A stretch of DNA of 64,000 nucleotides from Chitinophaga pinensis (GTDB lineage Bacteria; Bacteroidota; Bacteroidia; Chitinophagales; Chitinophagaceae). The stretch spans positions 1 through 64,000 of the forward strand of contig CAMCAY010000003.1 of the NCBI GenBank assembly GCA_945872815.1, given 5' to 3'. Positions 1 through 64,000 of the stretch are shown here, piece by piece (position 1 is the stretch's first letter; each line of letters begins with the position of its first letter). Both the position numbers and the translations under genes were made by a program. Under the pieces are notes generated by a model that worked only from the letters and a program-made list of their open reading frames with translations, was not told the origin of the DNA and did not search any database.

Positions 1-72
1 ATTTCAGCCGGAATCAGGGGGTCAATTTGAAATGGAATGAGGGGGTCAGTTTCAAATGGATTTAGGGGGTCA
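1..72. mobile_element. End of an IS21-like insertion sequence (terminal repeats only)
   Basis: Three imperfect direct repeats with a 24-bp period are visible. Each carries AGGGGGTCA followed by ATTTG or GTTTC, and the GGGGG runs start at 17, 41 and 65. Multiple direct repeats with a terminal ...TCA-3' are typical of IS21-family ends, whose elements run TG...CA. I place the outer boundary at the CA at 71-72. No istA or istB coding sequence lies in the window, so the element body would be to the left. The sequence right of the boundary is directly readable as an abiEi fragment, which supports an insertion junction. Family assignment is by recollection of end structure, not by a search. Confidence 0.6.
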
Positions 73-390
73 ATTTGCGTGGATTTTCCAGTTGGAGGAA
101 TAAATCGGGTAACAACTATATTATATGAATTGATGGAAAGTATTAAGCCAGAATTTTTTGATAATTATTTGCTGGAATATATTCCTGTTAGTGCTTTTCA
201 GCGATTAGGGTATTTGTTAGATAAAGTGTTGGATAATCAATTGCTTGCAAATAAACTATACAAATTGCTTCAAAATAATAAAACCAAATTGTATCCCATT
301 TCATTAAAAACATCTGCATCTGTTAAAGGATTTACTGTTGAGGAGAAATGGAAAGTGATTGTGAATACAATTATTGAAACTGACTTTTAA
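73..390 (+). pseudogene. AbiEi-family type IV antitoxin, 3' fragment cut off by the IS end
   Basis: The frame open from 37 to 390 encodes a C-terminal AbiEi-like segment. It has the pattern GGxNRVxTxLYELME, then a stretch ending QRLGYLLD, and near the end EKWKVIVNTIIE, which resembles the last strands of AbiEi antitoxins. The N-terminal winged-helix DNA-binding part expected for this family (whole protein usually about 200-280 residues) is absent because the reading frame runs into the IS21-like repeats. The first ~12 codons of the ORF-track entry are IS sequence. The remaining ~105 residues lie 23 bp upstream of the AbiEii toxin gene, the normal antitoxin-toxin order. It is probably a non-functional remnant, although a fusion transcript from the IS end is possible. 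Confidence 0.75.
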
Positions 391-413
391 TTTACTTCAT
401 ACAAAAATATTAA

Positions 414-1208
414 ATGATTCCTCAGGCATACATAACAGAATGGTCAAATCAAGTTCCTTGGCAAACGAATGAACAAGTTGAACAAGATTTAGTTATTTGC
501 AGAGCATTGGTTGAAATATTTTCCGATGAATTATTGGCAAAAAGTCTTGCCTTCAGAGGAGGTACAGCTTTACATAAGTTATACCTGAATCCGCAGCCCC
601 GTTATTCTGAAGATATAGATTTGGTGCAAATAACAGCAGAACCATTTGGCAACATTGCAAATAGGTTAAGAGAACGACTTGCTTTTTTAGGGGAGCCAAT
701 CCGTAAACAAAAAGAAAATAATTTCACCTTACAATATCGATTTGAATCTGAGTTTCCTCCGGTTCAAAATCTACGTTTAAAAGTAGAAACGAATTGTAGG
801 GAGCATTTCACTATTTTAGGATATCACCATTTCCCATTTGAAATAAAATCTGCTTGGTTTACTGGTGCTTGTAACATTACAACCTATAAGATTGAAGAGT
901 TGTTAGGCATAAAATTACGAGCACTTTATCAAAGAAGAAAAGGAAGAGATTTATTCGATATGCATAAGTCGTTAGAACAGCTTCCTGATTTGAATAAAGA
1001 AGCGATTTTAGAATGCTATCATCAGTATATGAATTTTGTTGTAGATCATCCGCCTAGTAAAAAAATGTATCTTCAAAATATGGAAGCAAAAATGCAAGAT
1101 GATGAATTCATTGGTGATATTGCTGGTCTAATCAGACCAACAGAACAATATAATCAGACTGCGGCGTATGAATTAGTAAAGAAAAATTTATTGGATAAAT
1201 TGATTTGA
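414..1208 (+). CDS. abiEii: AbiEii/AbiGii-type nucleotidyltransferase toxin
   Basis: This 264-residue protein has the nucleotidyltransferase signature of AbiEii (DUF1814) toxins. FRGGTALHKLY lies at about residues 47-57 and SEDIDLV at 65-71, giving the GG...DxD metal/NTP site. A later KLRALYQRRKGRDLFD at about 167-182 matches the conserved Lys and Arg-Asp motifs of this family. Family members act as type IV toxins in abortive infection; related MenT toxins block tRNA acceptor stems by adding nucleotides. The length is normal and the catalytic motifs look intact. Its cognate antitoxin just upstream is truncated by an IS end, so the toxin may be silent, tolerated, or controlled by an antitoxin elsewhere. 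Confidence 0.88.
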   Translation: MIPQAYITEWSNQVPWQTNEQVEQDLVICRALVEIFSDELLAKSLAFRGGTALHKLYLNPQPRYSEDIDLVQITAEPFGNIANRLRERLAFLGEPIRKQKENNFTLQYRFESEFPPVQNLRLKVETNCREHFTILGYHHFPFEIKSAWFTGACNITTYKIEELLGIKLRALYQRRKGRDLFDMHKSLEQLPDLNKEAILECYHQYMNFVVDHPPSKKMYLQNMEAKMQDDEFIGDIAGLIRPTEQYNQTAAYELVKKNLLDKLI

Positions 1209-1441
1209 GAAAAATAAATCGCGGTAAAAAAATAGATTATTGAAATTTGTCCTTACTTTTTATTCCTGTACTTCATTTGTACCCCGCCTCCAAAAACCTT
1301 TGCTGGTAAGGGTTATAAAGTTTTGTATCGGCAAATAATTTCAAATCCCATTAGTGGTTTTAAATATAAATCCTAAAATTTCATCTTAGTTGTAGATGAG
1401 GCTGTTTTAAATTAAAAAATAAGATTTTTTGGATGCTTATT

Positions 1442-3484
1442 TTAAAAATATTCTTGTAAAATGAATTTGAAATTATTTTTGTAGAATTTGTTCATGAAAA
1501 TCACATGAGGAAAACTGATACAAGAAATGAATACAAAAAAAATGGTAGTCATATTTTCGTTGAAGTAAGATAAATAATCATTTTTCAACAATAAAATAAA
1601 AGTGACAAACAATATTAATGCGCCAATAGTAAAGGGTAATGCCTTTAAATACAAAGATGCATTGTTGACTTTCATTGCTTTTTTTAAATGCGACCATCCA
1701 CTCAAGCTATGTTGCCCAATGAAGTATAAACCAAATGAAGTGAGAAGTGGCAGTTCTGTGCTCACTAAAAGCATAAGAATAGTTAGTAACATCTTTCTGC
1801 TTTTTTCGAAGATAGACCAACCAAATCCTGCGATTGCAAGAAATATGCTTATCTCTTTTCCTTGAATATTATTTAATGGAATTTTCAGAACATTCATATT
1901 TCCAAGGATACTGTTGGTTTCGGCTAAATGCCCACAAAGAATGATACCTAAAATTAAATATCCCCAAGAAGCATTCTTTAATGCATTTGTATTTTGGGGT
2001 TGCCATTCACGCAAATCTGTTTGTCCAAAATGCCATGCAGAATAACCGATAAAAAAAAGTAATGCAATTGTTGGAAAAAACAACCATAACACAAAATTGA
2101 AAAAAGTGAAACTCAAATAATTAATTATGAAGCCGAGTTTAATATTGACTTTTAAATTATTTGATTCGAGAAGGTGATCAACGGCTCCATGCGGGATGCC
2201 TATCAAAAACATACCCGCTATAAAAATTACTATTTCAATTCCATGAAATATATTGGGTGTGATTTTGTAGACAAATAATAATGACAATGACAAAAGCAAC
2301 AAAATAAAAGGAGTAATTAATCTTTGTATTTGTGATGAAACTACCCACAGAACTGCTTTTAAGAAAGGCTTTATTGGTAAAGTTGAAAAAATACGAATGT
2401 CTTGTATAAGTGTTGTCTTTTCGTCTAGAAATTGAAGCACATCTTTTGTTTGATTTTTTTTGAACAACGATTGAAATATTCTTTTGCCTTGAGAGGGTTG
2501 TGTTGAAAGTATTAGAAGCAAGAGACGATCATAAAATCTAAAACGCGAAATATTGTTTATACGAGCTGACTCAATTCCTTTCTTTAAATTATTTGCCAGC
2601 TTTTCAGAATGGGTAAACATATTTTTAAACGCATATCCAGTACTGGGTTTAATAGCACCTGCTCTGCCTCCGATTGAGATGACTCCTGGGATAGATTCGG
2701 TAGAAATATTTGCTGTGCTCATGGGAATACATCCTATTTCCGTATCGTGAATTTTATAATTACCAAATCGTTGTATTATGTATGAATGTAGAATAGGGTC
2801 AGCTTCTTTTTGAGTAATAGAAGCCAAACCAAAACGAGTTAATTCAACTAGTGTATTACCATTACCTAATGGCAATACATACATAAATTGAGTAGAGTCT
2901 AATTGTTCAACATTGAAGTCCATTAGATCCACACAATTTATTTTTGAAATGGGTTCTTCAGTTGTTATCACATATCCGATGAAGGATTGAAGTAAGTGAG
3001 CATCCTCTTTTTTAAGTGGTAAATATTGTGGTGGGCGACTATCAAAAACTATTGTAGATTCCCATATATCTGTGGTTGTAATTACTTTAACAGCTTTTTC
3101 AATGGAGACCAACTCAATAACTTTACTATCTACTCGTTGTAAATTATGTTGGATAATGATGCGTCTTAATTCATTGTAAACATCAATTCCAGATATATGA
3201 AAGTAATTTTTAGGGAATAAATATTCCGGCGTATTTCTATTAACACTAACTTGATCCCATTTATGACTAATTAAATGTTGACATTTTAATGTAAGATCTT
3301 CATTTTGTTCAGACCAAAAACAAAATGTTTTGTCATTATTCTTTTTTTTATCTGGATCTATAATTAAAACCTTTTTATCTTTCAAAAGTCCATGCCTCTC
3401 CATACTCATGAGCAATAATGTGGTGGATGCCCCAGCTCCTACAAAGAGATAGTCCACTTTATTATGTTGTATTTGAATTGACAT
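1442..3484 (-). CDS. crtY-blh: Fused lycopene beta-cyclase (CrtY) and beta-carotene 15,15'-dioxygenase (Blh)
   Basis: This 680-residue protein joins two enzymes of retinal synthesis. Residues ~1-375 are a CrtY-type lycopene beta-cyclase, with a dinucleotide-binding VGAGAS at 15-20, DKTFCFW at 51-57 (the DRTWCFW-type motif) and GGRAGAIKPSTGYAF at 272-286. Residues ~385-680 are a polytopic Brp/Blh domain with GIPHGAVDH at 429-437, WHFGQ at 484-488 and YFIGQHSLSGWSHL at 587-600, which supply the conserved histidines of the iron site. The predicted reactions are lycopene to beta-carotene, then cleavage to two retinals, at the inner membrane. Both halves are about full length (typically ~380 and ~290 residues), so this is a true fusion and not a truncation. 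The gene lies downstream of the rhodopsin in the same orientation, separated by a terminator-like hairpin. GGPS, phytoene synthase and desaturase genes are not in the window. Confidence 0.93.
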   Translation of the reverse strand: MSIQIQHNKVDYLFVGAGASTTLLLMSMERHGLLKDKKVLIIDPDKKKNNDKTFCFWSEQNEDLTLKCQHLISHKWDQVSVNRNTPEYLFPKNYFHISGIDVYNELRRIIIQHNLQRVDSKVIELVSIEKAVKVITTTDIWESTIVFDSRPPQYLPLKKEDAHLLQSFIGYVITTEEPISKINCVDLMDFNVEQLDSTQFMYVLPLGNGNTLVELTRFGLASITQKEADPILHSYIIQRFGNYKIHDTEIGCIPMSTANISTESIPGVISIGGRAGAIKPSTGYAFKNMFTHSEKLANNLKKGIESARINNISRFRFYDRLLLLILSTQPSQGKRIFQSLFKKNQTKDVLQFLDEKTTLIQDIRIFSTLPIKPFLKAVLWVVSSQIQRLITPFILLLLSLSLLFVYKITPNIFHGIEIVIFIAGMFLIGIPHGAVDHLLESNNLKVNIKLGFIINYLSFTFFNFVLWLFFPTIALLFFIGYSAWHFGQTDLREWQPQNTNALKNASWGYLILGIILCGHLAETNSILGNMNVLKIPLNNIQGKEISIFLAIAGFGWSIFEKSRKMLLTILMLLVSTELPLLTSFGLYFIGQHSLSGWSHLKKAMKVNNASLYLKALPFTIGALILFVTFILLLKNDYLSYFNENMTTIFFVFISCISFPHVIFMNKFYKNNFKFILQEYF

Positions 3485-3504
3485 TTTTTCGATTGAATAA
3501 TTAT

Positions 3505-3543
3505 AAAAAAAGGGTTCTTCATATTTTGAAAGAACCCTTTTTT
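3505..3543 (-). terminator. Strong hairpin terminator/attenuator between rhodopsin and crtY-blh
   Basis: AAAAAAGGGTTCTT pairs perfectly with AAGAACCCTTTTTT around a roughly 10-nt loop. Read on the minus strand, after the rhodopsin stop codon, the stem ends in a T run (plus-strand A run at 3505-3511), which is the form of an intrinsic terminator. It lies 20 bp before the crtY-blh start codon. Expected effect (inference): abundant monocistronic rhodopsin mRNA with limited read-through into crtY-blh. Confidence 0.8.
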
Positions 3544-3560
3544 ATTAGCAAATAGAAAAA

Positions 3561-4277
3561 TTAGTCTTCATTTCTGCTAAGTGAATAGATTACTAAACCA
3601 AATCCAATTTTATTTATTGCATCAGCAATATTATAAACGATGTCCATAGCGTGAGATGCTGCAGCAGGATCACTTACCAATTGAATTCCGAATAAGCCTC
3701 CTGGAGTTCCCAATATATATCCTAATGGATAAATTGCCCAACCAACTAAAACAAACCATGCTAGAATTCTAGTAGCTTTTGCTACTTGTGGACCTGCAGT
3801 TTGAGATAATTTTGCAACTTCTCCGAACCATATTAGATACGCAATGTAGAAATATGCTGCCCCTGAAATAACACCCCAAAGTACGCTATTGTCACGATCG
3901 ATTGTCTCTCCGAAATAGCCTGTTACTAACATAACTAGTGAAGCAAGAATTAACTTCCAAAGTAAACCAATTTTTGCACCTGCTTTTTTGGTAATCAAAT
4001 AGAATTCTACGCACATCAAAGGAACAGTTAGTATCCAATCAACATATCTGAAAAAGGTAGGAGATTCTCCAGTCTCTAGATTGTAACCTCTCATGTAGTA
4101 GTAGTGAACCGCTGCGATGAAAGTAATCAATCCTGATACTAAAACTGATGTTCTCCATTTTTGTGAAGTGTTGCTCAATTCAAAAAAGAAGAAAACAGAT
4201 GCAGCCATCATGGCCATTGTGCCGATAAAAAACGTGAAAGCCACGTAATTATCACTGGCGATTTTTAAATGTTCCAT
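3561..4277 (-). CDS. Proteorhodopsin-family light-driven outward proton pump
   Basis: This 238-residue seven-helix protein carries the DTE pump motif. In helix C, Asp80 is the proton acceptor, Thr84 follows at +4 and Glu91 is the proton donor at +11 (FRYVDWILTVPLMCVEF). Arg77 and a helix-B His58 (in AAVHYYY) match the GPR Arg94 and His75 positions. Lys223 in NIADAINKIGFG is the retinal Schiff-base lysine. The spectral-tuning position (acceptor +8) is Met88, the residue usual in green-absorbing Bacteroidota rhodopsins. Ungapped comparison of helix E with bacteriorhodopsin puts Gly135 at the Trp138 position, the fenestration site that is Gly in carotenoid-antenna xanthorhodopsins. The gene is first in a cassette with the retinal-producing CrtY-Blh fusion. 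It has its own terminator and a long AT-rich upstream region. Confidence 0.95.
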   Translation of the reverse strand: MEHLKIASDNYVAFTFFIGTMAMMAASVFFFFELSNTSQKWRTSVLVSGLITFIAAVHYYYMRGYNLETGESPTFFRYVDWILTVPLMCVEFYLITKKAGAKIGLLWKLILASLVMLVTGYFGETIDRDNSVLWGVISGAAYFYIAYLIWFGEVAKLSQTAGPQVAKATRILAWFVLVGWAIYPLGYILGTPGGLFGIQLVSDPAAASHAMDIVYNIADAINKIGFGLVIYSLSRNED

Positions 4278-4704
4278 TTTGTTTTAAATTTTGGTTTTTC
4301 CTACTCTTATGGATTTTCGGTTACTCCCCAGTTTGGATGGTTTCTGGACTCCGATAAAATAAACACACAAAATGGCAAAATGTTTAACAAAAAAATAAAA
4401 AAATTAAACAAACAAAGAATCAATAGATTATCAGCATTTAAAATATAATAATAAAAAATTATTTATAATTATTGTTTATTGGAGCATATTTAGCATATTC
4501 TTATAATGTATTATACATTAATTTATTGTTCTAAATAATTTTTCTTATTTTTCTATTCCTATTTGACACAGAAATGCTTTTTTTATTATAATAATGTAGA
4601 AATTAAATTTAAAATTATTTTTTCAAAGATGATTGAAAATTGAACTCCTCTTTTTCTACAATAGAATTGTTTGTAATTATCTTTGTTTAGGAAAATTTTA
4701 AAAA
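4278..4704. other. 427-bp AT-rich divergent intergenic region
   Basis: No ORF is supported here. The region separates the divergently transcribed rhodopsin and CotH genes. It is strongly AT-rich, with A/T homopolymer runs around 4385-4600. I found no clear TAnnTTTG box for the rhodopsin on the minus strand. A good one for the CotH operon is present at 4678-4685 and is listed separately. Control of the rhodopsin, for example by light or starvation, must lie here but cannot be read from the sequence. Confidence 0.6.
4678..4685 (+). promoter_or_regulatory. Putative -7 box TATCTTTG for the CotH-VTC operon
   Basis: TATCTTTG matches the Bacteroidota -7 consensus TAnnTTTG exactly and ends 19 bp before the ATG of the CotH gene. 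A clear -33 TTG at normal spacing was not found, so this is a sequence match only. Confidence 0.5.
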
Positions 4705-7700
4705 ATGAAAGAAAGTATTTCACGAGTAATATTTTTTATAATTTGTATTTTTTCTGCCGGAGAATTATTCAGTCAATTGGTTATTAATGAGGGATCCAAT
4801 AAAAATTATTCAACCATTGCTGATGAAAATGGTGATTATGAGGATTGGATAGAAATTCATAATACAGGTTCTATAGCAATCGATTTACATGGTTATAGTT
4901 TAACTGATAATAATAATCCTAAAAAATGGGTTTTTTCTCATCAAAAATTAGAAGCCAATCAATTTATCATAGTGTATTGCAGTGGAAAAAATAGATTTGT
5001 ATCAAAACCATTTTCAAACGTTTTGCATGATACTACTTTTCAACCCCAAATTGGGTGGAATGTACACCAATTTACAACTCCTTTTTATTGGGATGGATAT
5101 TCAAATATTGTTTTGAACATATGTACTTTCAGCGATAGTTATACCAATAATTCTGTTCATTTGCAAAGTACAACTTCATTTTATTCTTCCTTGTTTTCAT
5201 ATGTAGATGGGGGTGTGGCTTGCGGTTTCATGGATGGCGGGACTTCCAAAACACGTCCAAATATTCGTTTCAACAATAAAAACATTGGCGGTGGTACCCT
5301 TCAAAATACGGAGACAGAATATCCTGCTCCTTATGGTAATTGGTATTGGAGCGCTCGTCATCAATTATTATTCCGTGCAAGCGAATTAATTTCTTCAGGT
5401 TTAACAGCTGGATTCATTACTTCAATATCATTTGATGTGCTTTCAACATTTCCAACGCAATACAGATACATTGACTTAAGCCTTTCAAATACCGGTAGAG
5501 ATGAACTTACTAACGAATTTATACCTCTAGAAGGAAATTTTAATCACACTAACTTTAAAATTAGTTCTGAAGGTGAAACCATAAGGCTATTCAATCCTGC
5601 GGGCAATTTGGAAAGCTCACTTTATGTAAACTGCGGACCAGGTTATGATGTGAGTTCAGGATTATTACCCAATGCCTCTACCAATGTAAAAAAATTTCCA
5701 AATCCCACACCAGGTATTAGCAATAATGGGTCACTATCAGCTGATTCGTACACGAGTGCTCCGGTTTTTTCAAAAAGTAGCGGAGTATACACCTCCTCAC
5801 AGATAGTGAATATCATCAACACAAATTCACCTGATGCTTTGATTTATTACACATTGGATGGCAGTGAACCTGATACTACTTCAATTTTGTGGAATGGAAA
5901 CGCTGTATACATTACTCAAACAACTATACTGAGGGCAAAAGCATATAAAACTGGATTTATTCCAAGCACTGTAACTTCAGCCAGTTTTTTATTCAATATC
6001 AATCATTCTACTCCTATCATTTCAATAATAAGTGATCCTGATAATTTATTTGGAACAACAGGAATGTTCGACAATCCTTCAGTTGATATGCTCAAAGCGG
6101 CATCGGTTGATTATTTTGATTCTTCCAACTCTCATCAATTGATTTGTTCCAGAAGAGTTGGTATAATCATGGATGGAGGTTGGGGTTCTAGAGGCCTTCC
6201 ACAGAAACCATTTCGTATCAAATGGGATGATGGGGTATTAGGCCAAGGACCAATTATGGAAAATATAATTCCAGACAGACCCAATAGGAATCAGTACAGT
6301 GATTTTTTTATGCGAAATGGAAGTAATAATTATTTGATTCTTCCATACAAAGACGCAGCTCAAGTTAAAATGATGGCAGATGGTTCATACAATTATTATG
6401 CTGCCTGGAGACCAGTATCTGTATACATAAATGGTACTTATTGGGGATTGTATGAGTTAAGGGAAAAATACAACAATGAAATGTTTGAACTATCTGAGAA
6501 AGCATCAGAAAATAGTATTGAAATATTATCCTCTAGTGCTCAATATGGGTTCAGATTAAGAGCGGTTGAGGGTAATGTTCAGCATTTTTACGATTCATTC
6601 AATTCATTCTCGCTTTTAAATCCAAATGACGACGATTTTTGGTCAAAAGCAGATCGTTATTTCGACTTGAAATATTATGTAGATTATATCATAGCAGAAT
6701 TATGGATGAACAACGCTGATTGGGGTGCTAATTACAATAATATAAAAATTTATCGTTCAGACGCTACTGGATTCAGATGGAGGTACTGTCTTATGGACAT
6801 GGAATATGGACTTCTTCCTAATCCACAGAATTTATACGATTGCCGTTTTGATTTATTAGGTCAGTTATTGAATGAATGGAAGGTTGTAAGTCCAAACAAT
6901 CCACATTTGTCAATTTTTTGGAAATGTATACAAAATGATTTTTTTAAAAATTACTTTATCAATCGTTTTGCAGATCAGATGAATAGTTTATACTTGACAT
7001 CTAGACTTCTCTCTATTGAAGGGGAAATGTACCTGCGTACTTATTCTGAAATGGCCAATGAGTATAGAAGGTGGGGTGATCCCAATGATTTGATTGGTCA
7101 GATGAATCAATTTCAACAAAATCACCTTTTATTTCGTAATGATTTATTGTGTCGTCCAGAGAATGCAAGAAATTTTATTCAATTTAATTTTAATTTGCCG
7201 AAGCAAGTATCACTTAATTTGGATGTAATTCCAAGGGATGCAGGCAGAATAAAAGTAAGCACATTAACTCCAAAAACATATCCATGGCAGGGATATTATT
7301 TTGATGGAGTGCCAATTGGGTTGGAAGCGATAGCTAAACCTGGCTTTAGATTCACCCACTGGACTTCAAATGGCTTGATTAAAGATACATTAAACAGAGT
7401 AATTCTTGATACTTTATCAAAAATGAATAGTCTAATAACTGCACATTTTGAACCAGCATTTGATCTAAAACCATTATCATTGCTTGTTTATCCTAATCCC
7501 GCCCATAATCAACTAGGGATAAAATCTTATCAAGAAATAGGAGAGGCTGCAGAAGTATTTTTATTGGATGTACTTGGGAGAAAAATAATTGTTCCATATA
7601 CGTATTCTGATCCGAAAGAAAGTCATCTAAATATTTCATCTTTAAGTAAAGGGTATTATTTTATTCATTTTGTTACCAAAGATGGAAAAATATTTAGGGG

Positions 7701-7719
7701 TAAATTTATTAAATATTGA
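4705..7719 (+). CDS. T9SS-secreted CotH-kinase protein with lamin-tail domain
   Basis: This 1004-residue protein has an N-terminal signal segment (FFIICIFSAGELFSQ). A lamin-tail domain (LTD) begins at about residue 25 with LVINEGS and DWIEIHN. A chitobiase-C/Fn3-like repeat spans ~352-430 (IYYTLDGSEPD). A CotH kinase domain spans ~434-815, with the conserved WGLYELREKYN and an acidic LMDMEYG. A T9SS type A sorting domain starts at ~920 (VYPNPAHNQ). The LTD appears to be split by an insert of roughly 150 residues (~100-275) before it resumes at NFKISSEGETIRLF. CotH proteins are atypical secreted kinases. The gene opens an operon with VTC-domain and DUF4956 genes, an association that recurs in bacteria. 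The substrate is unknown; secretion to the cell surface is inferred from the CTD. Confidence 0.9.
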   Translation: MKESISRVIFFIICIFSAGELFSQLVINEGSNKNYSTIADENGDYEDWIEIHNTGSIAIDLHGYSLTDNNNPKKWVFSHQKLEANQFIIVYCSGKNRFVSKPFSNVLHDTTFQPQIGWNVHQFTTPFYWDGYSNIVLNICTFSDSYTNNSVHLQSTTSFYSSLFSYVDGGVACGFMDGGTSKTRPNIRFNNKNIGGGTLQNTETEYPAPYGNWYWSARHQLLFRASELISSGLTAGFITSISFDVLSTFPTQYRYIDLSLSNTGRDELTNEFIPLEGNFNHTNFKISSEGETIRLFNPAGNLESSLYVNCGPGYDVSSGLLPNASTNVKKFPNPTPGISNNGSLSADSYTSAPVFSKSSGVYTSSQIVNIINTNSPDALIYYTLDGSEPDTTSILWNGNAVYITQTTILRAKAYKTGFIPSTVTSASFLFNINHSTPIISIISDPDNLFGTTGMFDNPSVDMLKAASVDYFDSSNSHQLICSRRVGIIMDGGWGSRGLPQKPFRIKWDDGVLGQGPIMENIIPDRPNRNQYSDFFMRNGSNNYLILPYKDAAQVKMMADGSYNYYAAWRPVSVYINGTYWGLYELREKYNNEMFELSEKASENSIEILSSSAQYGFRLRAVEGNVQHFYDSFNSFSLLNPNDDDFWSKADRYFDLKYYVDYIIAELWMNNADWGANYNNIKIYRSDATGFRWRYCLMDMEYGLLPNPQNLYDCRFDLLGQLLNEWKVVSPNNPHLSIFWKCIQNDFFKNYFINRFADQMNSLYLTSRLLSIEGEMYLRTYSEMANEYRRWGDPNDLIGQMNQFQQNHLLFRNDLLCRPENARNFIQFNFNLPKQVSLNLDVIPRDAGRIKVSTLTPKTYPWQGYYFDGVPIGLEAIAKPGFRFTHWTSNGLIKDTLNRVILDTLSKMNSLITAHFEPAFDLKPLSLLVYPNPAHNQLGIKSYQEIGEAAEVFLLDVLGRKIIVPYTYSDPKESHLNISSLSKGYYFIHFVTKDGKIFRGKFIKY

Positions 7720-7802
7720 TGGTTTAAAATAATAAAGTATAAGCTCATATTTTCATATCAATTTGATCCTCTTTTTTGTAAAACAATTGGTAATTTCATT
7801 TT

Positions 7803-8546
7803 ATGATTGATAATAATCTGCTTAACAATTTTTGTTCTTTTACTGTCGACACATTAAGTCAAAAAAGCCTTTTTACTAATCGACAAGATAGGAAGTTTGT
7901 TTTTTCTTCAGAATTATTGAATCAAGTTTTGGAAATTTGTTCACAAGAATACAGAATTTTGGAAATTGATGGAATAAGAAATTTCAAATATAAAACAACT
8001 TATTACGATACTGTAAGTCTCGATATGTATCATGATCATCATCGAGGTAAAAAAAACCGGTGTAAAATCAGAGAAAGACAATATTTAGATAGTCAAATTG
8101 GTTTTTATGAAATAAAAATAAAAAACAACAAAGGCCTTACAGTTAAATATCGGATTAAAAACAATCAATCAACTGCTTTCAATGATCTGATTTCTTTACA
8201 TACAAGATTTTCATTCAAAGAATTGAAACAAATTTTCCATTTGGATTATTATAGAATAACATTGTTACACAAAGTAAAAAATGAAAAAGTCACAATTGAT
8301 AATTCATTAAATTACTCTATGCAAGATCGTATAGTCCCATTCAATAATTTTGTTTTTGCAGAAGTAAAAACTAATAATGGACATGATATAAGTTTTTGTG
8401 AAAAAATGAAAAATATGGGAATTGTGCGTGGATCATTGAGTAAATATTGTTTGGGTATTTTATGTTATTATCCGGGTATTAAGCAAAATAATTTTAAACA
8501 ATCCTATAAAAAATTTCAAAAAAAATCTGATGATGTGTATTGCTGA
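7803..8546 (+). CDS. VTC-domain protein (polyphosphate polymerase-like)
   Basis: The 247-residue protein consists of a VTC/CYTH-like tunnel domain. A basic RQDRKFVF occurs near residue 26, KIRERQY and YEIKIKNNKG fall in the middle strands, and a late acidic FAEVKT matches the metal-binding EVK of VTC catalytic domains. In yeast Vtc4 this fold polymerises ATP gamma-phosphate into polyphosphate; bacterial homologues are annotated as polyphosphate-polymerase domain proteins, mostly without biochemical proof. There is no signal peptide, so it probably acts on the cytoplasmic face. Its end overlaps the DUF4956 gene by 17 bp, implying translational coupling with that membrane protein, which could act as the channel or anchor (inference). 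Confidence 0.88.
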   Translation: MIDNNLLNNFCSFTVDTLSQKSLFTNRQDRKFVFSSELLNQVLEICSQEYRILEIDGIRNFKYKTTYYDTVSLDMYHDHHRGKKNRCKIRERQYLDSQIGFYEIKIKNNKGLTVKYRIKNNQSTAFNDLISLHTRFSFKELKQIFHLDYYRITLLHKVKNEKVTIDNSLNYSMQDRIVPFNNFVFAEVKTNNGHDISFCEKMKNMGIVRGSLSKYCLGILCYYPGIKQNNFKQSYKKFQKKSDDVYC

Positions 8547-9126
8547 TATATTTAACCTTAAAGTAATAAATAGTGAAATCTTATTTCGATATGCAATTAA
8601 TCTTTCTTTTATATTAATACTTGTTAAGGGCATTTATTATAAAAAATATAAACAAACTAATCTTTTTCTAACATTCTTCGCATTCAATAGTATTGTCTTT
8701 TTTGTTTCATACGTATTGAATCAAGTAGAGCTTAGTACCGGAGCTGCCTTTGCTTTATTCGCTGTGTTTTCCATTTTGAGATTCAGAACCGACGGAATTT
8801 CAGCTAAGGATATGACTTATATATTTTTAAATATTGGAATAGGGTTATTGACTGCAGTGATTCTTGGAAGCATACTGGATATTGTAATAATTTGCTCTAT
8901 TATTATATCAATCGTCCTTTTGTTGGAAAGTAACATTTTGTTGAAAAAAGAAGCTTCAAAATTAGTTTACTATGACAACATAAATTTGATAAATGATCAT
9001 AAAAAAGAACTACTAATTGCGGATTTGAAAAACAGAACTGGACTGGACGTAAATAGATTCGTCATTAATGAAATAGATTTCCTAAAAGATTCCTGCAGAA
9101 TCACCATTTTTTATACAGAGAAATGA
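8530..9126 (+). CDS. DUF4956 integral membrane protein
   Basis: The 198-residue protein has about four hydrophobic segments in its first ~135 residues and a soluble C-terminal tail. The central STGAAFALFAVFSILRFR with a following basic/acidic loop (TDGISAKDMTYIF) is the hallmark of DUF4956. Its function is not established. Its constant neighbours here and in other bacteria are VTC and CotH genes, which suggests it serves as the membrane partner of the polymerase. The start overlaps the VTC gene, and its stop overlaps the next start in an ATGA arrangement, so the operon is tightly coupled. Two adjacent ATG codons at 8530 and 8533 leave the exact start ambiguous by one residue. Confidence 0.85.
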   Translation: MMCIADIFNLKVINSEILFRYAINLSFILILVKGIYYKKYKQTNLFLTFFAFNSIVFFVSYVLNQVELSTGAAFALFAVFSILRFRTDGISAKDMTYIFLNIGIGLLTAVILGSILDIVIICSIIISIVLLLESNILLKKEASKLVYYDNINLINDHKKELLIADLKNRTGLDVNRFVINEIDFLKDSCRITIFYTEK

Positions 9127-9815
9127 AACTAATTTTATTTTCATTTTTTTTATTTTCAGCTAAAATAAACACCGTTTATTCTCAGGCAACTAAAAGTGAT
9201 CCAAGAGATGGCGAGGGGTGGTATAGTATTTCATTGAAATTAGATTTTCCAAAAAAATGGGAAATGAATTTAAACTATGAGACAAGATATTACAACAATC
9301 TAAAAACTTATTATGGTTCTTATATTTCAATAGAAGGGTCCAATAATTTGAATAAAAAAATAAAAACGAATGCTGAATACAGAATTTCTTTTCTAACTGC
9401 AGGGGTTACTCATCGATATACCCTTGGTATGGAAGTAATGGCAATGAAATCAAAAAAAATAGAGTTAAATGGTCGATTTCTAATACAAAACAGAATCCAA
9501 GACTCTTACAATCCATTAGAAGAAAATCAGAAATCATTGTTCTGGAGATTGAGAGGTCAGGTAAAATTCCAACTAAACAAAAAAGTTGATATATATACAT
9601 CTGTTGAACCTATTATGGAAATAGGAGCAAACAGATTTGTTGACAATTGGAGAAATGTTTTAGGTACAAAACTAAAATTGTCGGATAAAACTAAATTGGA
9701 TGTTTCATATGTCTACAGACCTGATTTCGGAAAAAATTCCTACATAAGATACTACGATATTTTGTGTTTAAACATTTGTCAAAATATCAAAATAAATAGT
9801 AAGACAAAAAAATAA
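9123..9815 (+). CDS. DUF2490 outer-membrane beta-barrel protein
   Basis: The 230-residue protein has an N-terminal signal peptide (LILFSFFLFSAKINTVYSQ) and then alternating aromatic/polar beta-strands. GWYSISLKLDFPKKW near residue 31 and YETRYYNN are typical of the DUF2490 barrel family. The last residues contain short strands rich in Tyr and Asp, as in barrel C-termini. It is the fourth gene of the CotH-VTC-DUF4956 operon and overlaps its predecessor by 4 bp. A role in moving or anchoring the operon's product at the outer membrane is an inference from context only. Confidence 0.75.
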   Translation: MKLILFSFFLFSAKINTVYSQATKSDPRDGEGWYSISLKLDFPKKWEMNLNYETRYYNNLKTYYGSYISIEGSNNLNKKIKTNAEYRISFLTAGVTHRYTLGMEVMAMKSKKIELNGRFLIQNRIQDSYNPLEENQKSLFWRLRGQVKFQLNKKVDIYTSVEPIMEIGANRFVDNWRNVLGTKLKLSDKTKLDVSYVYRPDFGKNSYIRYYDILCLNICQNIKINSKTKK

Positions 9816-9979
9816 TTTTTCAAAAGTTTAATCTTCGCCAGAAAAATTTGAAATTTCAATAATCAAGAATCTTTCTGATGAATTTTCTTTCATTGTGTTT
9901 AAAAAAATTATTATTATTATCTTACTAATTTCAACAATCTAAAAGTATAATGTTACACTTAGTCATTAAATTACCATGA

Positions 9980-12262
<2,283 letters not shown>

Positions 12263-12283
12263 AATCAGCAAAATTGGAATTCG

Positions 12284-12313
12284 ATGGCGGTCTTTTTCAG
12301 GCCGCCATTTTTT
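12284..12313 (+). terminator. Intrinsic terminator of katG
   Basis: ATGGCGG and CCGCCAT form a perfect 7-bp GC-rich stem around an 11-nt loop, followed by TTTTTT. It lies 21 bp after the katG stop codon. Confidence 0.85.
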
Positions 12314-12374
12314 ATTTGTAATTGATTTGAAATAATAGACTAGGCAAGAAAATCAGTTTAATTGCAAGCTCAGT

Positions 12375-14582
12375 TTATAATTGAAGTAGACCTGCCTTAT
12401 ATAATTGATTGATGGGTTTGTTATCCCAAAATAATTCAAAATCTTCCAATCCTGCATTATTGTAATTGTCTTTTATTTCTTGCAATGTCATTATCCTGTC
12501 ATTATTGACCGAAAGTAACGGTATAAGGTAATGCAGCCATTTCCCTTGCTCTTTATCCACTTTGATTGTAATGGTATTTTTTCTTGTTTCGAATGTCAAT
12601 TGAGCCAACTCCCATTGATTTCCTTTTTTAGATTTTGTAATAAATTCTATGGATGGCTTTGTTCCAATGAAAACAACTTTTGTGTCAGGTTTTTGTTTAA
12701 GAAGTTCTTCCTCAGACAAAATATTGATGATGTGATCTTTATTGATAATGGTTTTGGGTACTTTCATATCAAACCATTTATATAGTGGTTCATCAAGCCC
12801 AATCTCCTGCATATAGTTAAACAAAGATTTTTTTAATCCATCTGAAAACAAATCATGGGTTGTTCCGCTTTCATCGATATGCTCTATGTCATTATCTGCA
12901 AAACTGATTTCGACTTCTTTTGCTTTTTTTACTCCAAATTTTTCGGGATCTAATCCTACAGGACTGTGAGCTGTCATAGCAAACTGATGCCAATAAGCTG
13001 ATTTCATCACCCCGGCTTTGAAAAGTTGTCTTACCATTTCAAGACTATCGATGGTTTCTTGAGCGGTTTGAGTGGGGAATCCATACATAAGATATGCATG
13101 AACCATGATGCCGGCTTCAGTAAAATTTCTGTTAACTTTTGCTACTTGTTCGACTGTAATTCCTTTATTAATCAATTCCAATAGGCGATCGCTTGCTACT
13201 TCAAGTCCACCAGAAACACCAATACATCCACTCGCTTTAAGTAAAAGACAAAGGTCTCTTGAAAATGCTTTTTCAAAACGAATATTTGTCCACCAACTTA
13301 CAATCATTTTTCTTTTGACAATTTCTATTGCCACAGCTCTCATAAGTGAAGGAGGAGCGGCTTCATCCACAAAGTGAAATCCTGTTTCACCTGTTTTTTC
13401 TATTTGCTCTTGCATCCTATCGCAAATCATGCTTGCAGTTAATGGTTCGTAATGTTGGATATAATTTAGGCTGATATCACAGAATGTGCATTTGCCCCAA
13501 TAGCACCCATGCGCCATCGTTAGTTTATTCCATCTTCCATTGCTCCAAAGACTGTGCATAGGATTGATGATCTCAATGGCTTGTATATATTTATCAAGAA
13601 ATAGATCAGTGTAGTCAGGTGTTCCGGTGTTGGCTTGTTTATAATCTTTTAAAAAAGGATTGTTATTATATGTAACTGTCCCATTTTCTAAAAGGTAGGT
13701 TCTGATTAAATCTTCTTTTGTTTTTTTTCCTTCAATAAATGCAATTAGATTTTCAATAGGAGCCTCTCCATCATCTAGTGTTATAAAGTCAAAGAATTCA
13801 AAAACCCTGGGTTCTTTCAAGCTTCTGAGCTCTGTATTTGCAAAACCTCCGCCCATCATTATTTTTATAGAAGGATAATTTTTCTTAATGAACTGTGCAC
13901 AACGGAAAGCTGAAAATAAATTTCCTGGAAAAGGAACAGAAAGTGCAACTATTGATGGATTGATTTTTTCTATTCTTTCACTTAAAATATCAATTAGGAA
14001 TTGATCAGTAAAACTCAATGGCATTGCAAGAGAGCGATATATCTCATCAAAACTATTGGCGCTTCTCCCTAACTTTTCTGCATACCTGCTAAATCCAAAT
14101 TTATCATCAACACATTCTTTTATCAAATCGCTAATATCTTCCAAAAATAAAGTAGCAATATGTTTAGCTTTATCAGTTGTCCCCATATTCCCGAAAGCCC
14201 AACTTAAATCATCTATTTGCAAAAATCTGCTGGCTTCAGGAAGAAAATGTCTGCTTGCTATCTGATAAGCCAATGTAGGCTGATGGCCTTGTAAAAAAGA
14301 AATTACCGCATCAATAGATTCTATATATTCATTTTTTAAAGAAATAATTCTTTTTGAGTTTTCAGAAATATTTTTCCATGATTCATCATTTGAATCAGCG
14401 CACGCTGAAAATATTTTATCCAAGCCCGACTTACTGAAAATAGAAAGCGTAACTTCAATTCCAAGATCGCTTTGAAAAGATGAAATCTGCTTTGTATTTA
14501 AAAAGCCCTTTAAATAAGCCGTAGCAGGATAGGGCGTATTCAATTGTGTAAAGGGAGGCGTTATTAAATAAATAGTACTCAA
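12375..14582 (-). CDS. B12-binding-domain radical SAM protein
   Basis: The 735-residue protein starts with a cobalamin-binding-like Rossmann region. Its N-terminal IYLITPPF and the later IKIMMGGGFANTEL fit the B12-binding radical SAM architecture, although the DxHxxG motif is not obvious. The radical SAM core follows, with the cluster motif GCYWGKCTFCD at residues 359-369 (Cys360, Cys365, Cys368), i.e. CX4CX2C and not the canonical CX3CX2C. GVSGGLEVASDRLLELINKG is the usual GGE-like strand. An extra C-terminal ~150 residues are unassigned. The substrate is unknown; relatives methylate or rearrange lipids and natural products. It is monocistronic and flanked by convergent katG and divergent msrA. 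The start ATG lies at the conserved N-terminus. Confidence 0.85.
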   Translation of the reverse strand: MSTIYLITPPFTQLNTPYPATAYLKGFLNTKQISSFQSDLGIEVTLSIFSKSGLDKIFSACADSNDESWKNISENSKRIISLKNEYIESIDAVISFLQGHQPTLAYQIASRHFLPEASRFLQIDDLSWAFGNMGTTDKAKHIATLFLEDISDLIKECVDDKFGFSRYAEKLGRSANSFDEIYRSLAMPLSFTDQFLIDILSERIEKINPSIVALSVPFPGNLFSAFRCAQFIKKNYPSIKIMMGGGFANTELRSLKEPRVFEFFDFITLDDGEAPIENLIAFIEGKKTKEDLIRTYLLENGTVTYNNNPFLKDYKQANTGTPDYTDLFLDKYIQAIEIINPMHSLWSNGRWNKLTMAHGCYWGKCTFCDISLNYIQHYEPLTASMICDRMQEQIEKTGETGFHFVDEAAPPSLMRAVAIEIVKRKMIVSWWTNIRFEKAFSRDLCLLLKASGCIGVSGGLEVASDRLLELINKGITVEQVAKVNRNFTEAGIMVHAYLMYGFPTQTAQETIDSLEMVRQLFKAGVMKSAYWHQFAMTAHSPVGLDPEKFGVKKAKEVEISFADNDIEHIDESGTTHDLFSDGLKKSLFNYMQEIGLDEPLYKWFDMKVPKTIINKDHIINILSEEELLKQKPDTKVVFIGTKPSIEFITKSKKGNQWELAQLTFETRKNTITIKVDKEQGKWLHYLIPLLSVNNDRIMTLQEIKDNYNNAGLEDFELFWDNKPINQLYKAGLLQL

Positions 14583-14756
14583 AAATTATTTTTTTTGTTT
14601 GCTTTTTATGATGAAGTTCTCAAAATTACAATTTAACAGATTTGCCAAATTAGCTATGATGATTGTACGAAAATATTCTATAAATTCAAGTTATCAAGTA
14701 AATTGACAATAAAATATTTATTTTCAATACCGTTAATTTTATTAAAAAACAAAAAC

Positions 14757-15425
14757 ATGAGACTATATTTTTCATTTTTAATGTGCTACTTGATTTCATT
14801 GGGAAGCTGTGCTCAAAAAGCATCTAATCAACAAAAAGAACTTAATAATGTAAAAACCGAAATGAAAGTTAGTAACAAGAATCTTCCTCTTGATACCATT
14901 ACGTTAGGCGGCGGTTGTTATTGGTGTGTAGAAGCTGTTTATGAAATGCTGGAAGGAGTAATCTCAGTTGAATCTGGATTTGCAGGCGGAAATTTAAAGA
15001 ATCCAACTTATCATGAAGTTTGCACTGGTAATACTGGACATGCTGAAGTTGTGCAGATTGTCTTTAATACTAGTAAAATGGATGTTATGAATATTTTAAA
15101 GGTTTTTTTTACTGTTCATGACCCAACTACTATTAACAGACAGGGTGGGGATGTCGGGACGCAATACAGATCAGTTATTTTTTATAGAAACGACTACCAA
15201 CAAAAATTAGCAGGGCAGATAATTGACCAATTGAATGCAGAAAAAGTATTTGATATGCCTGTTGTTACTTCATTGGAAAAGTTTACAGTTTTTTATAGAG
15301 CTGAGGACGAACACCAAGATTATTATATGCTTAATAAGGAGAAGCCCTATTGCAGAATGGTTATTCAGCCCAAAATAGAAAAATTTGAAAAACTATTTAA
15401 AAGCAGGTTGAGGAACCATGATTAG
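14757..15425 (+). CDS. msrA: Peptide-methionine (S)-S-oxide reductase, lipoprotein form
   Basis: The 222-residue protein repairs oxidised methionine. The catalytic motif GCYWC lies at residues 53-57 with the nucleophile Cys54, and PYCRMVI near the C-terminus carries a candidate recycling cysteine. The ATG at 14757 was chosen over 14703 because it starts a lipoprotein signal peptide, with the lipobox SLGSC and acylated Cys18. That places the enzyme in the periplasm or on the outer membrane, not in the cytosol. It lies divergently from the radical SAM gene and two genes after katG, so the neighbourhood is oxidative-stress related. Its stop overlaps the convergent neighbour's stop by 4 bp. Confidence 0.93.
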   Translation: MRLYFSFLMCYLISLGSCAQKASNQQKELNNVKTEMKVSNKNLPLDTITLGGGCYWCVEAVYEMLEGVISVESGFAGGNLKNPTYHEVCTGNTGHAEVVQIVFNTSKMDVMNILKVFFTVHDPTTINRQGGDVGTQYRSVIFYRNDYQQKLAGQIIDQLNAEKVFDMPVVTSLEKFTVFYRAEDEHQDYYMLNKEKPYCRMVIQPKIEKFEKLFKSRLRNHD

Positions 15426-16057
15426 TTGCTAGGTTCTAATCCATTTTTAATCAAATCATTACAAATCAATTTTCCATATTCATGTGCAAGTTGATCAGTG
15501 GATGCTGGGTTAAATGTTTTGGTTTGAACCGAATACAATAGTTGTTTGTTTTCTATCCCATATAGATTACTTTCCCAAAAGTATTTGGTGCTTTCTGAAT
15601 AATAACCTGGTTCATAAACTCGGTCATATATAGTGGTATAGTATCCCCAGAATCTTCTATGATAAATATAGTAAGGAGAATAATAAACTCTTCCGGGTAT
15701 ATAATGTTTATCTTTCTCTTTGTTTAATAATACAATTGTTAGAACTGCATCTATTCCACTTTCCTTTAGTTTATTTATTACAGAATCTTCGTTTTCATTC
15801 TGGAAGGAATTTGGACCAAATATTTGCATACTTGAAATGGCTTCAAATCCCTTTTCAATAAGATCTGAAGTGAGATGATTTTCCATATTTTCTCTAAGCG
15901 AATGATTGTTGGGCTTAACAAAAGAAACAACCATGATTTTATTGATTTTGCTTTTATTTTGCAAGTTTGATTTCCACGAATGAGTTATGATTGAAGTATT
16001 GCAGGAGAACTCAATAATCAAAATAACTATTACTAGGAAATTTCTTTTATTTATCAT
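15422..16057 (-). CDS. Hypothetical lipoprotein (DUF4136-like)
   Basis: The 211-residue protein has a hydrophobic leader ending in IIEFSC, which reads as a lipobox (acylated Cys ~19). The body contains a region about regulating or assembling outer-membrane complexes in related families: a KINKIMVVSFVKP strand, a helix with LTSDLIEKGFEA, a Tyr-rich loop and YFWESNLYGIENKQLLYSVQTKTFNP. This resembles DUF4136-type lipoproteins, but the match is weak and the function is unknown. It is the last gene of a minus-strand run beginning with ytxH and may belong to that stress operon (37 bp after dodecin). Its stop codon overlaps that of msrA. Confidence 0.6.
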   Translation of the reverse strand: MINKRNFLVIVILIIEFSCNTSIITHSWKSNLQNKSKINKIMVVSFVKPNNHSLRENMENHLTSDLIEKGFEAISSMQIFGPNSFQNENEDSVINKLKESGIDAVLTIVLLNKEKDKHYIPGRVYYSPYYIYHRRFWGYYTTIYDRVYEPGYYSESTKYFWESNLYGIENKQLLYSVQTKTFNPASTDQLAHEYGKLICNDLIKNGLEPSN

Positions 16058-16094
16058 GGTTGTTTCAAAAACGCGTATAAAAAATATGTTTACG

Positions 16095-16310
16095 TTATTG
16101 TTTTTCGGTTAAATCAATTTCAAAACTGAGTTTAACCGAAACCCTGTATTCTGTTATTTTATTGTTGTGAACAATAGCACTTTGGTCTTCTATCCAAATT
16201 GAACGGATGTTGTGTAAGGTTTTTGATGCATGTGTAATCGCATTTTGTGCGGCATCTTCCCAACTCTTAGTAGAATTGGCCATCACTTCTAATACTTTTA
16301 TTATACTCAT
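16095..16310 (-). CDS. Dodecin family flavin-binding protein
   Basis: At 71 residues this is the normal dodecin size. It shows the dodecin pattern: IIKVLEVMANSTKSWEDAAQNAI, with the conserved Ser-Trp-Glu-Asp-Ala helix start, then a Trp in IRSIWIEDQSA that stacks on flavin in known dodecins, and a final strand EYRVSVKLSFEID. Dodecins form hollow 12-mers that store riboflavin, FMN or related flavins and protect against photoreactive flavin. The gene lies in a minus-strand operon with YtxH and holin-like genes, in line with a stress-protection role. Confidence 0.9.
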   Translation of the reverse strand: MSIIKVLEVMANSTKSWEDAAQNAITHASKTLHNIRSIWIEDQSAIVHNNKITEYRVSVKLSFEIDLTEKQ

Positions 16311-16336
16311 TTTATTTATTTTTTAAAATTGGAGAA

Positions 16337-16645
16337 TTACTTCTTTTGGTAAAAAAACTTTCTGTGTATCCATTTTTGAATAACCATATTAACATTCTTA
16401 ATCTTATTTTTAAAAATATTCAATAAGGTAATTTTCAAATCAGATAATATACTCAAACCAAATCCAGGTTGGTTTCTTATTTCAGAAAAAATCTTGAATA
16501 GAAATTGTTCTTTTAAGTTTTTAGGAGAAATGCTTTTTTTTAATTCATTCCAATCATTGACAATTATGCATTCCAATTCTTTTTTCCTATTTAGTAGTTT
16601 GTTTCTTTCTTCGCTTAGTTGATTGATGTAATTAAATTTCTTCAC
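16337..16645 (-). CDS. Hypothetical basic coiled-coil protein
   Basis: No family is recognised. The 102 residues are Lys/Glu-rich, with a likely N-terminal helix (QLSEERNKLLNRKKELE) and a basic C-terminus (WIHRKFFYQKK). The start is GTG, immediately adjacent to the TGA stop of the holin-like gene (TGAGTG), so translation is probably coupled. In other Bacteroidota a small protein of this kind often follows YtxH and holin-superfamily genes. Cytoplasmic location is likely because there is no signal or strong membrane helix. Confidence 0.6.
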   Translation of the reverse strand: MKKFNYINQLSEERNKLLNRKKELECIIVNDWNELKKSISPKNLKEQFLFKIFSEIRNQPGFGLSILSDLKITLLNIFKNKIKNVNMVIQKWIHRKFFYQKK

Positions 16646-16993
16646 TCAATATTTTTTAAATAAATGTGATAAAATAAATTCCATTAATGGCATTTTGATA
16701 AGCCTCTCTTTTTTTATCCAAAATACAAGTCCAACAATCAAATAAAACACTCCAACAATTATAAATCCAACTATAGTAGAACCTAAATAAGAAGACAATA
16801 TCAATGCGATAGAAATTCCGAAAAAAAACGAAGCAATTATAAAAATAAAACACACGGCAATAATCGAAAATAAGCTGCAAATCAACGAAATTGATTTTTC
16901 TGCGGCTTCCAATTTAATAGATGAGAAACTAGTTTCAACGTAGTCTATGGAGTCTTTGATCAGTTTGTTAAACGATTCAGATGTGTTTATCAT
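16646..16993 (-). CDS. Holin-superfamily-like small membrane protein
   Basis: The 115-residue protein has an amphipathic N-terminal helix (SIDYVETSFSSIKLEAAEKS) and two adjacent long hydrophobic segments (ISLICSLFSIIAVCFIFIIASFFFGISIALIL and IVGFIIVGVFYLIVGLVFWI), followed by a basic tail. This is the layout of the Phage_holin_3_6 / putative actinobacterial holin-X family, which in non-phage context accompanies YtxH proteins in envelope-stress operons. No phage gene is nearby, so a lysis role is unlikely. Confidence 0.7.
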   Translation of the reverse strand: MINTSESFNKLIKDSIDYVETSFSSIKLEAAEKSISLICSLFSIIAVCFIFIIASFFFGISIALILSSYLGSTIVGFIIVGVFYLIVGLVFWIKKERLIKMPLMEFILSHLFKKY

Positions 16994-17010
16994 CTAGTTG
17001 TTTTAATTAA

Positions 17011-17256
17011 TTAAATATAATCTTCCGCAGACTCATTTATGGAATCTAATCTTTCCTTTATTCCTTCTTTAAAAGAGTATAAACCATCTTTGCCTCTTTG
17101 TATTGTTTGCTTTACATTGTCTGAAAGCTTATTCCCAGCATCTTTTATTTTTTTTCTGGTTTCAGTTCCTTTGTTTGGCGCAAATAATACGCCTAATAAA
17201 ATACCCGTTGCTAATCCTGCACCAACACCTACTAAAATTCTTGTAGTATTTTCCAT
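17011..17256 (-). CDS. YtxH domain-containing protein
   Basis: The 81-residue protein has one N-terminal glycine-rich membrane segment (RILVGVGAGLATGILLGVLFAP) followed at once by NKGTETRKKIKDAGNKL, the diagnostic YtxH signature. The remainder is an amphipathic helix. YtxH proteins are general-stress proteins of unknown mechanism. It is first in a minus-strand run: ytxH, holin-like, coiled-coil protein, dodecin, lipoprotein. A weak half-match to the island's TTGAT-N4-GTCA motif lies 85-98 bp upstream (17341-17354). Confidence 0.88.
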   Translation of the reverse strand: MENTTRILVGVGAGLATGILLGVLFAPNKGTETRKKIKDAGNKLSDNVKQTIQRGKDGLYSFKEGIKERLDSINESAEDYI

Positions 17257-17366
17257 GATTTTAAATTTTTAAATGATTAATTAATTTCCATTACAAAATA
17301 CATTCGTTGTAGAATCTTTATAATGATCGATTACATCAGGGTAAATGATATCAATTGTAATACTTT

Positions 17367-17400
17367 TTAAAAAAATGAAAGCCGGATAGAAATCCGGCTC
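17367..17400 (-). terminator. Intrinsic terminator downstream of the mla operon
   Basis: On the minus strand AGCCGGAT and ATCCGGCT form a perfect 8-bp stem with a 4-nt loop (stem arms at 17380-17387 and 17392-17399), followed by a short spacer and a T run (A run on the plus strand at about 17370-17376). It lies ~150 bp after the mlaD stop and separates the ldh-mla operon from ytxH. Confidence 0.75.
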
Positions 17401-17550
17401 GTATCTATTATCCAATATCCTATGAAAAACCTGAATCAAAAGTATATGTTTATGTACCTTGAAAAAATGACTATAATCAGTAAATAAAATGATTCTATTT
17501 TAATTTGAACAAGATTAAGCAGCTGCATATAAATTATCGAGTTTAGCTTT

Positions 17551-18522
17551 TTAATTTTTTTTACTACTTTTTTTAAAGTACCCACGAAATAAAAAGCTGT
17601 GTTTTAATGCTTCCATATTTAAATTGAATGCCCTTGTGCCATTTTCAATATTCTTTATTGAGCTGGTTATTGTTACGCCTGTTATACTGTCTTTTAGCAG
17701 CTTATTGAATGCACCATCACCCTTCATTAGTTCATAGTTAATATTTTTAATTGTCTCTTTGGCTTCATCAGACAATTTAATAGCAGAATTGCTGATATTA
17801 TTTACATTATTTAAAGTGTTTTTTATTGAAAGTGTAAACGCTGTATCATATAAAATTGTTCCAATTGAACCATTGCCCGATTTAATGTGATCCATTATGG
17901 AATTTGCATTTTTTACAATGTTGTTAATTTCTATACTCGCCGAATGTAAATTTGATAAACTCAAATGAATATTTTCTACAATGCTGTTATCATTGAGCAA
18001 TTTCCATAGAATGTTGCTTTGGTTAAAATCAAAAGTTGTTTTTTTTAAGTTCTTAGCGATAAGGTAAATGTCATTATTTGTTTTTGAAAACGTTCTGAGT
18101 AAATCATCAGTATCTATGGGTCTTCTGGAACTTAAGATATCATCTTCTTTTACAAGCGGCGCATTAAGTTTTGTAGAAGTAATATTAACAACTTTATTTC
18201 CTACTAATCCATCAGTGCCAATAGAAACAATAGAATTATTTCGAATGATTTTTTTCATTTTATTTTCAATGATTATTTCCACTTCCAAAACTGTGTCATT
18301 CAACACTTCAATTTTATTTACAGACCCTATGTCAATACCCGCATATCTTACATTATTTCCGATTTTTAAACCTTGTACATTTTCAAACCTTGATTTAAGC
18401 GTGAAATTTGACCCAAAAAAGTTTCTGTTTTTACCAATCATGTAGAATAGCAGTATAAGAAATGCCAAACTCGCTAGTATGAAAATCCCTAATTTGATGT
18501 TATTGAATATTTGTTTCCCCAT
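17551..18522 (-). CDS. mlaD: MCE-domain protein, MlaD-like
   Basis: The 323-residue protein has one N-terminal membrane anchor (LGIFILASLAFLILLFYMIG) and an MCE domain at about residues 37-115, with FENVQGLKIGNNVRYAGIDIGSV and TDGLVGNKVVNI. A long helical tail follows, predicted to extend into the periplasm. MlaD hexamers bind phospholipid for transport between the inner and outer membranes. It is the third gene of a compact mlaE-mlaF-mlaD operon (12 bp after mlaF), so the complete inner-membrane ABC complex apart from MlaB is encoded together. Confidence 0.88.
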   Translation of the reverse strand: MGKQIFNNIKLGIFILASLAFLILLFYMIGKNRNFFGSNFTLKSRFENVQGLKIGNNVRYAGIDIGSVNKIEVLNDTVLEVEIIIENKMKKIIRNNSIVSIGTDGLVGNKVVNITSTKLNAPLVKEDDILSSRRPIDTDDLLRTFSKTNNDIYLIAKNLKKTTFDFNQSNILWKLLNDNSIVENIHLSLSNLHSASIEINNIVKNANSIMDHIKSGNGSIGTILYDTAFTLSIKNTLNNVNNISNSAIKLSDEAKETIKNINYELMKGDGAFNKLLKDSITGVTITSSIKNIENGTRAFNLNMEALKHSFLFRGYFKKSSKKN

Positions 18523-18533
18523 GTTTATTCTAT

Positions 18534-19304
18534 TTATTCAAAAAACTGTTTGACTTTTGGATCAGCATTTGATTTTAATTCCTGATAATTACCTGTTGCA
18601 TAGCATTTTCCTTCCAAAAGAATTATTATTAAGTCGCTGGCAGATTTAACACAGTTCATGTCATGTGAGATAATTAGCGAGGCAGTATTGTACTTCGTTT
18701 TAATCTCAATCATTAAATTTATTATTTCCCTTCCTGTTATTGGATCAAGGCCTGTAGTAGGTTCGTCATATAGGATAATGTCAGGTTTAAGAATAAGTGT
18801 TCTTGCTATTGCAATTCTTTTTCTCATTCCACCTGAAAGCTCAACAGGCATCATATCTATGGTGTGGACAAGCCCAACATCCGTTAATGCCTGACTAACC
18901 ATTTCGTTTATTTTTTCCTGAGATAATTTTATCCAATGTCTTCTCAATGGAAATTCTAAATTTTCTCTGACAGTCATAGAATCATACAATGCATTACTCT
19001 GAAAAAGAAAGCCAACTTTTGCTCTTATCTTATCTAAAGCAGTAGCATTTAAATTGCGTATTTCTTTGCTGAAAATCCTTATTGATCCTTTGTCAAATTT
19101 TAATAATCCAATAATACATTTTATTAATACCGATTTTCCAGAGCCTGATTTTCCAAGAACAACTATATTTTGTCCTTTCGATAGAGTTAAATTGAAATCA
19201 ATCAATACGTGGTTATTTCCAAATGATTTATAAAGATGGTTGATTTCCAAAACTGTTGTTTCCTCACTTACATGGTTGTATTCATTTTTATTAACTTCTG
19301 ACAT
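18534..19304 (-). CDS. mlaF: Mla-type ABC transporter ATP-binding protein
   Basis: The 256-residue ATPase carries Walker A GKSGSGKS at residues 51-58, the ABC signature LSGGMRKR, Walker B ILYDEPTTGLD and an H-loop histidine in IISHDMN. The GMRKR form of the signature and the D-loop DEPTTGLDP are typical of MlaF/Ttg2A ATPases. It energises phospholipid transport with the permease encoded just upstream (14-bp gap) and MlaD downstream. Placement after a D-lactate-type dehydrogenase links envelope lipid maintenance to the low-oxygen/stress programme proposed for this region (inference). Confidence 0.93.
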   Translation of the reverse strand: MSEVNKNEYNHVSEETTVLEINHLYKSFGNNHVLIDFNLTLSKGQNIVVLGKSGSGKSVLIKCIIGLLKFDKGSIRIFSKEIRNLNATALDKIRAKVGFLFQSNALYDSMTVRENLEFPLRRHWIKLSQEKINEMVSQALTDVGLVHTIDMMPVELSGGMRKRIAIARTLILKPDIILYDEPTTGLDPITGREIINLMIEIKTKYNTASLIISHDMNCVKSASDLIIILLEGKCYATGNYQELKSNADPKVKQFFE

Positions 19305-19318
19305 TATTATTGTTATTA

Positions 19319-20089
19319 CTAATTAAAACCCAACAGTTCTGTTATTTGCACTGCAAGCAAATCAAGAATAAAGATCATAATGGAAGAAACTACAACCGCT
19401 GAATTTGCGCTTTTACCAACGCCTTCAGTTCCTTTGCTGCTATAATAACCTTTGTAACATCCAATGATACCTACTGCAAATCCAAAAAAATATGTTTTTA
19501 TAAATGCAGGTAAAACATCCCTGAATTCTAATGAATCAAATACTTGAATCCAGAAAAAATTGAAGTTTGTATCTCCTTTTATATTGACTCCTAAGTATGA
19601 ACCATACAAAGAAATGGCATCACTTAAAATAGCGAGAACAGGTAACATGAGTGTTGCTGCCATAACTCTTGAAACCACGAGATACTTAAAGGGGTTTGTA
19701 CCACTAACTTCCATTGCATCTATTTGCTCTGTTACTTTCATTGATCCTAATTCTGCTCCAATACTAGAACCTATTTTTCCTGCAAAAATCAAAGATGTTA
19801 TCACTGGTCCAATTTCACGTATTATAGCTATGCCTACAATAGCAGGCAATTGTGATTCAACCCCATAGTCAATCATAAACGGCCTCAATTGCATTGTTAA
19901 TACCAATCCCATGATAAAACCGGTAAGTCCTACAAGGGGCAGTGATTTATATCCAATTACATAACATTGTTTAAACAATTCGTTTATTTCATAGGGAGGT
20001 ATAAAAAACCTGCTAAGAAATTTTCCGCTGAATTTGCTTAAGCTTCCAACCTCAGCAAAAAATGATTTTAATAAAATTGAATTATTCAT
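19319..20089 (-). CDS. mlaE: Mla-type ABC transporter permease
   Basis: The 256-residue polytopic protein has the MlaE fold: LPLVGLTGFIMGLVLTMQ early, FAGKIGSSIGAELGSMKVTEQIDAMEVSG in the coupling region, and a C-terminal GCYKGYYSSKGTEGVGKSAN loop. The ORF track begins at 20152, but the ATG at 20089 (MNNSILLK) is preferred: the longer version would overlap the dehydrogenase gene by 43 bp, and family members start near this point. With 20089 the gap to the upstream gene is 20 bp, consistent with an operon ldh-mlaE-mlaF-mlaD. Confidence 0.92.
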   Translation of the reverse strand: MNNSILLKSFFAEVGSLSKFSGKFLSRFFIPPYEINELFKQCYVIGYKSLPLVGLTGFIMGLVLTMQLRPFMIDYGVESQLPAIVGIAIIREIGPVITSLIFAGKIGSSIGAELGSMKVTEQIDAMEVSGTNPFKYLVVSRVMAATLMLPVLAILSDAISLYGSYLGVNIKGDTNFNFFWIQVFDSLEFRDVLPAFIKTYFFGFAVGIIGCYKGYYSSKGTEGVGKSANSAVVVSSIMIFILDLLAVQITELLGFN

Positions 20090-20109
20090 ACTCTTTCTAT
20101 GAATCTTAG

Positions 20110-21099
20110 TTATTGAATTTCGTTTTCGCAATGCTGATTCTTGTCCCAACATTGTAGGTTACTGATGTTTATCTCAGCAATTTTTTCAAGAGCCTCTGTT
20201 GTTGCAAAAGCCTGATGTGGCGTGATTAATACGTTTTCGAATGATAACAATTTAATTAGTAAACTATCTTTTATTTTTTTTGATGATAGATCTTGAAAGA
20301 AAATATCTTTTTCATTCTCATATACATCTGCACCATAATACCCTATCTCTCCTTTCTGTAAATATTTAATAAGATCTTTCGTATTTACTATCGCACCTCT
20401 GGAAGTATTAATAATCATTGCTTCTTTTTTCATCAGTGATAAACTATCTTCATTGATGATATATTTAGTCTCTTTATTTAATGGGATATGTATGCTGATA
20501 ATATCAGATTCTTTATAAATATTTTCTAGTGATGTATATTTTAAATTGAATTGATTTTCTAAGTATTTATTTTTTTTGATGTCAAATCCTATAAGATTAC
20601 ACCCAAAACCGGAGAGAATTCTACTCACAACGCTGCCAATATTTCCTGTCCCTATAATTCCTACAGTTTTATTGCTCATATCAAACCCTATTAGTCTGTC
20701 AATTTTGAAATTATATTGATGAACTAGTTTGTCTGCAATAGATACTTTTCTGTTAAGGACAAGCATCAATGCTACAGCATGCTCTGCAATTGCATTTGGG
20801 GAATATTTTGGAACATTTGCTACTTTAATGCCCAATCTTTCTGCAGCATTTAAATCAATATTATCATATCCTGAAGCCCTTATGGCAATGTAATTAATAC
20901 CAATTTTTGATAGTTTATTCAATACTTCGGCACTTGCATCATCAGATGTGAAAATTGAAATGGCATGGAATCCTTTTGCTAAAATGGCGGTTTTTTCAGA
21001 AAGACTTTTTTCGCAATAAGATATTTCAATTGATTGGCTATTTGCTTTTTTAATAAATTTCATTTCAAATGTATGACTACTATAAAACAACACCTTCAT
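20110..21099 (-). CDS. D-2-hydroxyacid dehydrogenase (D-lactate dehydrogenase-like)
   Basis: The 329-residue NAD-dependent enzyme has the Rossmann motif GIIGTGNIGSVVSR near residue 146. The catalytic Arg lies in NTSRGAIVNT, the Glu in DVYENEKDIFF and the His in ITPHQAFATTEAL. The inserted DVYENEKDIFFQDLSS loop and overall length are like fermentative LdhA. It would reduce pyruvate to D-lactate, re-oxidising NADH when respiration is limited; other 2-oxoacids remain possible. It is first in an operon with mlaEFD. Upstream lies an FNR-like site centred 29.5 bp from a near-consensus -7 box, consistent with induction at low oxygen (inference). Confidence 0.9.
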   Translation of the reverse strand: MKVLFYSSHTFEMKFIKKANSQSIEISYCEKSLSEKTAILAKGFHAISIFTSDDASAEVLNKLSKIGINYIAIRASGYDNIDLNAAERLGIKVANVPKYSPNAIAEHAVALMLVLNRKVSIADKLVHQYNFKIDRLIGFDMSNKTVGIIGTGNIGSVVSRILSGFGCNLIGFDIKKNKYLENQFNLKYTSLENIYKESDIISIHIPLNKETKYIINEDSLSLMKKEAMIINTSRGAIVNTKDLIKYLQKGEIGYYGADVYENEKDIFFQDLSSKKIKDSLLIKLLSFENVLITPHQAFATTEALEKIAEINISNLQCWDKNQHCENEIQ

Positions 21100-21136
21100 A
21101 AATTTTATTTATTAAGTTAAATTTTTTCAGTTAATA

Positions 21137-21144
21137 CAAAATTT
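21137..21144 (-). promoter_or_regulatory. Putative -7 box AAATTTTG for the ldh-mla operon
   Basis: On the minus strand this reads AAATTTTG, one mismatch from TAnnTTTG. It is 38 bp before the start codon. Its first base is 29.5 bp from the centre of the FNR-like site at 21167-21180, the same distance as in the uspA and BON promoters. Confidence 0.45.
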
Positions 21145-21166
21145 GATTTTCTGTTATTCTGCGAAA

Positions 21167-21180
21167 GTGATGAGAGTCAA
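21167..21180. promoter_or_regulatory. FNR/CRP-like operator, GTGATGAGAGTCAA
   Basis: It matches the recurrent pattern TTGAT-N4-GTCA(A/T) with one mismatch in the left arm. It is the proximal site for the minus-strand ldh promoter. Its centre is exactly 21 bp (two helical turns) from the next site at 21188-21201. Confidence 0.5.
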
Positions 21181-21187
21181 TGATTCA

Positions 21188-21201
21188 TTGATTGAAGTCA
21201 T
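21188..21201. promoter_or_regulatory. FNR/CRP-like operator, TTGATTGAAGTCAT
   Basis: It matches TTGAT-N4-GTCA exactly and lies between the divergent ldh-mla and uspA operons. Its centre is 29.5 bp upstream of the perfect -7 box TATGTTTG of the uspA promoter, close to the class II activator position (about -41.5 from the start site). Confidence 0.6.
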
Positions 21202-21223
21202 TGACTTTAAAAAATAACTTAGA

Positions 21224-21231
21224 TATGTTTG
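21224..21231 (+). promoter_or_regulatory. -7 box TATGTTTG for the uspA operon
   Basis: It matches TAnnTTTG exactly. It gives a leader of about 130 nt before the uspA ATG at 21372. The spacing to the upstream FNR-like site repeats that of the ldh and BON promoters. Confidence 0.55.
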
Positions 21232-21371
21232 TTTCAATTCTTTTCTTGAAAGATGTTTGATTTTCTTTCTTTTTATAAATAAAAAAATTAATTATAGAGT
21301 CTATTTTGAAAAAATACATATTGATTTTCGAAAATACTATAACAGAAAAAACCACTAAAAAAAGGTAAACC

Positions 21372-22196
21372 ATGAAAAAAATATTACTGCCATTTGACGG
21401 AATTCATTTTTCTGAATCTGCTTTTGATTTCGCTAAAAAATTACATGAGAAAAATCCAATATTATTAACGGGTGTTTTTCTTCCTCAGATTAGTTATGCA
21501 AATGTTTGGAGTTATGCTGATGGAATGGGAGGTCCATTATTTGTTCCTGCCCTGGAAGAATCAGATAAAGAAGTTATTGATAAAAATATTGAAAAATTTG
21601 AAGAGTTGTGCAAAAGAAATCAAATAGAGTTTAGAGTACGTAAAGACTTTACTGATCTAGCTATGCCTGAATTGAAAAAGGAGACCAGGTTTGCTGATTT
21701 AATGATTATAAGTGGCCAGTCATTTTATGAAAATATGGGTTCAGGAGATCCCAATATATATCTTAGGGATGCATTGCATGACATTGAATGTCCGGCCATA
21801 GTAGTTCCAGATCATTATACCTTTCCTTCCAATATCATCCTTTCTTATGATGGTTCCGAATCATCGGTATTTGCAATCAAACAATTTGTCTATTTATTAC
21901 CTGAATTGTCTGAGTGCAATACAATGTTGATTTATGTAACTACAGAGAATGGAAATGATATTCCTAAGGAACCATACATCGAAGAATACTTAACAAGACA
22001 CATAAAGGATCTTACTATTTCAAAACTTGACATGGATCCAAGGAAATATTTCTCAAAATGGATTGCAGATAAAAAATCTTCTCTCTTGATAAGTGGTTCA
22101 TTCAGTAGATCAGCAGTTTCCTCCTTGTTTAGAAAGAGTTTTGTTCTCGATATAATTAAGGAACATAAAATACCTGTATTTATTGCCCATAAATAA
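21372..22196 (+). CDS. Universal stress protein, tandem-domain UspA family
   Basis: The 274-residue protein has two Usp-like halves. The first begins KKILLPFDGIHFSESAFDFA and includes ADLMIISGQSF; the second begins NIILSYDGSESSVFAIKQF and ends with the GSFSRSAVSSLFRKS segment, where Usp proteins have the G-x9-G-S/T ATP-binding pattern. Loss of the strict GxGxxG nucleotide motif suggests weak or no ATP binding in part of the protein. It is the first gene of a usp-usp-ydjM-like run and has its own promoter with an FNR-like site. Tandem UspA proteins are commonly induced under oxygen limitation in many bacteria (established for Pseudomonas and Mycobacterium, inferred here). Confidence 0.9.
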   Translation: MKKILLPFDGIHFSESAFDFAKKLHEKNPILLTGVFLPQISYANVWSYADGMGGPLFVPALEESDKEVIDKNIEKFEELCKRNQIEFRVRKDFTDLAMPELKKETRFADLMIISGQSFYENMGSGDPNIYLRDALHDIECPAIVVPDHYTFPSNIILSYDGSESSVFAIKQFVYLLPELSECNTMLIYVTTENGNDIPKEPYIEEYLTRHIKDLTISKLDMDPRKYFSKWIADKKSSLLISGSFSRSAVSSLFRKSFVLDIIKEHKIPVFIAHK

Positions 22197-22203
22197 TAAT
22201 TGT

Positions 22204-23043
22204 ATGAATAAGATAATAGCTGCATTTGATGGGCTTAAATATTCAGAAAGCACGGGCGACTATGCAATAGACATTGCTAAAATTACAGATTCAAAGATTA
22301 CAGGCGTTTTTTTAGACGATAGAACCTACACGAGTTTTAAAATATATGATTTGGTCTTGGATCATGGAGTATCGGAGCAAAAGCTAAGATTACTGAAAGA
22401 AAAAGACAATCAATCAAGAATGATTTCTGCTAATAAATTTGAAAATATGTGCAGAAAATCAGGAGTAAACTGTAATATACATCACGATAAAAATGTGGCA
22501 TTACAAGATTTGTTGCATGAAACAATTTTTGCTGATTTATTGATTATTAATCATACAGAATCGTTTACACATTATGATGAAGAATATCCTACGAGATTTA
22601 TTAGAGATTTACTTAGTAACACCCAGGCGCCCGTTTTTTTAGTTCCTGAAATTTATAGAAAAATTGAAAAATTGATTTTGTTGTATGACGGAACTAATAC
22701 TTCAATTTATGCAATAAAAATGTTCAACTATTTGTTTCCCCAATACAAAAGTTTACCTGTTGAATTGATTTGTATTAAAAATATGGACAGCTCACTTCAT
22801 ATTCCAGATTATCAATTATTGAAAGATTTTTTGAAACGTCATTTTGAAAATATAAAGTACACTGTTTTAAAGGGTTTACCAGAAATTGAAATCGTTAATC
22901 ATTTAAAAGATGAAGATAGTAATGTAATTGCTATATTAGGTGCTTACAGAAGAACGATGTTGTCAAGGTGGTTTAAATCAAGTATGGCAGATGCTCTAAT
23001 CAAAGAATTGAAACTTCCCTTATTTATTGCTCATAACAAATAA
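22204..23043 (+). CDS. Universal stress protein, second tandem-domain copy
   Basis: The 279-residue protein starts at the ATG at 22204 (MNKIIAAFDGLKYSE), which aligns with the start of the preceding Usp; the track's upstream start overlaps that gene and is rejected. It has two Usp halves, the second beginning KLILLYDGTNTSIYAIKMF and ending ILGAYRRTMLSRWFKSS. It is clearly a paralogue of the upstream gene by domain order and end motifs. The 7-bp gap points to co-transcription. Function is unknown beyond stress association; paralogous pairs may form heterodimers. Confidence 0.88.
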   Translation: MNKIIAAFDGLKYSESTGDYAIDIAKITDSKITGVFLDDRTYTSFKIYDLVLDHGVSEQKLRLLKEKDNQSRMISANKFENMCRKSGVNCNIHHDKNVALQDLLHETIFADLLIINHTESFTHYDEEYPTRFIRDLLSNTQAPVFLVPEIYRKIEKLILLYDGTNTSIYAIKMFNYLFPQYKSLPVELICIKNMDSSLHIPDYQLLKDFLKRHFENIKYTVLKGLPEIEIVNHLKDEDSNVIAILGAYRRTMLSRWFKSSMADALIKELKLPLFIAHNK

Positions 23044-23057
23044 ATAGCTAAAACGGT

Positions 23058-24068
23058 GTGGACTCATTAACTCACATTGCTCTAGGAGCATGTATTGGAG
23101 AGGCTTTTTTTGAAAAAGGATTTGGTAAAAAAGCAATGTGGTGGGGGGCTTTTGCTCAAAGCATACCTGATATTGATTTCATTTCTTCTTTTTGGTTAAC
23201 TACTTCGGAAGCTTTATTGGCCCACAGAGGATTTACTCATTCTCTATTTTTTTTGGTGCTAATAGTTCCATTGCTGTCTTCATTTGCTTATCACATCCAT
23301 AAGCCACGAGATATTTCATTTAATAAATGGTTCATTTTTTTTACTATAGAAGTGTCAGTTCATTTATTCATTGATGCATTCAATAATTACGGAATAGGGT
23401 GGTTTGAGCCATTTGCTCATGACCGTTTTTCCTTCAATGTGATATATGTAGTGGATCCTTTCTTTTCAATTCCGTTAGGTGTAGCTTTTCTGATGCTGAT
23501 TTTCCTGAACAGATATCATCGTAAAAGAGTACAATGGTGGAAAATAGGAATAATTATTCCGTTTCTATATCTATCATATTGCTGCATCAACAAAATTGTA
23601 ATTTCCCAAAAAATTCAGGAAGAATTTTCAAGACAGAAAATAAATCATTCCCAATTTTTTTTTACACCAGCACCAATTCAAAATTGGCTTTGGTTCGTAG
23701 TTGCAGGTGATTCTTCTGGCTTCAATATTGGATATTATTCTATTTTCGATAAAACCCGATCCTTAAAATTTCATTATTTTCCAAGAAATGATTTTCTCTT
23801 AACTGAAATCTCAGACCATGAAAACCTACAAAGGCTTAAAAGATTTTCTAAGGGTTTTTATACGGTTTCGCAGATCAATGACACACTGATTTTCAACGAT
23901 CTTAGATTTGGACAAATAAATGGTTGGACAAATTATCAAAATAAATTCGTGTTTCATTATTATCTCTCTCATATCAACAATGAAAAGTTATTAATACAAA
24001 AAGGAAGATTTTCGAGCTTTACAATGTTTGGCATTCAATCTCTTATCAAAAGGATTGAAGGTAATTAG
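23058..24068 (+). CDS. YdjM-like membrane-bound metal-dependent hydrolase
   Basis: The 336-residue protein starts with GTG (MDSLTHIALGACIGE). The family motif is visible: DSLTHIALGA at the N-terminus, SIPDIDF and HRGFTHSLFF near residues 38-67, and VSVHLFIDAFNNYG around 110, giving conserved His/Asp metal residues. Four to five hydrophobic segments follow in the first 180 residues and a soluble domain at the end. YdjM/DUF457 members are LexA-regulated in E. coli but biochemically uncharacterised. It lies 14 bp after the second usp gene, so it is probably the last gene of that operon. Its stop overlaps the convergent phospholipase D gene by 4 bp. Confidence 0.82.
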   Translation: MDSLTHIALGACIGEAFFEKGFGKKAMWWGAFAQSIPDIDFISSFWLTTSEALLAHRGFTHSLFFLVLIVPLLSSFAYHIHKPRDISFNKWFIFFTIEVSVHLFIDAFNNYGIGWFEPFAHDRFSFNVIYVVDPFFSIPLGVAFLMLIFLNRYHRKRVQWWKIGIIIPFLYLSYCCINKIVISQKIQEEFSRQKINHSQFFFTPAPIQNWLWFVVAGDSSGFNIGYYSIFDKTRSLKFHYFPRNDFLLTEISDHENLQRLKRFSKGFYTVSQINDTLIFNDLRFGQINGWTNYQNKFVFHYYLSHINNEKLLIQKGRFSSFTMFGIQSLIKRIEGN

Positions 24069-25228
24069 GCTTTTCTTTTAAAGTAGAATGTAAACATGAT
24101 AAAAACAACCCTTATAAATTGATATGACAACCATCTGTTAAATTGCCTAATAACATTTTTTCTTTTGCAATGAATTTCTTTTGTTATTTGTTTACACTCT
24201 TTTTCAATGATTGAATTTATTTTTTGAAATGTTTTCTGTACAAACTCGTCGCTTTTTATGTCTAAGTTTAATTCAATGCTTGCATAGGCGCTTATGTCAT
24301 TGATGTTATAAGATCCGATTGTCAGCCAGCTTGAATCACATATAGAAATCTTGCCGTGAAGAATATTTTTTTGATATTCATACAGAATAATCTTGTGTCT
24401 CAGCAGCCAGTCATACAGCCATCTTTCTGCGTATTTTGCAATAAATACATCGGAAATGCCAGTTGTTATTACGGTTATTGTAACCCCTCTTTCAGCAGCA
24501 TTTTTGATTAATCTTCTGAATACTTTTCCAGGTATAAAATAACTACATAGAATAGTGATACTTTTTTGAGCTGACTGAAATAATTCAATATAGGAGGTTG
24601 AAACTTCATTTTTATGCCATATCCAGTCATTGGTTCTTACTCTGACTTCACACGATTGCCCTTTTAAATTATCAATTGGAATGTAATTGGTTGATAGCCT
24701 ATTTAATTCAGTAACTTTTTGGGTGTCTTTCCAGAAATTTCTACAGTAATATCCTAGATCCTTTGCAATGTCGCCAATTACTAGTACAGCAAAGTCTAGC
24801 CATGCTTGTCCATTCAAGGTGTCATTGTATTTGTCTGCAATGTTCAATCCCCCAACAAGGGCTGTTTTATCATCTATTACTATTACTTTCTGGTGCATTC
24901 TTCTTCCTGGATAAAATTGTTTAAAATTTAATACAGGGTTAAAAAACCTAAAATGAATTCCTGCAAGAATTAATTTTCTGATAAAATGTTTGGAAAGACT
25001 TTTTGACGCAATACCATCTACCAATAAATACACCGATATGTTTCTTTTAGATGCTTTGATAAGAGATGAGGCAATACTGTTCCCTGTTTCATCATTTGAA
25101 AAAATATAAACCTGAATGTAAATACTTTCTTTTGATTGATCAATCAGTCTTTTAAGCTGCTCAAAATAATCATTCCCGCCATTTATTAGTTCTACTAAAT
25201 TATTTTTTTTGTATTCGCTTTTATTCAT
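24065..25228 (-). CDS. Phospholipase D / cardiolipin synthase-like protein
   Basis: The 387-residue protein has two HKD motifs, HQKVIVID followed by GGLN at ~residue 117, and HGKISICD followed by GSYN at ~290, the paired catalytic sites of PLD-type phosphatidyltransferases. It lacks the two N-terminal transmembrane helices of ClsA, so it resembles ClsB-like or short cardiolipin synthases; a hydrophobic C-terminal segment (FIRVVFIMFTFYF) may anchor it. Likely reaction: joining two phosphatidylglycerols or transferring phosphatidyl groups. It is the third gene of an hsp20-phosphorylase-PLD operon and overlaps the phosphorylase stop in an ATGA arrangement. Confidence 0.85.
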   Translation of the reverse strand: MNKSEYKKNNLVELINGGNDYFEQLKRLIDQSKESIYIQVYIFSNDETGNSIASSLIKASKRNISVYLLVDGIASKSLSKHFIRKLILAGIHFRFFNPVLNFKQFYPGRRMHQKVIVIDDKTALVGGLNIADKYNDTLNGQAWLDFAVLVIGDIAKDLGYYCRNFWKDTQKVTELNRLSTNYIPIDNLKGQSCEVRVRTNDWIWHKNEVSTSYIELFQSAQKSITILCSYFIPGKVFRRLIKNAAERGVTITVITTGISDVFIAKYAERWLYDWLLRHKIILYEYQKNILHGKISICDSSWLTIGSYNINDISAYASIELNLDIKSDEFVQKTFQKINSIIEKECKQITKEIHCKRKNVIRQFNRWLSYQFIRVVFIMFTFYFKRKA

Positions 25229-26880
25229 GTAGCCATGTTGTACATTTTATCATAGTACTCTTTTGCAAGTCTGTTGCTGTCGAAGTAAGGTATTATATCG
25301 TTCAAGCCGTTTCTTACAATTTCATTCCACCTGCTATTAAACTGATAATAAGTAGGCAATATATCTGATTCAAGTAAATGGTATAAATTGGCTGAGTCCA
25401 AATCGTCTTGTATATGAATTGGCAGATTAATATCAGCTGGAGGAACCACAAATGCATTTATTTTATCTTTTGCAAATTCAGGAAACCAACCATCTGGAAT
25501 TCCTACGTTTACTGCACCATTCATTGCAGCAGACATGCCGCTTGTGCCAGAAGCTTCATGTGTTAAACGAGGTACATTTAACCAAATATCCGCTCCTCTT
25601 TTTAATATTTTTGATAGGTTTATTTCATATCCTGTAATTATAGAACAATTGCTATGATTTTTACAGAGATCTACAATTTTATCAAATACTCCAATACCAT
25701 AAAAATCCATCGGATATGGCTTTCCAGCCCATATTATTTGAATTGGTTTTTCTTTATCAGATACTAATTTTTCAAAACGTACCAAATCGTGAAAAAATAT
25801 ATCAGGTCTTTTATATTCTGCAAATCTTTTCGCAAAAACTAAAGTGCAGATATTTTCGTTAAAAATTTTTCCGCATTGATCGGCTATTATTTCAAAAAGC
25901 TCCTTTTTTCGCATTAATTTTTTTACACGTATCCTTTCAATATCATTTATTTTTAAACAATCATACAATTCTTTATCGTTCCAAAATTCAAAATTTTGGG
26001 CATTTGTAATGGAGTCAATTTCGCATATCCCATCGTTTACTCCCCATGCTTTGCATAAAGTATTTTTATGCAATTTTGAAACAGCATTTGCTTTTCCGGA
26101 AAGTCTCAATGCCACCAACGTATGATTCATTTCTTCTGATTCTGATTTCATAATTGATTTTATTTCTGCTTGTGGTAAATCACAGAAAAAGCTCATTTTA
26201 TCAAGAAATGGAAGGCTTGATATTTGATTGCCGGATTCCTCTGGGGTATGATTTGTATAAACTAAACGTTTTCTTACCTCATTAATATTCTTGTATTTTT
26301 TGTATAAATAAAACCCCAATGGAAGCGCATGCGATTCGTTAAGGTGATAAATTTCGGGCTCCCAATTTAATTGCTCTAATAATTTCACTCCGCCTTCTCC
26401 TAATAATATAGCGGCAGCGCTTTTTGTTTCTGGATTTGAATCGTATAATTTGTGAACAGTCGTTTTTGCTAAGTAGTCATTCTCAGGCAAATCTGTAGTT
26501 AAAAAGAATATTGGAGCAGTATTAAATATTTCTGTTTTTAAATAATAAGCGGTTACCCATACATCTTGTTTGGCAATTTTAATGGAAAATTTTATATCTG
26601 TTGGCTGAAGAAATTCATATTTTTTTTCTTCAAAAACAACATCCATTGTTTGATCCGGCTTTCTTCGTTGATTGTAATACCCATATTTCCATAATATTCC
26701 GATTCCTATCAAATGTTGTTTAAGTTCAAAGGCGCTTTTCATATGCGAACCCGCAAGAAAACCTAATCCTCCGGCATAAGTTTTCAATGCTTGGTCTATG
26801 CCGAATTCCATGCAGAAGTAAGCTATCTTTTTGTTATAATTTGCGTCAACAGTATATGGAAAACTGAATTGAAATGCCAT
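25225..26880 (-). CDS. Alpha-glucan phosphorylase-family protein lacking the PLP lysine
   Basis: The 551-residue protein is a short GT35-like alpha-glucan phosphorylase, as shown by the N-terminal FCMEFGIDQALKTYAGGLGFLAGSH and the C-terminal EASGTSGMSAAMNGAVNVG. In phosphorylases the last motif reads EASGTxxMK, where Lys forms the Schiff base with pyridoxal phosphate. Here the ninth residue is Ser450, confirmed on the DNA. The rest of the motif and the nucleotide-sugar-like fold are intact, so the protein may be a glycosyltransferase or regulator that does not use PLP, or a clade that has changed mechanism. Its operon context (Hsp20, PLD) suggests glycogen handling during stress. No glycogen synthase is nearby. 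Confidence 0.82.
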   Translation of the reverse strand: MAFQFSFPYTVDANYNKKIAYFCMEFGIDQALKTYAGGLGFLAGSHMKSAFELKQHLIGIGILWKYGYYNQRRKPDQTMDVVFEEKKYEFLQPTDIKFSIKIAKQDVWVTAYYLKTEIFNTAPIFFLTTDLPENDYLAKTTVHKLYDSNPETKSAAAILLGEGGVKLLEQLNWEPEIYHLNESHALPLGFYLYKKYKNINEVRKRLVYTNHTPEESGNQISSLPFLDKMSFFCDLPQAEIKSIMKSESEEMNHTLVALRLSGKANAVSKLHKNTLCKAWGVNDGICEIDSITNAQNFEFWNDKELYDCLKINDIERIRVKKLMRKKELFEIIADQCGKIFNENICTLVFAKRFAEYKRPDIFFHDLVRFEKLVSDKEKPIQIIWAGKPYPMDFYGIGVFDKIVDLCKNHSNCSIITGYEINLSKILKRGADIWLNVPRLTHEASGTSGMSAAMNGAVNVGIPDGWFPEFAKDKINAFVVPPADINLPIHIQDDLDSANLYHLLESDILPTYYQFNSRWNEIVRNGLNDIIPYFDSNRLAKEYYDKMYNMAT

Positions 26881-26889
26881 TAGATATAT

Positions 26890-27327
26890 TTAATAAACTA
26901 CAATTTTTGAAGGTGGATTTTTTTCATTTTTATTTGTTTTTGGAATATGCATTTTTAATATTCCATGACTATATTCTGCATGAATAAAAGATATATCTGC
27001 ATTTTTTGGAAGTGGAATTTTTCTTTCAAATATTTCATAATCAAATTCACGAATAGTTACAATCTCTTCAGTGCTTTTATCTATTTTTTTATGAATTGCG
27101 AATACGGAAAGTATATTTTGCTCACTTTCCACAACTATGTCTTGTTTTTCGATACCTGGCAGTGCTATTTCTATTTTTAATAACTCCGGCATTTCAGTAA
27201 AATTTACTAGCGGAATTTTCTTCTTGTTTTTTATACTTTTCTTTTTTATTTCATCCTGCGAAATTGTTGTAATGAATTCACCTGGATATATATGACTATC
27301 AGTATAATTTTTTATTAGGGCTTTCAT
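26890..27327 (-). CDS. Small heat-shock protein, Hsp20/alpha-crystallin family
   Basis: The 145-residue protein has an alpha-crystallin domain at about residues 48-135. LLKIEIALPGIEKQDIVVE opens it, FERKIPLPKNAD follows and YSHGILKMHIPK closes it, the A/VxLPxxV and GxL motifs of sHSPs. It holds unfolding proteins in a refoldable state without ATP. It is first in a minus-strand operon with the phosphorylase (9-bp gap) and PLD. The 135-bp divergent region upstream contains an FNR-like site, and no heat-shock CIRCE element is visible. Confidence 0.9.
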   Translation of the reverse strand: MKALIKNYTDSHIYPGEFITTISQDEIKKKSIKNKKKIPLVNFTEMPELLKIEIALPGIEKQDIVVESEQNILSVFAIHKKIDKSTEEIVTIREFDYEIFERKIPLPKNADISFIHAEYSHGILKMHIPKTNKNEKNPPSKIVVY

Positions 27328-27386
27328 TTTTTAATTTAAGTTACTCTGAAAATTCTCTTTGTAGTATGACTATTTACTTAATTGTC

Positions 27387-27400
27387 TTGATATAAGTCAT
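27387..27400. promoter_or_regulatory. FNR/CRP-like operator, TTGATATAAGTCAT
   Basis: It matches TTGAT-N4-GTCAT exactly, identical in both arms to the uspA site. It lies midway between the divergent hsp20 operon and the 27463 gene. On the plus strand a near-consensus -7 box TATATTTT starts at 27421, 27.5 bp from the site centre. Confidence 0.55.
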
Positions 27401-27462
27401 TATTGCTTTGTTATTAAAGCTATATTTTCATTCCACTTGTTTAATACTAAATTGAAAGAATT

Positions 27463-27852
27463 ATGTCTATTACAATTGCGAAGCATTACTACAATGAATT
27501 AAATGGCTGGGAAAGATCATTGTCATTTCATCTGAATGATATTTTGGAACTTGAAAAAAGTTTAAGATTAATCATTAGTAGAAACTCTATTGTAGATATT
27601 GCCGCAAAAGTTGAAGTACACCAGTTATTGATTGATAAAGTAACTGATAAGATGCATTTGTTGCAAAATGAAATAACTTCTCAAGAAAAATTACTTTTGA
27701 AAGAAAATAAATTTATTCCGGATCAAGAAATTGCAGGCTCAATAGAAAAAAAGCAAGTCAACTTAACACAACGTGTAAAACATATTGAAAAAGAATTTGT
27801 AGATGTGAAATTTTATTGCAATGCATTCCTTTCTGAAATGCTTAAAAAATAA
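27463..27852 (+). CDS. Hypothetical helical protein
   Basis: No family is recognised. The 129 residues are almost wholly predicted helix, with heptad-like spacing in LNDILELEKSLRLIISR, KVTDKMHLLQNEITSQEKLLL and KKQVNLTQRVKHIEKEF, so a coiled-coil or helical bundle is likely. No signal or membrane segment is present; it is probably cytoplasmic. Its promoter shares the FNR-like site with hsp20, which suggests it belongs to the stress programme. It ends at a terminator hairpin that faces the opposite strand. Confidence 0.6.
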   Translation: MSITIAKHYYNELNGWERSLSFHLNDILELEKSLRLIISRNSIVDIAAKVEVHQLLIDKVTDKMHLLQNEITSQEKLLLKENKFIPDQEIAGSIEKKQVNLTQRVKHIEKEFVDVKFYCNAFLSEMLKK

Positions 27853-27883
27853 AAAAAACTGCCTCATTTTTCAACAAGGCAGT
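27850..27883 (-). terminator. Intrinsic terminator of the BON-domain gene
   Basis: On the minus strand ACTGCCT (arm at 27877-27883) pairs with AGGCAGT (27858-27864) around a 12-nt loop and is followed by a run of eight T (A run at 27851-27858). It lies about 45 bp after the BON gene stop. Confidence 0.75.
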
Positions 27884-27927
27884 GAACAAACAACAATGGT
27901 AGTCTTCATTATAGGGCAATAATATTA

Positions 27928-28602
27928 TTAATCTTCAAAAGCATATTCCGGCTCTTCAATAACCAATTTATTTTCTACAGTTGTAACTCCAGGTGCAGAC
28001 CAGACAGCATTTTCTGCATCTTCTTTTTCGGCAAACGAACGAACCTTGCCTCTTATTATTACTTTACTTCCAATAACATCCGCAGAAATCTTTGCTGCAT
28101 CAATATTTGCACTCCTCTGGAAACTCGCATTAATTTTTAATTGTAGCTCATAAGGTGTTACTTTTGGCTTTACTGCAATTAAATTACTGACAAACTTTAC
28201 TCCTGCTAAATTCTCAACTGATGTTTTAGCTTGGTTTCTTTGATATTCCCATTCTACCTCACCTTCTAATTTCACATTTCCATCTTCAACACTAACTTTA
28301 ACCTTATCTTCAGGGATCATGGTATGCCATTTCAATGCATTAATAATCGCTTCGGCAATTTCAGCGTCTGTTTTTTTGTAAGCTGGAGAAATTCCAACCT
28401 GAATGTCTTCGGCAATAGCCTTCACACCGGAAACTTTTTTTACTGTTTTTTCTGCAAGTACTTTTTTGGAATAAGTATCTACCTGACCAGAAAGAGTTAC
28501 TATTCCATTCTTTACAGAAACACCTATTTGAGAAGAATTTAGAAACGGTTCCCACCTCAATTGCTCAGTAACATCTTTTTGAATTTCAATATCAGTTTTC
28601 AT
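27928..28602 (-). CDS. Triple BON-domain protein (OsmY-like)
   Basis: The 224-residue protein consists of three BON domains, about residues 4-70, 78-145 and 150-220. Each has the repeat pattern VxVxxGxVxLxGxV and GVxxVxNxI: GVSVKNGIVTLSGQV, KVSVEDGNVKLEGEV and the third, more divergent KVIIRGKVRSFAEKEDAE. There is no obvious signal peptide (start MKTDIEIQKDVTEQ), so unlike E. coli OsmY it is probably cytoplasmic or peripheral. BON domains are thought to bind membranes or stabilise envelope complexes under osmotic stress. Two FNR-like sites lie upstream. Confidence 0.85.
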   Translation of the reverse strand: MKTDIEIQKDVTEQLRWEPFLNSSQIGVSVKNGIVTLSGQVDTYSKKVLAEKTVKKVSGVKAIAEDIQVGISPAYKKTDAEIAEAIINALKWHTMIPEDKVKVSVEDGNVKLEGEVEWEYQRNQAKTSVENLAGVKFVSNLIAVKPKVTPYELQLKINASFQRSANIDAAKISADVIGSKVIIRGKVRSFAEKEDAENAVWSAPGVTTVENKLVIEEPEYAFED

Positions 28603-28669
28603 TTTATAAAGATTTTGTTGTTAAAAAATATCGATGTTTCAAAATAACAAAAATTACCATCGTTATTAA

Positions 28670-28683
28670 ATGACCTGAATCAG
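28670..28683. promoter_or_regulatory. FNR/CRP-like operator near the BON promoter (CTGATTCAGGTCAT on the minus strand)
   Basis: Read on the minus strand it is CTGAT-TCAG-GTCAT, one mismatch from TTGAT-N4-GTCA(T/A). Its centre is 29.5 bp upstream of a -7-like TTATTTTG (28647-28640, minus strand). A second, better site starts 22 bp further upstream. Confidence 0.5.
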
Positions 28684-28691
28684 ATTTTAAA

Positions 28692-28705
28692 TTGACTGAT
28701 ATCAA
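28692..28705. promoter_or_regulatory. FNR/CRP-like operator, TTGATATCAGTCAA on the minus strand
   Basis: This site differs by one base from the E. coli FNR consensus TTGAT-N4-ATCAA and fits this island's TTGAT-N4-GTCA pattern exactly. It is the distal of two tandem sites at the BON promoter. Confidence 0.55.
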
Positions 28706-28816
28706 AAGCAGTTTTATTTATGACTGAGTGATTATAATTATAAATAATTCTGACAACCTTCATTTATTCTTGTTTTTTGTTTGGTTTATTTTGTTAGGTA
28801 CTCTCAATGATTAAAA

Positions 28817-29026
28817 ATGAAATCTAATAAAACAAAAGATGCCAAAAAGGGAATCAAAAAATATGATATGCCTGAATGCAATCCAGAGTTTAATCCTGAT
28901 GTAATTCCTGATAGTGAAATTGCCGGAAATGAAGTTTTTGATTTGATAGACATAGTAAATATAAACGGACAAGATTTGATTATTGAAAACGATCAATATC
29001 AAAAAAAAGAGGAAGTTGATGAATGA
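28817..29026 (+). CDS. Small acidic hypothetical protein
   Basis: No family is recognised. The 69 residues begin with a Lys-rich stretch (KSNKTKDAKKGIKKYD) and continue with an acidic part containing PECNPEFNPDVIPDSE and EVFDLIDIVNINGQD. It is probably intrinsically disordered with one short hydrophobic strand. It is placed as real because it starts with ATG 9 nt after another stop-free gap, is in the same orientation as the PEBP gene downstream, and the antisense ORF of similar length is much less protein-like. Confidence is modest. Confidence 0.5.
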   Translation: MKSNKTKDAKKGIKKYDMPECNPEFNPDVIPDSEIAGNEVFDLIDIVNINGQDLIIENDQYQKKEEVDE

Positions 29027-29101
29027 CTTAATAAATATTTCAAACAATTTTAAAATAGTATTCAAATGATTCATATTGAACAAGAGGTAGAGATAAGATT
29101 G

Positions 29102-29533
29102 ATGAGATTATCCAGCCCTGCTTTTAAGGACAATGATGTCATTCCTATTAAATACACTTGTGATGGATTAAATCAAAGTCCTCCTTTTGATTTAGATAAT
29201 ATTCCTAAGGAGGCCAAATGTTTAGCAATAATAGTGGAAGATCCTGATGCCCCTATAAACACTTGGGTTCATTGGTTGGTTTGGAATATTCCGGTTACCC
29301 ATCATATACAAGAAAATACGTTAAAAGGAAAGAACGGAGTAAATGATTTCAGCAGAAAATTCTATTGTGGTCCTTGTCCTCTAAGCGGAACACATCATTA
29401 TCTTTTTAAAATCTATGCATTGAATGACTTACTTCAATTGCCAGAAAATACCAAAAAAGTTGAATTGGAAAGAGCTATGTCCGATAAGATTATTGCATTT
29501 GGTCAACTTACAGGAATCTATAGCCGGAAATAA
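29102..29533 (+). CDS. YbhB/YbcL-family PEBP-like protein
   Basis: The 143-residue protein starts at the ATG at 29102 (MRLSSPAFKDNDVIP), the usual family start; the track's 29066 adds 12 residues that I doubt. It has the PEBP signatures VEDPDAPINTWVHWLVWNIP and GPCPLSGTHHYLFKIYAL, which line the anion-binding pocket. Members are called Raf-kinase-inhibitor-like in bacteria but the real ligand is unknown. It lies in the stress island, followed by three small orphan genes in the same orientation. Confidence 0.88.
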   Translation: MRLSSPAFKDNDVIPIKYTCDGLNQSPPFDLDNIPKEAKCLAIIVEDPDAPINTWVHWLVWNIPVTHHIQENTLKGKNGVNDFSRKFYCGPCPLSGTHHYLFKIYALNDLLQLPENTKKVELERAMSDKIIAFGQLTGIYSRK

Positions 29534-29629
29534 AATTCAACCATCCACATTTACTGATTTAACTAATTTTTGACAGTTTAATAGGTGGGTATAAATAATT
29601 AAAACATTTAAACAAACCAGTAACACAAG

Positions 29630-30016
29630 ATGAAATATTTTCTTCTGATTTTAATTGCATTTGTTACATTAACAGCTTTGATTTCGGGGCTTTTACTGAT
29701 GAGTATTCCAGATGGAAGTGTTTTGAATTTATCAGTGGGTGTTTTGAAAAATACAAATTTTGGAGACTTTCAGTTTCCGGGTTTCCTCATCGTATTATTT
29801 GTCGGGTTAATTAATTTGTTGGCATTGTTTTATATTATGCAACATCATCCCTTCAGATATAATTATGCTTTAGCAGCAGGAATTGCATTGCTTCTATGGA
29901 TACTTGTTCAATTTGTCTATGTATCGGAATTGTTTTGGTTAAATGCCCTTTATACAACAATTGCCATTGCTATTATTTTAATGTCATTTCAGTTAAAAGG
30001 AAAAACAATGATATAA
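29630..30016 (+). CDS. Hypothetical small integral membrane protein (four helices)
   Basis: The 128-residue protein has four hydrophobic segments: LLILIAFVTLTALISGLLL, FPGFLIVLFVGLINLLALFYI, ALAAGIALLLWILVQFVYV and NALYTTIAIAIILMSF. A short His-containing loop (MQHHPFRYN) lies between helices 2 and 3. No known family motif is recognised. It lies between the PEBP gene and a short membrane ORF, all in one orientation with small gaps, so co-transcription is likely. Confidence 0.65.
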   Translation: MKYFLLILIAFVTLTALISGLLLMSIPDGSVLNLSVGVLKNTNFGDFQFPGFLIVLFVGLINLLALFYIMQHHPFRYNYALAAGIALLLWILVQFVYVSELFWLNALYTTIAIAIILMSFQLKGKTMI

Positions 30017-30035
30017 AAATTTTATTTCGTAAAAA

Positions 30036-30194
30036 ATGAAGGCATATCAGAATATTTATTTTCATACGGGTATGGTTGTTTTTTTATCTTGGTTACTGAC
30101 AATACTTTTTATTGTTATTTTTTGGAGGTTTATCACCAAAGGAATTTTATTTTCTCTTTATAAGTTGTATGAATTTTTATTGAAAATAAATTGA
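30036..30194 (+). CDS. 52-residue single-span membrane protein (below ORF-track cutoff)
   Basis: ATG at 30036 to TGA at 30194 gives 52 residues starting MKAYQNIYFHTG, with one long hydrophobic helix (VVFLSWLLTILFIVIFW) and a basic C-terminal side. It lies 19 bp after the preceding membrane gene and 4 bp before the next gene, fitting a compact operon. It is too short for the supplied track. No homologue is recognised; a small regulator of the neighbouring membrane protein is one possibility. Confidence 0.45.
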   Translation: MKAYQNIYFHTGMVVFLSWLLTILFIVIFWRFITKGILFSLYKLYEFLLKIN

Positions 30195-30198
30195 GTTT

Positions 30199-30606
30199 AT
30201 GATATTAGAAGTTGAAGGATTTTCACCATTATCAAATATTGCGAAGGTATTTTCGGGATACTATCCATTTCTTAAAATTGAATTTTTTGATGGTCCACAT
30301 GATTGGCATGAAAATTCCCTAAAAAAAAATTTATTGCCTGTTTCAAAATTGGTTTCTGAAGTGACATTATTGAGTTCGCCAGTTCAAATAGAAGTTCATT
30401 TTTGGAATAAAACCGGAACTGTTGAGCAAATGTTTAAAAACAAAGCGGGTTTAAATATTCAGATTTTCAGAAAAAAAAATGACAAATGGATTCAAACTGT
30501 TGGAACGGATGATCTTACTCTTGAAGAACAAAATAATATTGGCAGAAAAGACAGCGAAGATAATTTGCATGGTACTGACAGGAAATTTGAAACCGAAATA
30601 TTTTGA
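30199..30606 (+). CDS. Hypothetical protein
   Basis: No family is recognised. The 135 residues have mixed alpha/beta character: LEVEGFSPLSNIAKVF, KIEFFDGPHDWHENS, IEVHFWNKTGTVEQMFKNKAGLNIQIF and a highly charged C-terminus (NIGRKDSEDNLHGTDRKFETEIF). No signal peptide or membrane helix is present, so it is likely cytoplasmic. It starts 4 bp after the 52-residue membrane ORF. The gap to baeRF is 113 bp. Confidence 0.6.
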   Translation: MILEVEGFSPLSNIAKVFSGYYPFLKIEFFDGPHDWHENSLKKNLLPVSKLVSEVTLLSSPVQIEVHFWNKTGTVEQMFKNKAGLNIQIFRKKNDKWIQTVGTDDLTLEEQNNIGRKDSEDNLHGTDRKFETEIF

Positions 30607-30719
30607 CTAAAAAATAATTAATTCATAGAAAAACTGGAAATAAAAGATCCGGCATTAATTCGAATCCAATCCTTGAAAATCACCAAACAAGGGTTTAGCA
30701 CATTTTTAAACTACATTTT

Positions 30720-31817
30720 ATGCAAACAAAAACGATTGAGCCATTTTTGGAAATCTTGGAATCTCCTAAGTATCTTGCCTGTATTTCATTGATTATGCCT
30801 TTTGAACCTAAAATAGGTTTAAAGAAAGAGCTTGATTATAAATTAAAAACTGCAGTTGCCAGAATTGAAAGAGAATTATTCAAATTATATCCTCCGGAGA
30901 AATCTTCTCCACTTTTAAAAAAACTTGAAAATGTTCTTAATGAATTAAACTATTATACGCATAAAAAAAGTATCGCCATATTTATTTCTCCGATACTTGA
31001 AAAGGTATATTATCTTGATATGCCAGTTGAAGAAAGAATAATCATTGATGAATCGTTTGAAATCAGAGATTTGATATACAGCAAGAAACAAATTCATAAA
31101 TATCTTTTGGCAGTACTGAGTAGTAAATGGACTAAAATATATGTAGGCAACACATCCAGCTTTGTGAAAGTAACTTCGAATGTTCCTGAAAATATCGAAG
31201 CGTTTAAAAAAGACATCAACGAAAAGGTTGCCAATTTTAGTGACGAAAAAAAATTGAAAGAGTTATTATTGAATAAATTTCTCTTACATACAGACAACGG
31301 CCTTACCTTACTTTTAAGGGCATATAAACTGCCTCTATTTGTTATGGGTACTGCCAAAACAATAGGTCATTTTAAATCAATCACACATAATAGTAAACAT
31401 GTGATTGATTACATTCATGGAAATTTTGAAGAAAAGACTGAGGTAGAATTACATGAAATAATGGAGCCCTTTGTAGCCGATTGGAAAAAAGTGATGCAAG
31501 TGAATGTTTTGAAGCAATTGGATGACGCAATGAGCAGTAAGCGCCTTGTCTTTGGAATTAACAATGTTTGGAAATCAGCTACACAAAAAAGAGGAAAATT
31601 ACTGGTTGTTGAAAAAAACTACATTTATCCTGCTGAGCAAAGTTCAACTCCTGAAGTGATTTATAAAAAGGACTTTAGTGTGAAGAATGCCTTTTATATC
31701 AAAGATGCGGTAGATGATATCATTGAAAAAGTTTTAACAAGCGGAGGTGATATAGAATTTGTAGATGAGGGCATTTTGAAGGATTTTCAAAAAATAGCAC
31801 TGATAGAATATTTTTAG
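30720..31817 (+). CDS. baeRF-like protein (bacterial archaeo-eukaryotic release factor family)
   Basis: The 365-residue protein resembles the bacterial eRF1-like family. YLACISLIMPFEPK and a helix with two-strand IAIFISPILEKVYYLDMPVEERIIID open it, RDLIYSKKQIHKYLLAVLSSKWTKIYVGN is the typical central strand-helix, and LDDAMSSKRLVFGINNVWKSATQKRGKLLVVE plus GGDIEFVDEGILKDFQ match the C-terminal L7Ae-like domain. In archaea and eukaryotes such proteins cut peptidyl-tRNA in stalled ribosomes (Vms1/Ankzf1-like). The NIKS or GGQ motifs of release factors are not seen, so bacterial members probably act in stalled-ribosome rescue or as inactive binders. It lies at the end of a stress island, where ribosome protection would make sense (inference). 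Confidence 0.72.
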   Translation: MQTKTIEPFLEILESPKYLACISLIMPFEPKIGLKKELDYKLKTAVARIERELFKLYPPEKSSPLLKKLENVLNELNYYTHKKSIAIFISPILEKVYYLDMPVEERIIIDESFEIRDLIYSKKQIHKYLLAVLSSKWTKIYVGNTSSFVKVTSNVPENIEAFKKDINEKVANFSDEKKLKELLLNKFLLHTDNGLTLLLRAYKLPLFVMGTAKTIGHFKSITHNSKHVIDYIHGNFEEKTEVELHEIMEPFVADWKKVMQVNVLKQLDDAMSSKRLVFGINNVWKSATQKRGKLLVVEKNYIYPAEQSSTPEVIYKKDFSVKNAFYIKDAVDDIIEKVLTSGGDIEFVDEGILKDFQKIALIEYF

Positions 31818-31834
31818 TAAAGTAGCCTTCATAT

Positions 31835-32668
31835 CTATACAATCAGCTTGATGCCATTTTCTTTTATTTCAATCATTCTTTGTTTATATAAACTTCCAAT
31901 TGTCATTTTAAAAGTTTTTTTACTCATTTGGAATGTTTCATAAATTTCATCAGGTTGACTTTTGTCATTAAATTCTAGGAAGCCACTGTTTTCTTTTAGA
32001 AGTCGAATTATTTTTTGAGTTTCATCTTCAACTCTTTTGTATCCTGACTTCCCTAATGATACATCTATATTGTTGCTGCTCGGGTATATTTTTTTAATAA
32101 ATCCTGTCATTACATCGCCGGAGCTTATATTTCTGTAAATCTCATTAAAGTGAAGTACGCCTGTATGCAGGTGATTGATAATGACGATATATCCAATATC
32201 AGTTCTGCGATATACAGTTAGGTTTACTTCTTCCAATTCTTTTATGGTTAAATGTTCATTGCTTAGATAAGAATCTATTTTTTCAGTAGCTGCAATACGG
32301 CCTGTTTGCTCATCAAGCACAATCTTAACCAAGTAAGATCCATTTGGAATCATTTTTTGAATTTGTTGTGATTTTGGCACAAAAATATCTTTCATTAATC
32401 CCCAGTCAAGAAAGGCGCCTTGTGGCGTAACGCTGACTGTATTTAGTTTAACAATTTCTCCTAGGGTTCCTTTAGGTTCTTGGGTGGTAGCAATTAAACG
32501 ATCCTCTCCATCATGATAAACAAAAACCGTAACATCATCTCCTTCTTTTAAATCTGTTGAGATAAAACGTTTTGGAAGCAGAATGCCATCCTTACCATCA
32601 TCAAGGTAAACACCAAAATCAACTGTTCTTAGCACTTTTAATACATTGTATTCACCAACTTTTACCAT
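31835..32668 (-). CDS. CvfB-like S1-domain RNA-binding protein
   Basis: The 277-residue protein starts at the ATG at 32668 (MVKVGEYNVLKVLRTVDFG), the family start; the track's 32704 start adds 12 unmatched residues. It has three S1-like OB domains and a C-terminal winged-helix tail. FGVYLDDGKDGILLPKRF, GAFLDWGLMKDIFVPKSQQ and YRRTDIGYIVIINHLHTGVLHF mark the S1 repeats. The final MTIGSLYKQRMIEIKENGIKLI is the wHTH end. CvfB in Staphylococcus binds RNA and affects virulence-gene expression. Divergent from the DEAD-box helicase gene, a logical RNA-metabolism pairing. Confidence 0.88.
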   Translation of the reverse strand: MVKVGEYNVLKVLRTVDFGVYLDDGKDGILLPKRFISTDLKEGDDVTVFVYHDGEDRLIATTQEPKGTLGEIVKLNTVSVTPQGAFLDWGLMKDIFVPKSQQIQKMIPNGSYLVKIVLDEQTGRIAATEKIDSYLSNEHLTIKELEEVNLTVYRRTDIGYIVIINHLHTGVLHFNEIYRNISSGDVMTGFIKKIYPSSNNIDVSLGKSGYKRVEDETQKIIRLLKENSGFLEFNDKSQPDEIYETFQMSKKTFKMTIGSLYKQRMIEIKENGIKLIV

Positions 32669-32746
32669 GGTTATGCTTTTGTTTGCAAGATACATGATAA
32701 CCAATCAAACTAAAAATGTACTATCTTCACTAAAATAAATTATCCT

Positions 32747-33955
32747 TTGAAATTCACTGATTTTGGATTTGATAGTAGGCTTTTAGAAGGCATTGATGCA
32801 GCGGGCTACGATGCGGCTACTCCGGTACAGGAGCAAGTAATTCCTCATATTTTAAATGGTAAAGATATTATTGCATCTGCACAAACAGGCACAGGAAAAA
32901 CTGCAGCTTTTTTACTGCCATTGATCAATAATATTCTTCAAAATGAGAATAATAACGGCTCCATAAATGCCCTTGTGATTGTTCCAACTAGAGAACTTGC
33001 CATTCAAATTTCTCAGCATTTAGAAGGATTTTCTTATTTTACCGGTATCAGTTCAATTGCTGTATATGGCGGAGGAGATGGAAATGCTTTTGTACAGGAA
33101 AAGAAAGCTTTGAGTGAAGGAGCTGATATTGTGGTATGCACGCCCGGAAAAATGTTATCACATATCAAAATGGGGTATGTTAAATTACAGGCACTAAAAT
33201 ACCTTGTGCTCGACGAGGCAGATAGAATGCTGGATATGGGTTTTAACGATGATATCATGTTCATCATCAAACACCTCCCCCCAAAAAGACAAAATCTTCT
33301 TTTCTCTGCAACTATGCCAATGAAAATAAGAGAACTTGCTAGAAAAATATTGAATCAACCAATCGAAATAAATATAGCGATTAGTAAACCTCCTGAAAAA
33401 ATAATTCAAAAAGTTTTTTTTGTTTATGAAACGCAGAAAATTCAACTTATAAGACTGCTTCTTCAAGAAAATAATTATACCAATGTGCTGATTTTTTGCA
33501 GTAGTAAGATAAGTGTTAAACAACTCACTCGTGAATTGCAAAGAGTGAAAATAAATGCAGATGAGATTCATAGTGATTTGGAGCAAGATAAAAGAGAAGA
33601 AGTGTTAAGTATGTTCAGAAGTGGCAGATTGGGGGTATTGGTTGCTACAGATATTTTAAGTAGAGGAATAGATATAGACAATATTGATCTGGTTATTAAT
33701 TTTGATGTCCCTCATGACGGCGAAGATTACGTTCATAGAATTGGAAGAACAGCTCGAGCAAAAGCTGATGGCACGGCTTATACTTTGATTAGCCCTAAGG
33801 AACAAAGTAAATTCAACGCAATAGAAAGGCTTATAGGAAATGAAGTGCCAAGAGGTTTGGTTCCCCAGGAATTGGGGCCTACACCGGAGTATAACCCTGC
33901 AATTAATTCAAAAAAAACTCCAAAAAAAAGACACGTCAAGAAAAATCATAGGTAA
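32747..33955 (+). CDS. DEAD-box RNA helicase
   Basis: The 402-residue helicase has all core motifs: Q-motif region PVQEQVIPHILNGKD, Walker A AQTGTGKT, PTRELA, TPGK, DEADRMLDMGF, SATMP and HRIGRTAR. It starts with TTG at 32747; MKFTDFGFDSRLLEGI is the standard N-terminus of this group, and there is no better upstream codon. The basic C-terminus (KKTPKKRHVKKNHR) is typical of RhlE-like enzymes that bind RNA. It unwinds RNA in ribosome assembly or cold adaptation. Divergent promoter shared with the CvfB-like gene. Confidence 0.93.
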   Translation: MKFTDFGFDSRLLEGIDAAGYDAATPVQEQVIPHILNGKDIIASAQTGTGKTAAFLLPLINNILQNENNNGSINALVIVPTRELAIQISQHLEGFSYFTGISSIAVYGGGDGNAFVQEKKALSEGADIVVCTPGKMLSHIKMGYVKLQALKYLVLDEADRMLDMGFNDDIMFIIKHLPPKRQNLLFSATMPMKIRELARKILNQPIEINIAISKPPEKIIQKVFFVYETQKIQLIRLLLQENNYTNVLIFCSSKISVKQLTRELQRVKINADEIHSDLEQDKREEVLSMFRSGRLGVLVATDILSRGIDIDNIDLVINFDVPHDGEDYVHRIGRTARAKADGTAYTLISPKEQSKFNAIERLIGNEVPRGLVPQELGPTPEYNPAINSKKTPKKRHVKKNHR

Positions 33956-33984
33956 GATTGCTAAAAATATTTTTTTTCCTTAAA

Positions 33985-33992
33985 TATCTTTG
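33985..33992 (+). promoter_or_regulatory. -7 box TATCTTTG upstream of recG
   Basis: TATCTTTG exactly matches TAnnTTTG. A TTG lies 24 bp upstream, a little far for a -33 element. A transcript from here would start near 34000 and include codons for the conserved RecG N-terminus, which lacks a canonical start codon. Confidence 0.5.
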
Positions 33993-34078
33993 CAAAAATC
34001 GGAATTATTTCAGCATCTAATAATATACTATCTAGCCCCATTGAATATTTAACAGGGGTAAGCGCAATAAGAGGTGAT

Positions 34079-36118
34079 TTGTTGCGAAAGGAAATAAATG
34101 TATTCACCTTCAAAGACTTGCTGGAATATTACCCATTAAGGCATATCGATAAAACAAAAATCGACCCAATTTCTTCACTTCATGCTGATACAGACTTTAC
34201 GCAAGTTGCGGGTAAATTGATTGATATGCAACTAATTGGAGAAAAAAGAAGCAGGCGATTAATTGTGCATTTACAGGATAATACGGGAATAGTTGAATTG
34301 GTTTGGTTTCAGGGAATTAGTTGGATGGAAAAAATATTGGTTGTAGGTCATCACTATTTAGCTTATGGAAAACCAAGTTTCTTTATGGGGAAGCCTCAAA
34401 TGGCTCATCCGGATATAGAAAATCACCACTCACAAAATGCTACGGGTAAATCATATCTTGAACCTATATATCCATCAACAGAAAAATTAAAATCTAAAGG
34501 GTTAAATGGCAAGGCCTTTGGCAAATTAACACAGGAGCTTTTAAAAAAAATCACAGAAAAAGAGCTGCCTGAAAATCTGCCTGAATATATAATTGAGAAA
34601 TACAAGCTAATCAACCGATATGATGCAATTAGGCAAATACATTTTCCCGCCTCATTGCAATATTATCAAATGGCTGTGAGAAGATTGAAATTTGAAGAGC
34701 TCTTTATGGCTCAATTGAGTATTCAATTGATAAAACTAAATAGACAACATTCAAGTAAAGGTTTTGTGTTTGAAAAAGTCGGTACAGTATTTAATGATTT
34801 CTATAGTAAATACCTTCCTTTTGAATTGACAAATGCGCAAAAAAATGTTCTGAAAGAAATAAGAAAAGATGTGGGAAGTGGTAAACAAATGAACAGACTT
34901 TTGCAGGGAGATGTGGGAAGCGGAAAAACAATGGTAGCGCTATTGAGCATGTTATTAGCAACAGATAACGGTTTTCAAAGCGTATTGATGGCACCAACAG
35001 AAATACTTGCTCAGCAACATTTTCAAACAATTGCTTCTTTAACAAAAGAATTGTCTATTCGGGTAGAAATTTTAACAGGGTCTACCAAATCAAAACAAAG
35101 AAAAGTAGTTTTGAAAGGCTGTGAGGAGGGAGATGTTTCTATATTAATTGGAACTCATGCAGTTATAGAAGAAAATGTAGTATTTAAAAATTTGGGGTTT
35201 GCAGTGGTAGATGAACAACATAAATTTGGTGTTGCCCAAAGAGCAAAAATTTGGAAGAAAAGCGTATTTCCTCCTCATATTTTAGTAATGACAGCTACCC
35301 CCATTCCTCGAACGCTTGCATTAACGTTATACGGGGATTTGGACTATAGTGTTATAGATGAATTACCACCCGGCAGAAAACCCATTACTACTTTTCATAG
35401 AAATGAAAGTGCAAGACCCAAGGTGATGGATTTTATCAAAGAAGAATTGTCATTGGGCAGACAGGCCTATGTAATCTATCCATTGATAGAGGAAAGCAGC
35501 AAGTTGGATTATGAAAACTTAATGAAAGGGTATGAAGAAGTGAAATCTTTTTTCCCTGAACCAAAATTTTGGATAAGCATGGTTCATGGAAAGCAGCCTG
35601 CAGATCAAAAAGAAACCAACATGCAAAGATTTATAAAGCATGACACCCAGATTCTTGTTGGAACTACCGTAATTGAAGTAGGGGTAAATGTTCCCAATGC
35701 ATCTGTTATGGTCATTGAAAGTGCAGAAAAATTCGGTCTTTCCCAGTTACATCAACTAAGGGGAAGGGTGGGTAGAGGTGCCGATAAAAGCTATTGTATC
35801 TTACTCACAGGACAAAAGTTATCTAAGGAAGCAAAAGAAAGAATGAATATAATGGTTGAAACAAATGATGGATTTAAAATAGCTGAAAAAGACCTTGAAA
35901 TCAGGGGTCCAGGAGAAATGGAAGGCACAAGGCAAAGCGGAGCATTGCTTTTCAAATTGGCTAATATCGTTGAAGATAAAAATATTCTAGAAGCTGCAAG
36001 GGGCAGTGTTCTTGAAATTTTGCAAAATGATGTAGAATTATCATCTGAAAAAAATCTCCCATTAAAATTGTATTTGCAATCGCAGAAAGTTAAAACTCGA
36101 TGGGGTAAAATCGCCTAA
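34079..36118 (+). CDS. recG: ATP-dependent DNA helicase RecG
   Basis: RecG remodels stalled replication forks and Holliday junctions. The 679-residue frame has the wedge OB domain early, then Walker A GDVGSGKT, the DEQH box and SATP-like ATPIPRTLALT, and a C-terminal QLRGRVGRG with the TRG-type tail. Typical RecG is ~700 residues. The same frame is open upstream to 33965 and encodes SPIEYLTGVSAIRGDLLRKE just before the called TTG at 34079, which is the family's conserved N-terminus. No ATG, GTG or TTG occurs between 33965 and 34079, so initiation at an ATT/ATA codon near 34004-34025 is likely. I list the first canonical codon as the start, but I think the protein is ~25 residues longer. Confidence 0.92.
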   Translation: MLRKEINVFTFKDLLEYYPLRHIDKTKIDPISSLHADTDFTQVAGKLIDMQLIGEKRSRRLIVHLQDNTGIVELVWFQGISWMEKILVVGHHYLAYGKPSFFMGKPQMAHPDIENHHSQNATGKSYLEPIYPSTEKLKSKGLNGKAFGKLTQELLKKITEKELPENLPEYIIEKYKLINRYDAIRQIHFPASLQYYQMAVRRLKFEELFMAQLSIQLIKLNRQHSSKGFVFEKVGTVFNDFYSKYLPFELTNAQKNVLKEIRKDVGSGKQMNRLLQGDVGSGKTMVALLSMLLATDNGFQSVLMAPTEILAQQHFQTIASLTKELSIRVEILTGSTKSKQRKVVLKGCEEGDVSILIGTHAVIEENVVFKNLGFAVVDEQHKFGVAQRAKIWKKSVFPPHILVMTATPIPRTLALTLYGDLDYSVIDELPPGRKPITTFHRNESARPKVMDFIKEELSLGRQAYVIYPLIEESSKLDYENLMKGYEEVKSFFPEPKFWISMVHGKQPADQKETNMQRFIKHDTQILVGTTVIEVGVNVPNASVMVIESAEKFGLSQLHQLRGRVGRGADKSYCILLTGQKLSKEAKERMNIMVETNDGFKIAEKDLEIRGPGEMEGTRQSGALLFKLANIVEDKNILEAARGSVLEILQNDVELSSEKNLPLKLYLQSQKVKTRWGKIA

Positions 36119-36128
36119 TTTTGTAAAC

Positions 36129-37547
36129 ATGATTCAATCAATGTCATTGTCAATATCGAATTATTTTGAAAATATTCTTGACGAGCTTAAAAATATTTTG
36201 GGAAAAGAATTCGTTTTTGTTGATGAAGAGAACAGAAACAAATATGCTCATGATGAGACGGAAAATCTTCATTTTTTACCAGATATAGTGATAAAACCAA
36301 TTTCATCGTTGGAGATTAGTGCTGTAATGAAATTATGCAATCATTACAAGATACCGGTTACGCCAAGGGGAGCTGGTACTGGGCTATCTGGAGGTGCATT
36401 ACCCTTGAAAGGAGGAGTATTGATCTCATTTGAGAGGATGAATAAAATAATAGAAATTGATGAAAGAAATCTTCAGGTAACTACCGAACCAGGAGTAATT
36501 ACAGAAGTTCTTCAAAATGCTGTGAAAGAAAAAGGATTATTCTATCCGCCAGATCCCAGTAGCAAAGGGAGTTGTTTTATTGGAGGCAATATTGCTGAAA
36601 ACAGTGGAGGTCCAAAAGCAGTGAAATATGGTGTTGTGAAAGATTATGTGCTGAATTTAGAAGTTGTTTTGCCTTCAGGAGAAATAATCTGGACGGGAGC
36701 CAATGTTTTGAAAAATGCAACAGGATATAATCTTACGCAACTGATGGTAGGTAGCGAAGGCACACTCGGCCTTGTGACAAAAATTGTATTGAAGTTAATT
36801 CCCCATCCCAAACATGATTTGTTGATGCTTGTTCCTTTTAATGATTTGGAAAAAGCAGGAGAGGCTGTTAGTGCTATTTTTAGAGCAGGTTTTGTACCCA
36901 GCGCTTTAGAACTTATAGAAATTGACGCATTGAAAATTGTAAGTCGATATCTTGATAATACAATGATTCCGGTTACAGAAGAAATGGCCGCTCATTTAAT
37001 CATAGAAGTTGATGGGAATCACTCTGAAACATTATTCAATGAAATGGAGGCCATTGCAAATCTCCTTACTGAATATGATTGTGGTGAAGTTTTTTTTGCA
37101 GACGATGCTTTTCAAAAAGAAGCATTATGGAAGTTGAGAAGAAGAGCCGCTGAAGCCGTTAAAATAGATGGATACACCATTGAGGAAGATACCGTTGTTC
37201 CAAGAGCAGAACTCCCCAAATTGATCAGAGGGGTTAAGGAATTAGGAAAAAAGTACAATTTCAATGCAGTTTGTTATGGTCATGCAGGCGATGGCAATTT
37301 GCATATCAGAATAAAAAAACCCGGTAGTGTTTACAGTCTTAACAATGAAGAAGTAATTCCTGCTTTGAAGGCACTTTTTGTTTTAGTAAAATCGCTCGGA
37401 GGAACTATCAGCGCCGAACACGGAATTGGTGTTATACAAAAAGAGTTTATGGATATAGTATATACGCCTGTTGAGCTTGAATTGATGCGTGGAATCAAAA
37501 AGATTTTCGATCCTAACAATATTTTAAATCCTGGAAAAATATTTTAA
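36129..37547 (+). CDS. glcD: FAD-linked glycolate/D-lactate oxidase, GlcD-like
   Basis: The 472-residue protein is a vanillyl-alcohol-oxidase-type flavoenzyme. PRGAGTGLSGGALP is the FAD-binding loop (~residue 80), and FAD-linked C-terminal motifs are YGHAGDGNLHIR and SAEHGIGVIQKE. This domain set oxidises D-2-hydroxyacids such as glycolate or D-lactate and passes electrons to quinone. No GlcE or GlcF gene is adjacent. It lies 10 bp after recG and may be co-transcribed. The D-lactate made by the LdhA-like enzyme in this window could be a substrate (speculative). Confidence 0.85.
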   Translation: MIQSMSLSISNYFENILDELKNILGKEFVFVDEENRNKYAHDETENLHFLPDIVIKPISSLEISAVMKLCNHYKIPVTPRGAGTGLSGGALPLKGGVLISFERMNKIIEIDERNLQVTTEPGVITEVLQNAVKEKGLFYPPDPSSKGSCFIGGNIAENSGGPKAVKYGVVKDYVLNLEVVLPSGEIIWTGANVLKNATGYNLTQLMVGSEGTLGLVTKIVLKLIPHPKHDLLMLVPFNDLEKAGEAVSAIFRAGFVPSALELIEIDALKIVSRYLDNTMIPVTEEMAAHLIIEVDGNHSETLFNEMEAIANLLTEYDCGEVFFADDAFQKEALWKLRRRAAEAVKIDGYTIEEDTVVPRAELPKLIRGVKELGKKYNFNAVCYGHAGDGNLHIRIKKPGSVYSLNNEEVIPALKALFVLVKSLGGTISAEHGIGVIQKEFMDIVYTPVELELMRGIKKIFDPNNILNPGKIF

Positions 37548-37549
37548 TT

Positions 37550-38155
37550 ATGAAGTATTTTCTTTTATTGAGTTTCATCTTATTAATTTGTTTGAATTCA
37601 TTTTCACAAAATGAGGAGATTGGAGAATCATTCTTTAAAAAAGAAAATTGTTTTACCGGAGGTACCGGAAATTTTTCATTTGGAGATAATATAACTTCTG
37701 TAGGAGTTAGTCCTTATTTCGGCTATAGTTTTAATAAATTTTTTGACTTGGCTTTTTCATTTGGCATAAATTATATTTCACAGAGAAATGTATACAGCGA
37801 TGGAGATAAATTGCGTCAAACAGTGTATACTCCAGCAACATTTATCAGAGTTTTCCCGGCAAAATTTTTGTTTGGACAACTTCAGTATGAATACAATATG
37901 ATAAAGAATCATTATTTGCCTGGCCTAGGGTCTTATTATTCGTCTGAAAAACAATCTTACCAGTCAAAAAGTATTTTATTGGGAGCAGGCATTTCAAATG
38001 GAAAAGATTTTCCTGCTCAAAAATCTTACTATTATTTTTCCATACTTTGGGATGTAGGAAAAGATGTTCATTCCCCTTATAAAGACAACCTGAACAGAGC
38101 CATACCTATTATCAGAGCAGGTTATAATATTGCATTGTTTCAGGGCAAGAAATAA
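37550..38155 (+). CDS. Outer-membrane beta-barrel-like secreted protein
   Basis: The 201-residue protein has a signal peptide (YFLLLSFILLICLNSFSQ) and then strands rich in aromatic and polar residues, such as GVSPYFGYSFNKFFDLAFSFGINYIS and FIRVFPAKFLFGQLQYEYN. It fits an eight-stranded small barrel (OmpA/OMP_b-brl type), but no specific family is recognised. It is 2 bp after the GlcD-like gene, so the two are co-transcribed. No TonB box or plug is present. Confidence 0.6.
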   Translation: MKYFLLLSFILLICLNSFSQNEEIGESFFKKENCFTGGTGNFSFGDNITSVGVSPYFGYSFNKFFDLAFSFGINYISQRNVYSDGDKLRQTVYTPATFIRVFPAKFLFGQLQYEYNMIKNHYLPGLGSYYSSEKQSYQSKSILLGAGISNGKDFPAQKSYYYFSILWDVGKDVHSPYKDNLNRAIPIIRAGYNIALFQGKK

Positions 38156-38233
38156 TTTTATATAATTTTCCCGGCTTTTTACATTTTGTTTCTATTTCCG
38201 TGTTAATATTGTTGAAATATTATCCAAACTATT

Positions 38234-39736
38234 ATGTCCCCCATTTTGCTTTTTTCATTTGTAATAGGTTATTTTATTTTATTGCTTTGCGTTGCTTGGT
38301 ATACTTCTAGAGGGGCTGACAATGAGTCGTTTTTTATTGGTAATAAAAAAAGTAACTGGATGTTGGTTGCTTTTGGGATGATTGGAACATCTTTAAGCGG
38401 AGTGACTTTTGTAAGCGTACCTGGCGGAGTTGGCGGAAGTAATTTTTATTATTTTCAAATTGTATTGGGTTATTTGCTCGGCTATTTAGTAATAGCTTTT
38501 GTATTATTGCCTCTTTACTATAAGCTTCAATTAACGAGTATTTACACCTATCTTGAACAAAGATTCGGAATAAGTGCTCATAAAATCGGAGCTGCATTTT
38601 TTATTTTATCAAGAGTAGTGGGAGCTACAGCAAGACTTTATCTTGTTATCAATATTCTGCAGATTTTTATCCTTGATCAGTTGGGTGTTCCCTTTATAGT
38701 CACCTCATTTGTAATTTTATTGATGATTATGTTGTACACTTTTGAAGGAGGTGTAAAAACGATTATTTATACAGATACATTACAAACCACCGGCATGTTG
38801 TTGGGGTTAGTTGTTTGTATTGTTGCAATCATAAAAGGGCTTGGAACTGATTTCTCAGGGGCATTGACTATACTGAATGAAAAAGGATATACAAGAATTT
38901 TCAACACGGATGTAAAAACTGGTTCATTCTTTATGAAACATATTATTGGAGGAATGTTCATTGCTATTGCAATGACCGGACTTGATCAGGAAATGATGCA
39001 AAAGAACATAAGTGTCGAAAAACTAAAAGATTCACAAAAAAATATCCTTTCATTTTCTATTGTTTTAATGGTCGTTAATTTGATGTTTTTATTTTTAGGC
39101 GGCATTTTAAGTCTGTATGCTGCAAAGACAAATTTGAATGTAGCTCCCGATGACCTGTTTCCCACAATTGTATTGCAAGGGTCATTTCCTTCAGGTATTT
39201 CTATTTTATTTATAATTGCTTTGGTTTCGGCTTTGTTTCCAAGTGTAGATGGTGCAATTACTTCCCTTACTTCTTGTTTTTGTATAGATATCCTGGGAAT
39301 CAGAAAAACAAGCAACTCTGAAGCTCAAAATAAAAAAACAAGACTAAAAGTTCATTTTAGTTTTGCTGTATTGTTTTTTTTAATGATTTTATTATTTAAA
39401 GCTATCAATGATAAACTGATTATTGATTTTATTTTAAAGTTTGCAGGAGTGACTTATGGTCCTTTATTGGGATTGTTCTCATTTGGAATATTGACAAAAA
39501 GAAGGCTTAATGAAAATTTGATTTCGTTAGTTTGTATACTTTCTCCTCTAATTACATTGGGTATTGATATTTTGAGTAGCCCTGAGTGGTATGAAAAGAA
39601 ATTGCATATTCAATTGGGACTTACTGAAATATCAAAATCTCTTTTTGATGAATATGTCATAGGAAATGAGCTCATACTGATAAATGGCATTTTTACTTTT
39701 GTAGGATTGTTAATGATTTCAAAAAAATCTGTGTAA
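38234..39736 (+). CDS. Sodium:solute symporter family protein
   Basis: The 500-residue polytopic protein has about 13 membrane segments and the SSS-family motifs: SWYTSRGADNESFFIGNKKSNWML near the N-terminus, GTSLSGVTFVSVPG in TM1-2, and the conserved MTGLDQEMMQKNISV and ALFPSVDGAITSLTSCF regions containing the Na+-binding Ser/Thr. It would import a sugar, amino acid, or organic acid with Na+; no substrate can be read. The methyltransferase gene starts 6 bp after its stop. Confidence 0.88.
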   Translation: MSPILLFSFVIGYFILLLCVAWYTSRGADNESFFIGNKKSNWMLVAFGMIGTSLSGVTFVSVPGGVGGSNFYYFQIVLGYLLGYLVIAFVLLPLYYKLQLTSIYTYLEQRFGISAHKIGAAFFILSRVVGATARLYLVINILQIFILDQLGVPFIVTSFVILLMIMLYTFEGGVKTIIYTDTLQTTGMLLGLVVCIVAIIKGLGTDFSGALTILNEKGYTRIFNTDVKTGSFFMKHIIGGMFIAIAMTGLDQEMMQKNISVEKLKDSQKNILSFSIVLMVVNLMFLFLGGILSLYAAKTNLNVAPDDLFPTIVLQGSFPSGISILFIIALVSALFPSVDGAITSLTSCFCIDILGIRKTSNSEAQNKKTRLKVHFSFAVLFFLMILLFKAINDKLIIDFILKFAGVTYGPLLGLFSFGILTKRRLNENLISLVCILSPLITLGIDILSSPEWYEKKLHIQLGLTEISKSLFDEYVIGNELILINGIFTFVGLLMISKKSV

Positions 39737-39742
39737 CATTTT

Positions 39743-40381
39743 ATGGATATTCTCAATCCTAATGCAGCATCCTATTCCCTGTTTCATTCTTCTGAAACAG
39801 ACCATTTACTGCAGTTGATTGAAACTGAAACCTTGCAAAATCATGCTCATTCTCACATGCTTAGTGGCAGTGTCCAGGGGAAGTTTCTGGAAATGATTTG
39901 CAGAATGATCCATCCTTTCAATGTACTTGAAATAGGTACTTTTACAGGGTATAGCGCCATTTGTTTGTCAAAAGGTCTACAGGAAGGTGGCAAGGTTCAC
40001 ACTATCGAAATCAGAGAAGCTGATGCCCTGAAAGCTGTCTCCTATTATGAACAGGCTGGTTTGGAAAATAAAATTTGCCAGCATATTGGTTGTGCAAAGG
40101 ATATTCTCACTAAACTTCAGGAAAAATGGGACCTTGTATTCATTGATGCAGACAAGGTTAGTTATATTGATTATTACGAGTTAACTTTGCCTAATATTAA
40201 AAGTGGTGGTTGGATGCTTGCAGACAATGTGTTGTTTCATGGGCAAGTTTTTGAAGAGCAAATCAAGGGTAAGAATGCCCTGGCGATGGAAGCTTTTAAT
40301 AAGCATGTATTGGCCGACAATCGGGTAGAACAAGTTTTGCTGACAATCAGAGATGGAATAACTTTAATCAGAAAATTATAG
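39743..40381 (+). CDS. Class I SAM-dependent O-methyltransferase
   Basis: The 212-residue protein belongs to the catechol/caffeoyl-CoA O-methyltransferase type. The SAM-binding LEIGTFTGYSAICLSKGL is near residue 72, and DLVFIDADKVSYIDYYE and LADNVLFHGQV carry the Mg2+-binding Asp/Asn residues. The substrate is unknown; it may be a phenolic compound. It lies between a transporter and a wall hydrolase in the same orientation with short spacing, so part of a polycistronic run. Confidence 0.88.
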   Translation: MDILNPNAASYSLFHSSETDHLLQLIETETLQNHAHSHMLSGSVQGKFLEMICRMIHPFNVLEIGTFTGYSAICLSKGLQEGGKVHTIEIREADALKAVSYYEQAGLENKICQHIGCAKDILTKLQEKWDLVFIDADKVSYIDYYELTLPNIKSGGWMLADNVLFHGQVFEEQIKGKNALAMEAFNKHVLADNRVEQVLLTIRDGITLIRKL

Positions 40382-40401
40382 TTTGTCTCAAAAAATAAGT
40401 C

Positions 40402-41532
40402 ATGAATATGAACTGTATAAAATTATTATTCATTTTTTTATTTTCAACAGTAACTTCAATTGCACAGAAAATAACTGTTCAGCAATATTTAGACAAATAC
40501 AGAGAAATTGCTGTAAGTGAAATGATAAGAAGCGGAGTTCCTGCTGATATCACATTGGCTCAGGGTGTTCTTGAAACTGAAAATGGAAACAGCGATCTTG
40601 TTAAAAGATCCAATAATCATTTTGGTATAAAATGCAAGGAAACATGGACGGGTGAAAGGGTTTATCATGATGATGATGAAAAAGGTGAGTGTTTCAGAAA
40701 ATATGATAATGCAGAAGAAAGTTACAGAGATCACAGTGATTTTTTAAAAAACAGACCCAATTACACAGCTCTGTTTAAATTAAATCCGACAGATTACAAA
40801 GCATGGGCTTATGGTCTTAAAAAAGCCGGTTATGCAACTAACCCAAATTACCCAAAAATTTTAATAAAAACCATTGAAGATTTTAATTTAAATCAACTTT
40901 CAATTGATGTTGTGAAGTCGGATAATTTATTTCAGGATACTGTTAATAATAAAAAACAAAATACTGCGTCCATAGTTGAAAAATCAATTCAAAAATTCAA
41001 CGGGATATTTAAAAGTAAAAATCCTTCTCTATCGAAATTCAATGGGCTAAATGCATACTATGCAGAAGCAGGGGTGTCGATGTTGGCAATAGCATCCAAC
41101 TTTGACATACCGCTCAGTGATTTATTGGAATTCAATGATTTTCAAACAGATGGTTTATTGCAGGAAAAACAATGGATTTTTTTAGAAAAGAAACCAAAGG
41201 AATCAAAAAGAGATTATTATGTGACTACTGCTTACGAAGGCATCCATGGTATTGCCCAGCTAAATGCTGTTCAGATGAATACTCTTATAGAGTTAAATGG
41301 CCTTAATCTGTTGTCTGTAGTAAAACCCAATACGTATATAAAACTAAAGACCAATGCAGAAATACCCCAAACCATTAACGGACAAAACTCTACAAAGCAT
41401 CAAGTAAAATCCAAAGAAGGTCTTTATTCTATTTCTAAAAAATATAACGTAAGTGTTGAGCAGATAAAAAAATGGAATAATCTTCAATCAGAAGAATTAA
41501 CAATAGGTCAAGAATTAATAATTTCCAAATAA
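40402..41532 (+). CDS. Secreted glucosaminidase with LysM-like repeats
   Basis: The 376-residue protein has a signal peptide (IKLLFIFLFSTVTSIAQ), a mannosyl-glycoprotein endo-N-acetylglucosaminidase-type domain at about residues 22-165 (ITLAQGVLETENGNSDLVKRSNNHFGIK includes the catalytic Glu) and C-terminal peptidoglycan-binding LysM domains. The last LysM (HQVKSKEGLYSISKKYNVSVEQI) is clear; two earlier copies around 220-270 and 275-320 are degenerate. It would cleave the glycan strands of peptidoglycan during growth or division. Location is periplasmic. Confidence 0.88.
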   Translation: MNMNCIKLLFIFLFSTVTSIAQKITVQQYLDKYREIAVSEMIRSGVPADITLAQGVLETENGNSDLVKRSNNHFGIKCKETWTGERVYHDDDEKGECFRKYDNAEESYRDHSDFLKNRPNYTALFKLNPTDYKAWAYGLKKAGYATNPNYPKILIKTIEDFNLNQLSIDVVKSDNLFQDTVNNKKQNTASIVEKSIQKFNGIFKSKNPSLSKFNGLNAYYAEAGVSMLAIASNFDIPLSDLLEFNDFQTDGLLQEKQWIFLEKKPKESKRDYYVTTAYEGIHGIAQLNAVQMNTLIELNGLNLLSVVKPNTYIKLKTNAEIPQTINGQNSTKHQVKSKEGLYSISKKYNVSVEQIKKWNNLQSEELTIGQELIISK

Positions 41533-41540
41533 AAGTGCAT

Positions 41541-42077
41541 ATGTCTATTATTCAAGTTCGTGATAAAAAGTTTAAAATTTATATTCCAGAAAATGAAATT
41601 CAGGAACAAGTTAAACGTATTGGTAAGGAGATAAACAGAGATTATGAAGGTAAATGTCCCCTTTTCATAGTTATTTTGAATGGCTCCTTTATGTTTGCAG
41701 CTGATTTGTTTAAAGAGTTTACAATAGACGCAGAGGTTTCTTTTGTTAAACTAGCATCTTATCAAGGAACAAAAAGTACAGGTCAGGTTGTTACCCTAAT
41801 TGGTTTGGATCAGAATATCGCAGGAAGAGACGTTGTAATCATTGAAGATATTGTAGATACAGGAAAAACGATGCAGGAATTTTTACCTAGTTTAAATAAT
41901 CTTTCACCCGCATCGGTTAAAATTGCAACACTGCTTCATAAGCCGGATGCTTTGGAATACCCAATTAAATTGGATTATATAGGATTCAATGTGCCAAATA
42001 AATTTTTATTGGGTTATGGCCTGGATTATGATGGAATAGCAAGAAATCTAAAAGAGATTTATCAGTTAACTGATTAA
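41541..42077 (+). CDS. hpt: Hypoxanthine phosphoribosyltransferase
   Basis: The 178-residue enzyme salvages hypoxanthine and guanine using PRPP. The PRPP-binding loop VVIIEDIVDTGKTM lies around residue 98-111, and the NGSFMFAADL segment contains the conserved cis-peptide region. The ATG at 41541 is preferred over the track's GTG at 41535 because only two residues differ and ATG is the normal start. It starts 9 bp after the glucosaminidase stop, the end of a co-oriented run. Confidence 0.93.
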   Translation: MSIIQVRDKKFKIYIPENEIQEQVKRIGKEINRDYEGKCPLFIVILNGSFMFAADLFKEFTIDAEVSFVKLASYQGTKSTGQVVTLIGLDQNIAGRDVVIIEDIVDTGKTMQEFLPSLNNLSPASVKIATLLHKPDALEYPIKLDYIGFNVPNKFLLGYGLDYDGIARNLKEIYQLTD

Positions 42078-42126
42078 AATAACTAACGGTAATGGATATT
42101 CGTAAATTAATTACTTGGAATATCTG

Positions 42127-43953
42127 ATGCAACTGAAAAAAATATTACCATATCTGATTTCTATACTATTTGCTACTCCTGCTTATAGTCAATATTATAT
42201 TAGAGGAGAAGTGGTAAATGAAAAGAATCAACCCCTTCCTTATGCCAAGATATTCCTACATTCATCTAGAACAGTTTACAATTCCGGTGCAGTTAACGGA
42301 TCTTTTGGGTTTATCACCGGCAAATTGAATGATTCGCTTACTGTAACACTAGAAGACTATCAGCCTCTTACAATCGGAATTCAAGCAGATGAATGGCAGC
42401 ATATAATTTTAAAACCATCTGCTCTCGCAACCAGTAAAAATCCATCCAGATTAAGTTCTTTATCAAATGTTTTTGGTCAAAATCAATCTGAAAAAACCAT
42501 AACAGATGATGAGACATATTTTAAATTGGTAGAAAATGAATTTATTCAAACTGATCAAACTTCCGGAACAGGGTTTTCACTTAATGTAAACAAAGCTTCT
42601 TACGGTAATGTCAGACGATTTATAAATATGGGAAGTCCTGTTCCTCCTGATGCAGTAAGAGTAGAAGAGCTCTTGAATTATTTCAATCTGCTGTATACAA
42701 AACCAAAGGACAATAAAACATTTAATGTAGAAACACGCTTAACCTCTTGTCCGTGGAATGAAAATAATCAATTGTTTTTCCTCAATGTCAGTGCAAAAAA
42801 AATCAATCTAAATAATATCCCCCCAGGAAATTTTGTTTTTTTAATTGATGTGTCTGCAAGCATGGATTTGCCTAACAGACTATCACTGATTAAAGCCGCA
42901 TTTCAGTTGTTTGTAAAAAATATAAGACCCATAGATACGATTTCTATTGTTACTTATGGTGAAAAAGTTGAGGTTGCATTGTCTGCTGTTTCAGGATCAG
43001 AAAAAAATAAAATTTTACAAACCATTGATAAGTTGGAGGCATCCGGAGAAACACCCGGTGAATCAGGATTAAAACTTGCTTACCAAATTGCGCAACAAAG
43101 TTTTTGCTCTGAAAGCAATAACAGAATTATTCTGGCAACTGATGGCGATTTTAATGTTGGAGAAAAAACTGAAAAAGGACTGGAAGAAATTATCGCAAGA
43201 GAAGGTCAAAAGGGGATTTATCTTACTTGCCTGGGCGTTGGAACAGGAAATTTTAAAGATTCAAAACTACAGATATTGGCAAAAAAAGGAAATGGAAATT
43301 ATACTTATCTGGATAACTTGGAAGAAGCGGAACGTGTATTTGTAAAAGAACTTACTCAAACACTTTATGCTGTGGCCGATAATGCTGTAATGAATATACA
43401 GTTCAATCCGTTTTATGTGAAAAAGTACAGACTAATAGGATTTGACAACAACAAGGAGTTAATACAATCAGATGTGAAAATTTTAGAGGGAGGTGAAATT
43501 GGAAGCGGAAGTTCTGTTATCGCATTATTTGAAATTGTTCCTACAGAGGAAAACATTTGCTTCGAAGAGGATAGGGATGGAGCAATGGATATAGCTAAAA
43601 TGGGATTAACCTATAATCAATTAGCAGACAGCAATACGGTTAAAAACAATTTTATTTCTTGTGTTAATTTTTCCAAATTGGATAGTCTGGAAAAAGAGTA
43701 TCAATTTGCCGCTGCAATAAGTATGTTTGGGTTAAAAATAAGACAATCGAAATATTTCAAGAATGTAAATTGGGATATTATCAAAGCCTTAGCCAATAAA
43801 TCAGCAAATAGGAACATCTACCTTCAAAATGAATTTATAGGATTGATTGAAAAATCAAAGAAAATTTATCCGGATCCGGTAAAGAGGCAATTTAAAAAGA
43901 ATCGGCTACGTGTTTATTTAACCAAACATTTCCCTTATTTTTTCAAAAAATGA
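42127..43953 (+). CDS. vWA-domain protein, YfbK family, with a carboxypeptidase-regulatory domain
   Basis: The 608-residue protein begins with a signal peptide ([17 protein letters not shown]). A CarboxypepD_reg-like beta-sandwich (~20-95) precedes the YfbK-type region, with [33 protein letters not shown] typical of this group. The vWA domain starts at [14 protein letters not shown] (MIDAS DxSxS) at about residue 238, and a C-terminal helical domain ends the protein. It is predicted to be a periplasmic or surface metal-dependent adhesion scaffold. The ATG at 42127 is chosen over TTG at 42115 because it begins the signal peptide. Its last 36 bp overlap the convergent dnaJ. Confidence 0.82.
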
Positions 43954-45084
43954 TTTTTCATTTTTTTCGGGCTTTGGAACAAAGTTTTCAGATGCTTTCA
44001 TTTTTTCCAACATTGATTTTTCGTCCTCGTTTATATGTTGTGGTGTCCAGATGTTGACATGTATTAACTGATCTCCCTTTTCATAACTATTAACCTGAGG
44101 AAATCCTTTACCTTTTAAACGGAATATTTTTCCGCTTTGTGTACCAGTAGGTATTTTAATTTTAGCTTTTCCATCAATGGTTGGAACTTCGAGTTGTGTT
44201 CCGAAAACTGCATCAGGAAAAGAAATATGCAAATCAAAAACAACGTTGTTGCCATCTCTTTGAAGTTGTGGATGTGGTTCTTCTTCAATCAGAACAATCA
44301 GGTCTCCAAAACTACCCCCTCTTTCTCCAATATTTCCTTTTCCACTTATGCTAAGTTGCATCCCTTCCTGCACGCCGGCAGGGATATCAATGGTCACCGT
44401 TTCATCTCCGTAAATTCGTCCTTCACCCTTGCATCCTCCGCATTTTGCAGTGATGGTAGTTCCATCTCCATTACAAGTAGGGCATGTTGTTACGGTTTGC
44501 ATTTGTCCTAAAAAAGTATTTTGTACTCTTCTTACTTGTCCACTTCCACTACAGGTTCCGCAGGTTTGCACGCTGTTTTTATCCTTAGCACCGCTTCCAC
44601 TACAAGTAGTACATTTTACATACTTTTTTATTTTAATCGTCTTTGGGGCGCCCTTCGCCAATTCTTCATAGTTCAATTTTATTTTAACCCGAAGATTACT
44701 TCCCCTTGCCCCACCTGACTGACCTGATCTTTTACCACTCCTGTTTCCAAAAAAACTTCCAAAACTGTCATCGCCGAAAATATCACCGAATTGACTGAAA
44801 ATATCGTCCATGTTCATTCCACCACCACTGAAACCACCACCACCACCTCTTCCCTGAGAGAATGCATTATGCCCAAAACGATCGTATTGGGCTCTTTTAT
44901 TGCTATCATTTAAAACTTCGTATGCCTCTGCCGCCTCTTTAAATTTATCTTCCGCAGTTTTATCTCCGGGATTTCTGTCAGGATGAAATTGCATGGCAAC
45001 TTTTCTGTAGGCCTTTTTAATTTCCTCTTGTGAGGCTGATTTGCCGATACCTAGTATTTCGTAATAATCTCGTTTATTTGACAT
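43918..45084 (-). CDS. dnaJ: Chaperone DnaJ
   Basis: The 388-residue type I J-protein has a J-domain with HPD ([10 protein letters not shown]), a Gly/Phe-rich linker ([12 protein letters not shown]), four CxxCxGxG zinc repeats ([32 protein letters not shown]) and a C-terminal substrate domain. It delivers unfolded proteins to DnaK. It follows grpE by 30 bp, so the two form a grpE-dnaJ operon; dnaK is not in the window. Its 3' end overlaps the convergent vWA gene by 36 bp, encoding the last ~12 residues of both. Confidence 0.97.
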
Positions 45085-45114
45085 TTTTATTAGAATGCAG
45101 TTTTATAATGAATG

Positions 45115-45669
45115 TTATTTTCCAACAACAACTTTTGCGAAACGAATTATTTTTTCATTTAAATAATACCCCTTTTCCAATTCATCAATCACTTTGCCTT
45201 TTAATTCATCTGGTGATTCAATTTCAGTTATCGCTTCATGTTTTTCCACATCAAATTCCTGGTGAATACTGTCCATAGATTTTAATCCCTTTTGTTGTAA
45301 AATAGTTCTAAGTTTAGTAAAAACCAATAAAGTTCCTTCGTTGGCTTGGTTATGATCAGCGCTTGCTTTTATTTGTTTTTCAGCACGGTCGCAATCATCC
45401 AATACTTCAAGTAAGGAAGAAATAATTTCTCTTCCTGCAGTTTGAATCAATTCAATTCTTTCTTTTGAAGTTCTACGTTTGTAGTTGTCAAATTCTGCAA
45501 ATAATCTGAGATATTTATCTTTTTGTTCCACTACTTCTGATTTCAGTTTTTCCAAATCAGTACCTTCAGAAACTGTGAGGTTCTCTAACACTGAATTTTC
45601 AGTATTTTCAGATGTCTCTTGTACATTCTCATTTACTTGATCCTCCATATTTGTATTATTTTCTTCCAT
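45115..45669 (-). CDS. grpE: Nucleotide exchange factor GrpE
   Basis: The 184-residue protein has an acidic, disordered N-terminus (residues ~1-40) and a long coiled-coil helix (LKSEVVEQKDKYLRLFAEFDNYKRRTSKER), then the C-terminal beta-wing with GLKSMDSIHQEFDVEKHEAI and the closing LNEKIIRFAKVVVGK. It releases ADP from DnaK. It precedes dnaJ. No CIRCE or sigma-32-like element is clear upstream. Confidence 0.95.
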   Translation of the reverse strand: MEENNTNMEDQVNENVQETSENTENSVLENLTVSEGTDLEKLKSEVVEQKDKYLRLFAEFDNYKRRTSKERIELIQTAGREIISSLLEVLDDCDRAEKQIKASADHNQANEGTLLVFTKLRTILQQKGLKSMDSIHQEFDVEKHEAITEIESPDELKGKVIDELEKGYYLNEKIIRFAKVVVGK

Positions 45670-45776
45670 AATGAATTATTTTTCTAGGATAGTTTATATT
45701 CAAATATATTGCCAATCCCTTTGAGGCAGTCATTTTGACACAAAAATTGAATGAAAAATAAAAAGAAATGCTAAAA

Positions 45777-46115
45777 TTACCTTAGAACTTGGAATTTACC
45801 TGATTCAAGAACGAAGTTGTTCTTATCCCTTAGCTGATAGATATAAATACCGCGATAAAATTCCTCTAAATTGATATTTGTTTTGTAAGAAATATTCTTT
45901 AACTCGTAGACTTTTTTTCCCATGAAATTGAAAATCAATAAAGAATATCTATTGTTGTAATTTTTCTGAAAATCAAAATTAATGGCTACTGATGCGGGGT
46001 TTGGGTAGTATCTAAGTATTTTACTTCCCCATTGATCTCCTAAAGTTCTTATTTGAGAGAAACTGTTTGAATGGAAACCTGCGGTTAATATTAATATGTA
46101 TAGTATTTTCCTCAC
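45777..46115 (-). CDS. Small protein made almost only of a T9SS type A sorting domain
   Basis: The 112-residue protein has a signal peptide (KILYILILTAGFHSNSFS), ~14 linker residues and then a T9SS CTD: ILRYYPNPASVAINFDF, YSLLIFNFMGKKVYEL, YRGIYIYQLRDKNNFVLESGKF. PNPA plus the ...YxGxY and K..F pattern is standard type A. There is no cargo domain. It is either a tiny secreted surface peptide, a processed anchor or a truncated gene that still has start and stop. It lies between grpE and a peroxiredoxin, all in one direction, with moderate gaps. Confidence 0.75.
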   Translation of the reverse strand: MRKILYILILTAGFHSNSFSQIRTLGDQWGSKILRYYPNPASVAINFDFQKNYNNRYSLLIFNFMGKKVYELKNISYKTNINLEEFYRGIYIYQLRDKNNFVLESGKFQVLR

Positions 46116-46164
46116 TACTATGAAGTTAGTGTTATTTGTTTGAAAATCAAAAAATCTTTAAAAA

Positions 46165-46641
46165 TTAATTCAACTGGGAAAGCATTTCATTGATTGCAGT
46201 AAAATTAGGTACATCTCCTGCACTTTCCAATACTTCAGCGTAACGGATGATACCTTCTTTGTCAATGATAAAGGCGGCTCTTTTGCTGACACCCTTCATG
46301 TTCATATCGGTAAAAGATTCATAAATGGCGTGGTAGGCAGCAGAAATTTCTTTATTAAAATCACTCAGTAAAGGAAAATTATACTGTTGCTCTTCTTTGA
46401 ATTTGGCCAAAGTGAAAATTGAATCTACTGAAACAGCTACAACTTGTGCAGCAGCATTGGAATATTTTGCGATGTCATCTCTTACCCCACATAATTCTTT
46501 TGTACAAACACCAGTAAATGCCTGAGGAAAAAATAAAAGCAAAACATTTTTTGAATTTTTGAAATCACTCAAATTGACTTTTTCTTTTGAAGAGGAAAAA
46601 AGTGAAAATTCGGGAGCTTGTTGGCCTATTTGTATTGACAT
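46165..46641 (-). CDS. Thiol peroxiredoxin (AhpC/TSA family)
   Basis: The 158-residue protein contains the peroxidatic motif LLFFPQAFTGVCTKELCGVRDD, with the catalytic Cys and a second Cys four residues later, as in atypical two-Cys Prx. QAPEFSLFSSSKEKVNLSDF is the usual first strand and GVSKRAAFIIDKEGIIRYAEV the C-terminal fold. It reduces peroxides with thioredoxin-like electron donors. It lacks a signal peptide and so acts in the cytoplasm. With KatG and MsrA, this gives three peroxide defence enzymes in the window. Confidence 0.92.
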   Translation of the reverse strand: MSIQIGQQAPEFSLFSSSKEKVNLSDFKNSKNVLLLFFPQAFTGVCTKELCGVRDDIAKYSNAAAQVVAVSVDSIFTLAKFKEEQQYNFPLLSDFNKEISAAYHAIYESFTDMNMKGVSKRAAFIIDKEGIIRYAEVLESAGDVPNFTAINEMLSQLN

Positions 46642-46786
46642 GGAAATTTATTTATGATTGAACTGCAAAGTTAGTAAAGAAATATCTATTTAAAAGTAAA
46701 TTATTCATTAAATCTTACAATCTATTACGTTTCAACCAACAAAAAACAACCACTCCAACTAATGTAATTTATACTTAAAAATGGGA

Positions 46787-47818
46787 TTAGAATGACGGAC
46801 ATCTAACAGCATCAAGGCTAGTATTATTTTTGTTAAATCCTATAAGTGACAATGATAGTTCAAAACCGCCCTGACCTTTTGTACTTTCTTTTAGTCCAGA
46901 AATATTTGCATCGTAACTACCGGAAATTGACAAAGATTTGAACTCTAATTTTGCAGTTGGTATAATAGCATCACCCCATCTGATATAGCTGCCTGCATGC
47001 AAGGTGCAATTTGATTCTTCTTCATTCTGTATTTTAATTGAATAGATTGCTCCAATCATACATTCACGGTTAGCTCCTTGAATAGAATAGTCTGATTGAA
47101 TGGTTAAATATTCGTTTTCATTTCTGTTAAGTTTAACACCTGCGGAACCTACCCATTTAGGAGCCAATCCTAATTGAGAAGCATCATAAAATGATATTTT
47201 TTTAGGCTTGTTGAAATGATGGTAGGCAAGCCCGATAAAGAAATTATCTTCCGGATTTTCGCTTATCTGGGTATTGATACTCATGCCCGCACTTCCATCA
47301 AAATAAGAGAAGCCAGTTCTTGAAAAGTTTTCTCCGTCATTTAGCGAACTGTTGTAAGATGTTCCATCATATTGATTATTCGTAGTTACTTTACTTCTAT
47401 CGAATTTACGCTGAACGATTCCTCCCATTACACCTATAGACAAATAAGTATTTCTTTCTTCGCTGATAGATTTATGGTAATTGAAGGAAGGTAAAAATTT
47501 GGTGGTTGATAATGAAATGCTACCTGATTTATCATGTACAATCTCGCCTCCAATTGTTACAAAATCATCTCCTTCACCGATTTTTCTTTTAAGTTCACCG
47601 CTGATATAGGTGGTTTTGTAAGGAACGGTTAGGCTGTTCCATTGTGATCTGTAAACACATTGAAACCTTGAGTCGCCACTGAAAAGTCCAGCTAATGAGG
47701 GGTTTCTCAACAATGGAGTTTCAAATATCTGGGAAAAGTGAATGTCTTGACCGCTTGCACTAATATTAAAAATAAATAATATAAAAATAGCGAAAAGGGT
47801 GTAGTTTGTTTTTTTCAT
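46787..47818 (-). CDS. PorP/SprF family type IX secretion membrane protein
   Basis: The 343-residue protein has a signal peptide (LFAIFILFIFNISASG) and QDIHFSQIFETPLLRNPSLAGLFSGDSRFQCVYRSQWNS, the diagnostic start of PorP/SprF barrels. The rest consists of paired beta-strands with conserved WGDAIIPTAKLEF and RWGD features. SprF-type proteins are needed to export or attach their cognate large T9SS adhesin. It lies directly downstream of the PKD adhesin gene on the same strand, the usual SprB-SprF arrangement, though a decayed tail copy lies between them. Confidence 0.92.
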   Translation of the reverse strand: MKKTNYTLFAIFILFIFNISASGQDIHFSQIFETPLLRNPSLAGLFSGDSRFQCVYRSQWNSLTVPYKTTYISGELKRKIGEGDDFVTIGGEIVHDKSGSISLSTTKFLPSFNYHKSISEERNTYLSIGVMGGIVQRKFDRSKVTTNNQYDGTSYNSSLNDGENFSRTGFSYFDGSAGMSINTQISENPEDNFFIGLAYHHFNKPKKISFYDASQLGLAPKWVGSAGVKLNRNENEYLTIQSDYSIQGANRECMIGAIYSIKIQNEEESNCTLHAGSYIRWGDAIIPTAKLEFKSLSISGSYDANISGLKESTKGQGGFELSLSLIGFNKNNTSLDAVRCPSF

Positions 47819-47888
47819 ATGGGTGGATTTTAGGGGGCACTATTATATATAAAACGAACTTTTACAGATTTTATTATGTAAAAGGGAA

Positions 47889-48011
47889 ATTATTTTGAGG
47901 GAAAATATTTCCTTAAAAAAAGTAAGATTGGAATTGAAATCTAATCGAACTTCTATAACATATACAAAAATACTATATGTTAATTATTGTATTATGACAG
48001 AACCTTTTCAT
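47889..48011 (-). pseudogene. Decayed duplicate of the T9SS type B sorting-domain tail
   Basis: This stretch aligns with the 3' end of the PKD gene (48047-48169) at an offset of ~158 bp. It contains a 19-bp exact match around GAACTTCTATAACATATAC, with many substitutions and small indels elsewhere. The minus-strand reading has VFVYVIEV followed by frameshifts and stops in place of the intact VFVYVIEVQCDNNSTLTFKG. It therefore looks like the remnant of a second gliding-motility C-terminal domain left between the adhesin gene and its PorP partner. Boundaries are approximate. Confidence 0.65.
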
Positions 48012-48046
48012 GTATTATTAGACCTGAAAATATTTAAGAGTAGCCA

Positions 48047-51000
48047 TTATTTTAGAAGGGAAATATCTCCTTTAAATGTTAGAGTGGAATTGTTGTCGCA
48101 TTGAACTTCTATAACATATACGAAAACATCAGATGTTAATTGTTGTCCTCTGAAAGTTCCATCCCATCCTTTATTTGCGTCATTCGCTTTGAAATTATTT
48201 CTTTCAAATAACTTCTCTCCCCAACGTGAAAAAATCTTCATGTTTTTTATCATGAAAATACCTGTACCGCGAGGATAAAAAATATCATTCATTCCATCAT
48301 TATTGGGCGAAAAGGTATTGGGTATAAATAGGTTAGCTCCATTGCACAAAACATTTACAGTAACTGCATCTTTGGTTTTACAACCACCACCATTACTAAC
48401 CTCAATTTCATAAGTAGTTGTTTCATTTGGTTTTACCGTAATTCTTCCGTCTGTATTTCTAAATTGATTTGATGTTGGATTCCATTTTATATCTATTATA
48501 TCTGAGGAAAGAACAGGAACTAATTCAACTGATTGGCCTACATTGATTGTTTTATCTTCTCCTGCATCAACAGATGGGTAATTGTAAACATTTACAGGAA
48601 CATACGCAGTATCAGTAAAACAATGTTTATTGTCTGTTCCAATAACTTGATAAATGGTATTTATGGAAGGGGAGGCATTTGGAGAAGACGAATGAATATT
48701 GTCCAAACCGATCGATGGTATCCAGGTATATGATTCTGCACCGGAAGCACTAATTTTTTTTGAACTGCCACTGCAAATGGATTGTCTTTCACTTACATTT
48801 AAGTTGAAGGGGTATTTTACATCGACCCAAATACTGTCTTTTTTAATACAACCATGAATTGATTTTCCAGTTACAGTATACATTACCGCGCTATCTGTAT
48901 TGGTAATTGGATTCGAACAGTTGATACAACTCAATCCTCTCGAAGGACTCCAAACGAATTCATCCGCACCATTAGCATGTAGGCTGATGCCTCTGCCTCT
49001 GCAAACAGTTGTGTCCGTTCCTGCATTGGTGGATGGGTAAGGATATGCTTCAACGTTAGTATTAACAGTATCCCTGCAACCAAATGCATTTGTTAAAATA
49101 GCACTTACCGGGTAAAGTCTTGCTTGTGAATAAACCTGTGGATTTGGATTAATTTCAGTAGATGTAATTCCATTCCCAAAATCCCATTGCCATGAAATTA
49201 CAGATGTATCATTGTTTATAAGACTTCCATTAAATTGAATCTGAACTCCTGCACAACCATTTGCTGTTTGAGCAATACTTCCTCGTGGAGAGGCTACAAT
49301 TTGAATATCTACCGGACTTGTGGCAGTATCTTTACATCCATGTTCTGTAATTACAATCAATGATGGAGTAAATATGCCGGTATCGGTATATTGATGCGAT
49401 GGATTTTCCGAGTAATCATTGTTGTTATCCCCGAAAAGCCAATTATAGTGAGAAATATTGTCATTGGTATTGGTTGTATTATTGAATTGTACAACCCCTG
49501 CATCACACAAAAGATGTGCATCTGCTTGGAAGTCTGCAAGTAAACTATATATTTTAAGCGTATCAGGATTAGTCAGTGTTACCACACAACCTGCAGCATC
49601 TTTTAATAATAATTTTGGTATAAAGTTTCCACTTGAAACATAGGAGTGTGCTTGCACTGAATCAGTCGTTACGTTCGTATTCCCGTCACTAAAATCCCAA
49701 ATAAAAAAACTTGTATTAATTGCATTTGCAGTAAAATAAATTTCAGTTGGTGAGCAACCAAATGTTTTATCGTAATTGAATTTTCCTCGCGGCCCCTGGA
49801 CTGAAATTAATTTTGTGGCGGAATCTTTGCATCCGCCATTGGAAATTACAATCAGTTTTGCAGTAAAGTTTCCGGAAATTGAATAAAAGTGCGATGGGTT
49901 ATCAAAAATAGTACTGGTATTGTCTCCAAATGACCATACCATAGAGGCGAAGTTTTGTGAATGGTTGTTAAAATTAACAATCAATGGAGGGCAGTTGCTG
50001 AATGAATCGCTTACAGAAAAGCGAGCAATGGGTGTAGATACTCTAATGTAATTTATTTTTCTAATTGTATCCTTGCAACCTATATTGTTTGTTGAAATCA
50101 ATGTTACACTATAAAGTCCATTTATATTATAACTATGAGATGGATTGGTAAGTGTGGATGTGTTTCCATCACCAAAGTTCCATAAATAAGTGTTGCTGTT
50201 TCCTATAGATAAGTTTATTAAGTTAGCATTTACATTCGGGCAAACACTTGTGTCTACAGTTTGAAAATCTGAATGCGGATTATTTATGGATATTAAATTG
50301 TTTTTTTGAATTTTACTTTTGCATCCTGCACTATCCAATACTTCTAATGTAATAGTATAAGAACCTGTATTTGAATAAATATGATTCGATAGCCCAATAT
50401 TTGTAGTATCAAAAATGCCATCTCCAAAACTCCACATCCATTTTTTAATTTGGTTTCTGCCATCGGTTTGAGAATTATCAAAGAATCCAACAGTAGAATA
50501 TTTGCATGTATTTGTTGCAGAGCTTGACAAATCAGCATTTGGGCCATTTACTTTAATGTATTTTCTTTTTGTTGTAGTGTCTTTACAACCATTGATATCT
50601 GTAGTGATGATAGAAACATCATACACGCCGGGTACATAATAAGTATTGGAAATCGGAAATCCAAAACCGGTCATTCCATTGCCAAAATTCCAGCTAACAG
50701 AGTTTATATAATTACTGGTGTTTGTTAACAAATTAAAATTTGCAACACTCATTTTACATATTGAAGTATCAGATGAAACAAAATTCGTGGGTTCATTTAT
50801 AACTGTTACATTTTTACTGGTTGTATCACTGCAGCCTGTTGCATTATTGAATACAATTAATTTTACAATGTAAAGTCCAGAGTTTGCATAGGTATGGACC
50901 GGATTTATTATATTCGATGTTGCACCGTCTCCAAAATTCCATAACCATGAATCCGCACCTTTTGATTTATCAAAAAAAGATCTTTTTAATTTTTGTCCGC

Positions 51001-52867
51001 AATTGTAAGTGAAAGAAAAGTTTGCAATTGGAGGATATATGGTGATATAATTTTCGATTGTTAATGTATCCTTGCATCCGTTGTTTGTAACAATTAAGGT
51101 GACATCAAATGGATTGGAAGTGCCACTGGTGTCACTGTAGTGATAGGAAGGATTTTGTAATGTTGATCTACCTCCATCTCCAAATAACCAAAGCCATTCC
51201 TTTACAGAATCTTCGACAGGAGTTAAATCTCTGAATAGAACATTAGTGGAAGCACATACAGCTCTTGGGTCAGCTGAAAAAGAGGTATGAGGTCTGTTGC
51301 CTACCTTAACAGACTTGATATATTTTACCGTGTCGGTACATCCATTTGCTGTAATAATATTTAAAGTAACATCGTATTCTCCGGCTTGCTGATAAATATG
51401 ATTTGGAAATTTATTGTTTGAAATAAAACCATCTCCAAAATTCCAAGTATAACTAACTACGCTGTCTGCGGTTGACACTTGAGGTTGAAGATAAGTTGGC
51501 AAAGGAGCACACCCAGGTTGAGGGAAATTTGAAATGCTTGCAGTCGGTAGCTTTATTTTTATGTAATTGCTTTTTGTGATAGTATCCCTGCATCCAGCAT
51601 TATTTATAGCTATTAAGGAAATAGAATAATCTGATTCAATTGTATAAGTATGGATAGGATTGATGTTAAAAGAAACAGAGCTGTCACCGAAAGACCATTG
51701 ATAAATGGTAGCATTATTGCTTGTATTTTGGAAATTAACTTGTTGAGGAATATTACATGAACTTACCGGATTTGCAGTGAAATCAGCCTGTGGTTTTTCG
51801 TTTACAATTATTTTCTTGATGATTGAATCGACGCAAGTTTCTGATTGAACAATAAGTTTTACAAAAAAAGTATCACTGGTTGAAAATTGTTTTAAGGGAT
51901 TGTATATAACCGAAGTTGTTCCATCCCCAAAATCCCATAATACATTTTGAGGAACAGGGGTAGAATTATTTTGAATTTGAATCGATGAATTTCTGCACAC
52001 ATAGTCAGGCATACTAAACATTGAATGTAAATTTGAAATATTTATCAGGTTGTATTTGATAATTGAATCTGTGCAGCCATTTCCGTCGGTTACTTTCAAT
52101 GAAACTGAATATATTCCTAGATCATTGTAGGTATGAGCAGGATTCATATCGTTGGCAAAATCGCCATCCCCGAAATGCCAATTAAAGCTCAGTGAGTTGT
52201 TTGAAGTCGAGGTGTTTAAAAACTCAACATTCAATGGTACTATACAACTACTCAAAGGAGTATTCGAGAAATTAGCTGTTGGATTTTCGTAAATCTGTAT
52301 GTAGTTAGTTCTAGTTAGGGATGTTACACAGCCATAGCTGTTTGTTATTTGGAGAGATATATTGAAGTACCCATCTGAAGAATAACGGTGCACCGGATTA
52401 GGTAGATTGCTTGAAGTCCCATCGCCAAAATCCCATAATCTGGAAAGAATGTTTCCGCTACCGGCTGAGCTGCTGTCTGAATAGCTAATGTCAGAGTTAA
52501 TACAAGCATTTGCATCAGAAACATTGAAATGTACAGTTGGTTTAGAATATACAGTAATGTACTGAATTCTGGATATTGAATCTATTCCTGCATTGTTTTG
52601 TACAATCAATTTTACATTGTATTGGCCTGGATTGGTATAAATTGCTGTTGGATTTTCTAAAGTTGAAATAGTACCATTTCCCAAAATCCATTTAAAGGAA
52701 GTTGGATTTCCGGTAGATTGATTGTTGAAGTTAACAACAAGTGGGGCGCAGCCGTTTACCGGAGTTGCTGAAAAATTTGCAACAGGACGCTGAGCATAAG
52801 AATCAAATGCAAATAAAAAATTAATTCCTAATAAGAATATAGTTTTACAGAAAGAAGGAATTTTCAT
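48047..52867 (-). CDS. Giant PKD-repeat surface adhesin with a T9SS type B sorting domain
   Basis: The 1606-residue protein has a signal peptide (TIFLLGINFLFAFDSYAQ) and about 15 PKD-type repeats up to ~residue 1280, each with a WxFGDG-like core (GDGTSS..NP.H.Y), then Ig-like repeats (TTVCRGRGISLHANG and two more). It ends with the gliding-motility CTD (LFIPNTFSPNNDGMNDIFYP, FSRWGEKLFE, GWDGTFRG). Type B CTDs route proteins like SprB to the cell surface for gliding or adhesion. The repeats have diverged, so they are not a recent tandem expansion. It pairs with the PorP/SprF gene downstream. No adhesive ligand can be predicted. Confidence 0.93.
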   Translation of the reverse strand: MKIPSFCKTIFLLGINFLFAFDSYAQRPVANFSATPVNGCAPLVVNFNNQSTGNPTSFKWILGNGTISTLENPTAIYTNPGQYNVKLIVQNNAGIDSISRIQYITVYSKPTVHFNVSDANACINSDISYSDSSSAGSGNILSRLWDFGDGTSSNLPNPVHRYSSDGYFNISLQITNSYGCVTSLTRTNYIQIYENPTANFSNTPLSSCIVPLNVEFLNTSTSNNSLSFNWHFGDGDFANDMNPAHTYNDLGIYSVSLKVTDGNGCTDSIIKYNLINISNLHSMFSMPDYVCRNSSIQIQNNSTPVPQNVLWDFGDGTTSVIYNPLKQFSTSDTFFVKLIVQSETCVDSIIKKIIVNEKPQADFTANPVSSCNIPQQVNFQNTSNNATIYQWSFGDSSVSFNINPIHTYTIESDYSISLIAINNAGCRDTITKSNYIKIKLPTASISNFPQPGCAPLPTYLQPQVSTADSVVSYTWNFGDGFISNNKFPNHIYQQAGEYDVTLNIITANGCTDTVKYIKSVKVGNRPHTSFSADPRAVCASTNVLFRDLTPVEDSVKEWLWLFGDGGRSTLQNPSYHYSDTSGTSNPFDVTLIVTNNGCKDTLTIENYITIYPPIANFSFTYNCGQKLKRSFFDKSKGADSWLWNFGDGATSNIINPVHTYANSGLYIVKLIVFNNATGCSDTTSKNVTVINEPTNFVSSDTSICKMSVANFNLLTNTSNYINSVSWNFGNGMTGFGFPISNTYYVPGVYDVSIITTDINGCKDTTTKRKYIKVNGPNADLSSSATNTCKYSTVGFFDNSQTDGRNQIKKWMWSFGDGIFDTTNIGLSNHIYSNTGSYTITLEVLDSAGCKSKIQKNNLISINNPHSDFQTVDTSVCPNVNANLINLSIGNSNTYLWNFGDGNTSTLTNPSHSYNINGLYSVTLISTNNIGCKDTIRKINYIRVSTPIARFSVSDSFSNCPPLIVNFNNHSQNFASMVWSFGDNTSTIFDNPSHFYSISGNFTAKLIVISNGGCKDSATKLISVQGPRGKFNYDKTFGCSPTEIYFTANAINTSFFIWDFSDGNTNVTTDSVQAHSYVSSGNFIPKLLLKDAAGCVVTLTNPDTLKIYSLLADFQADAHLLCDAGVVQFNNTTNTNDNISHYNWLFGDNNNDYSENPSHQYTDTGIFTPSLIVITEHGCKDTATSPVDIQIVASPRGSIAQTANGCAGVQIQFNGSLINNDTSVISWQWDFGNGITSTEINPNPQVYSQARLYPVSAILTNAFGCRDTVNTNVEAYPYPSTNAGTDTTVCRGRGISLHANGADEFVWSPSRGLSCINCSNPITNTDSAVMYTVTGKSIHGCIKKDSIWVDVKYPFNLNVSERQSICSGSSKKISASGAESYTWIPSIGLDNIHSSSPNASPSINTIYQVIGTDNKHCFTDTAYVPVNVYNYPSVDAGEDKTINVGQSVELVPVLSSDIIDIKWNPTSNQFRNTDGRITVKPNETTTYEIEVSNGGGCKTKDAVTVNVLCNGANLFIPNTFSPNNDGMNDIFYPRGTGIFMIKNMKIFSRWGEKLFERNNFKANDANKGWDGTFRGQQLTSDVFVYVIEVQCDNNSTLTFKGDISLLK

Positions 52868-53066
52868 AGGCTTGGTTTGTTGGGACTTTCTATTTGAATA
52901 GGAAATCCTATTCTATAGCAATAACTACTTTTTGATGAAAATATTGTGCCAAAAACAAAAAAAAATGAAAAAGAAAAGTGAAATAAATACATTTAAAGGT
53001 ATTTATATGTATATTATAATAATTCAATATAGTATAGTTAATGAAAATAATCAATAATAAAATTAA

Positions 53067-54560
53067 TTATATACAATATATTTCACCATACTTGTGTTTT
53101 GCATAATTTATGAAATAAGCAGGATTCAAAGTTTCTCCGGTTGCCTTTTTGCATAATTCTTCAGAAGTAAAATATCGACCATGGGCATATATTTCATTTT
53201 GTAACCATCTAAAAATAGAATCGGTATTTCCAAATGAAATTTCTGAATTTACTCGGCTGTTTGCTTTATGTATATTATTCCATAATTGAGCAGCATATAA
53301 ACTTCCAATGCTGTAAGTGGCAAAGTAACCAAAACTACCATGACTCCAGTGAACATCCTGTAAACAACCATTTTTGTCATCTGTTACTTTTACGCCCAGC
53401 AACTTTTCGTAGTATTCATTCCAAATGGCAGGGATGTCGTTGGATTCAATAGTGCCCTCTATCAATTTTTTTTCTATTTCATATCTGATCATCACATGGA
53501 AGTGATAAGTCAATTCATCCGCTTCTGTTCTAATTAGAGAGGGGATTACTTTATTGATTCCTTTGTAAAAATGTTCAACTGAAATATTTTCAAACTGTCT
53601 CGGGAATATTTTTTGCAACTTCGAATAGTGAAACTTCCAAAACGGAAGACTTCTACCTATACAGTTTTCCCATAACCTGCTTTGGCTTTCGTGAATACTC
53701 AAACTGCAATACTCACCTAGAGGTAAACCATATTCGTTTATAGGAAGACCTTGCTCATACAATGCATGACCGCCTTCATGTAAGCAACTCCAGGTCATGT
53801 TTGCAAAATCCTTTTCATCTATTCTGGTAGTAACTCTTACATCTTGGCTATTGAAGTTTATGGTGAAGGGGTGTTCGCTGATATCTTGCCTGCCTGCATC
53901 AAAATCGAAGTGAATTTGTTTTAGCAAATCAATCCCAAATCTCCATTGATCGTCCTTATCAAAATGTTGTTGTAAAAATTCGTTATTGATTTGTTTTTGT
54001 TGATTTATTTCATTCAGTAAAATGGAAAGCTGTGGAATCAGATCTGCAAACAGTTTATCAGTTGAGGCCACTGTCAATCCTTTGTCATATTCATTCATCA
54101 ATGCATCATAAGGGTGTTTTTCATACCCTAGGTATTCAGCTTCTTGTCTTTTCAGAATAATAATTTCCTGAAGGGGTTGTTGAAAAATTGTAAAATCATT
54201 TTCTTTTCTGGCTTGTACCCAGGCATGAAAACTTTTATTGACCGAATCACTCATTTTTCTTACGAAATCTGAAGGAAGTTTTTTGTTTTTTTCATAATCA
54301 AGATAACTTAATTCAACATTTTTTCTTTCACGATGATTCAGTTTATTATTGTTAATGAGCTCTTCCAACAAATCGCCTGTTTTTGGATCGGTAAACATTC
54401 GATGGGCTATTTCGGTGACAGTAGCAATTTGTCTTCCCCTGATTTCATTGCCTTTTGGAGGAAGATAGGTCTCCTGATCCCATTGCATCAGAGCCGAGGC
54501 GTATTTAAGGTCAGCTATTTCCTGAAATAATTTTCTGTAAGCTTCATAACTTTTATTCAT
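53067..54560 (-). CDS. M32 family carboxypeptidase
   Basis: The 497-residue metallopeptidase has the zinc motif HEGGH (SCLHEGGHALYEQG) and the family's HESQSRLWEN segment, both diagnostic of M32 (carboxypeptidase Taq). It removes C-terminal residues from peptides, with broad specificity except proline-blocked ends. The start at 54560 (MNKSYEAYRKLFQEI) matches the family; the 26-residue upstream extension of the track ORF is not conserved-looking. No signal peptide, so it is cytoplasmic. Monocistronic; the following 195 bp contain nothing recognised. Confidence 0.92.
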   Translation of the reverse strand: MNKSYEAYRKLFQEIADLKYASALMQWDQETYLPPKGNEIRGRQIATVTEIAHRMFTDPKTGDLLEELINNNKLNHRERKNVELSYLDYEKNKKLPSDFVRKMSDSVNKSFHAWVQARKENDFTIFQQPLQEIIILKRQEAEYLGYEKHPYDALMNEYDKGLTVASTDKLFADLIPQLSILLNEINQQKQINNEFLQQHFDKDDQWRFGIDLLKQIHFDFDAGRQDISEHPFTINFNSQDVRVTTRIDEKDFANMTWSCLHEGGHALYEQGLPINEYGLPLGEYCSLSIHESQSRLWENCIGRSLPFWKFHYSKLQKIFPRQFENISVEHFYKGINKVIPSLIRTEADELTYHFHVMIRYEIEKKLIEGTIESNDIPAIWNEYYEKLLGVKVTDDKNGCLQDVHWSHGSFGYFATYSIGSLYAAQLWNNIHKANSRVNSEISFGNTDSIFRWLQNEIYAHGRYFTSEELCKKATGETLNPAYFINYAKHKYGEIYCI

Positions 54561-54652
54561 TGGAAAAGAATTAAAATATTTTTTCTGCAATTTAATAGAG
54601 TGTGGTTCAGAAAAAAAATATCTATTTTTAATGTTCAATTTGAGTAATAATG

Positions 54653-54672
54653 CCCACGGTTTAAACCGTGGG
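54653..54672. repeat. Perfect 20-bp REP-like palindrome
   Basis: CCCACGGTTTAAACCGTGGG is a complete palindrome in the divergent region between the M32 carboxypeptidase and Nif3-like genes, 33 bp before the latter's start. Palindromes of this composition are seen near IS200/IS605 and REP-associated tyrosine transposase genes in many genomes, but no transposase lies here. There is no T run, so it is not a terminator. Confidence 0.6.
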
Positions 54673-54704
54673 ATGCAAATTATTGTAACAATTAAAAGAA
54701 ATCA

Positions 54705-55805
54705 ATGAAATTATCATCCATCATCTCTGTCATGGAAAAATTGGCTCCTTTATCATTACAAGAGGACTATGATAATGCGGGTCTGATAACAGGAAATGCA
54801 GGTATGGAATGCACCGGTATAATACTTGCTATTGATGCTACTGAACAGGTAATTGATGAGGCAATAGAAAAAAAATGCAACTTGATAATTGCACATCATC
54901 CTATCGTTTTTAAAGGGTTGAAAAAAATAAATGGCAATAATTATGTGGAAAGAGCTGTCCTCAAAGCAATTAAAAATGATATTGCGATTTATGCTTGTCA
55001 TACCAACCTGGACAATATAATTAACGGAGTAAACGGAAAAATCGCTGAAAAATTAGGATTGATCAACACCAAAATTCTTCAACCGAAAGCAAATCTATTG
55101 CAAAAGCTAAGTGTTTACGTTCCAGAAAATTCTCAAAATGATTTAGAAACTGCTTTGTTTGAGGCAGGCGCCGGGCATATTGGAAATTATAGTCAATGCA
55201 GTTTTGTGTCTGATGGAATTGGAAGTTTTTTACCCGAAGAAAATGCCAATCCTATTAGTGGTATCAAAGGAATCCGAAATTTTGTAAAAGAAAAAAAAGT
55301 AGAAGTTATTTTTCCTTCGTGGCTTCAAAAGAATATTGTTGAAGCAATGAAAAAAAGTCACCCTTATGAAGAGGTTGCTTTTGAAATTTTCAGCATGACA
55401 AATGTTTTTCAGAATGTTGGGTCCGGTATCATAGGAGAATTACCAGAAAGTATCAGTGAAACATCTTTACTAAATAAAATATCGACTATATTTAATATAA
55501 ATTCAATAAGGCATACCTCTTTTTTAGGTAAAGATGTCAAAAAAATAGCCTTATGTGGTGGTGCTGGCAGCTTTTTGATTGAGGCTGCAAAAGCCCAAAA
55601 AGCAGACTTTTATATCAGTTCAGATATCAAATACCACGAGTTTTTTGATGCTGATGATCAAATTGTGGTGGCAGATATTGGCCATTTTGAAAGCGAACAG
55701 TACACAATTGAACTTTTTGATGATGTTTTAAGGCAAAATTTCCCTAACTTTGCAATCCTTAAAACAGGAGTCAATACCAATCCCGTTCGGTATTTTGTGT
55801 TGTGA
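54705..55805 (+). CDS. Nif3-like dinuclear metal-centre hexameric protein
   Basis: The 366-residue protein has the NIF3/DUF34 motifs: the N-terminal LAPLSLQEDYDNAGLI, IAHHPIVFKGLKKI with metal-binding histidines near residue 65, and the C-terminal DIGHFESEQYTIELF. The middle ~120 residues are the inserted PII-like domain found in longer members (VEVIFPSWLQ, HPYEEVAFEIF). Function is uncertain; GTP cyclohydrolase-related metabolism is suggested for some. It is followed by the zinc-ribbon gene it usually accompanies in Bacteroidota. Confidence 0.9.
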   Translation: MKLSSIISVMEKLAPLSLQEDYDNAGLITGNAGMECTGIILAIDATEQVIDEAIEKKCNLIIAHHPIVFKGLKKINGNNYVERAVLKAIKNDIAIYACHTNLDNIINGVNGKIAEKLGLINTKILQPKANLLQKLSVYVPENSQNDLETALFEAGAGHIGNYSQCSFVSDGIGSFLPEENANPISGIKGIRNFVKEKKVEVIFPSWLQKNIVEAMKKSHPYEEVAFEIFSMTNVFQNVGSGIIGELPESISETSLLNKISTIFNINSIRHTSFLGKDVKKIALCGGAGSFLIEAAKAQKADFYISSDIKYHEFFDADDQIVVADIGHFESEQYTIELFDDVLRQNFPNFAILKTGVNTNPVRYFVL

Positions 55806-55879
55806 TAAGCAGCTACAGGGTATAATTGAGTGACGTTGGGGTTGATTAATATGTTTGCAAACAAATCAAAAGAAATAAT

Positions 55880-56635
55880 ATGGCTGCAGTAAAAGAATTT
55901 TCGGTTGAAGAAAAATTGTCTTCACTTGTTCGTTTACAAAAAATTGATAGTAAGCTGGATGAAATTCAGATATTGAAAGGAGAGTTACCTATTGAAGTAA
56001 AAGATCTCGAAGATGAAATTGAGGGTCTTCATGCTCGTCAAACCCGAATTGAAGAAGAAATAAACGGAATTCAGGAATTTATTGCACAAAAACAAGAGGG
56101 TATCAAAGTAGCGCAAGCGTTGATTAAAAAATATGAGAAGCAAAGTGACAATGTAAAGAACAACCGTGAGTTTGAAGCAATCAATAAGGAAATTGAAATG
56201 CAGCAATTGGAAGAAAAACTTTGTGAAAAACATATCAAAGATGCAACGGAAGAAGTAGCTGATAAAGCTCGTCAATTGGACCTTGCAAAAAAAGCAGTTG
56301 CTGCAAAAGAAACAAACCTGAATGCTAAAAAAGCTGAACTTGAAAAAATTATAAAGGAAACAGAAAAAGAAGAAGCACAATATAATAAAGCTGCTTCAGA
56401 AGCTAGAAGCCACGCTGACGAAAGATTGTTGACTAGTTATGATCGTATACGCAAAAACTATCGCAATGGATTGGCTGTAGTTCCTGTAGAAAGAGACAGT
56501 TGCGGCGGCTGCTTTCATGCGATACCACCTCAAAAACAAAGTGAAATTAAACTACGTAAGAAAATAATGGTTTGCGAGAATTGTGGTCGTATTTTGGCAG
56601 ATGCTGATTTGACAGATTCTGTTGTGGTAAAATAA
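55880..56635 (+). CDS. C4-type zinc-ribbon coiled-coil protein
   Basis: The 251-residue protein has a long Glu/Lys-rich coiled-coil hairpin (about residues 20-180) followed by a C4 zinc ribbon: CGGCFHAIPPQKQSEIK and MVCENCGRIL. This architecture (zf-RING_7, CT398-like) is conserved across bacteria and commonly adjoins nif3-like genes; CT398 binds sigma-54 and FliH-like factors in Chlamydia, but its role here is unknown. The gap to the Nif3-like gene is 74 bp. A terminator follows. Confidence 0.9.
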   Translation: MAAVKEFSVEEKLSSLVRLQKIDSKLDEIQILKGELPIEVKDLEDEIEGLHARQTRIEEEINGIQEFIAQKQEGIKVAQALIKKYEKQSDNVKNNREFEAINKEIEMQQLEEKLCEKHIKDATEEVADKARQLDLAKKAVAAKETNLNAKKAELEKIIKETEKEEAQYNKAASEARSHADERLLTSYDRIRKNYRNGLAVVPVERDSCGGCFHAIPPQKQSEIKLRKKIMVCENCGRILADADLTDSVVVK

Positions 56636-56657
56636 ATTTTTTCTTAACTGAATTATG

Positions 56658-56689
56658 AAAGTCTACTCAATTTTCGGGTAGACTTTTTT
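56658..56689 (+). terminator. Intrinsic terminator after the zinc-ribbon gene
   Basis: AAAGTCTAC and GTAGACTTT form the stem (one extra wobble extends it), the loop is ~11 nt and the stem ends in TTTTTT. It lies 22 bp after the stop codon and before recN. Confidence 0.8.
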
Positions 56690-56764
56690 GTGAAATTAAC
56701 TTGCTGTTCGTGTTATATTCTTCTCTCCGACTAAGAACTTTTTATTAATTTGCTCTTTATAACA

Positions 56765-58420
56765 ATGTTGAAAAAGCTATACATACAAAATTATGCCATC
56801 ATTGATGAGCTTGAATTGACATTTGATTCAGGATTAAATGTAATAACCGGAGAAACGGGAGCCGGAAAGAGCATTTTAATGGGGGCATTAAATCTGATAT
56901 TGGGACAAAGGGCTGATACCGCCGTTCTGCGAGATGCAGAAAAAAAATGTATAGTCGAAGGTTGTTTTAGTATTGAGAGAAAAAACGAAATAACCGAATT
57001 CTTTAACTCTCACGAATTAGACTTTGAGGATGAAATCGTCATTAGAAGAGAAATTTCATCTAACGGAAAATCTCGTTCGTTCATTAATGATACTCCTGTT
57101 ACCCTTTTTCAGATTAAACAACTTTGTGTTTTTTTAATTGATCTTCACCAACAGTTTGATACGTTGGAAATCAATACCGAAAATTTTCAAAGAGCAGTTC
57201 TGGATGCGTTGGCAGACAATATGGCTAATTTATCAAAACTAAAATCTACGTTTGAATCGTATACAAAAATTCAAAAAGAGCTTAATAAATTAAAGTCGCT
57301 GCAGGATACTGCCATTAAAGAGTACGACTACAATACTTTTTTACTGGAGGAATTGGAAACCTTGTCATTGAAAGAAAATGAATTGGAGCAAGTAGAATCC
57401 GAATTGAAGATTCTCAACAATGCAGAGAACATAAAGCAGCAACTGATTTCTATTTATAACGAATTGTCCGAAAGCGATTCTCCCATTGCACAACAAGTAA
57501 AATCATTGCAGAATAAATTGGCGTCTTTGGATTCACTTCACGATGGCATGTCCTTGCTTACCCAAAGGTTATTAAGCGCATCAATAGAGTTGCAGGATAT
57601 TTCAGATGAATTACAAAGAATTGAATCAGGTGTTCATCATGATGCAGAAAAGATCATTCAACTAAATGAAAGACTTTCTGATGGGTATAAATTATTGAAA
57701 AAGCATTCAGTGAATACGACTGATGATTTACTGAAGATTCAGCAAGAATTGAAACAAAAGCTGGAGACATTTTCAGGTATAAATGCTGATATTGAAAAAC
57801 TTGAAAAAGAAATGTCAGATTTATACGAGGCATCAATGCAAATTGCATACATCATTTCTAAAAATCGAAAATCTCAAATTAAAGGATTTGCAACTGAAGT
57901 GAATTCATTGCTGGTAAAAGTAGGGATGCCCAATGCTATATTGAAAGTTGAAATGCAAAGCGAAGCTCTTTCTGTTAATGGAATTGACGCCATTCAATAT
58001 TTATTTGATGCAAACAAAAGCAACAAGTTTGAACAATTAGGAAAAGTGGCTAGCGGCGGTGAATTGAGCAGGTTGATGTTAAGCATAAAATCGCTGGTTG
58101 CAAAAAAGATTGATTTACCTACATTGATTTTTGATGAAATAGATACAGGTATTGGCGGTGAAGCTGCGAAGCAGGTTGGAATTATCATGAAAAATTTATC
58201 ATTTAGACATCAATTGATTGTTATTACACATCAGGCGCAAATTGCTGCAAAAGCCAATATGCATTTGTATGTTCACAAAAGCAATATTGATGGAAAAGTG
58301 AAAACTGCGGTTAAAGTGCTTAATAACGAAGAAAGGGTAAATGAAATCGCCCAAATGATGAGCGGGGCAAAACCAACTGAAGCCGCTCTTAAAAATGCTT
58401 TGGAGATGATGGATGAATAG
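56765..58420 (+). CDS. recN: DNA repair protein RecN
   Basis: The 551-residue SMC-like ATPase starts at the ATG at 56765 (MLKKLYIQNYAIIDELEL), the standard RecN start; the track's TTG 15 bp upstream is not used. Walker A GETGAGKS lies at ~residue 30, then a long coiled-coil with central DIEKLEKEMSDLYEASMQ, the signature ASGGELSRLMLSIKS and Walker B LIFDEIDTGIGGEAA. It helps process double-strand breaks in recombinational repair. With RecG, two recombination proteins are encoded in the window. There is no LexA box visible upstream. Confidence 0.95.
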   Translation: MLKKLYIQNYAIIDELELTFDSGLNVITGETGAGKSILMGALNLILGQRADTAVLRDAEKKCIVEGCFSIERKNEITEFFNSHELDFEDEIVIRREISSNGKSRSFINDTPVTLFQIKQLCVFLIDLHQQFDTLEINTENFQRAVLDALADNMANLSKLKSTFESYTKIQKELNKLKSLQDTAIKEYDYNTFLLEELETLSLKENELEQVESELKILNNAENIKQQLISIYNELSESDSPIAQQVKSLQNKLASLDSLHDGMSLLTQRLLSASIELQDISDELQRIESGVHHDAEKIIQLNERLSDGYKLLKKHSVNTTDDLLKIQQELKQKLETFSGINADIEKLEKEMSDLYEASMQIAYIISKNRKSQIKGFATEVNSLLVKVGMPNAILKVEMQSEALSVNGIDAIQYLFDANKSNKFEQLGKVASGGELSRLMLSIKSLVAKKIDLPTLIFDEIDTGIGGEAAKQVGIIMKNLSFRHQLIVITHQAQIAAKANMHLYVHKSNIDGKVKTAVKVLNNEERVNEIAQMMSGAKPTEAALKNALEMMDE

Positions 58421-58455
58421 TTGTTTAAGGATTATTTTATTTGAATCATAACTAT

Positions 58456-58463
58456 TAATTTTG
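58456..58463 (+). promoter_or_regulatory. -7 box TAATTTTG upstream of fabI
   Basis: TAATTTTG matches TAnnTTTG exactly and ends 34 bp before the fabI start. A -33 TTG at the right distance is unclear. Confidence 0.5.
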
Positions 58464-58497
58464 CTTATTATTTTTCATTACAAGTAACATTTAAACT

Positions 58498-59310
58498 ATG
58501 GCGTACAATTTATTGAAAGGAAAGAAAGGGATTATATTCGGGGCTTTGGATGAAAAATCTATTGCTTGGATTACTGCTTTGAAATGTCATGAAGAAGGCG
58601 CTCAAATTGTATTGACCAACGCTCCGGTTGCAATGCGCATGGGTGAAATCAATAAACTTGCCGAAAAAATAGGAGCACCTGTCATTGCCTGTGATGTTAG
58701 TAATGGCGAGGATGTAGAAAATTTGATCACCAAAACAATGGAGCATTTTGGTGGTGGATTTGATTTTATTTTGCATTCTATCGGAATGAGTTTGAATGTT
58801 CGCAAAGGAAAACACTATACAGAAATAGACTACGCACATAATTTGAAAACCCTTGAAATATCTTCTATGAGCTTGCATAGGGTTTTGGCCGCTTGTATGA
58901 AAAAAGATGCTATCAATGAATGGGGAAGCGTAATTGCGTTGAGTTATATTGCTGCTCAGCGTGTATTCCCTGATTATAATGAAATGGCTGATGCTAAATC
59001 ATTGCTCGAAAGTGTAGCGCGCAGTTTTGGTTATCATTACGGAGTGAAAAAACATGTAAGAATCAATACCATTTCTCAGTCACCTACCAGAACTACTGCC
59101 GGCAGCGGTGTAAAAGGTTTTGATGGATTTATTAATTATGCCGAAAAAATGAGTCCTTTGGGTAATGCAAGTGCAGAAGATTGCGCCAACTATTGTGTCG
59201 TAATGTTCAGCGAGCATACCAAAATGGTCACCATGCAGAATTTATTTCATGATGGAGGATTTTCATTTACAGGGGTTACCAATGCAGTCATTGAGCAGAT
59301 GGAAAAGTAA
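58498..59310 (+). CDS. fabI: Enoyl-[acyl-carrier-protein] reductase (NADH)
   Basis: The 270-residue SDR-type enzyme catalyses the last reduction step of fatty-acid elongation. The NAD-binding FGALDEKSIAWITA near residue 18 is typical of FabI, and the catalytic triad region is VIALSYIAAQRVFPDYNEMADAK, with Tyr-x6-Tyr-x6-Lys spacing. LHSIGMSLNVRKGK and SPTRTTAGSGVKGF match the substrate loop. The gene is monocistronic with its own -7 box. Confidence 0.96.
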   Translation: MAYNLLKGKKGIIFGALDEKSIAWITALKCHEEGAQIVLTNAPVAMRMGEINKLAEKIGAPVIACDVSNGEDVENLITKTMEHFGGGFDFILHSIGMSLNVRKGKHYTEIDYAHNLKTLEISSMSLHRVLAACMKKDAINEWGSVIALSYIAAQRVFPDYNEMADAKSLLESVARSFGYHYGVKKHVRINTISQSPTRTTAGSGVKGFDGFINYAEKMSPLGNASAEDCANYCVVMFSEHTKMVTMQNLFHDGGFSFTGVTNAVIEQMEK

Positions 59311-59381
59311 TTAGGATTTAATTGAATTACTGTTTATTCGGTTTTTATAGATTAGTTTTTTACGATTTTCAATTTAATTAA

Positions 59382-59654
59382 ATGAATGTAACTGAGGTTT
59401 TTGGTCATGTAGCATCCGTATTAAGTAGTGTAGCATTTGTTCCTCAGGTTTATTACACTTGGAAAACCAAAAGTGTAAAAGACTTGAATTTATCAATGAT
59501 ATTTATAGTGTTTATAAGTACGATAATTTGGCTTATATACGGAATTTCAAATTCTTTATTGCCTGTTATTATTTGTAATGCTGTTATTTGTGCTCTATCC
59601 TTTACTTTGATTGTATTTAAAATCAAGTATAAAAATATGGACTCAGTAAAATAA
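59382..59654 (+). CDS. SemiSWEET family sugar transporter
   Basis: The 90-residue protein has three membrane helices and the PQ-loop motif FVPQVYYTWKTKSVKDLNLSM in helix 1. IWLIYGISNSLLPVIICN is helix 2-3. SemiSWEETs function as dimers that pass sugars passively across the membrane. It starts 71 bp after fabI and may be transcribed alone. Confidence 0.9.
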   Translation: MNVTEVFGHVASVLSSVAFVPQVYYTWKTKSVKDLNLSMIFIVFISTIIWLIYGISNSLLPVIICNAVICALSFTLIVFKIKYKNMDSVK

Positions 59655-59675
59655 TATTATCCTTATTCTGATAAT

Positions 59676-59706
59676 ACAAAAAAACCGCTTAATTAATAAG
59701 CGGTTT
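59676..59706 (-). terminator. Intrinsic terminator of the DUF2795 gene
   Basis: Minus-strand AAACCGCTT and AAGCGGTTT form a perfect 9-bp stem with a 7-nt loop, followed by a T run (A run at about 59678-59684). It lies 31 bp after the DUF2795 stop and separates it from the SemiSWEET gene. Confidence 0.75.
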
Positions 59707-59736
59707 AAATGATTTGAAATTTCAGCGTATTGCGAA

Positions 59737-59958
59737 TTAATATTCGTCTTCGTTAAAAAAGAAATCTTCCTGACTTGGATAATCGGGCCAAATGTCTTCA
59801 AGCCCTTCATAGATTTCTCCTTCATCTTCCAATTCCTGCAGATTTTCAATTACTTCAATCGGAGCTCCGCTTCTGATGCTGTAATCAATTAATTCGTCTT
59901 TTGTAGCCGGCCAAGGTGCGTCTTCCAAGTGAGAGGCTAATTCTAGTGTCCAAAACAT
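59737..59958 (-). CDS. DUF2795 domain-containing protein
   Basis: The 73-residue protein begins MFWTLELASHLEDAPWPATKDELIDYSIRSGAPIEVIENLQEL, the typical DUF2795 repeat, and has an acidic aromatic tail (DIWPDYPSQEDFFFNEDEY). Function unknown. The ATG at 59958 is preferred to the track's 60063 because the upstream 35 residues are not family-like and the -7 box lies in between. It is a single-gene unit with its own promoter and terminator. Confidence 0.88.
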   Translation of the reverse strand: MFWTLELASHLEDAPWPATKDELIDYSIRSGAPIEVIENLQELEDEGEIYEGLEDIWPDYPSQEDFFFNEDEY

Positions 59959-59981
59959 TTTCTTAAAGGGTTTAATTTTTG

Positions 59982-59989
59982 CAAATGTA
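59982..59989 (-). promoter_or_regulatory. -7 box TACATTTG for the DUF2795 gene
   Basis: Minus-strand TACATTTG matches TAnnTTTG exactly and ends 23 bp before the start codon at 59958. Confidence 0.55.
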
Positions 59990-60081
59990 TATGTTAAAAT
60001 GAAATAACCAAAAGTGTTTTTCCTATTCCTGATGATTATTTTTTTAATAATGGATGTAAACATTTTATGTGCTAATTTTAT

Positions 60082-60741
60082 ATGATGTTAGCCGCGCAAA
60101 ATATTTACAAAAAATATGGGAATTTGACTGTATTAAAAGGAGTCGATATTCATATTAAAAAAGGAGAATTGGTAAGTATCATCGGCCCATCAGGTGCCGG
60201 AAAGAGCACACTGCTTCATATTTTGGGAACATTAGACAAGCCCGATGAAGGCGCTATTTCTATTAACAATGAGAGAATAGACAAGTTAAACTCTCGCCAT
60301 CTTTCAGCTTTTAGAAACAAACACATCGGTTTTATATTTCAATTCCACCATCTGTTACCAGAATTTACTGCTTTGGAGAATGTTTGTATTCCTGGTTGGA
60401 TTAGTAAGGAAAATCGGTCTTCAGTTAGTAAAAGAGCCAAAGATCTATTGGAACGTTTAGGTTTGCAAGATAGGTTGGAAAACAAACCGGGTCAGTTGTC
60501 AGGGGGTGAACAGCAAAGAGTGGCAGTTGCCAGAGCATTGATAAATAACCCTTCCATTATAATGGCAGATGAACCAACCGGAAATCTTGATTCTGCAAAT
60601 GCAGATGATCTTCATCAGCTTTTTTTAAAACTTCGAGATGATTATCAACAAACCTTTTTAATAGTTACACACAACGAGGGTTTGGCTCAAATGAGCAATA
60701 GGGTATTGCAGATGAAAGATGGAAGAATGATTAGTGGATGA
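60082..60741 (+). CDS. lolD: ABC transporter ATP-binding protein, LolD-like
   Basis: The 219-residue ATPase has Walker A GPSGAGKS, the Q-loop FIFQFHHLLPEFTALENV typical of LolD, the signature LSGGEQQR and Walker B IIMADEPTGNLD. LolD powers release of lipoproteins from the inner membrane with LolC/E permeases, which are not in the window. In Bacteroidota this ATPase is often encoded alone. Its stop (TGA) is directly followed by the stop of the convergent E1 gene. Confidence 0.92.
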   Translation: MMLAAQNIYKKYGNLTVLKGVDIHIKKGELVSIIGPSGAGKSTLLHILGTLDKPDEGAISINNERIDKLNSRHLSAFRNKHIGFIFQFHHLLPEFTALENVCIPGWISKENRSSVSKRAKDLLERLGLQDRLENKPGQLSGGEQQRVAVARALINNPSIIMADEPTGNLDSANADDLHQLFLKLRDDYQQTFLIVTHNEGLAQMSNRVLQMKDGRMISG

Positions 60742-62802
60742 TTATGAATTGAGTAAATCTCTCAATACAGTCTTTACTTTTTCTGCGTTTGGCAGCATGG
60801 CTTTTTCCAGTAATGTATTCATAGGTACTGCAGGAAGATTTAATGAGCCAAGCACTTCTACAGGAGCGTCCAGGTATTTGAAACATGCTTTCGAAATTCT
60901 TCCGGCCAAGGCCTCTGAAAAAGAATTATTTTGTTGTTCTTCGGTCAAAATCAAACATTTTCCATGTTTTTGTACCGTAGCAAATATCAATTCTTCGTCC
61001 AAGGGGAATAATGTTCTAAGGTCGATGATTTCTATTTTTCCAGCAAAATCCTTTGCAGCAGTTTTTGCCCAATATACCCCCATTCCGTATGTGATGATGC
61101 AGCAGCTTTCACCGTTTGATATTTTATTTTCTTCTGCTTGCAAAATTACATTCCCTTTGCCCAATGGTAAGATGTAATCTCTGTCAGGTTCTGTCATTTT
61201 CGCTTCCTCAGTTTCTGGCACTTTGCTCCAATACAGTCCTTTGTGCTCCAACATGATTACAGGATTTGGATCAAGAAAAGCCGATTTCATCAAACCTTTC
61301 ATATCGGCAGCATTAGACGGATAAACAACTTTAATTCCTTTTATTGTCAACAAAGTACTTTCTACACTTCCACTGTGATAAGGACCGCCACCGCCATAGG
61401 CGCCAATTGGAACCCTGATTAAAGTTTGCACAGGAAATTTTCCGCAACTTAAGTAACAGCTTTTAGAAATCTCCGTTACCAGCTGGTTGATACCGGGATA
61501 TATGTAATCTGCAAATTGTACTTCTACAATGGGCTTTACCCCAACGGCACTCATACCAACTGTGGATCCAATAATGTATGCTTCTTGTATAGCTGTGTTG
61601 AATACGCGATGATCGCCAAATTGATCAGCCAAGGTAGCCGCTTCCCTGAATACGCCTCCCAATCGTTTGCCTACATCTTGCCCATACAAAATGGCCTCAG
61701 GATAATCTTCCATAATTTCTCTTATAGCAAATAATGCTGCATCTACCATTAATACTTTTTCCTTGTTCTCTGGATTTCTGTTGCCTTTCTCAATAGCAAC
61801 TGGCGTTTCAACGAAAACAAATGCTTCCACTTTTTCACAATCGGGCTCTGCTGCAGTTGCAGCTTTGTTGAAATCATCCAACACTAATTGCTTAGTTTCA
61901 GTTTCAATTAATATCAGCTCATCTTCAGTGAAATCCTTTTTAAGTAAAACTTTTCTTAATAGAGGCAATGGGTCATACTTGAAAGAGGCATTCAATTCCG
62001 TTTCATCTCGATAAAAATCCTTTCTGACACCACTGGTATGGTGTCCCAGTAAAGGCACTTTCGCATGAACCAACCAGGGCCTTTTGTTTTTTCTTACGTC
62101 CTGTATCACATCTTGCATGGCATTATAAGATTCGCTAAAATCACTTCCGTTGATGCTGATGCGGTTGATTCCTTTAAAACCTTCTATGAATTCATAGGCA
62201 TTGCAGGTTCGGGCTTCTGATGAAGTTACGCTGATACCCCAATCGTTGTCCTGTACAAGATAAATGATAGGTAATTGATGCAATGCTGCAAATTGAAAGG
62301 CTTCGCTTACTTCTCCTTCTGTAACTGAAGCGTCTCCCAATGAACAAATTACAATTGGAGAATCAGATTTTGAATCTGATAACTTTCCAATTTTTTCCAG
62401 GTACTGCAAACCCTGTGCTACGCCCGTGGTAGGAATAGCCTGCATCCCAGTTGCGCTACTTTGATGAATGATAGTCGGCTTGTCGCTTCCTCTGTAGTTG
62501 GGATGATTGTAATATTCTCTTCCACCTGTAAAAATATCGCCTCCTTTTGCCAGCAACTGAAGCATCAATTGATAAGGAGAAAATCCCAATCCCAACATTA
62601 TACTTTCATCACGATAGTAAGGACTGACATAATCGCAAGGAAGCAAATGGAAAGCGGTTGCCAGTTGAATGGCTTCATGACCTCGAGAGGTGCTGTGAAC
62701 GTACTTGCAAACAGATCTGTTTGCTTCGTAGGTATCAGCCATTGCTTTCGCAGTACACATCATGCGAAAGGCTTTTATTAATATATCTTTTGATATTGGC
62801 AT
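60742..62802 (-). CDS. 2-oxoacid dehydrogenase E1 component, alpha-beta fusion
   Basis: The 686-residue protein joins the E1 alpha and beta subunits. Residues ~1-330 are alpha, with the thiamine-diphosphate motif GDASVTEGEVSEAFQFA and YLVQDNDWGISV (Asp/Asn Mg2+ ligands). Residues ~345-686 are beta, with YGQDVGKRLGGVFREA, AYIIGSTVGMSAVGVKPIVEVQFADYIYPGINQ and the final transketolase-C domain. It would decarboxylate branched-chain or pyruvate-type 2-oxoacids with E2 and E3 partners. Its position beside the acetyl-CoA carboxylase subunit suggests fatty-acid precursor supply (inference). Confidence 0.92.
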   Translation of the reverse strand: MPISKDILIKAFRMMCTAKAMADTYEANRSVCKYVHSTSRGHEAIQLATAFHLLPCDYVSPYYRDESIMLGLGFSPYQLMLQLLAKGGDIFTGGREYYNHPNYRGSDKPTIIHQSSATGMQAIPTTGVAQGLQYLEKIGKLSDSKSDSPIVICSLGDASVTEGEVSEAFQFAALHQLPIIYLVQDNDWGISVTSSEARTCNAYEFIEGFKGINRISINGSDFSESYNAMQDVIQDVRKNKRPWLVHAKVPLLGHHTSGVRKDFYRDETELNASFKYDPLPLLRKVLLKKDFTEDELILIETETKQLVLDDFNKAATAAEPDCEKVEAFVFVETPVAIEKGNRNPENKEKVLMVDAALFAIREIMEDYPEAILYGQDVGKRLGGVFREAATLADQFGDHRVFNTAIQEAYIIGSTVGMSAVGVKPIVEVQFADYIYPGINQLVTEISKSCYLSCGKFPVQTLIRVPIGAYGGGGPYHSGSVESTLLTIKGIKVVYPSNAADMKGLMKSAFLDPNPVIMLEHKGLYWSKVPETEEAKMTEPDRDYILPLGKGNVILQAEENKISNGESCCIITYGMGVYWAKTAAKDFAGKIEIIDLRTLFPLDEELIFATVQKHGKCLILTEEQQNNSFSEALAGRISKACFKYLDAPVEVLGSLNLPAVPMNTLLEKAMLPNAEKVKTVLRDLLNS

Positions 62803-62899
62803 GGATAATGCATCAACATAACAAAAAGAGATGCTGCTGATGCTTTTTCAATTATAAACTCTTTATGATTGCAGCTTTTAAAAGTATTCTTGTAAAAGC

Positions 62900-64000
62900 T
62901 TATTTCATTTTAAATGATTCTAAAAATTTGGTTGTGAAATTACCCTTCCTAAAATCTTCATTTTGCATCAATTGTAAGTGAAACGGAATAGTTGTTTTTA
63001 TTCCTTCAATAACATATTCACTTAATGCCCTGTGCATGGTATCAATGGCTTCTTCCCTTGTTTGAGCTACAGCAATTAATTTTGCTATCATGCTATCATA
63101 GTAGGGTGGTATTACGTAACCTGCATACACATGACTGTCAATTCTTACTCCATGTCCACCGGGTGTATGCAATACCGTTATTTTTCCCGGACTAGGTCTA
63201 AAATCATTGTAAGGATCTTCAGCATTTATTCTGCATTCAATGGCATGCATTTGAGGGTAATAAGATTTACCGCTTATTTTTTCACCCGCAGCAATTTTTA
63301 TTTGTTCTTTAATCAAATCATAATTGATAACTTCCTCTGTAACGCAATGCTCAACCTGAATACGCGTATTCATTTCCATGAAATAAAAATTCCTATGCTT
63401 GTCAACCAGAAATTCTATGGTACCCACACTTTCGTAATTAATGGCTTTGGCAGCTTTGATAGCAGCGTTTCCCATTCTTTCCCTTAATTCATCAGTCATA
63501 AATGGAGAAGGCGATTCTTCTACTAATTTCTGATGGCGACGTTGAATAGAGCAATCGCGCTCACTCAAATGGCAGACATTTCCATACTGGTCACCTGCAA
63601 CTTGAATTTCAATATGTCTGGGTTCCTCCACAAATTTCTCCATGTATATTCCATCATTCTTGAAAGAGGCAGCTGCTTCAGCTTTCGCTGTTTCAAAAGC
63701 TTTTTCAACGTCTTCTTCCTTCCAAACTACCCGCATTCCTTTTCCGCCTCCACCTGCAGTAGCTTTTAATATAACAGGATATCCTACTTCTTTTGCAGAT
63801 TTCTTTGCATGAGCCACGCTCTCCAAAAGTCCCTCTACTCCTGGAACAACCGGTACTCCCGCTTTGATCATTGTTTCTTTGGCAGTAATCTTATCGCCCA
63901 TGGAATTGATCATTTCAGGTGTTGGCCCTATGAACTTAATATTGTGATCTGCACAGATTTTAGCAAATTTGCTGTTTTCGGCAAGGAAACCATAACCAGG
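62900..64000 (-). CDS. accC: Acetyl-CoA carboxylase biotin carboxylase subunit, partial (N-terminus beyond window)
   Basis: The C-terminal ~367 residues of an ATP-grasp biotin carboxylase are visible. The reading frame is open through the window edge: after the track's methionine (63913) it continues as [30 protein letters not shown], so the true start lies beyond 64000. [36 protein letters not shown] and [11 protein letters not shown] are family motifs. It carboxylates biotin on AccB with bicarbonate and ATP. Its end lies 97 bp before the E1 gene, in the same orientation. Confidence 0.96.

Follow-up and report, generated by a model that had tools for sequence, protein, structure and literature searches.

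A pair of CRP-type sites shared by the divergent usp and ldh-mla promoters of Chitinophaga pinensis, with a receiver-CRP protein as the probable regulator

Introduction

Activators of the FNR and CRP type in Escherichia coli occupy positions near -41.5 and -61.5 (class II, class I and class III promoters). The enterobacterial FnrS is a short, terminator-ended RNA that is transcribed from an FNR-family-dependent promoter. To our knowledge, the oxygen-limitation response of most Bacteroidota is poorly described outside the gut genera. The core regulon of alphaproteobacterial FixK/FnrL comprises cytochrome oxidase genes, a heavy-metal P-type ATPase, an oxygen-independent heme-biosynthesis enzyme and UspA (PMC2908626), and the oxygen-utilisation regulon of Myxococcus xanthus NmpRSTU places USP, cbb3, CcoI-type ATPase, HemN and hemerythrin genes under two-component control (PMC11841059). 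CRP-type activation and FixK-like regulons are already known; a search of the open-licence literature found no description, which is weak evidence of absence, of a regulon in Bacteroidota governed by a response regulator with a receiver and a CRP-type DNA-binding domain (REC-CRP) through promoters of the kind analysed here. The window under study is a stretch of 64,000 nucleotides of C. pinensis (assembly GCA_945872815.1, contig CAMCAY010000003.1, positions 1 to 64,000), in which two universal stress protein genes are divergent from an ldh-mla gene group for a lactate-type dehydrogenase and lipid transport.

Results

Two palindromes of the form TGAY-N4-RTCA were read directly from positions 21137-21231, namely GTGATGAGAGTCAA (21167-21180, centre 21173.5) and TTGATTGAAGTCAT (21188-21201, centre 21194.5), with 21 bp between their centres. 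On both strands, 29.5 bp separate the centre of the proximal site from the start of the -7 box that belongs to it (counted to its first base), so that the usp/ldh-mla arrangement is symmetric about position 21184 (Table 1). The first-pass annotation, which had described two FNR-like sites at exactly these distances, was correct to the base. The ldh box departs from the TAnnTTTG consensus at its first base, AAnnTTTG being kept there in three related species, and counterparts of the site TGATTGAAGTCA were present in the related genomes G012, G005, G011 and G029. At another locus (L180), a promoter of this type is immediately followed by an MlaE-family gene. A further palindrome in the space between the sites, TCAATGATTCATTGA, which arises from the local symmetry of the region, was considered as a third site and ruled out, as it is not conserved in relatives.

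Table 1. Positions of the predicted regulatory elements and genes in the window.
Feature	Position	Strand	Remarks
-7 box TATGTTTG, usp promoter	21224..21231	+	exact TAnnTTTG; top matrix match in window
CRP-type site TGATTGAAGTCA	21189..21200	+	proximal for usp (29.5 bp), distal for ldh-mla (50.5 bp)
CRP-type site TGACTCTCATCA	21168..21179	-	proximal for ldh-mla (29.5 bp), distal for usp (50.5 bp)
-7 box AAATTTTG, ldh-mla promoter	21137..21144	-	AAnnTTTG, same place in G012, G005, G011
Universal stress protein gene, first of two	21372..22196	+	Pfam Usp E 2e-4, just below cut-off; orthologues 40-66% identity
Second universal stress protein gene	22204..23043	+	same direction as first usp
D-2-hydroxyacid (lactate-type) dehydrogenase gene	20110..21099	-	Pfam 2-Hacid_dh, 2-Hacid_dh_C
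MlaE/MlaF/MlaD-type genes after ldh	17551..20152	-	same strand as ldh; ORFs named from sequence
-7 box TACTTTTG, small-RNA promoter	17437..17444	-	pattern and matrix match
Proximal CRP-type site TGATTATAGTCA	17468..17479	-	29.5 bp from box; degenerate distal site 17490-17501
Putative small RNA gene, 67 nt	17370..17436	-	intrinsic terminator at end; multicopy family member
81-aa small-membrane-protein ORF	17011..17256	-	about 110 bp beyond small RNA terminator
Tandem pair TGATATCAGTCA-N10-TGATTCAGGTCA, BON promoter	28671..28704	-	only exact 22-bp tandem pair in genome
-7 box TTATTTTG, BON promoter	28640..28647	-	29.5 bp
BON-domain protein gene, three BON domains	27928..28602	-	
Second tandem pair + box TTATTTTG	28729..28793	+	divergent from BON promoter; before 69-codon ORF 28817-29026
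Single site TGATATAAGTCA	27388..27399		between HSP20 (26890-27327, -) and 129-aa ORF (27463, +)

The genome-wide tests were pattern and family searches. The first-pass annotation had proposed a scan for the site plus a -7 box at the set distance. TGAY-N4-RTCA-N23-TAnnTTTG with 0-1 mismatch gave 12 matches on both strands of the 2.42-Mb genome, and four of these (the small-RNA promoter at 17437, ldh at 21137, usp at 21189 and BON at 28640) fell in one 11.3-kb part of the window, where about 0.06 would be expected if matches were evenly scattered. Allowing up to 2 mismatches, 179 matches were obtained in the genome versus 122 for the reversed pattern; matches with 0-2 mismatches beyond the island (among them an ABC transporter, DUF2520, a response regulator and OMP) occurred at near-background frequency and were kept out of the regulon. 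The single site between the HSP20 gene and the ORF at 27463 was rejected as a full promoter, its box being unconvincing with 2 mismatches. When a scoring matrix trained on 98 promoters, all from other genomes, was applied, the usp promoter ranked first in the window with 30.6 bits and ldh scored 24.0 bits; five window promoters scored 22.2-30.6 bits, while the best score in 20 Markov-shuffled 64-kb sequences was 19.4 bits.

Regions upstream of usp orthologues in relatives carried two tandem sites per promoter, 22 bp apart and at 29.5 and 51.5 bp from TAnnTTTG, a pair which revealed a two-site rule that is not visible from one genome. Across 13 island stretches the site-to-box distances peaked at 29.5 bp (17) and 51.5 bp (12), the mean count per distance being 0.36, and the spacing of site pairs peaked at 22 bp (14 cases). 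The same distances emerged from 80 other loci, independently fetched and chosen only for encoding the regulator, with peaks at 51.5 bp (61) and 29.5 bp (32) and a pair spacing of 22 bp (39); these counts are of loci, not independent events, and the effect goes far beyond the relatedness of single promoters. Boxes picked by their distal site showed the proximal site, and vice versa, and five control motifs gave no spacing peak in the 80 loci. The peaks at 29.5 and 51.5 bp thus indicate that each promoter uses both sites and that the pair is common to usp and ldh-mla. The original allotment of one site to each promoter has accordingly been replaced by a near site (29.5 bp) and a far site (50.5 bp here, 51.5 bp in relatives) for each. 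Four species, the focal one (G000), G012, G005 and G011, retain the shared pair together with the two boxes; both sites are perfect in G012, where the usp and ldh promoters each read 29.5/51.5, and the usp-side distance is 30.5 in G005 and G011. No site was found in the usp promoter of G028, a genome without a REC-CRP orthologue.

In the focal genome, which is 99.85% complete, a single 352-aa protein is both the only one with a cNMP-binding domain and the only one with an HTH_Crp match above cut-off; it is composed of a receiver, a cNMP_binding domain (Pfam 1.2e-21) and an HTH_Crp domain (HTH_Crp_2 4.7e-12); its best PDB match is a Crp/Fnr-family protein (2gau, E 2.5e-34). The cNMP-binding fold and the HTH_Crp domain place REC-CRP in the CRP/FNR superfamily, and the TGA-N6-TCA sites, at about -41.5 from the predicted starts, are consistent with that superfamily. 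Glu317 and Arg321 of the recognition helix are invariant, as expected for TGA-N6-TCA sites. As in two-component response regulators, the phosphorylation residues are conserved, with Asp52 and Lys104 invariant and Thr/Ser at position 82; Asp9 is likewise invariant, and a kinase is linked. REC-CRP contains 1-3 Cys, of which only Cys51, a residue of the receiver domain, is invariant, and this does not fit the [4Fe-4S]-ligating cysteines of FNR; the residues aligned to the Arg-Ser of the phosphate-binding cassette are Glu/Asp-Thr/Ser, which does not fit cAMP binding as in CRP.

Orthologues of REC-CRP occur across the Chitinophagaceae and also in Dyadobacter, Runella and Larkinella, and in several relatives the gene lies 2-16 kb from usp. 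Near-complete genomes with REC-CRP contained 2-65 pattern matches (median about 8), and those without it 0-7 (median 1; Mann-Whitney p about 3e-6, not phylogeny-corrected). This co-occurrence and the linkage to usp tie REC-CRP to the sites. Five genomes without a full-length REC-CRP match (G002, G020, G021, G024 and G054) still had 6-13 pattern matches; three of them are 65-86% complete, and stand-alone CRPs exist in relatives. Contigs may be missing in such cases, or a stand-alone CRP may act at these sites. Elsewhere in the focal genome (G000:C1, L108 5532-5596), a tandem pair and box precede a 141-aa coiled-coil-like ORF (5650-6075) convergent with the REC-CRP gene; in relatives, promoters of this kind are repeatedly followed by short coiled-coil-like ORFs, which form a six-member cluster. 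A contig labelled as the betaproteobacterium Azovibrio restrictus (L139, JANLJF010000116.1) carries a Bacteroidota-type kinase/REC-CRP locus very like L140, and is probably a mislabelled or contaminated MAG.

A histidine kinase is encoded directly upstream of REC-CRP in 76 of the 80 loci, and in the focal genome this kinase has 598 aa and two PAS domains and shares the strand of REC-CRP. The PAS domains of this kinase have no heme-ligating histidine as in FixL, and its closest relatives also lack the FixL/Dos-type heme motif; by a strict motif, FixL/Dos-like heme PAS domains were found in 34 of 84 related kinases, and the L141 kinase aligns to FixL including the heme histidine.

The genes that follow 103 promoters, almost all of them from relatives, were inspected, and 98 promoters were scanned. 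Among these genes we found 24 fused CcoN/CcoO cbb3 oxidases, 10 PAS kinases, nine USP and six HSP20 genes, together with CcoI-type ATPases, ScdA/hemerythrin, HemN-type radical SAM, DoxX and MlaE genes. With its cbb3, CcoI, HemN and USP members, the predicted gene set of relatives fits an oxygen-limitation regulon of the FixK/Anr/FNR type. The PAS kinase behind the promoter is often the kinase of the pair itself, which implies autoregulation. Terminator-like hairpins behind some cco promoters lie, as we read them, inside a short reading frame that resembles ccoS. Membership in the focal genome extended only to USP, ldh-mla, BON and the small RNA: in relatives, 24 scanned loci have the same promoter ahead of ccoNO, whereas none was found on searching the focal ccoNO (L204, G000:C4:28342-29631) and a second COX1 operon.

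The promoter at 17437-17501 on the minus strand was initially read as that of a ytxH-like gene, a reading which was dropped because a terminator follows the promoter. Its box does not open directly into a gene; next to it lies ATTCAGGTTTTTCATAGGATATTGGATAATAGATACGAGCCGGATTTCTATCCGGCTTTCATTTTTTT, a short unit without coding sequence that a terminator closes (fold z -3.1), and the promoter was re-read as that of a putative small RNA. The same core and terminator were present in G012, in G011 (four copies) and in G029, in which one copy replaces ldh and has the site pair in common with usp. In G011 (L117 6184-6641; C26 about 21184-21641), a 144-bp promoter/RNA/terminator unit forms 3.2 tandem repeats behind an MlaD-like gene, and similar multi-copy arrays were seen at L206, L209, L211, L217 and L219. 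A covariance model detected 1-19 copies per genome in 88 of the 88 same-genus genomes searched, and also in a few others. The terminator stem contains five pairs with compensatory change and the 5' core (GGUUUUUCAUAGGAUAUUGGAU) is nearly invariant. Rfam gave no match at E<=1 for the window stretch, and a best E of 0.098 for the copies of relatives (26 bits versus a cut-off of 111).

A CRP-type site of at least 7/8 at the class II distance from the box ending at the RNA start was found in 40 of 60 aligned copies, which represent 20 loci, mostly of close relatives, the chance of such a site being 0.65%. Remoter copies had no CRP-type sites, nor had two to three weaker copies in the focal genome (L235, L236, L237; G000:C60, C63, C31), and the RNA family thus seems older than its REC-CRP control. 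When the small RNA was compared by duplex energy with 98 gene starts, no convincing target emerged; the top-ranking match was a 125-aa ORF antisense to a longer ORF.

Discussion

The sites, their spacing and conservation, the sole regulator, its linkage to a kinase and the regulon of relatives were derived from sequence, and from these we infer binding, activation, control by phosphorylation and a signal. The best overall explanation, in which we have considerable confidence, is a single divergent region whose CRP-dimer sites serve both promoters, with REC-CRP as the likely binder. The sites, each of which would take up one CRP-family dimer, are separated by two helical turns, and the pair would be read in both directions, by usp and by ldh-mla. 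If the -7 box is centred near -7, the sites would fall at about -41 and -62, so that each promoter would have one dimer in a class II position, touching RNA polymerase, and one in a class I position. REC-CRP, as the only CRP/FNR-type protein of the genome, is most likely to bind there; the PAS histidine kinase of the adjacent upstream gene would phosphorylate it, which probably strengthens its dimer formation or binding, and the phosphorylated protein would switch on usp-usp, ldh-mla, the BON gene and the small RNA together. The first-pass annotation had envisaged class II activation by an FNR/CRP-family regulator and recommended a search for its homologues. That search led to exactly one protein; the CRP/FNR-type sites and the class-II-like position were retained, and the one candidate for the regulator is a REC-CRP response regulator, not an iron-sulfur FNR.

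It is improbable, in our judgement, that the palindromes belong to a different transcription factor, for instance a CRP homologue of the stand-alone type or a response regulator outside the CRP family, while REC-CRP has other targets. The architecture does occur in some genomes in which REC-CRP was not detected, and relatives have stand-alone CRPs; however, the focal genome has no second cNMP-binding protein, and linkage and co-occurrence favour REC-CRP. Since the sites are common to both promoters, mutual interference is conceivable, and the two sites could form a repressing rather than an activating complex at one or both promoters. This we consider more improbable still, as 29.5 and 51.5 bp are the classical class II and class I activator distances and the sites overlap neither boxes nor starts. 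Single motif matches are common in this AT-rich genome, as the counts at up to 2 mismatches illustrate, but an origin by chance or from simple AT-rich repeats is scarcely credible in view of sharp spacing peaks in independent loci, peakless control motifs and matrix scores above those of all shuffles; the earlier argument that equal spacing on both strands is unlikely by chance is thereby upheld.

A variant of the REC-CRP explanation, compatible with its binding part, keeps the regulator and sites and assigns the switch here to a signal other than oxygen, such as redox, nutrient or envelope state, in a general stress island. We regard this as a genuine possibility, though the less likely one. 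The focal kinase and its closest relatives lack the heme motif found in many related kinases, the focal ccoNO lacks the promoter, and the island genes are stress and envelope genes; on the other hand, the regulon of relatives is the textbook oxygen-limitation set, with usp and HSP20 as shared members. As the switch turns on high-affinity cbb3 respiration in relatives, the most probable signal is a shortage of oxygen or limited respiration. The presumed role of oxygen limitation is supported through the regulon of relatives; we infer that it is the ancestral signal and, given the kinase and ccoNO of the focal organism, only a likely one there.

On balance we favour the view that Bacteroidota run an oxygen-limitation/stress regulon by a fused FixJ/FixK-like REC-CRP acting at tandem class II plus class I sites, and that in the Chitinophagaceae clade of the window this regulon drives a multicopy family of ~65-nt RNAs, with the core GGUUUUUCAUAGGAUAUUGGAU, as a functional counterpart of FnrS. 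The analysis offers a specific regulator with its kinase, a binding motif, the grammar of the promoter and a list of genes, all of which are testable in culturable relatives such as Chitinophaga and Dyadobacter. It also brings to light a widespread family of putative small RNAs that Rfam does not contain, some of its members being wired into the same switch.

Compared with known systems, the RNA at 17370-17436 resembles FnrS in being short, terminator-ended and predicted to be made from an FNR-family-type promoter; unlike FnrS, with which it has no sequence relation, it belongs to a multicopy family, often in tandem arrays and without an Rfam entry. REC-CRP shares with E. coli FNR and CRP the TGA-N6-TCA geometry and the recognition-helix Glu and Arg, but has no iron-sulfur cysteines, carries Glu/Asp at the cAMP-binding arginine and would be controlled through its receiver domain. 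Like M. xanthus NmpRSTU, the system would place a similar gene set under a two-component pathway; NmpRSTU has an NtrC-like regulator, a protoglobin heme sensor and no CRP output domain. With FixLJ-FixK/FnrL it has in common the TTGAT-N4-ATCAA-type sites, the core regulon and, in many relatives, a FixL-type PAS histidine kinase. In contrast to FixLJ-FixK, its tandem sites are 22 bp apart, the promoter has a Bacteroidota -7 box and the focal kinase lacks the heme histidine; moreover, the receiver and the CRP-type DNA-binding domain lie in one protein, so that FixJ-like and FixK-like roles appear to be fused.
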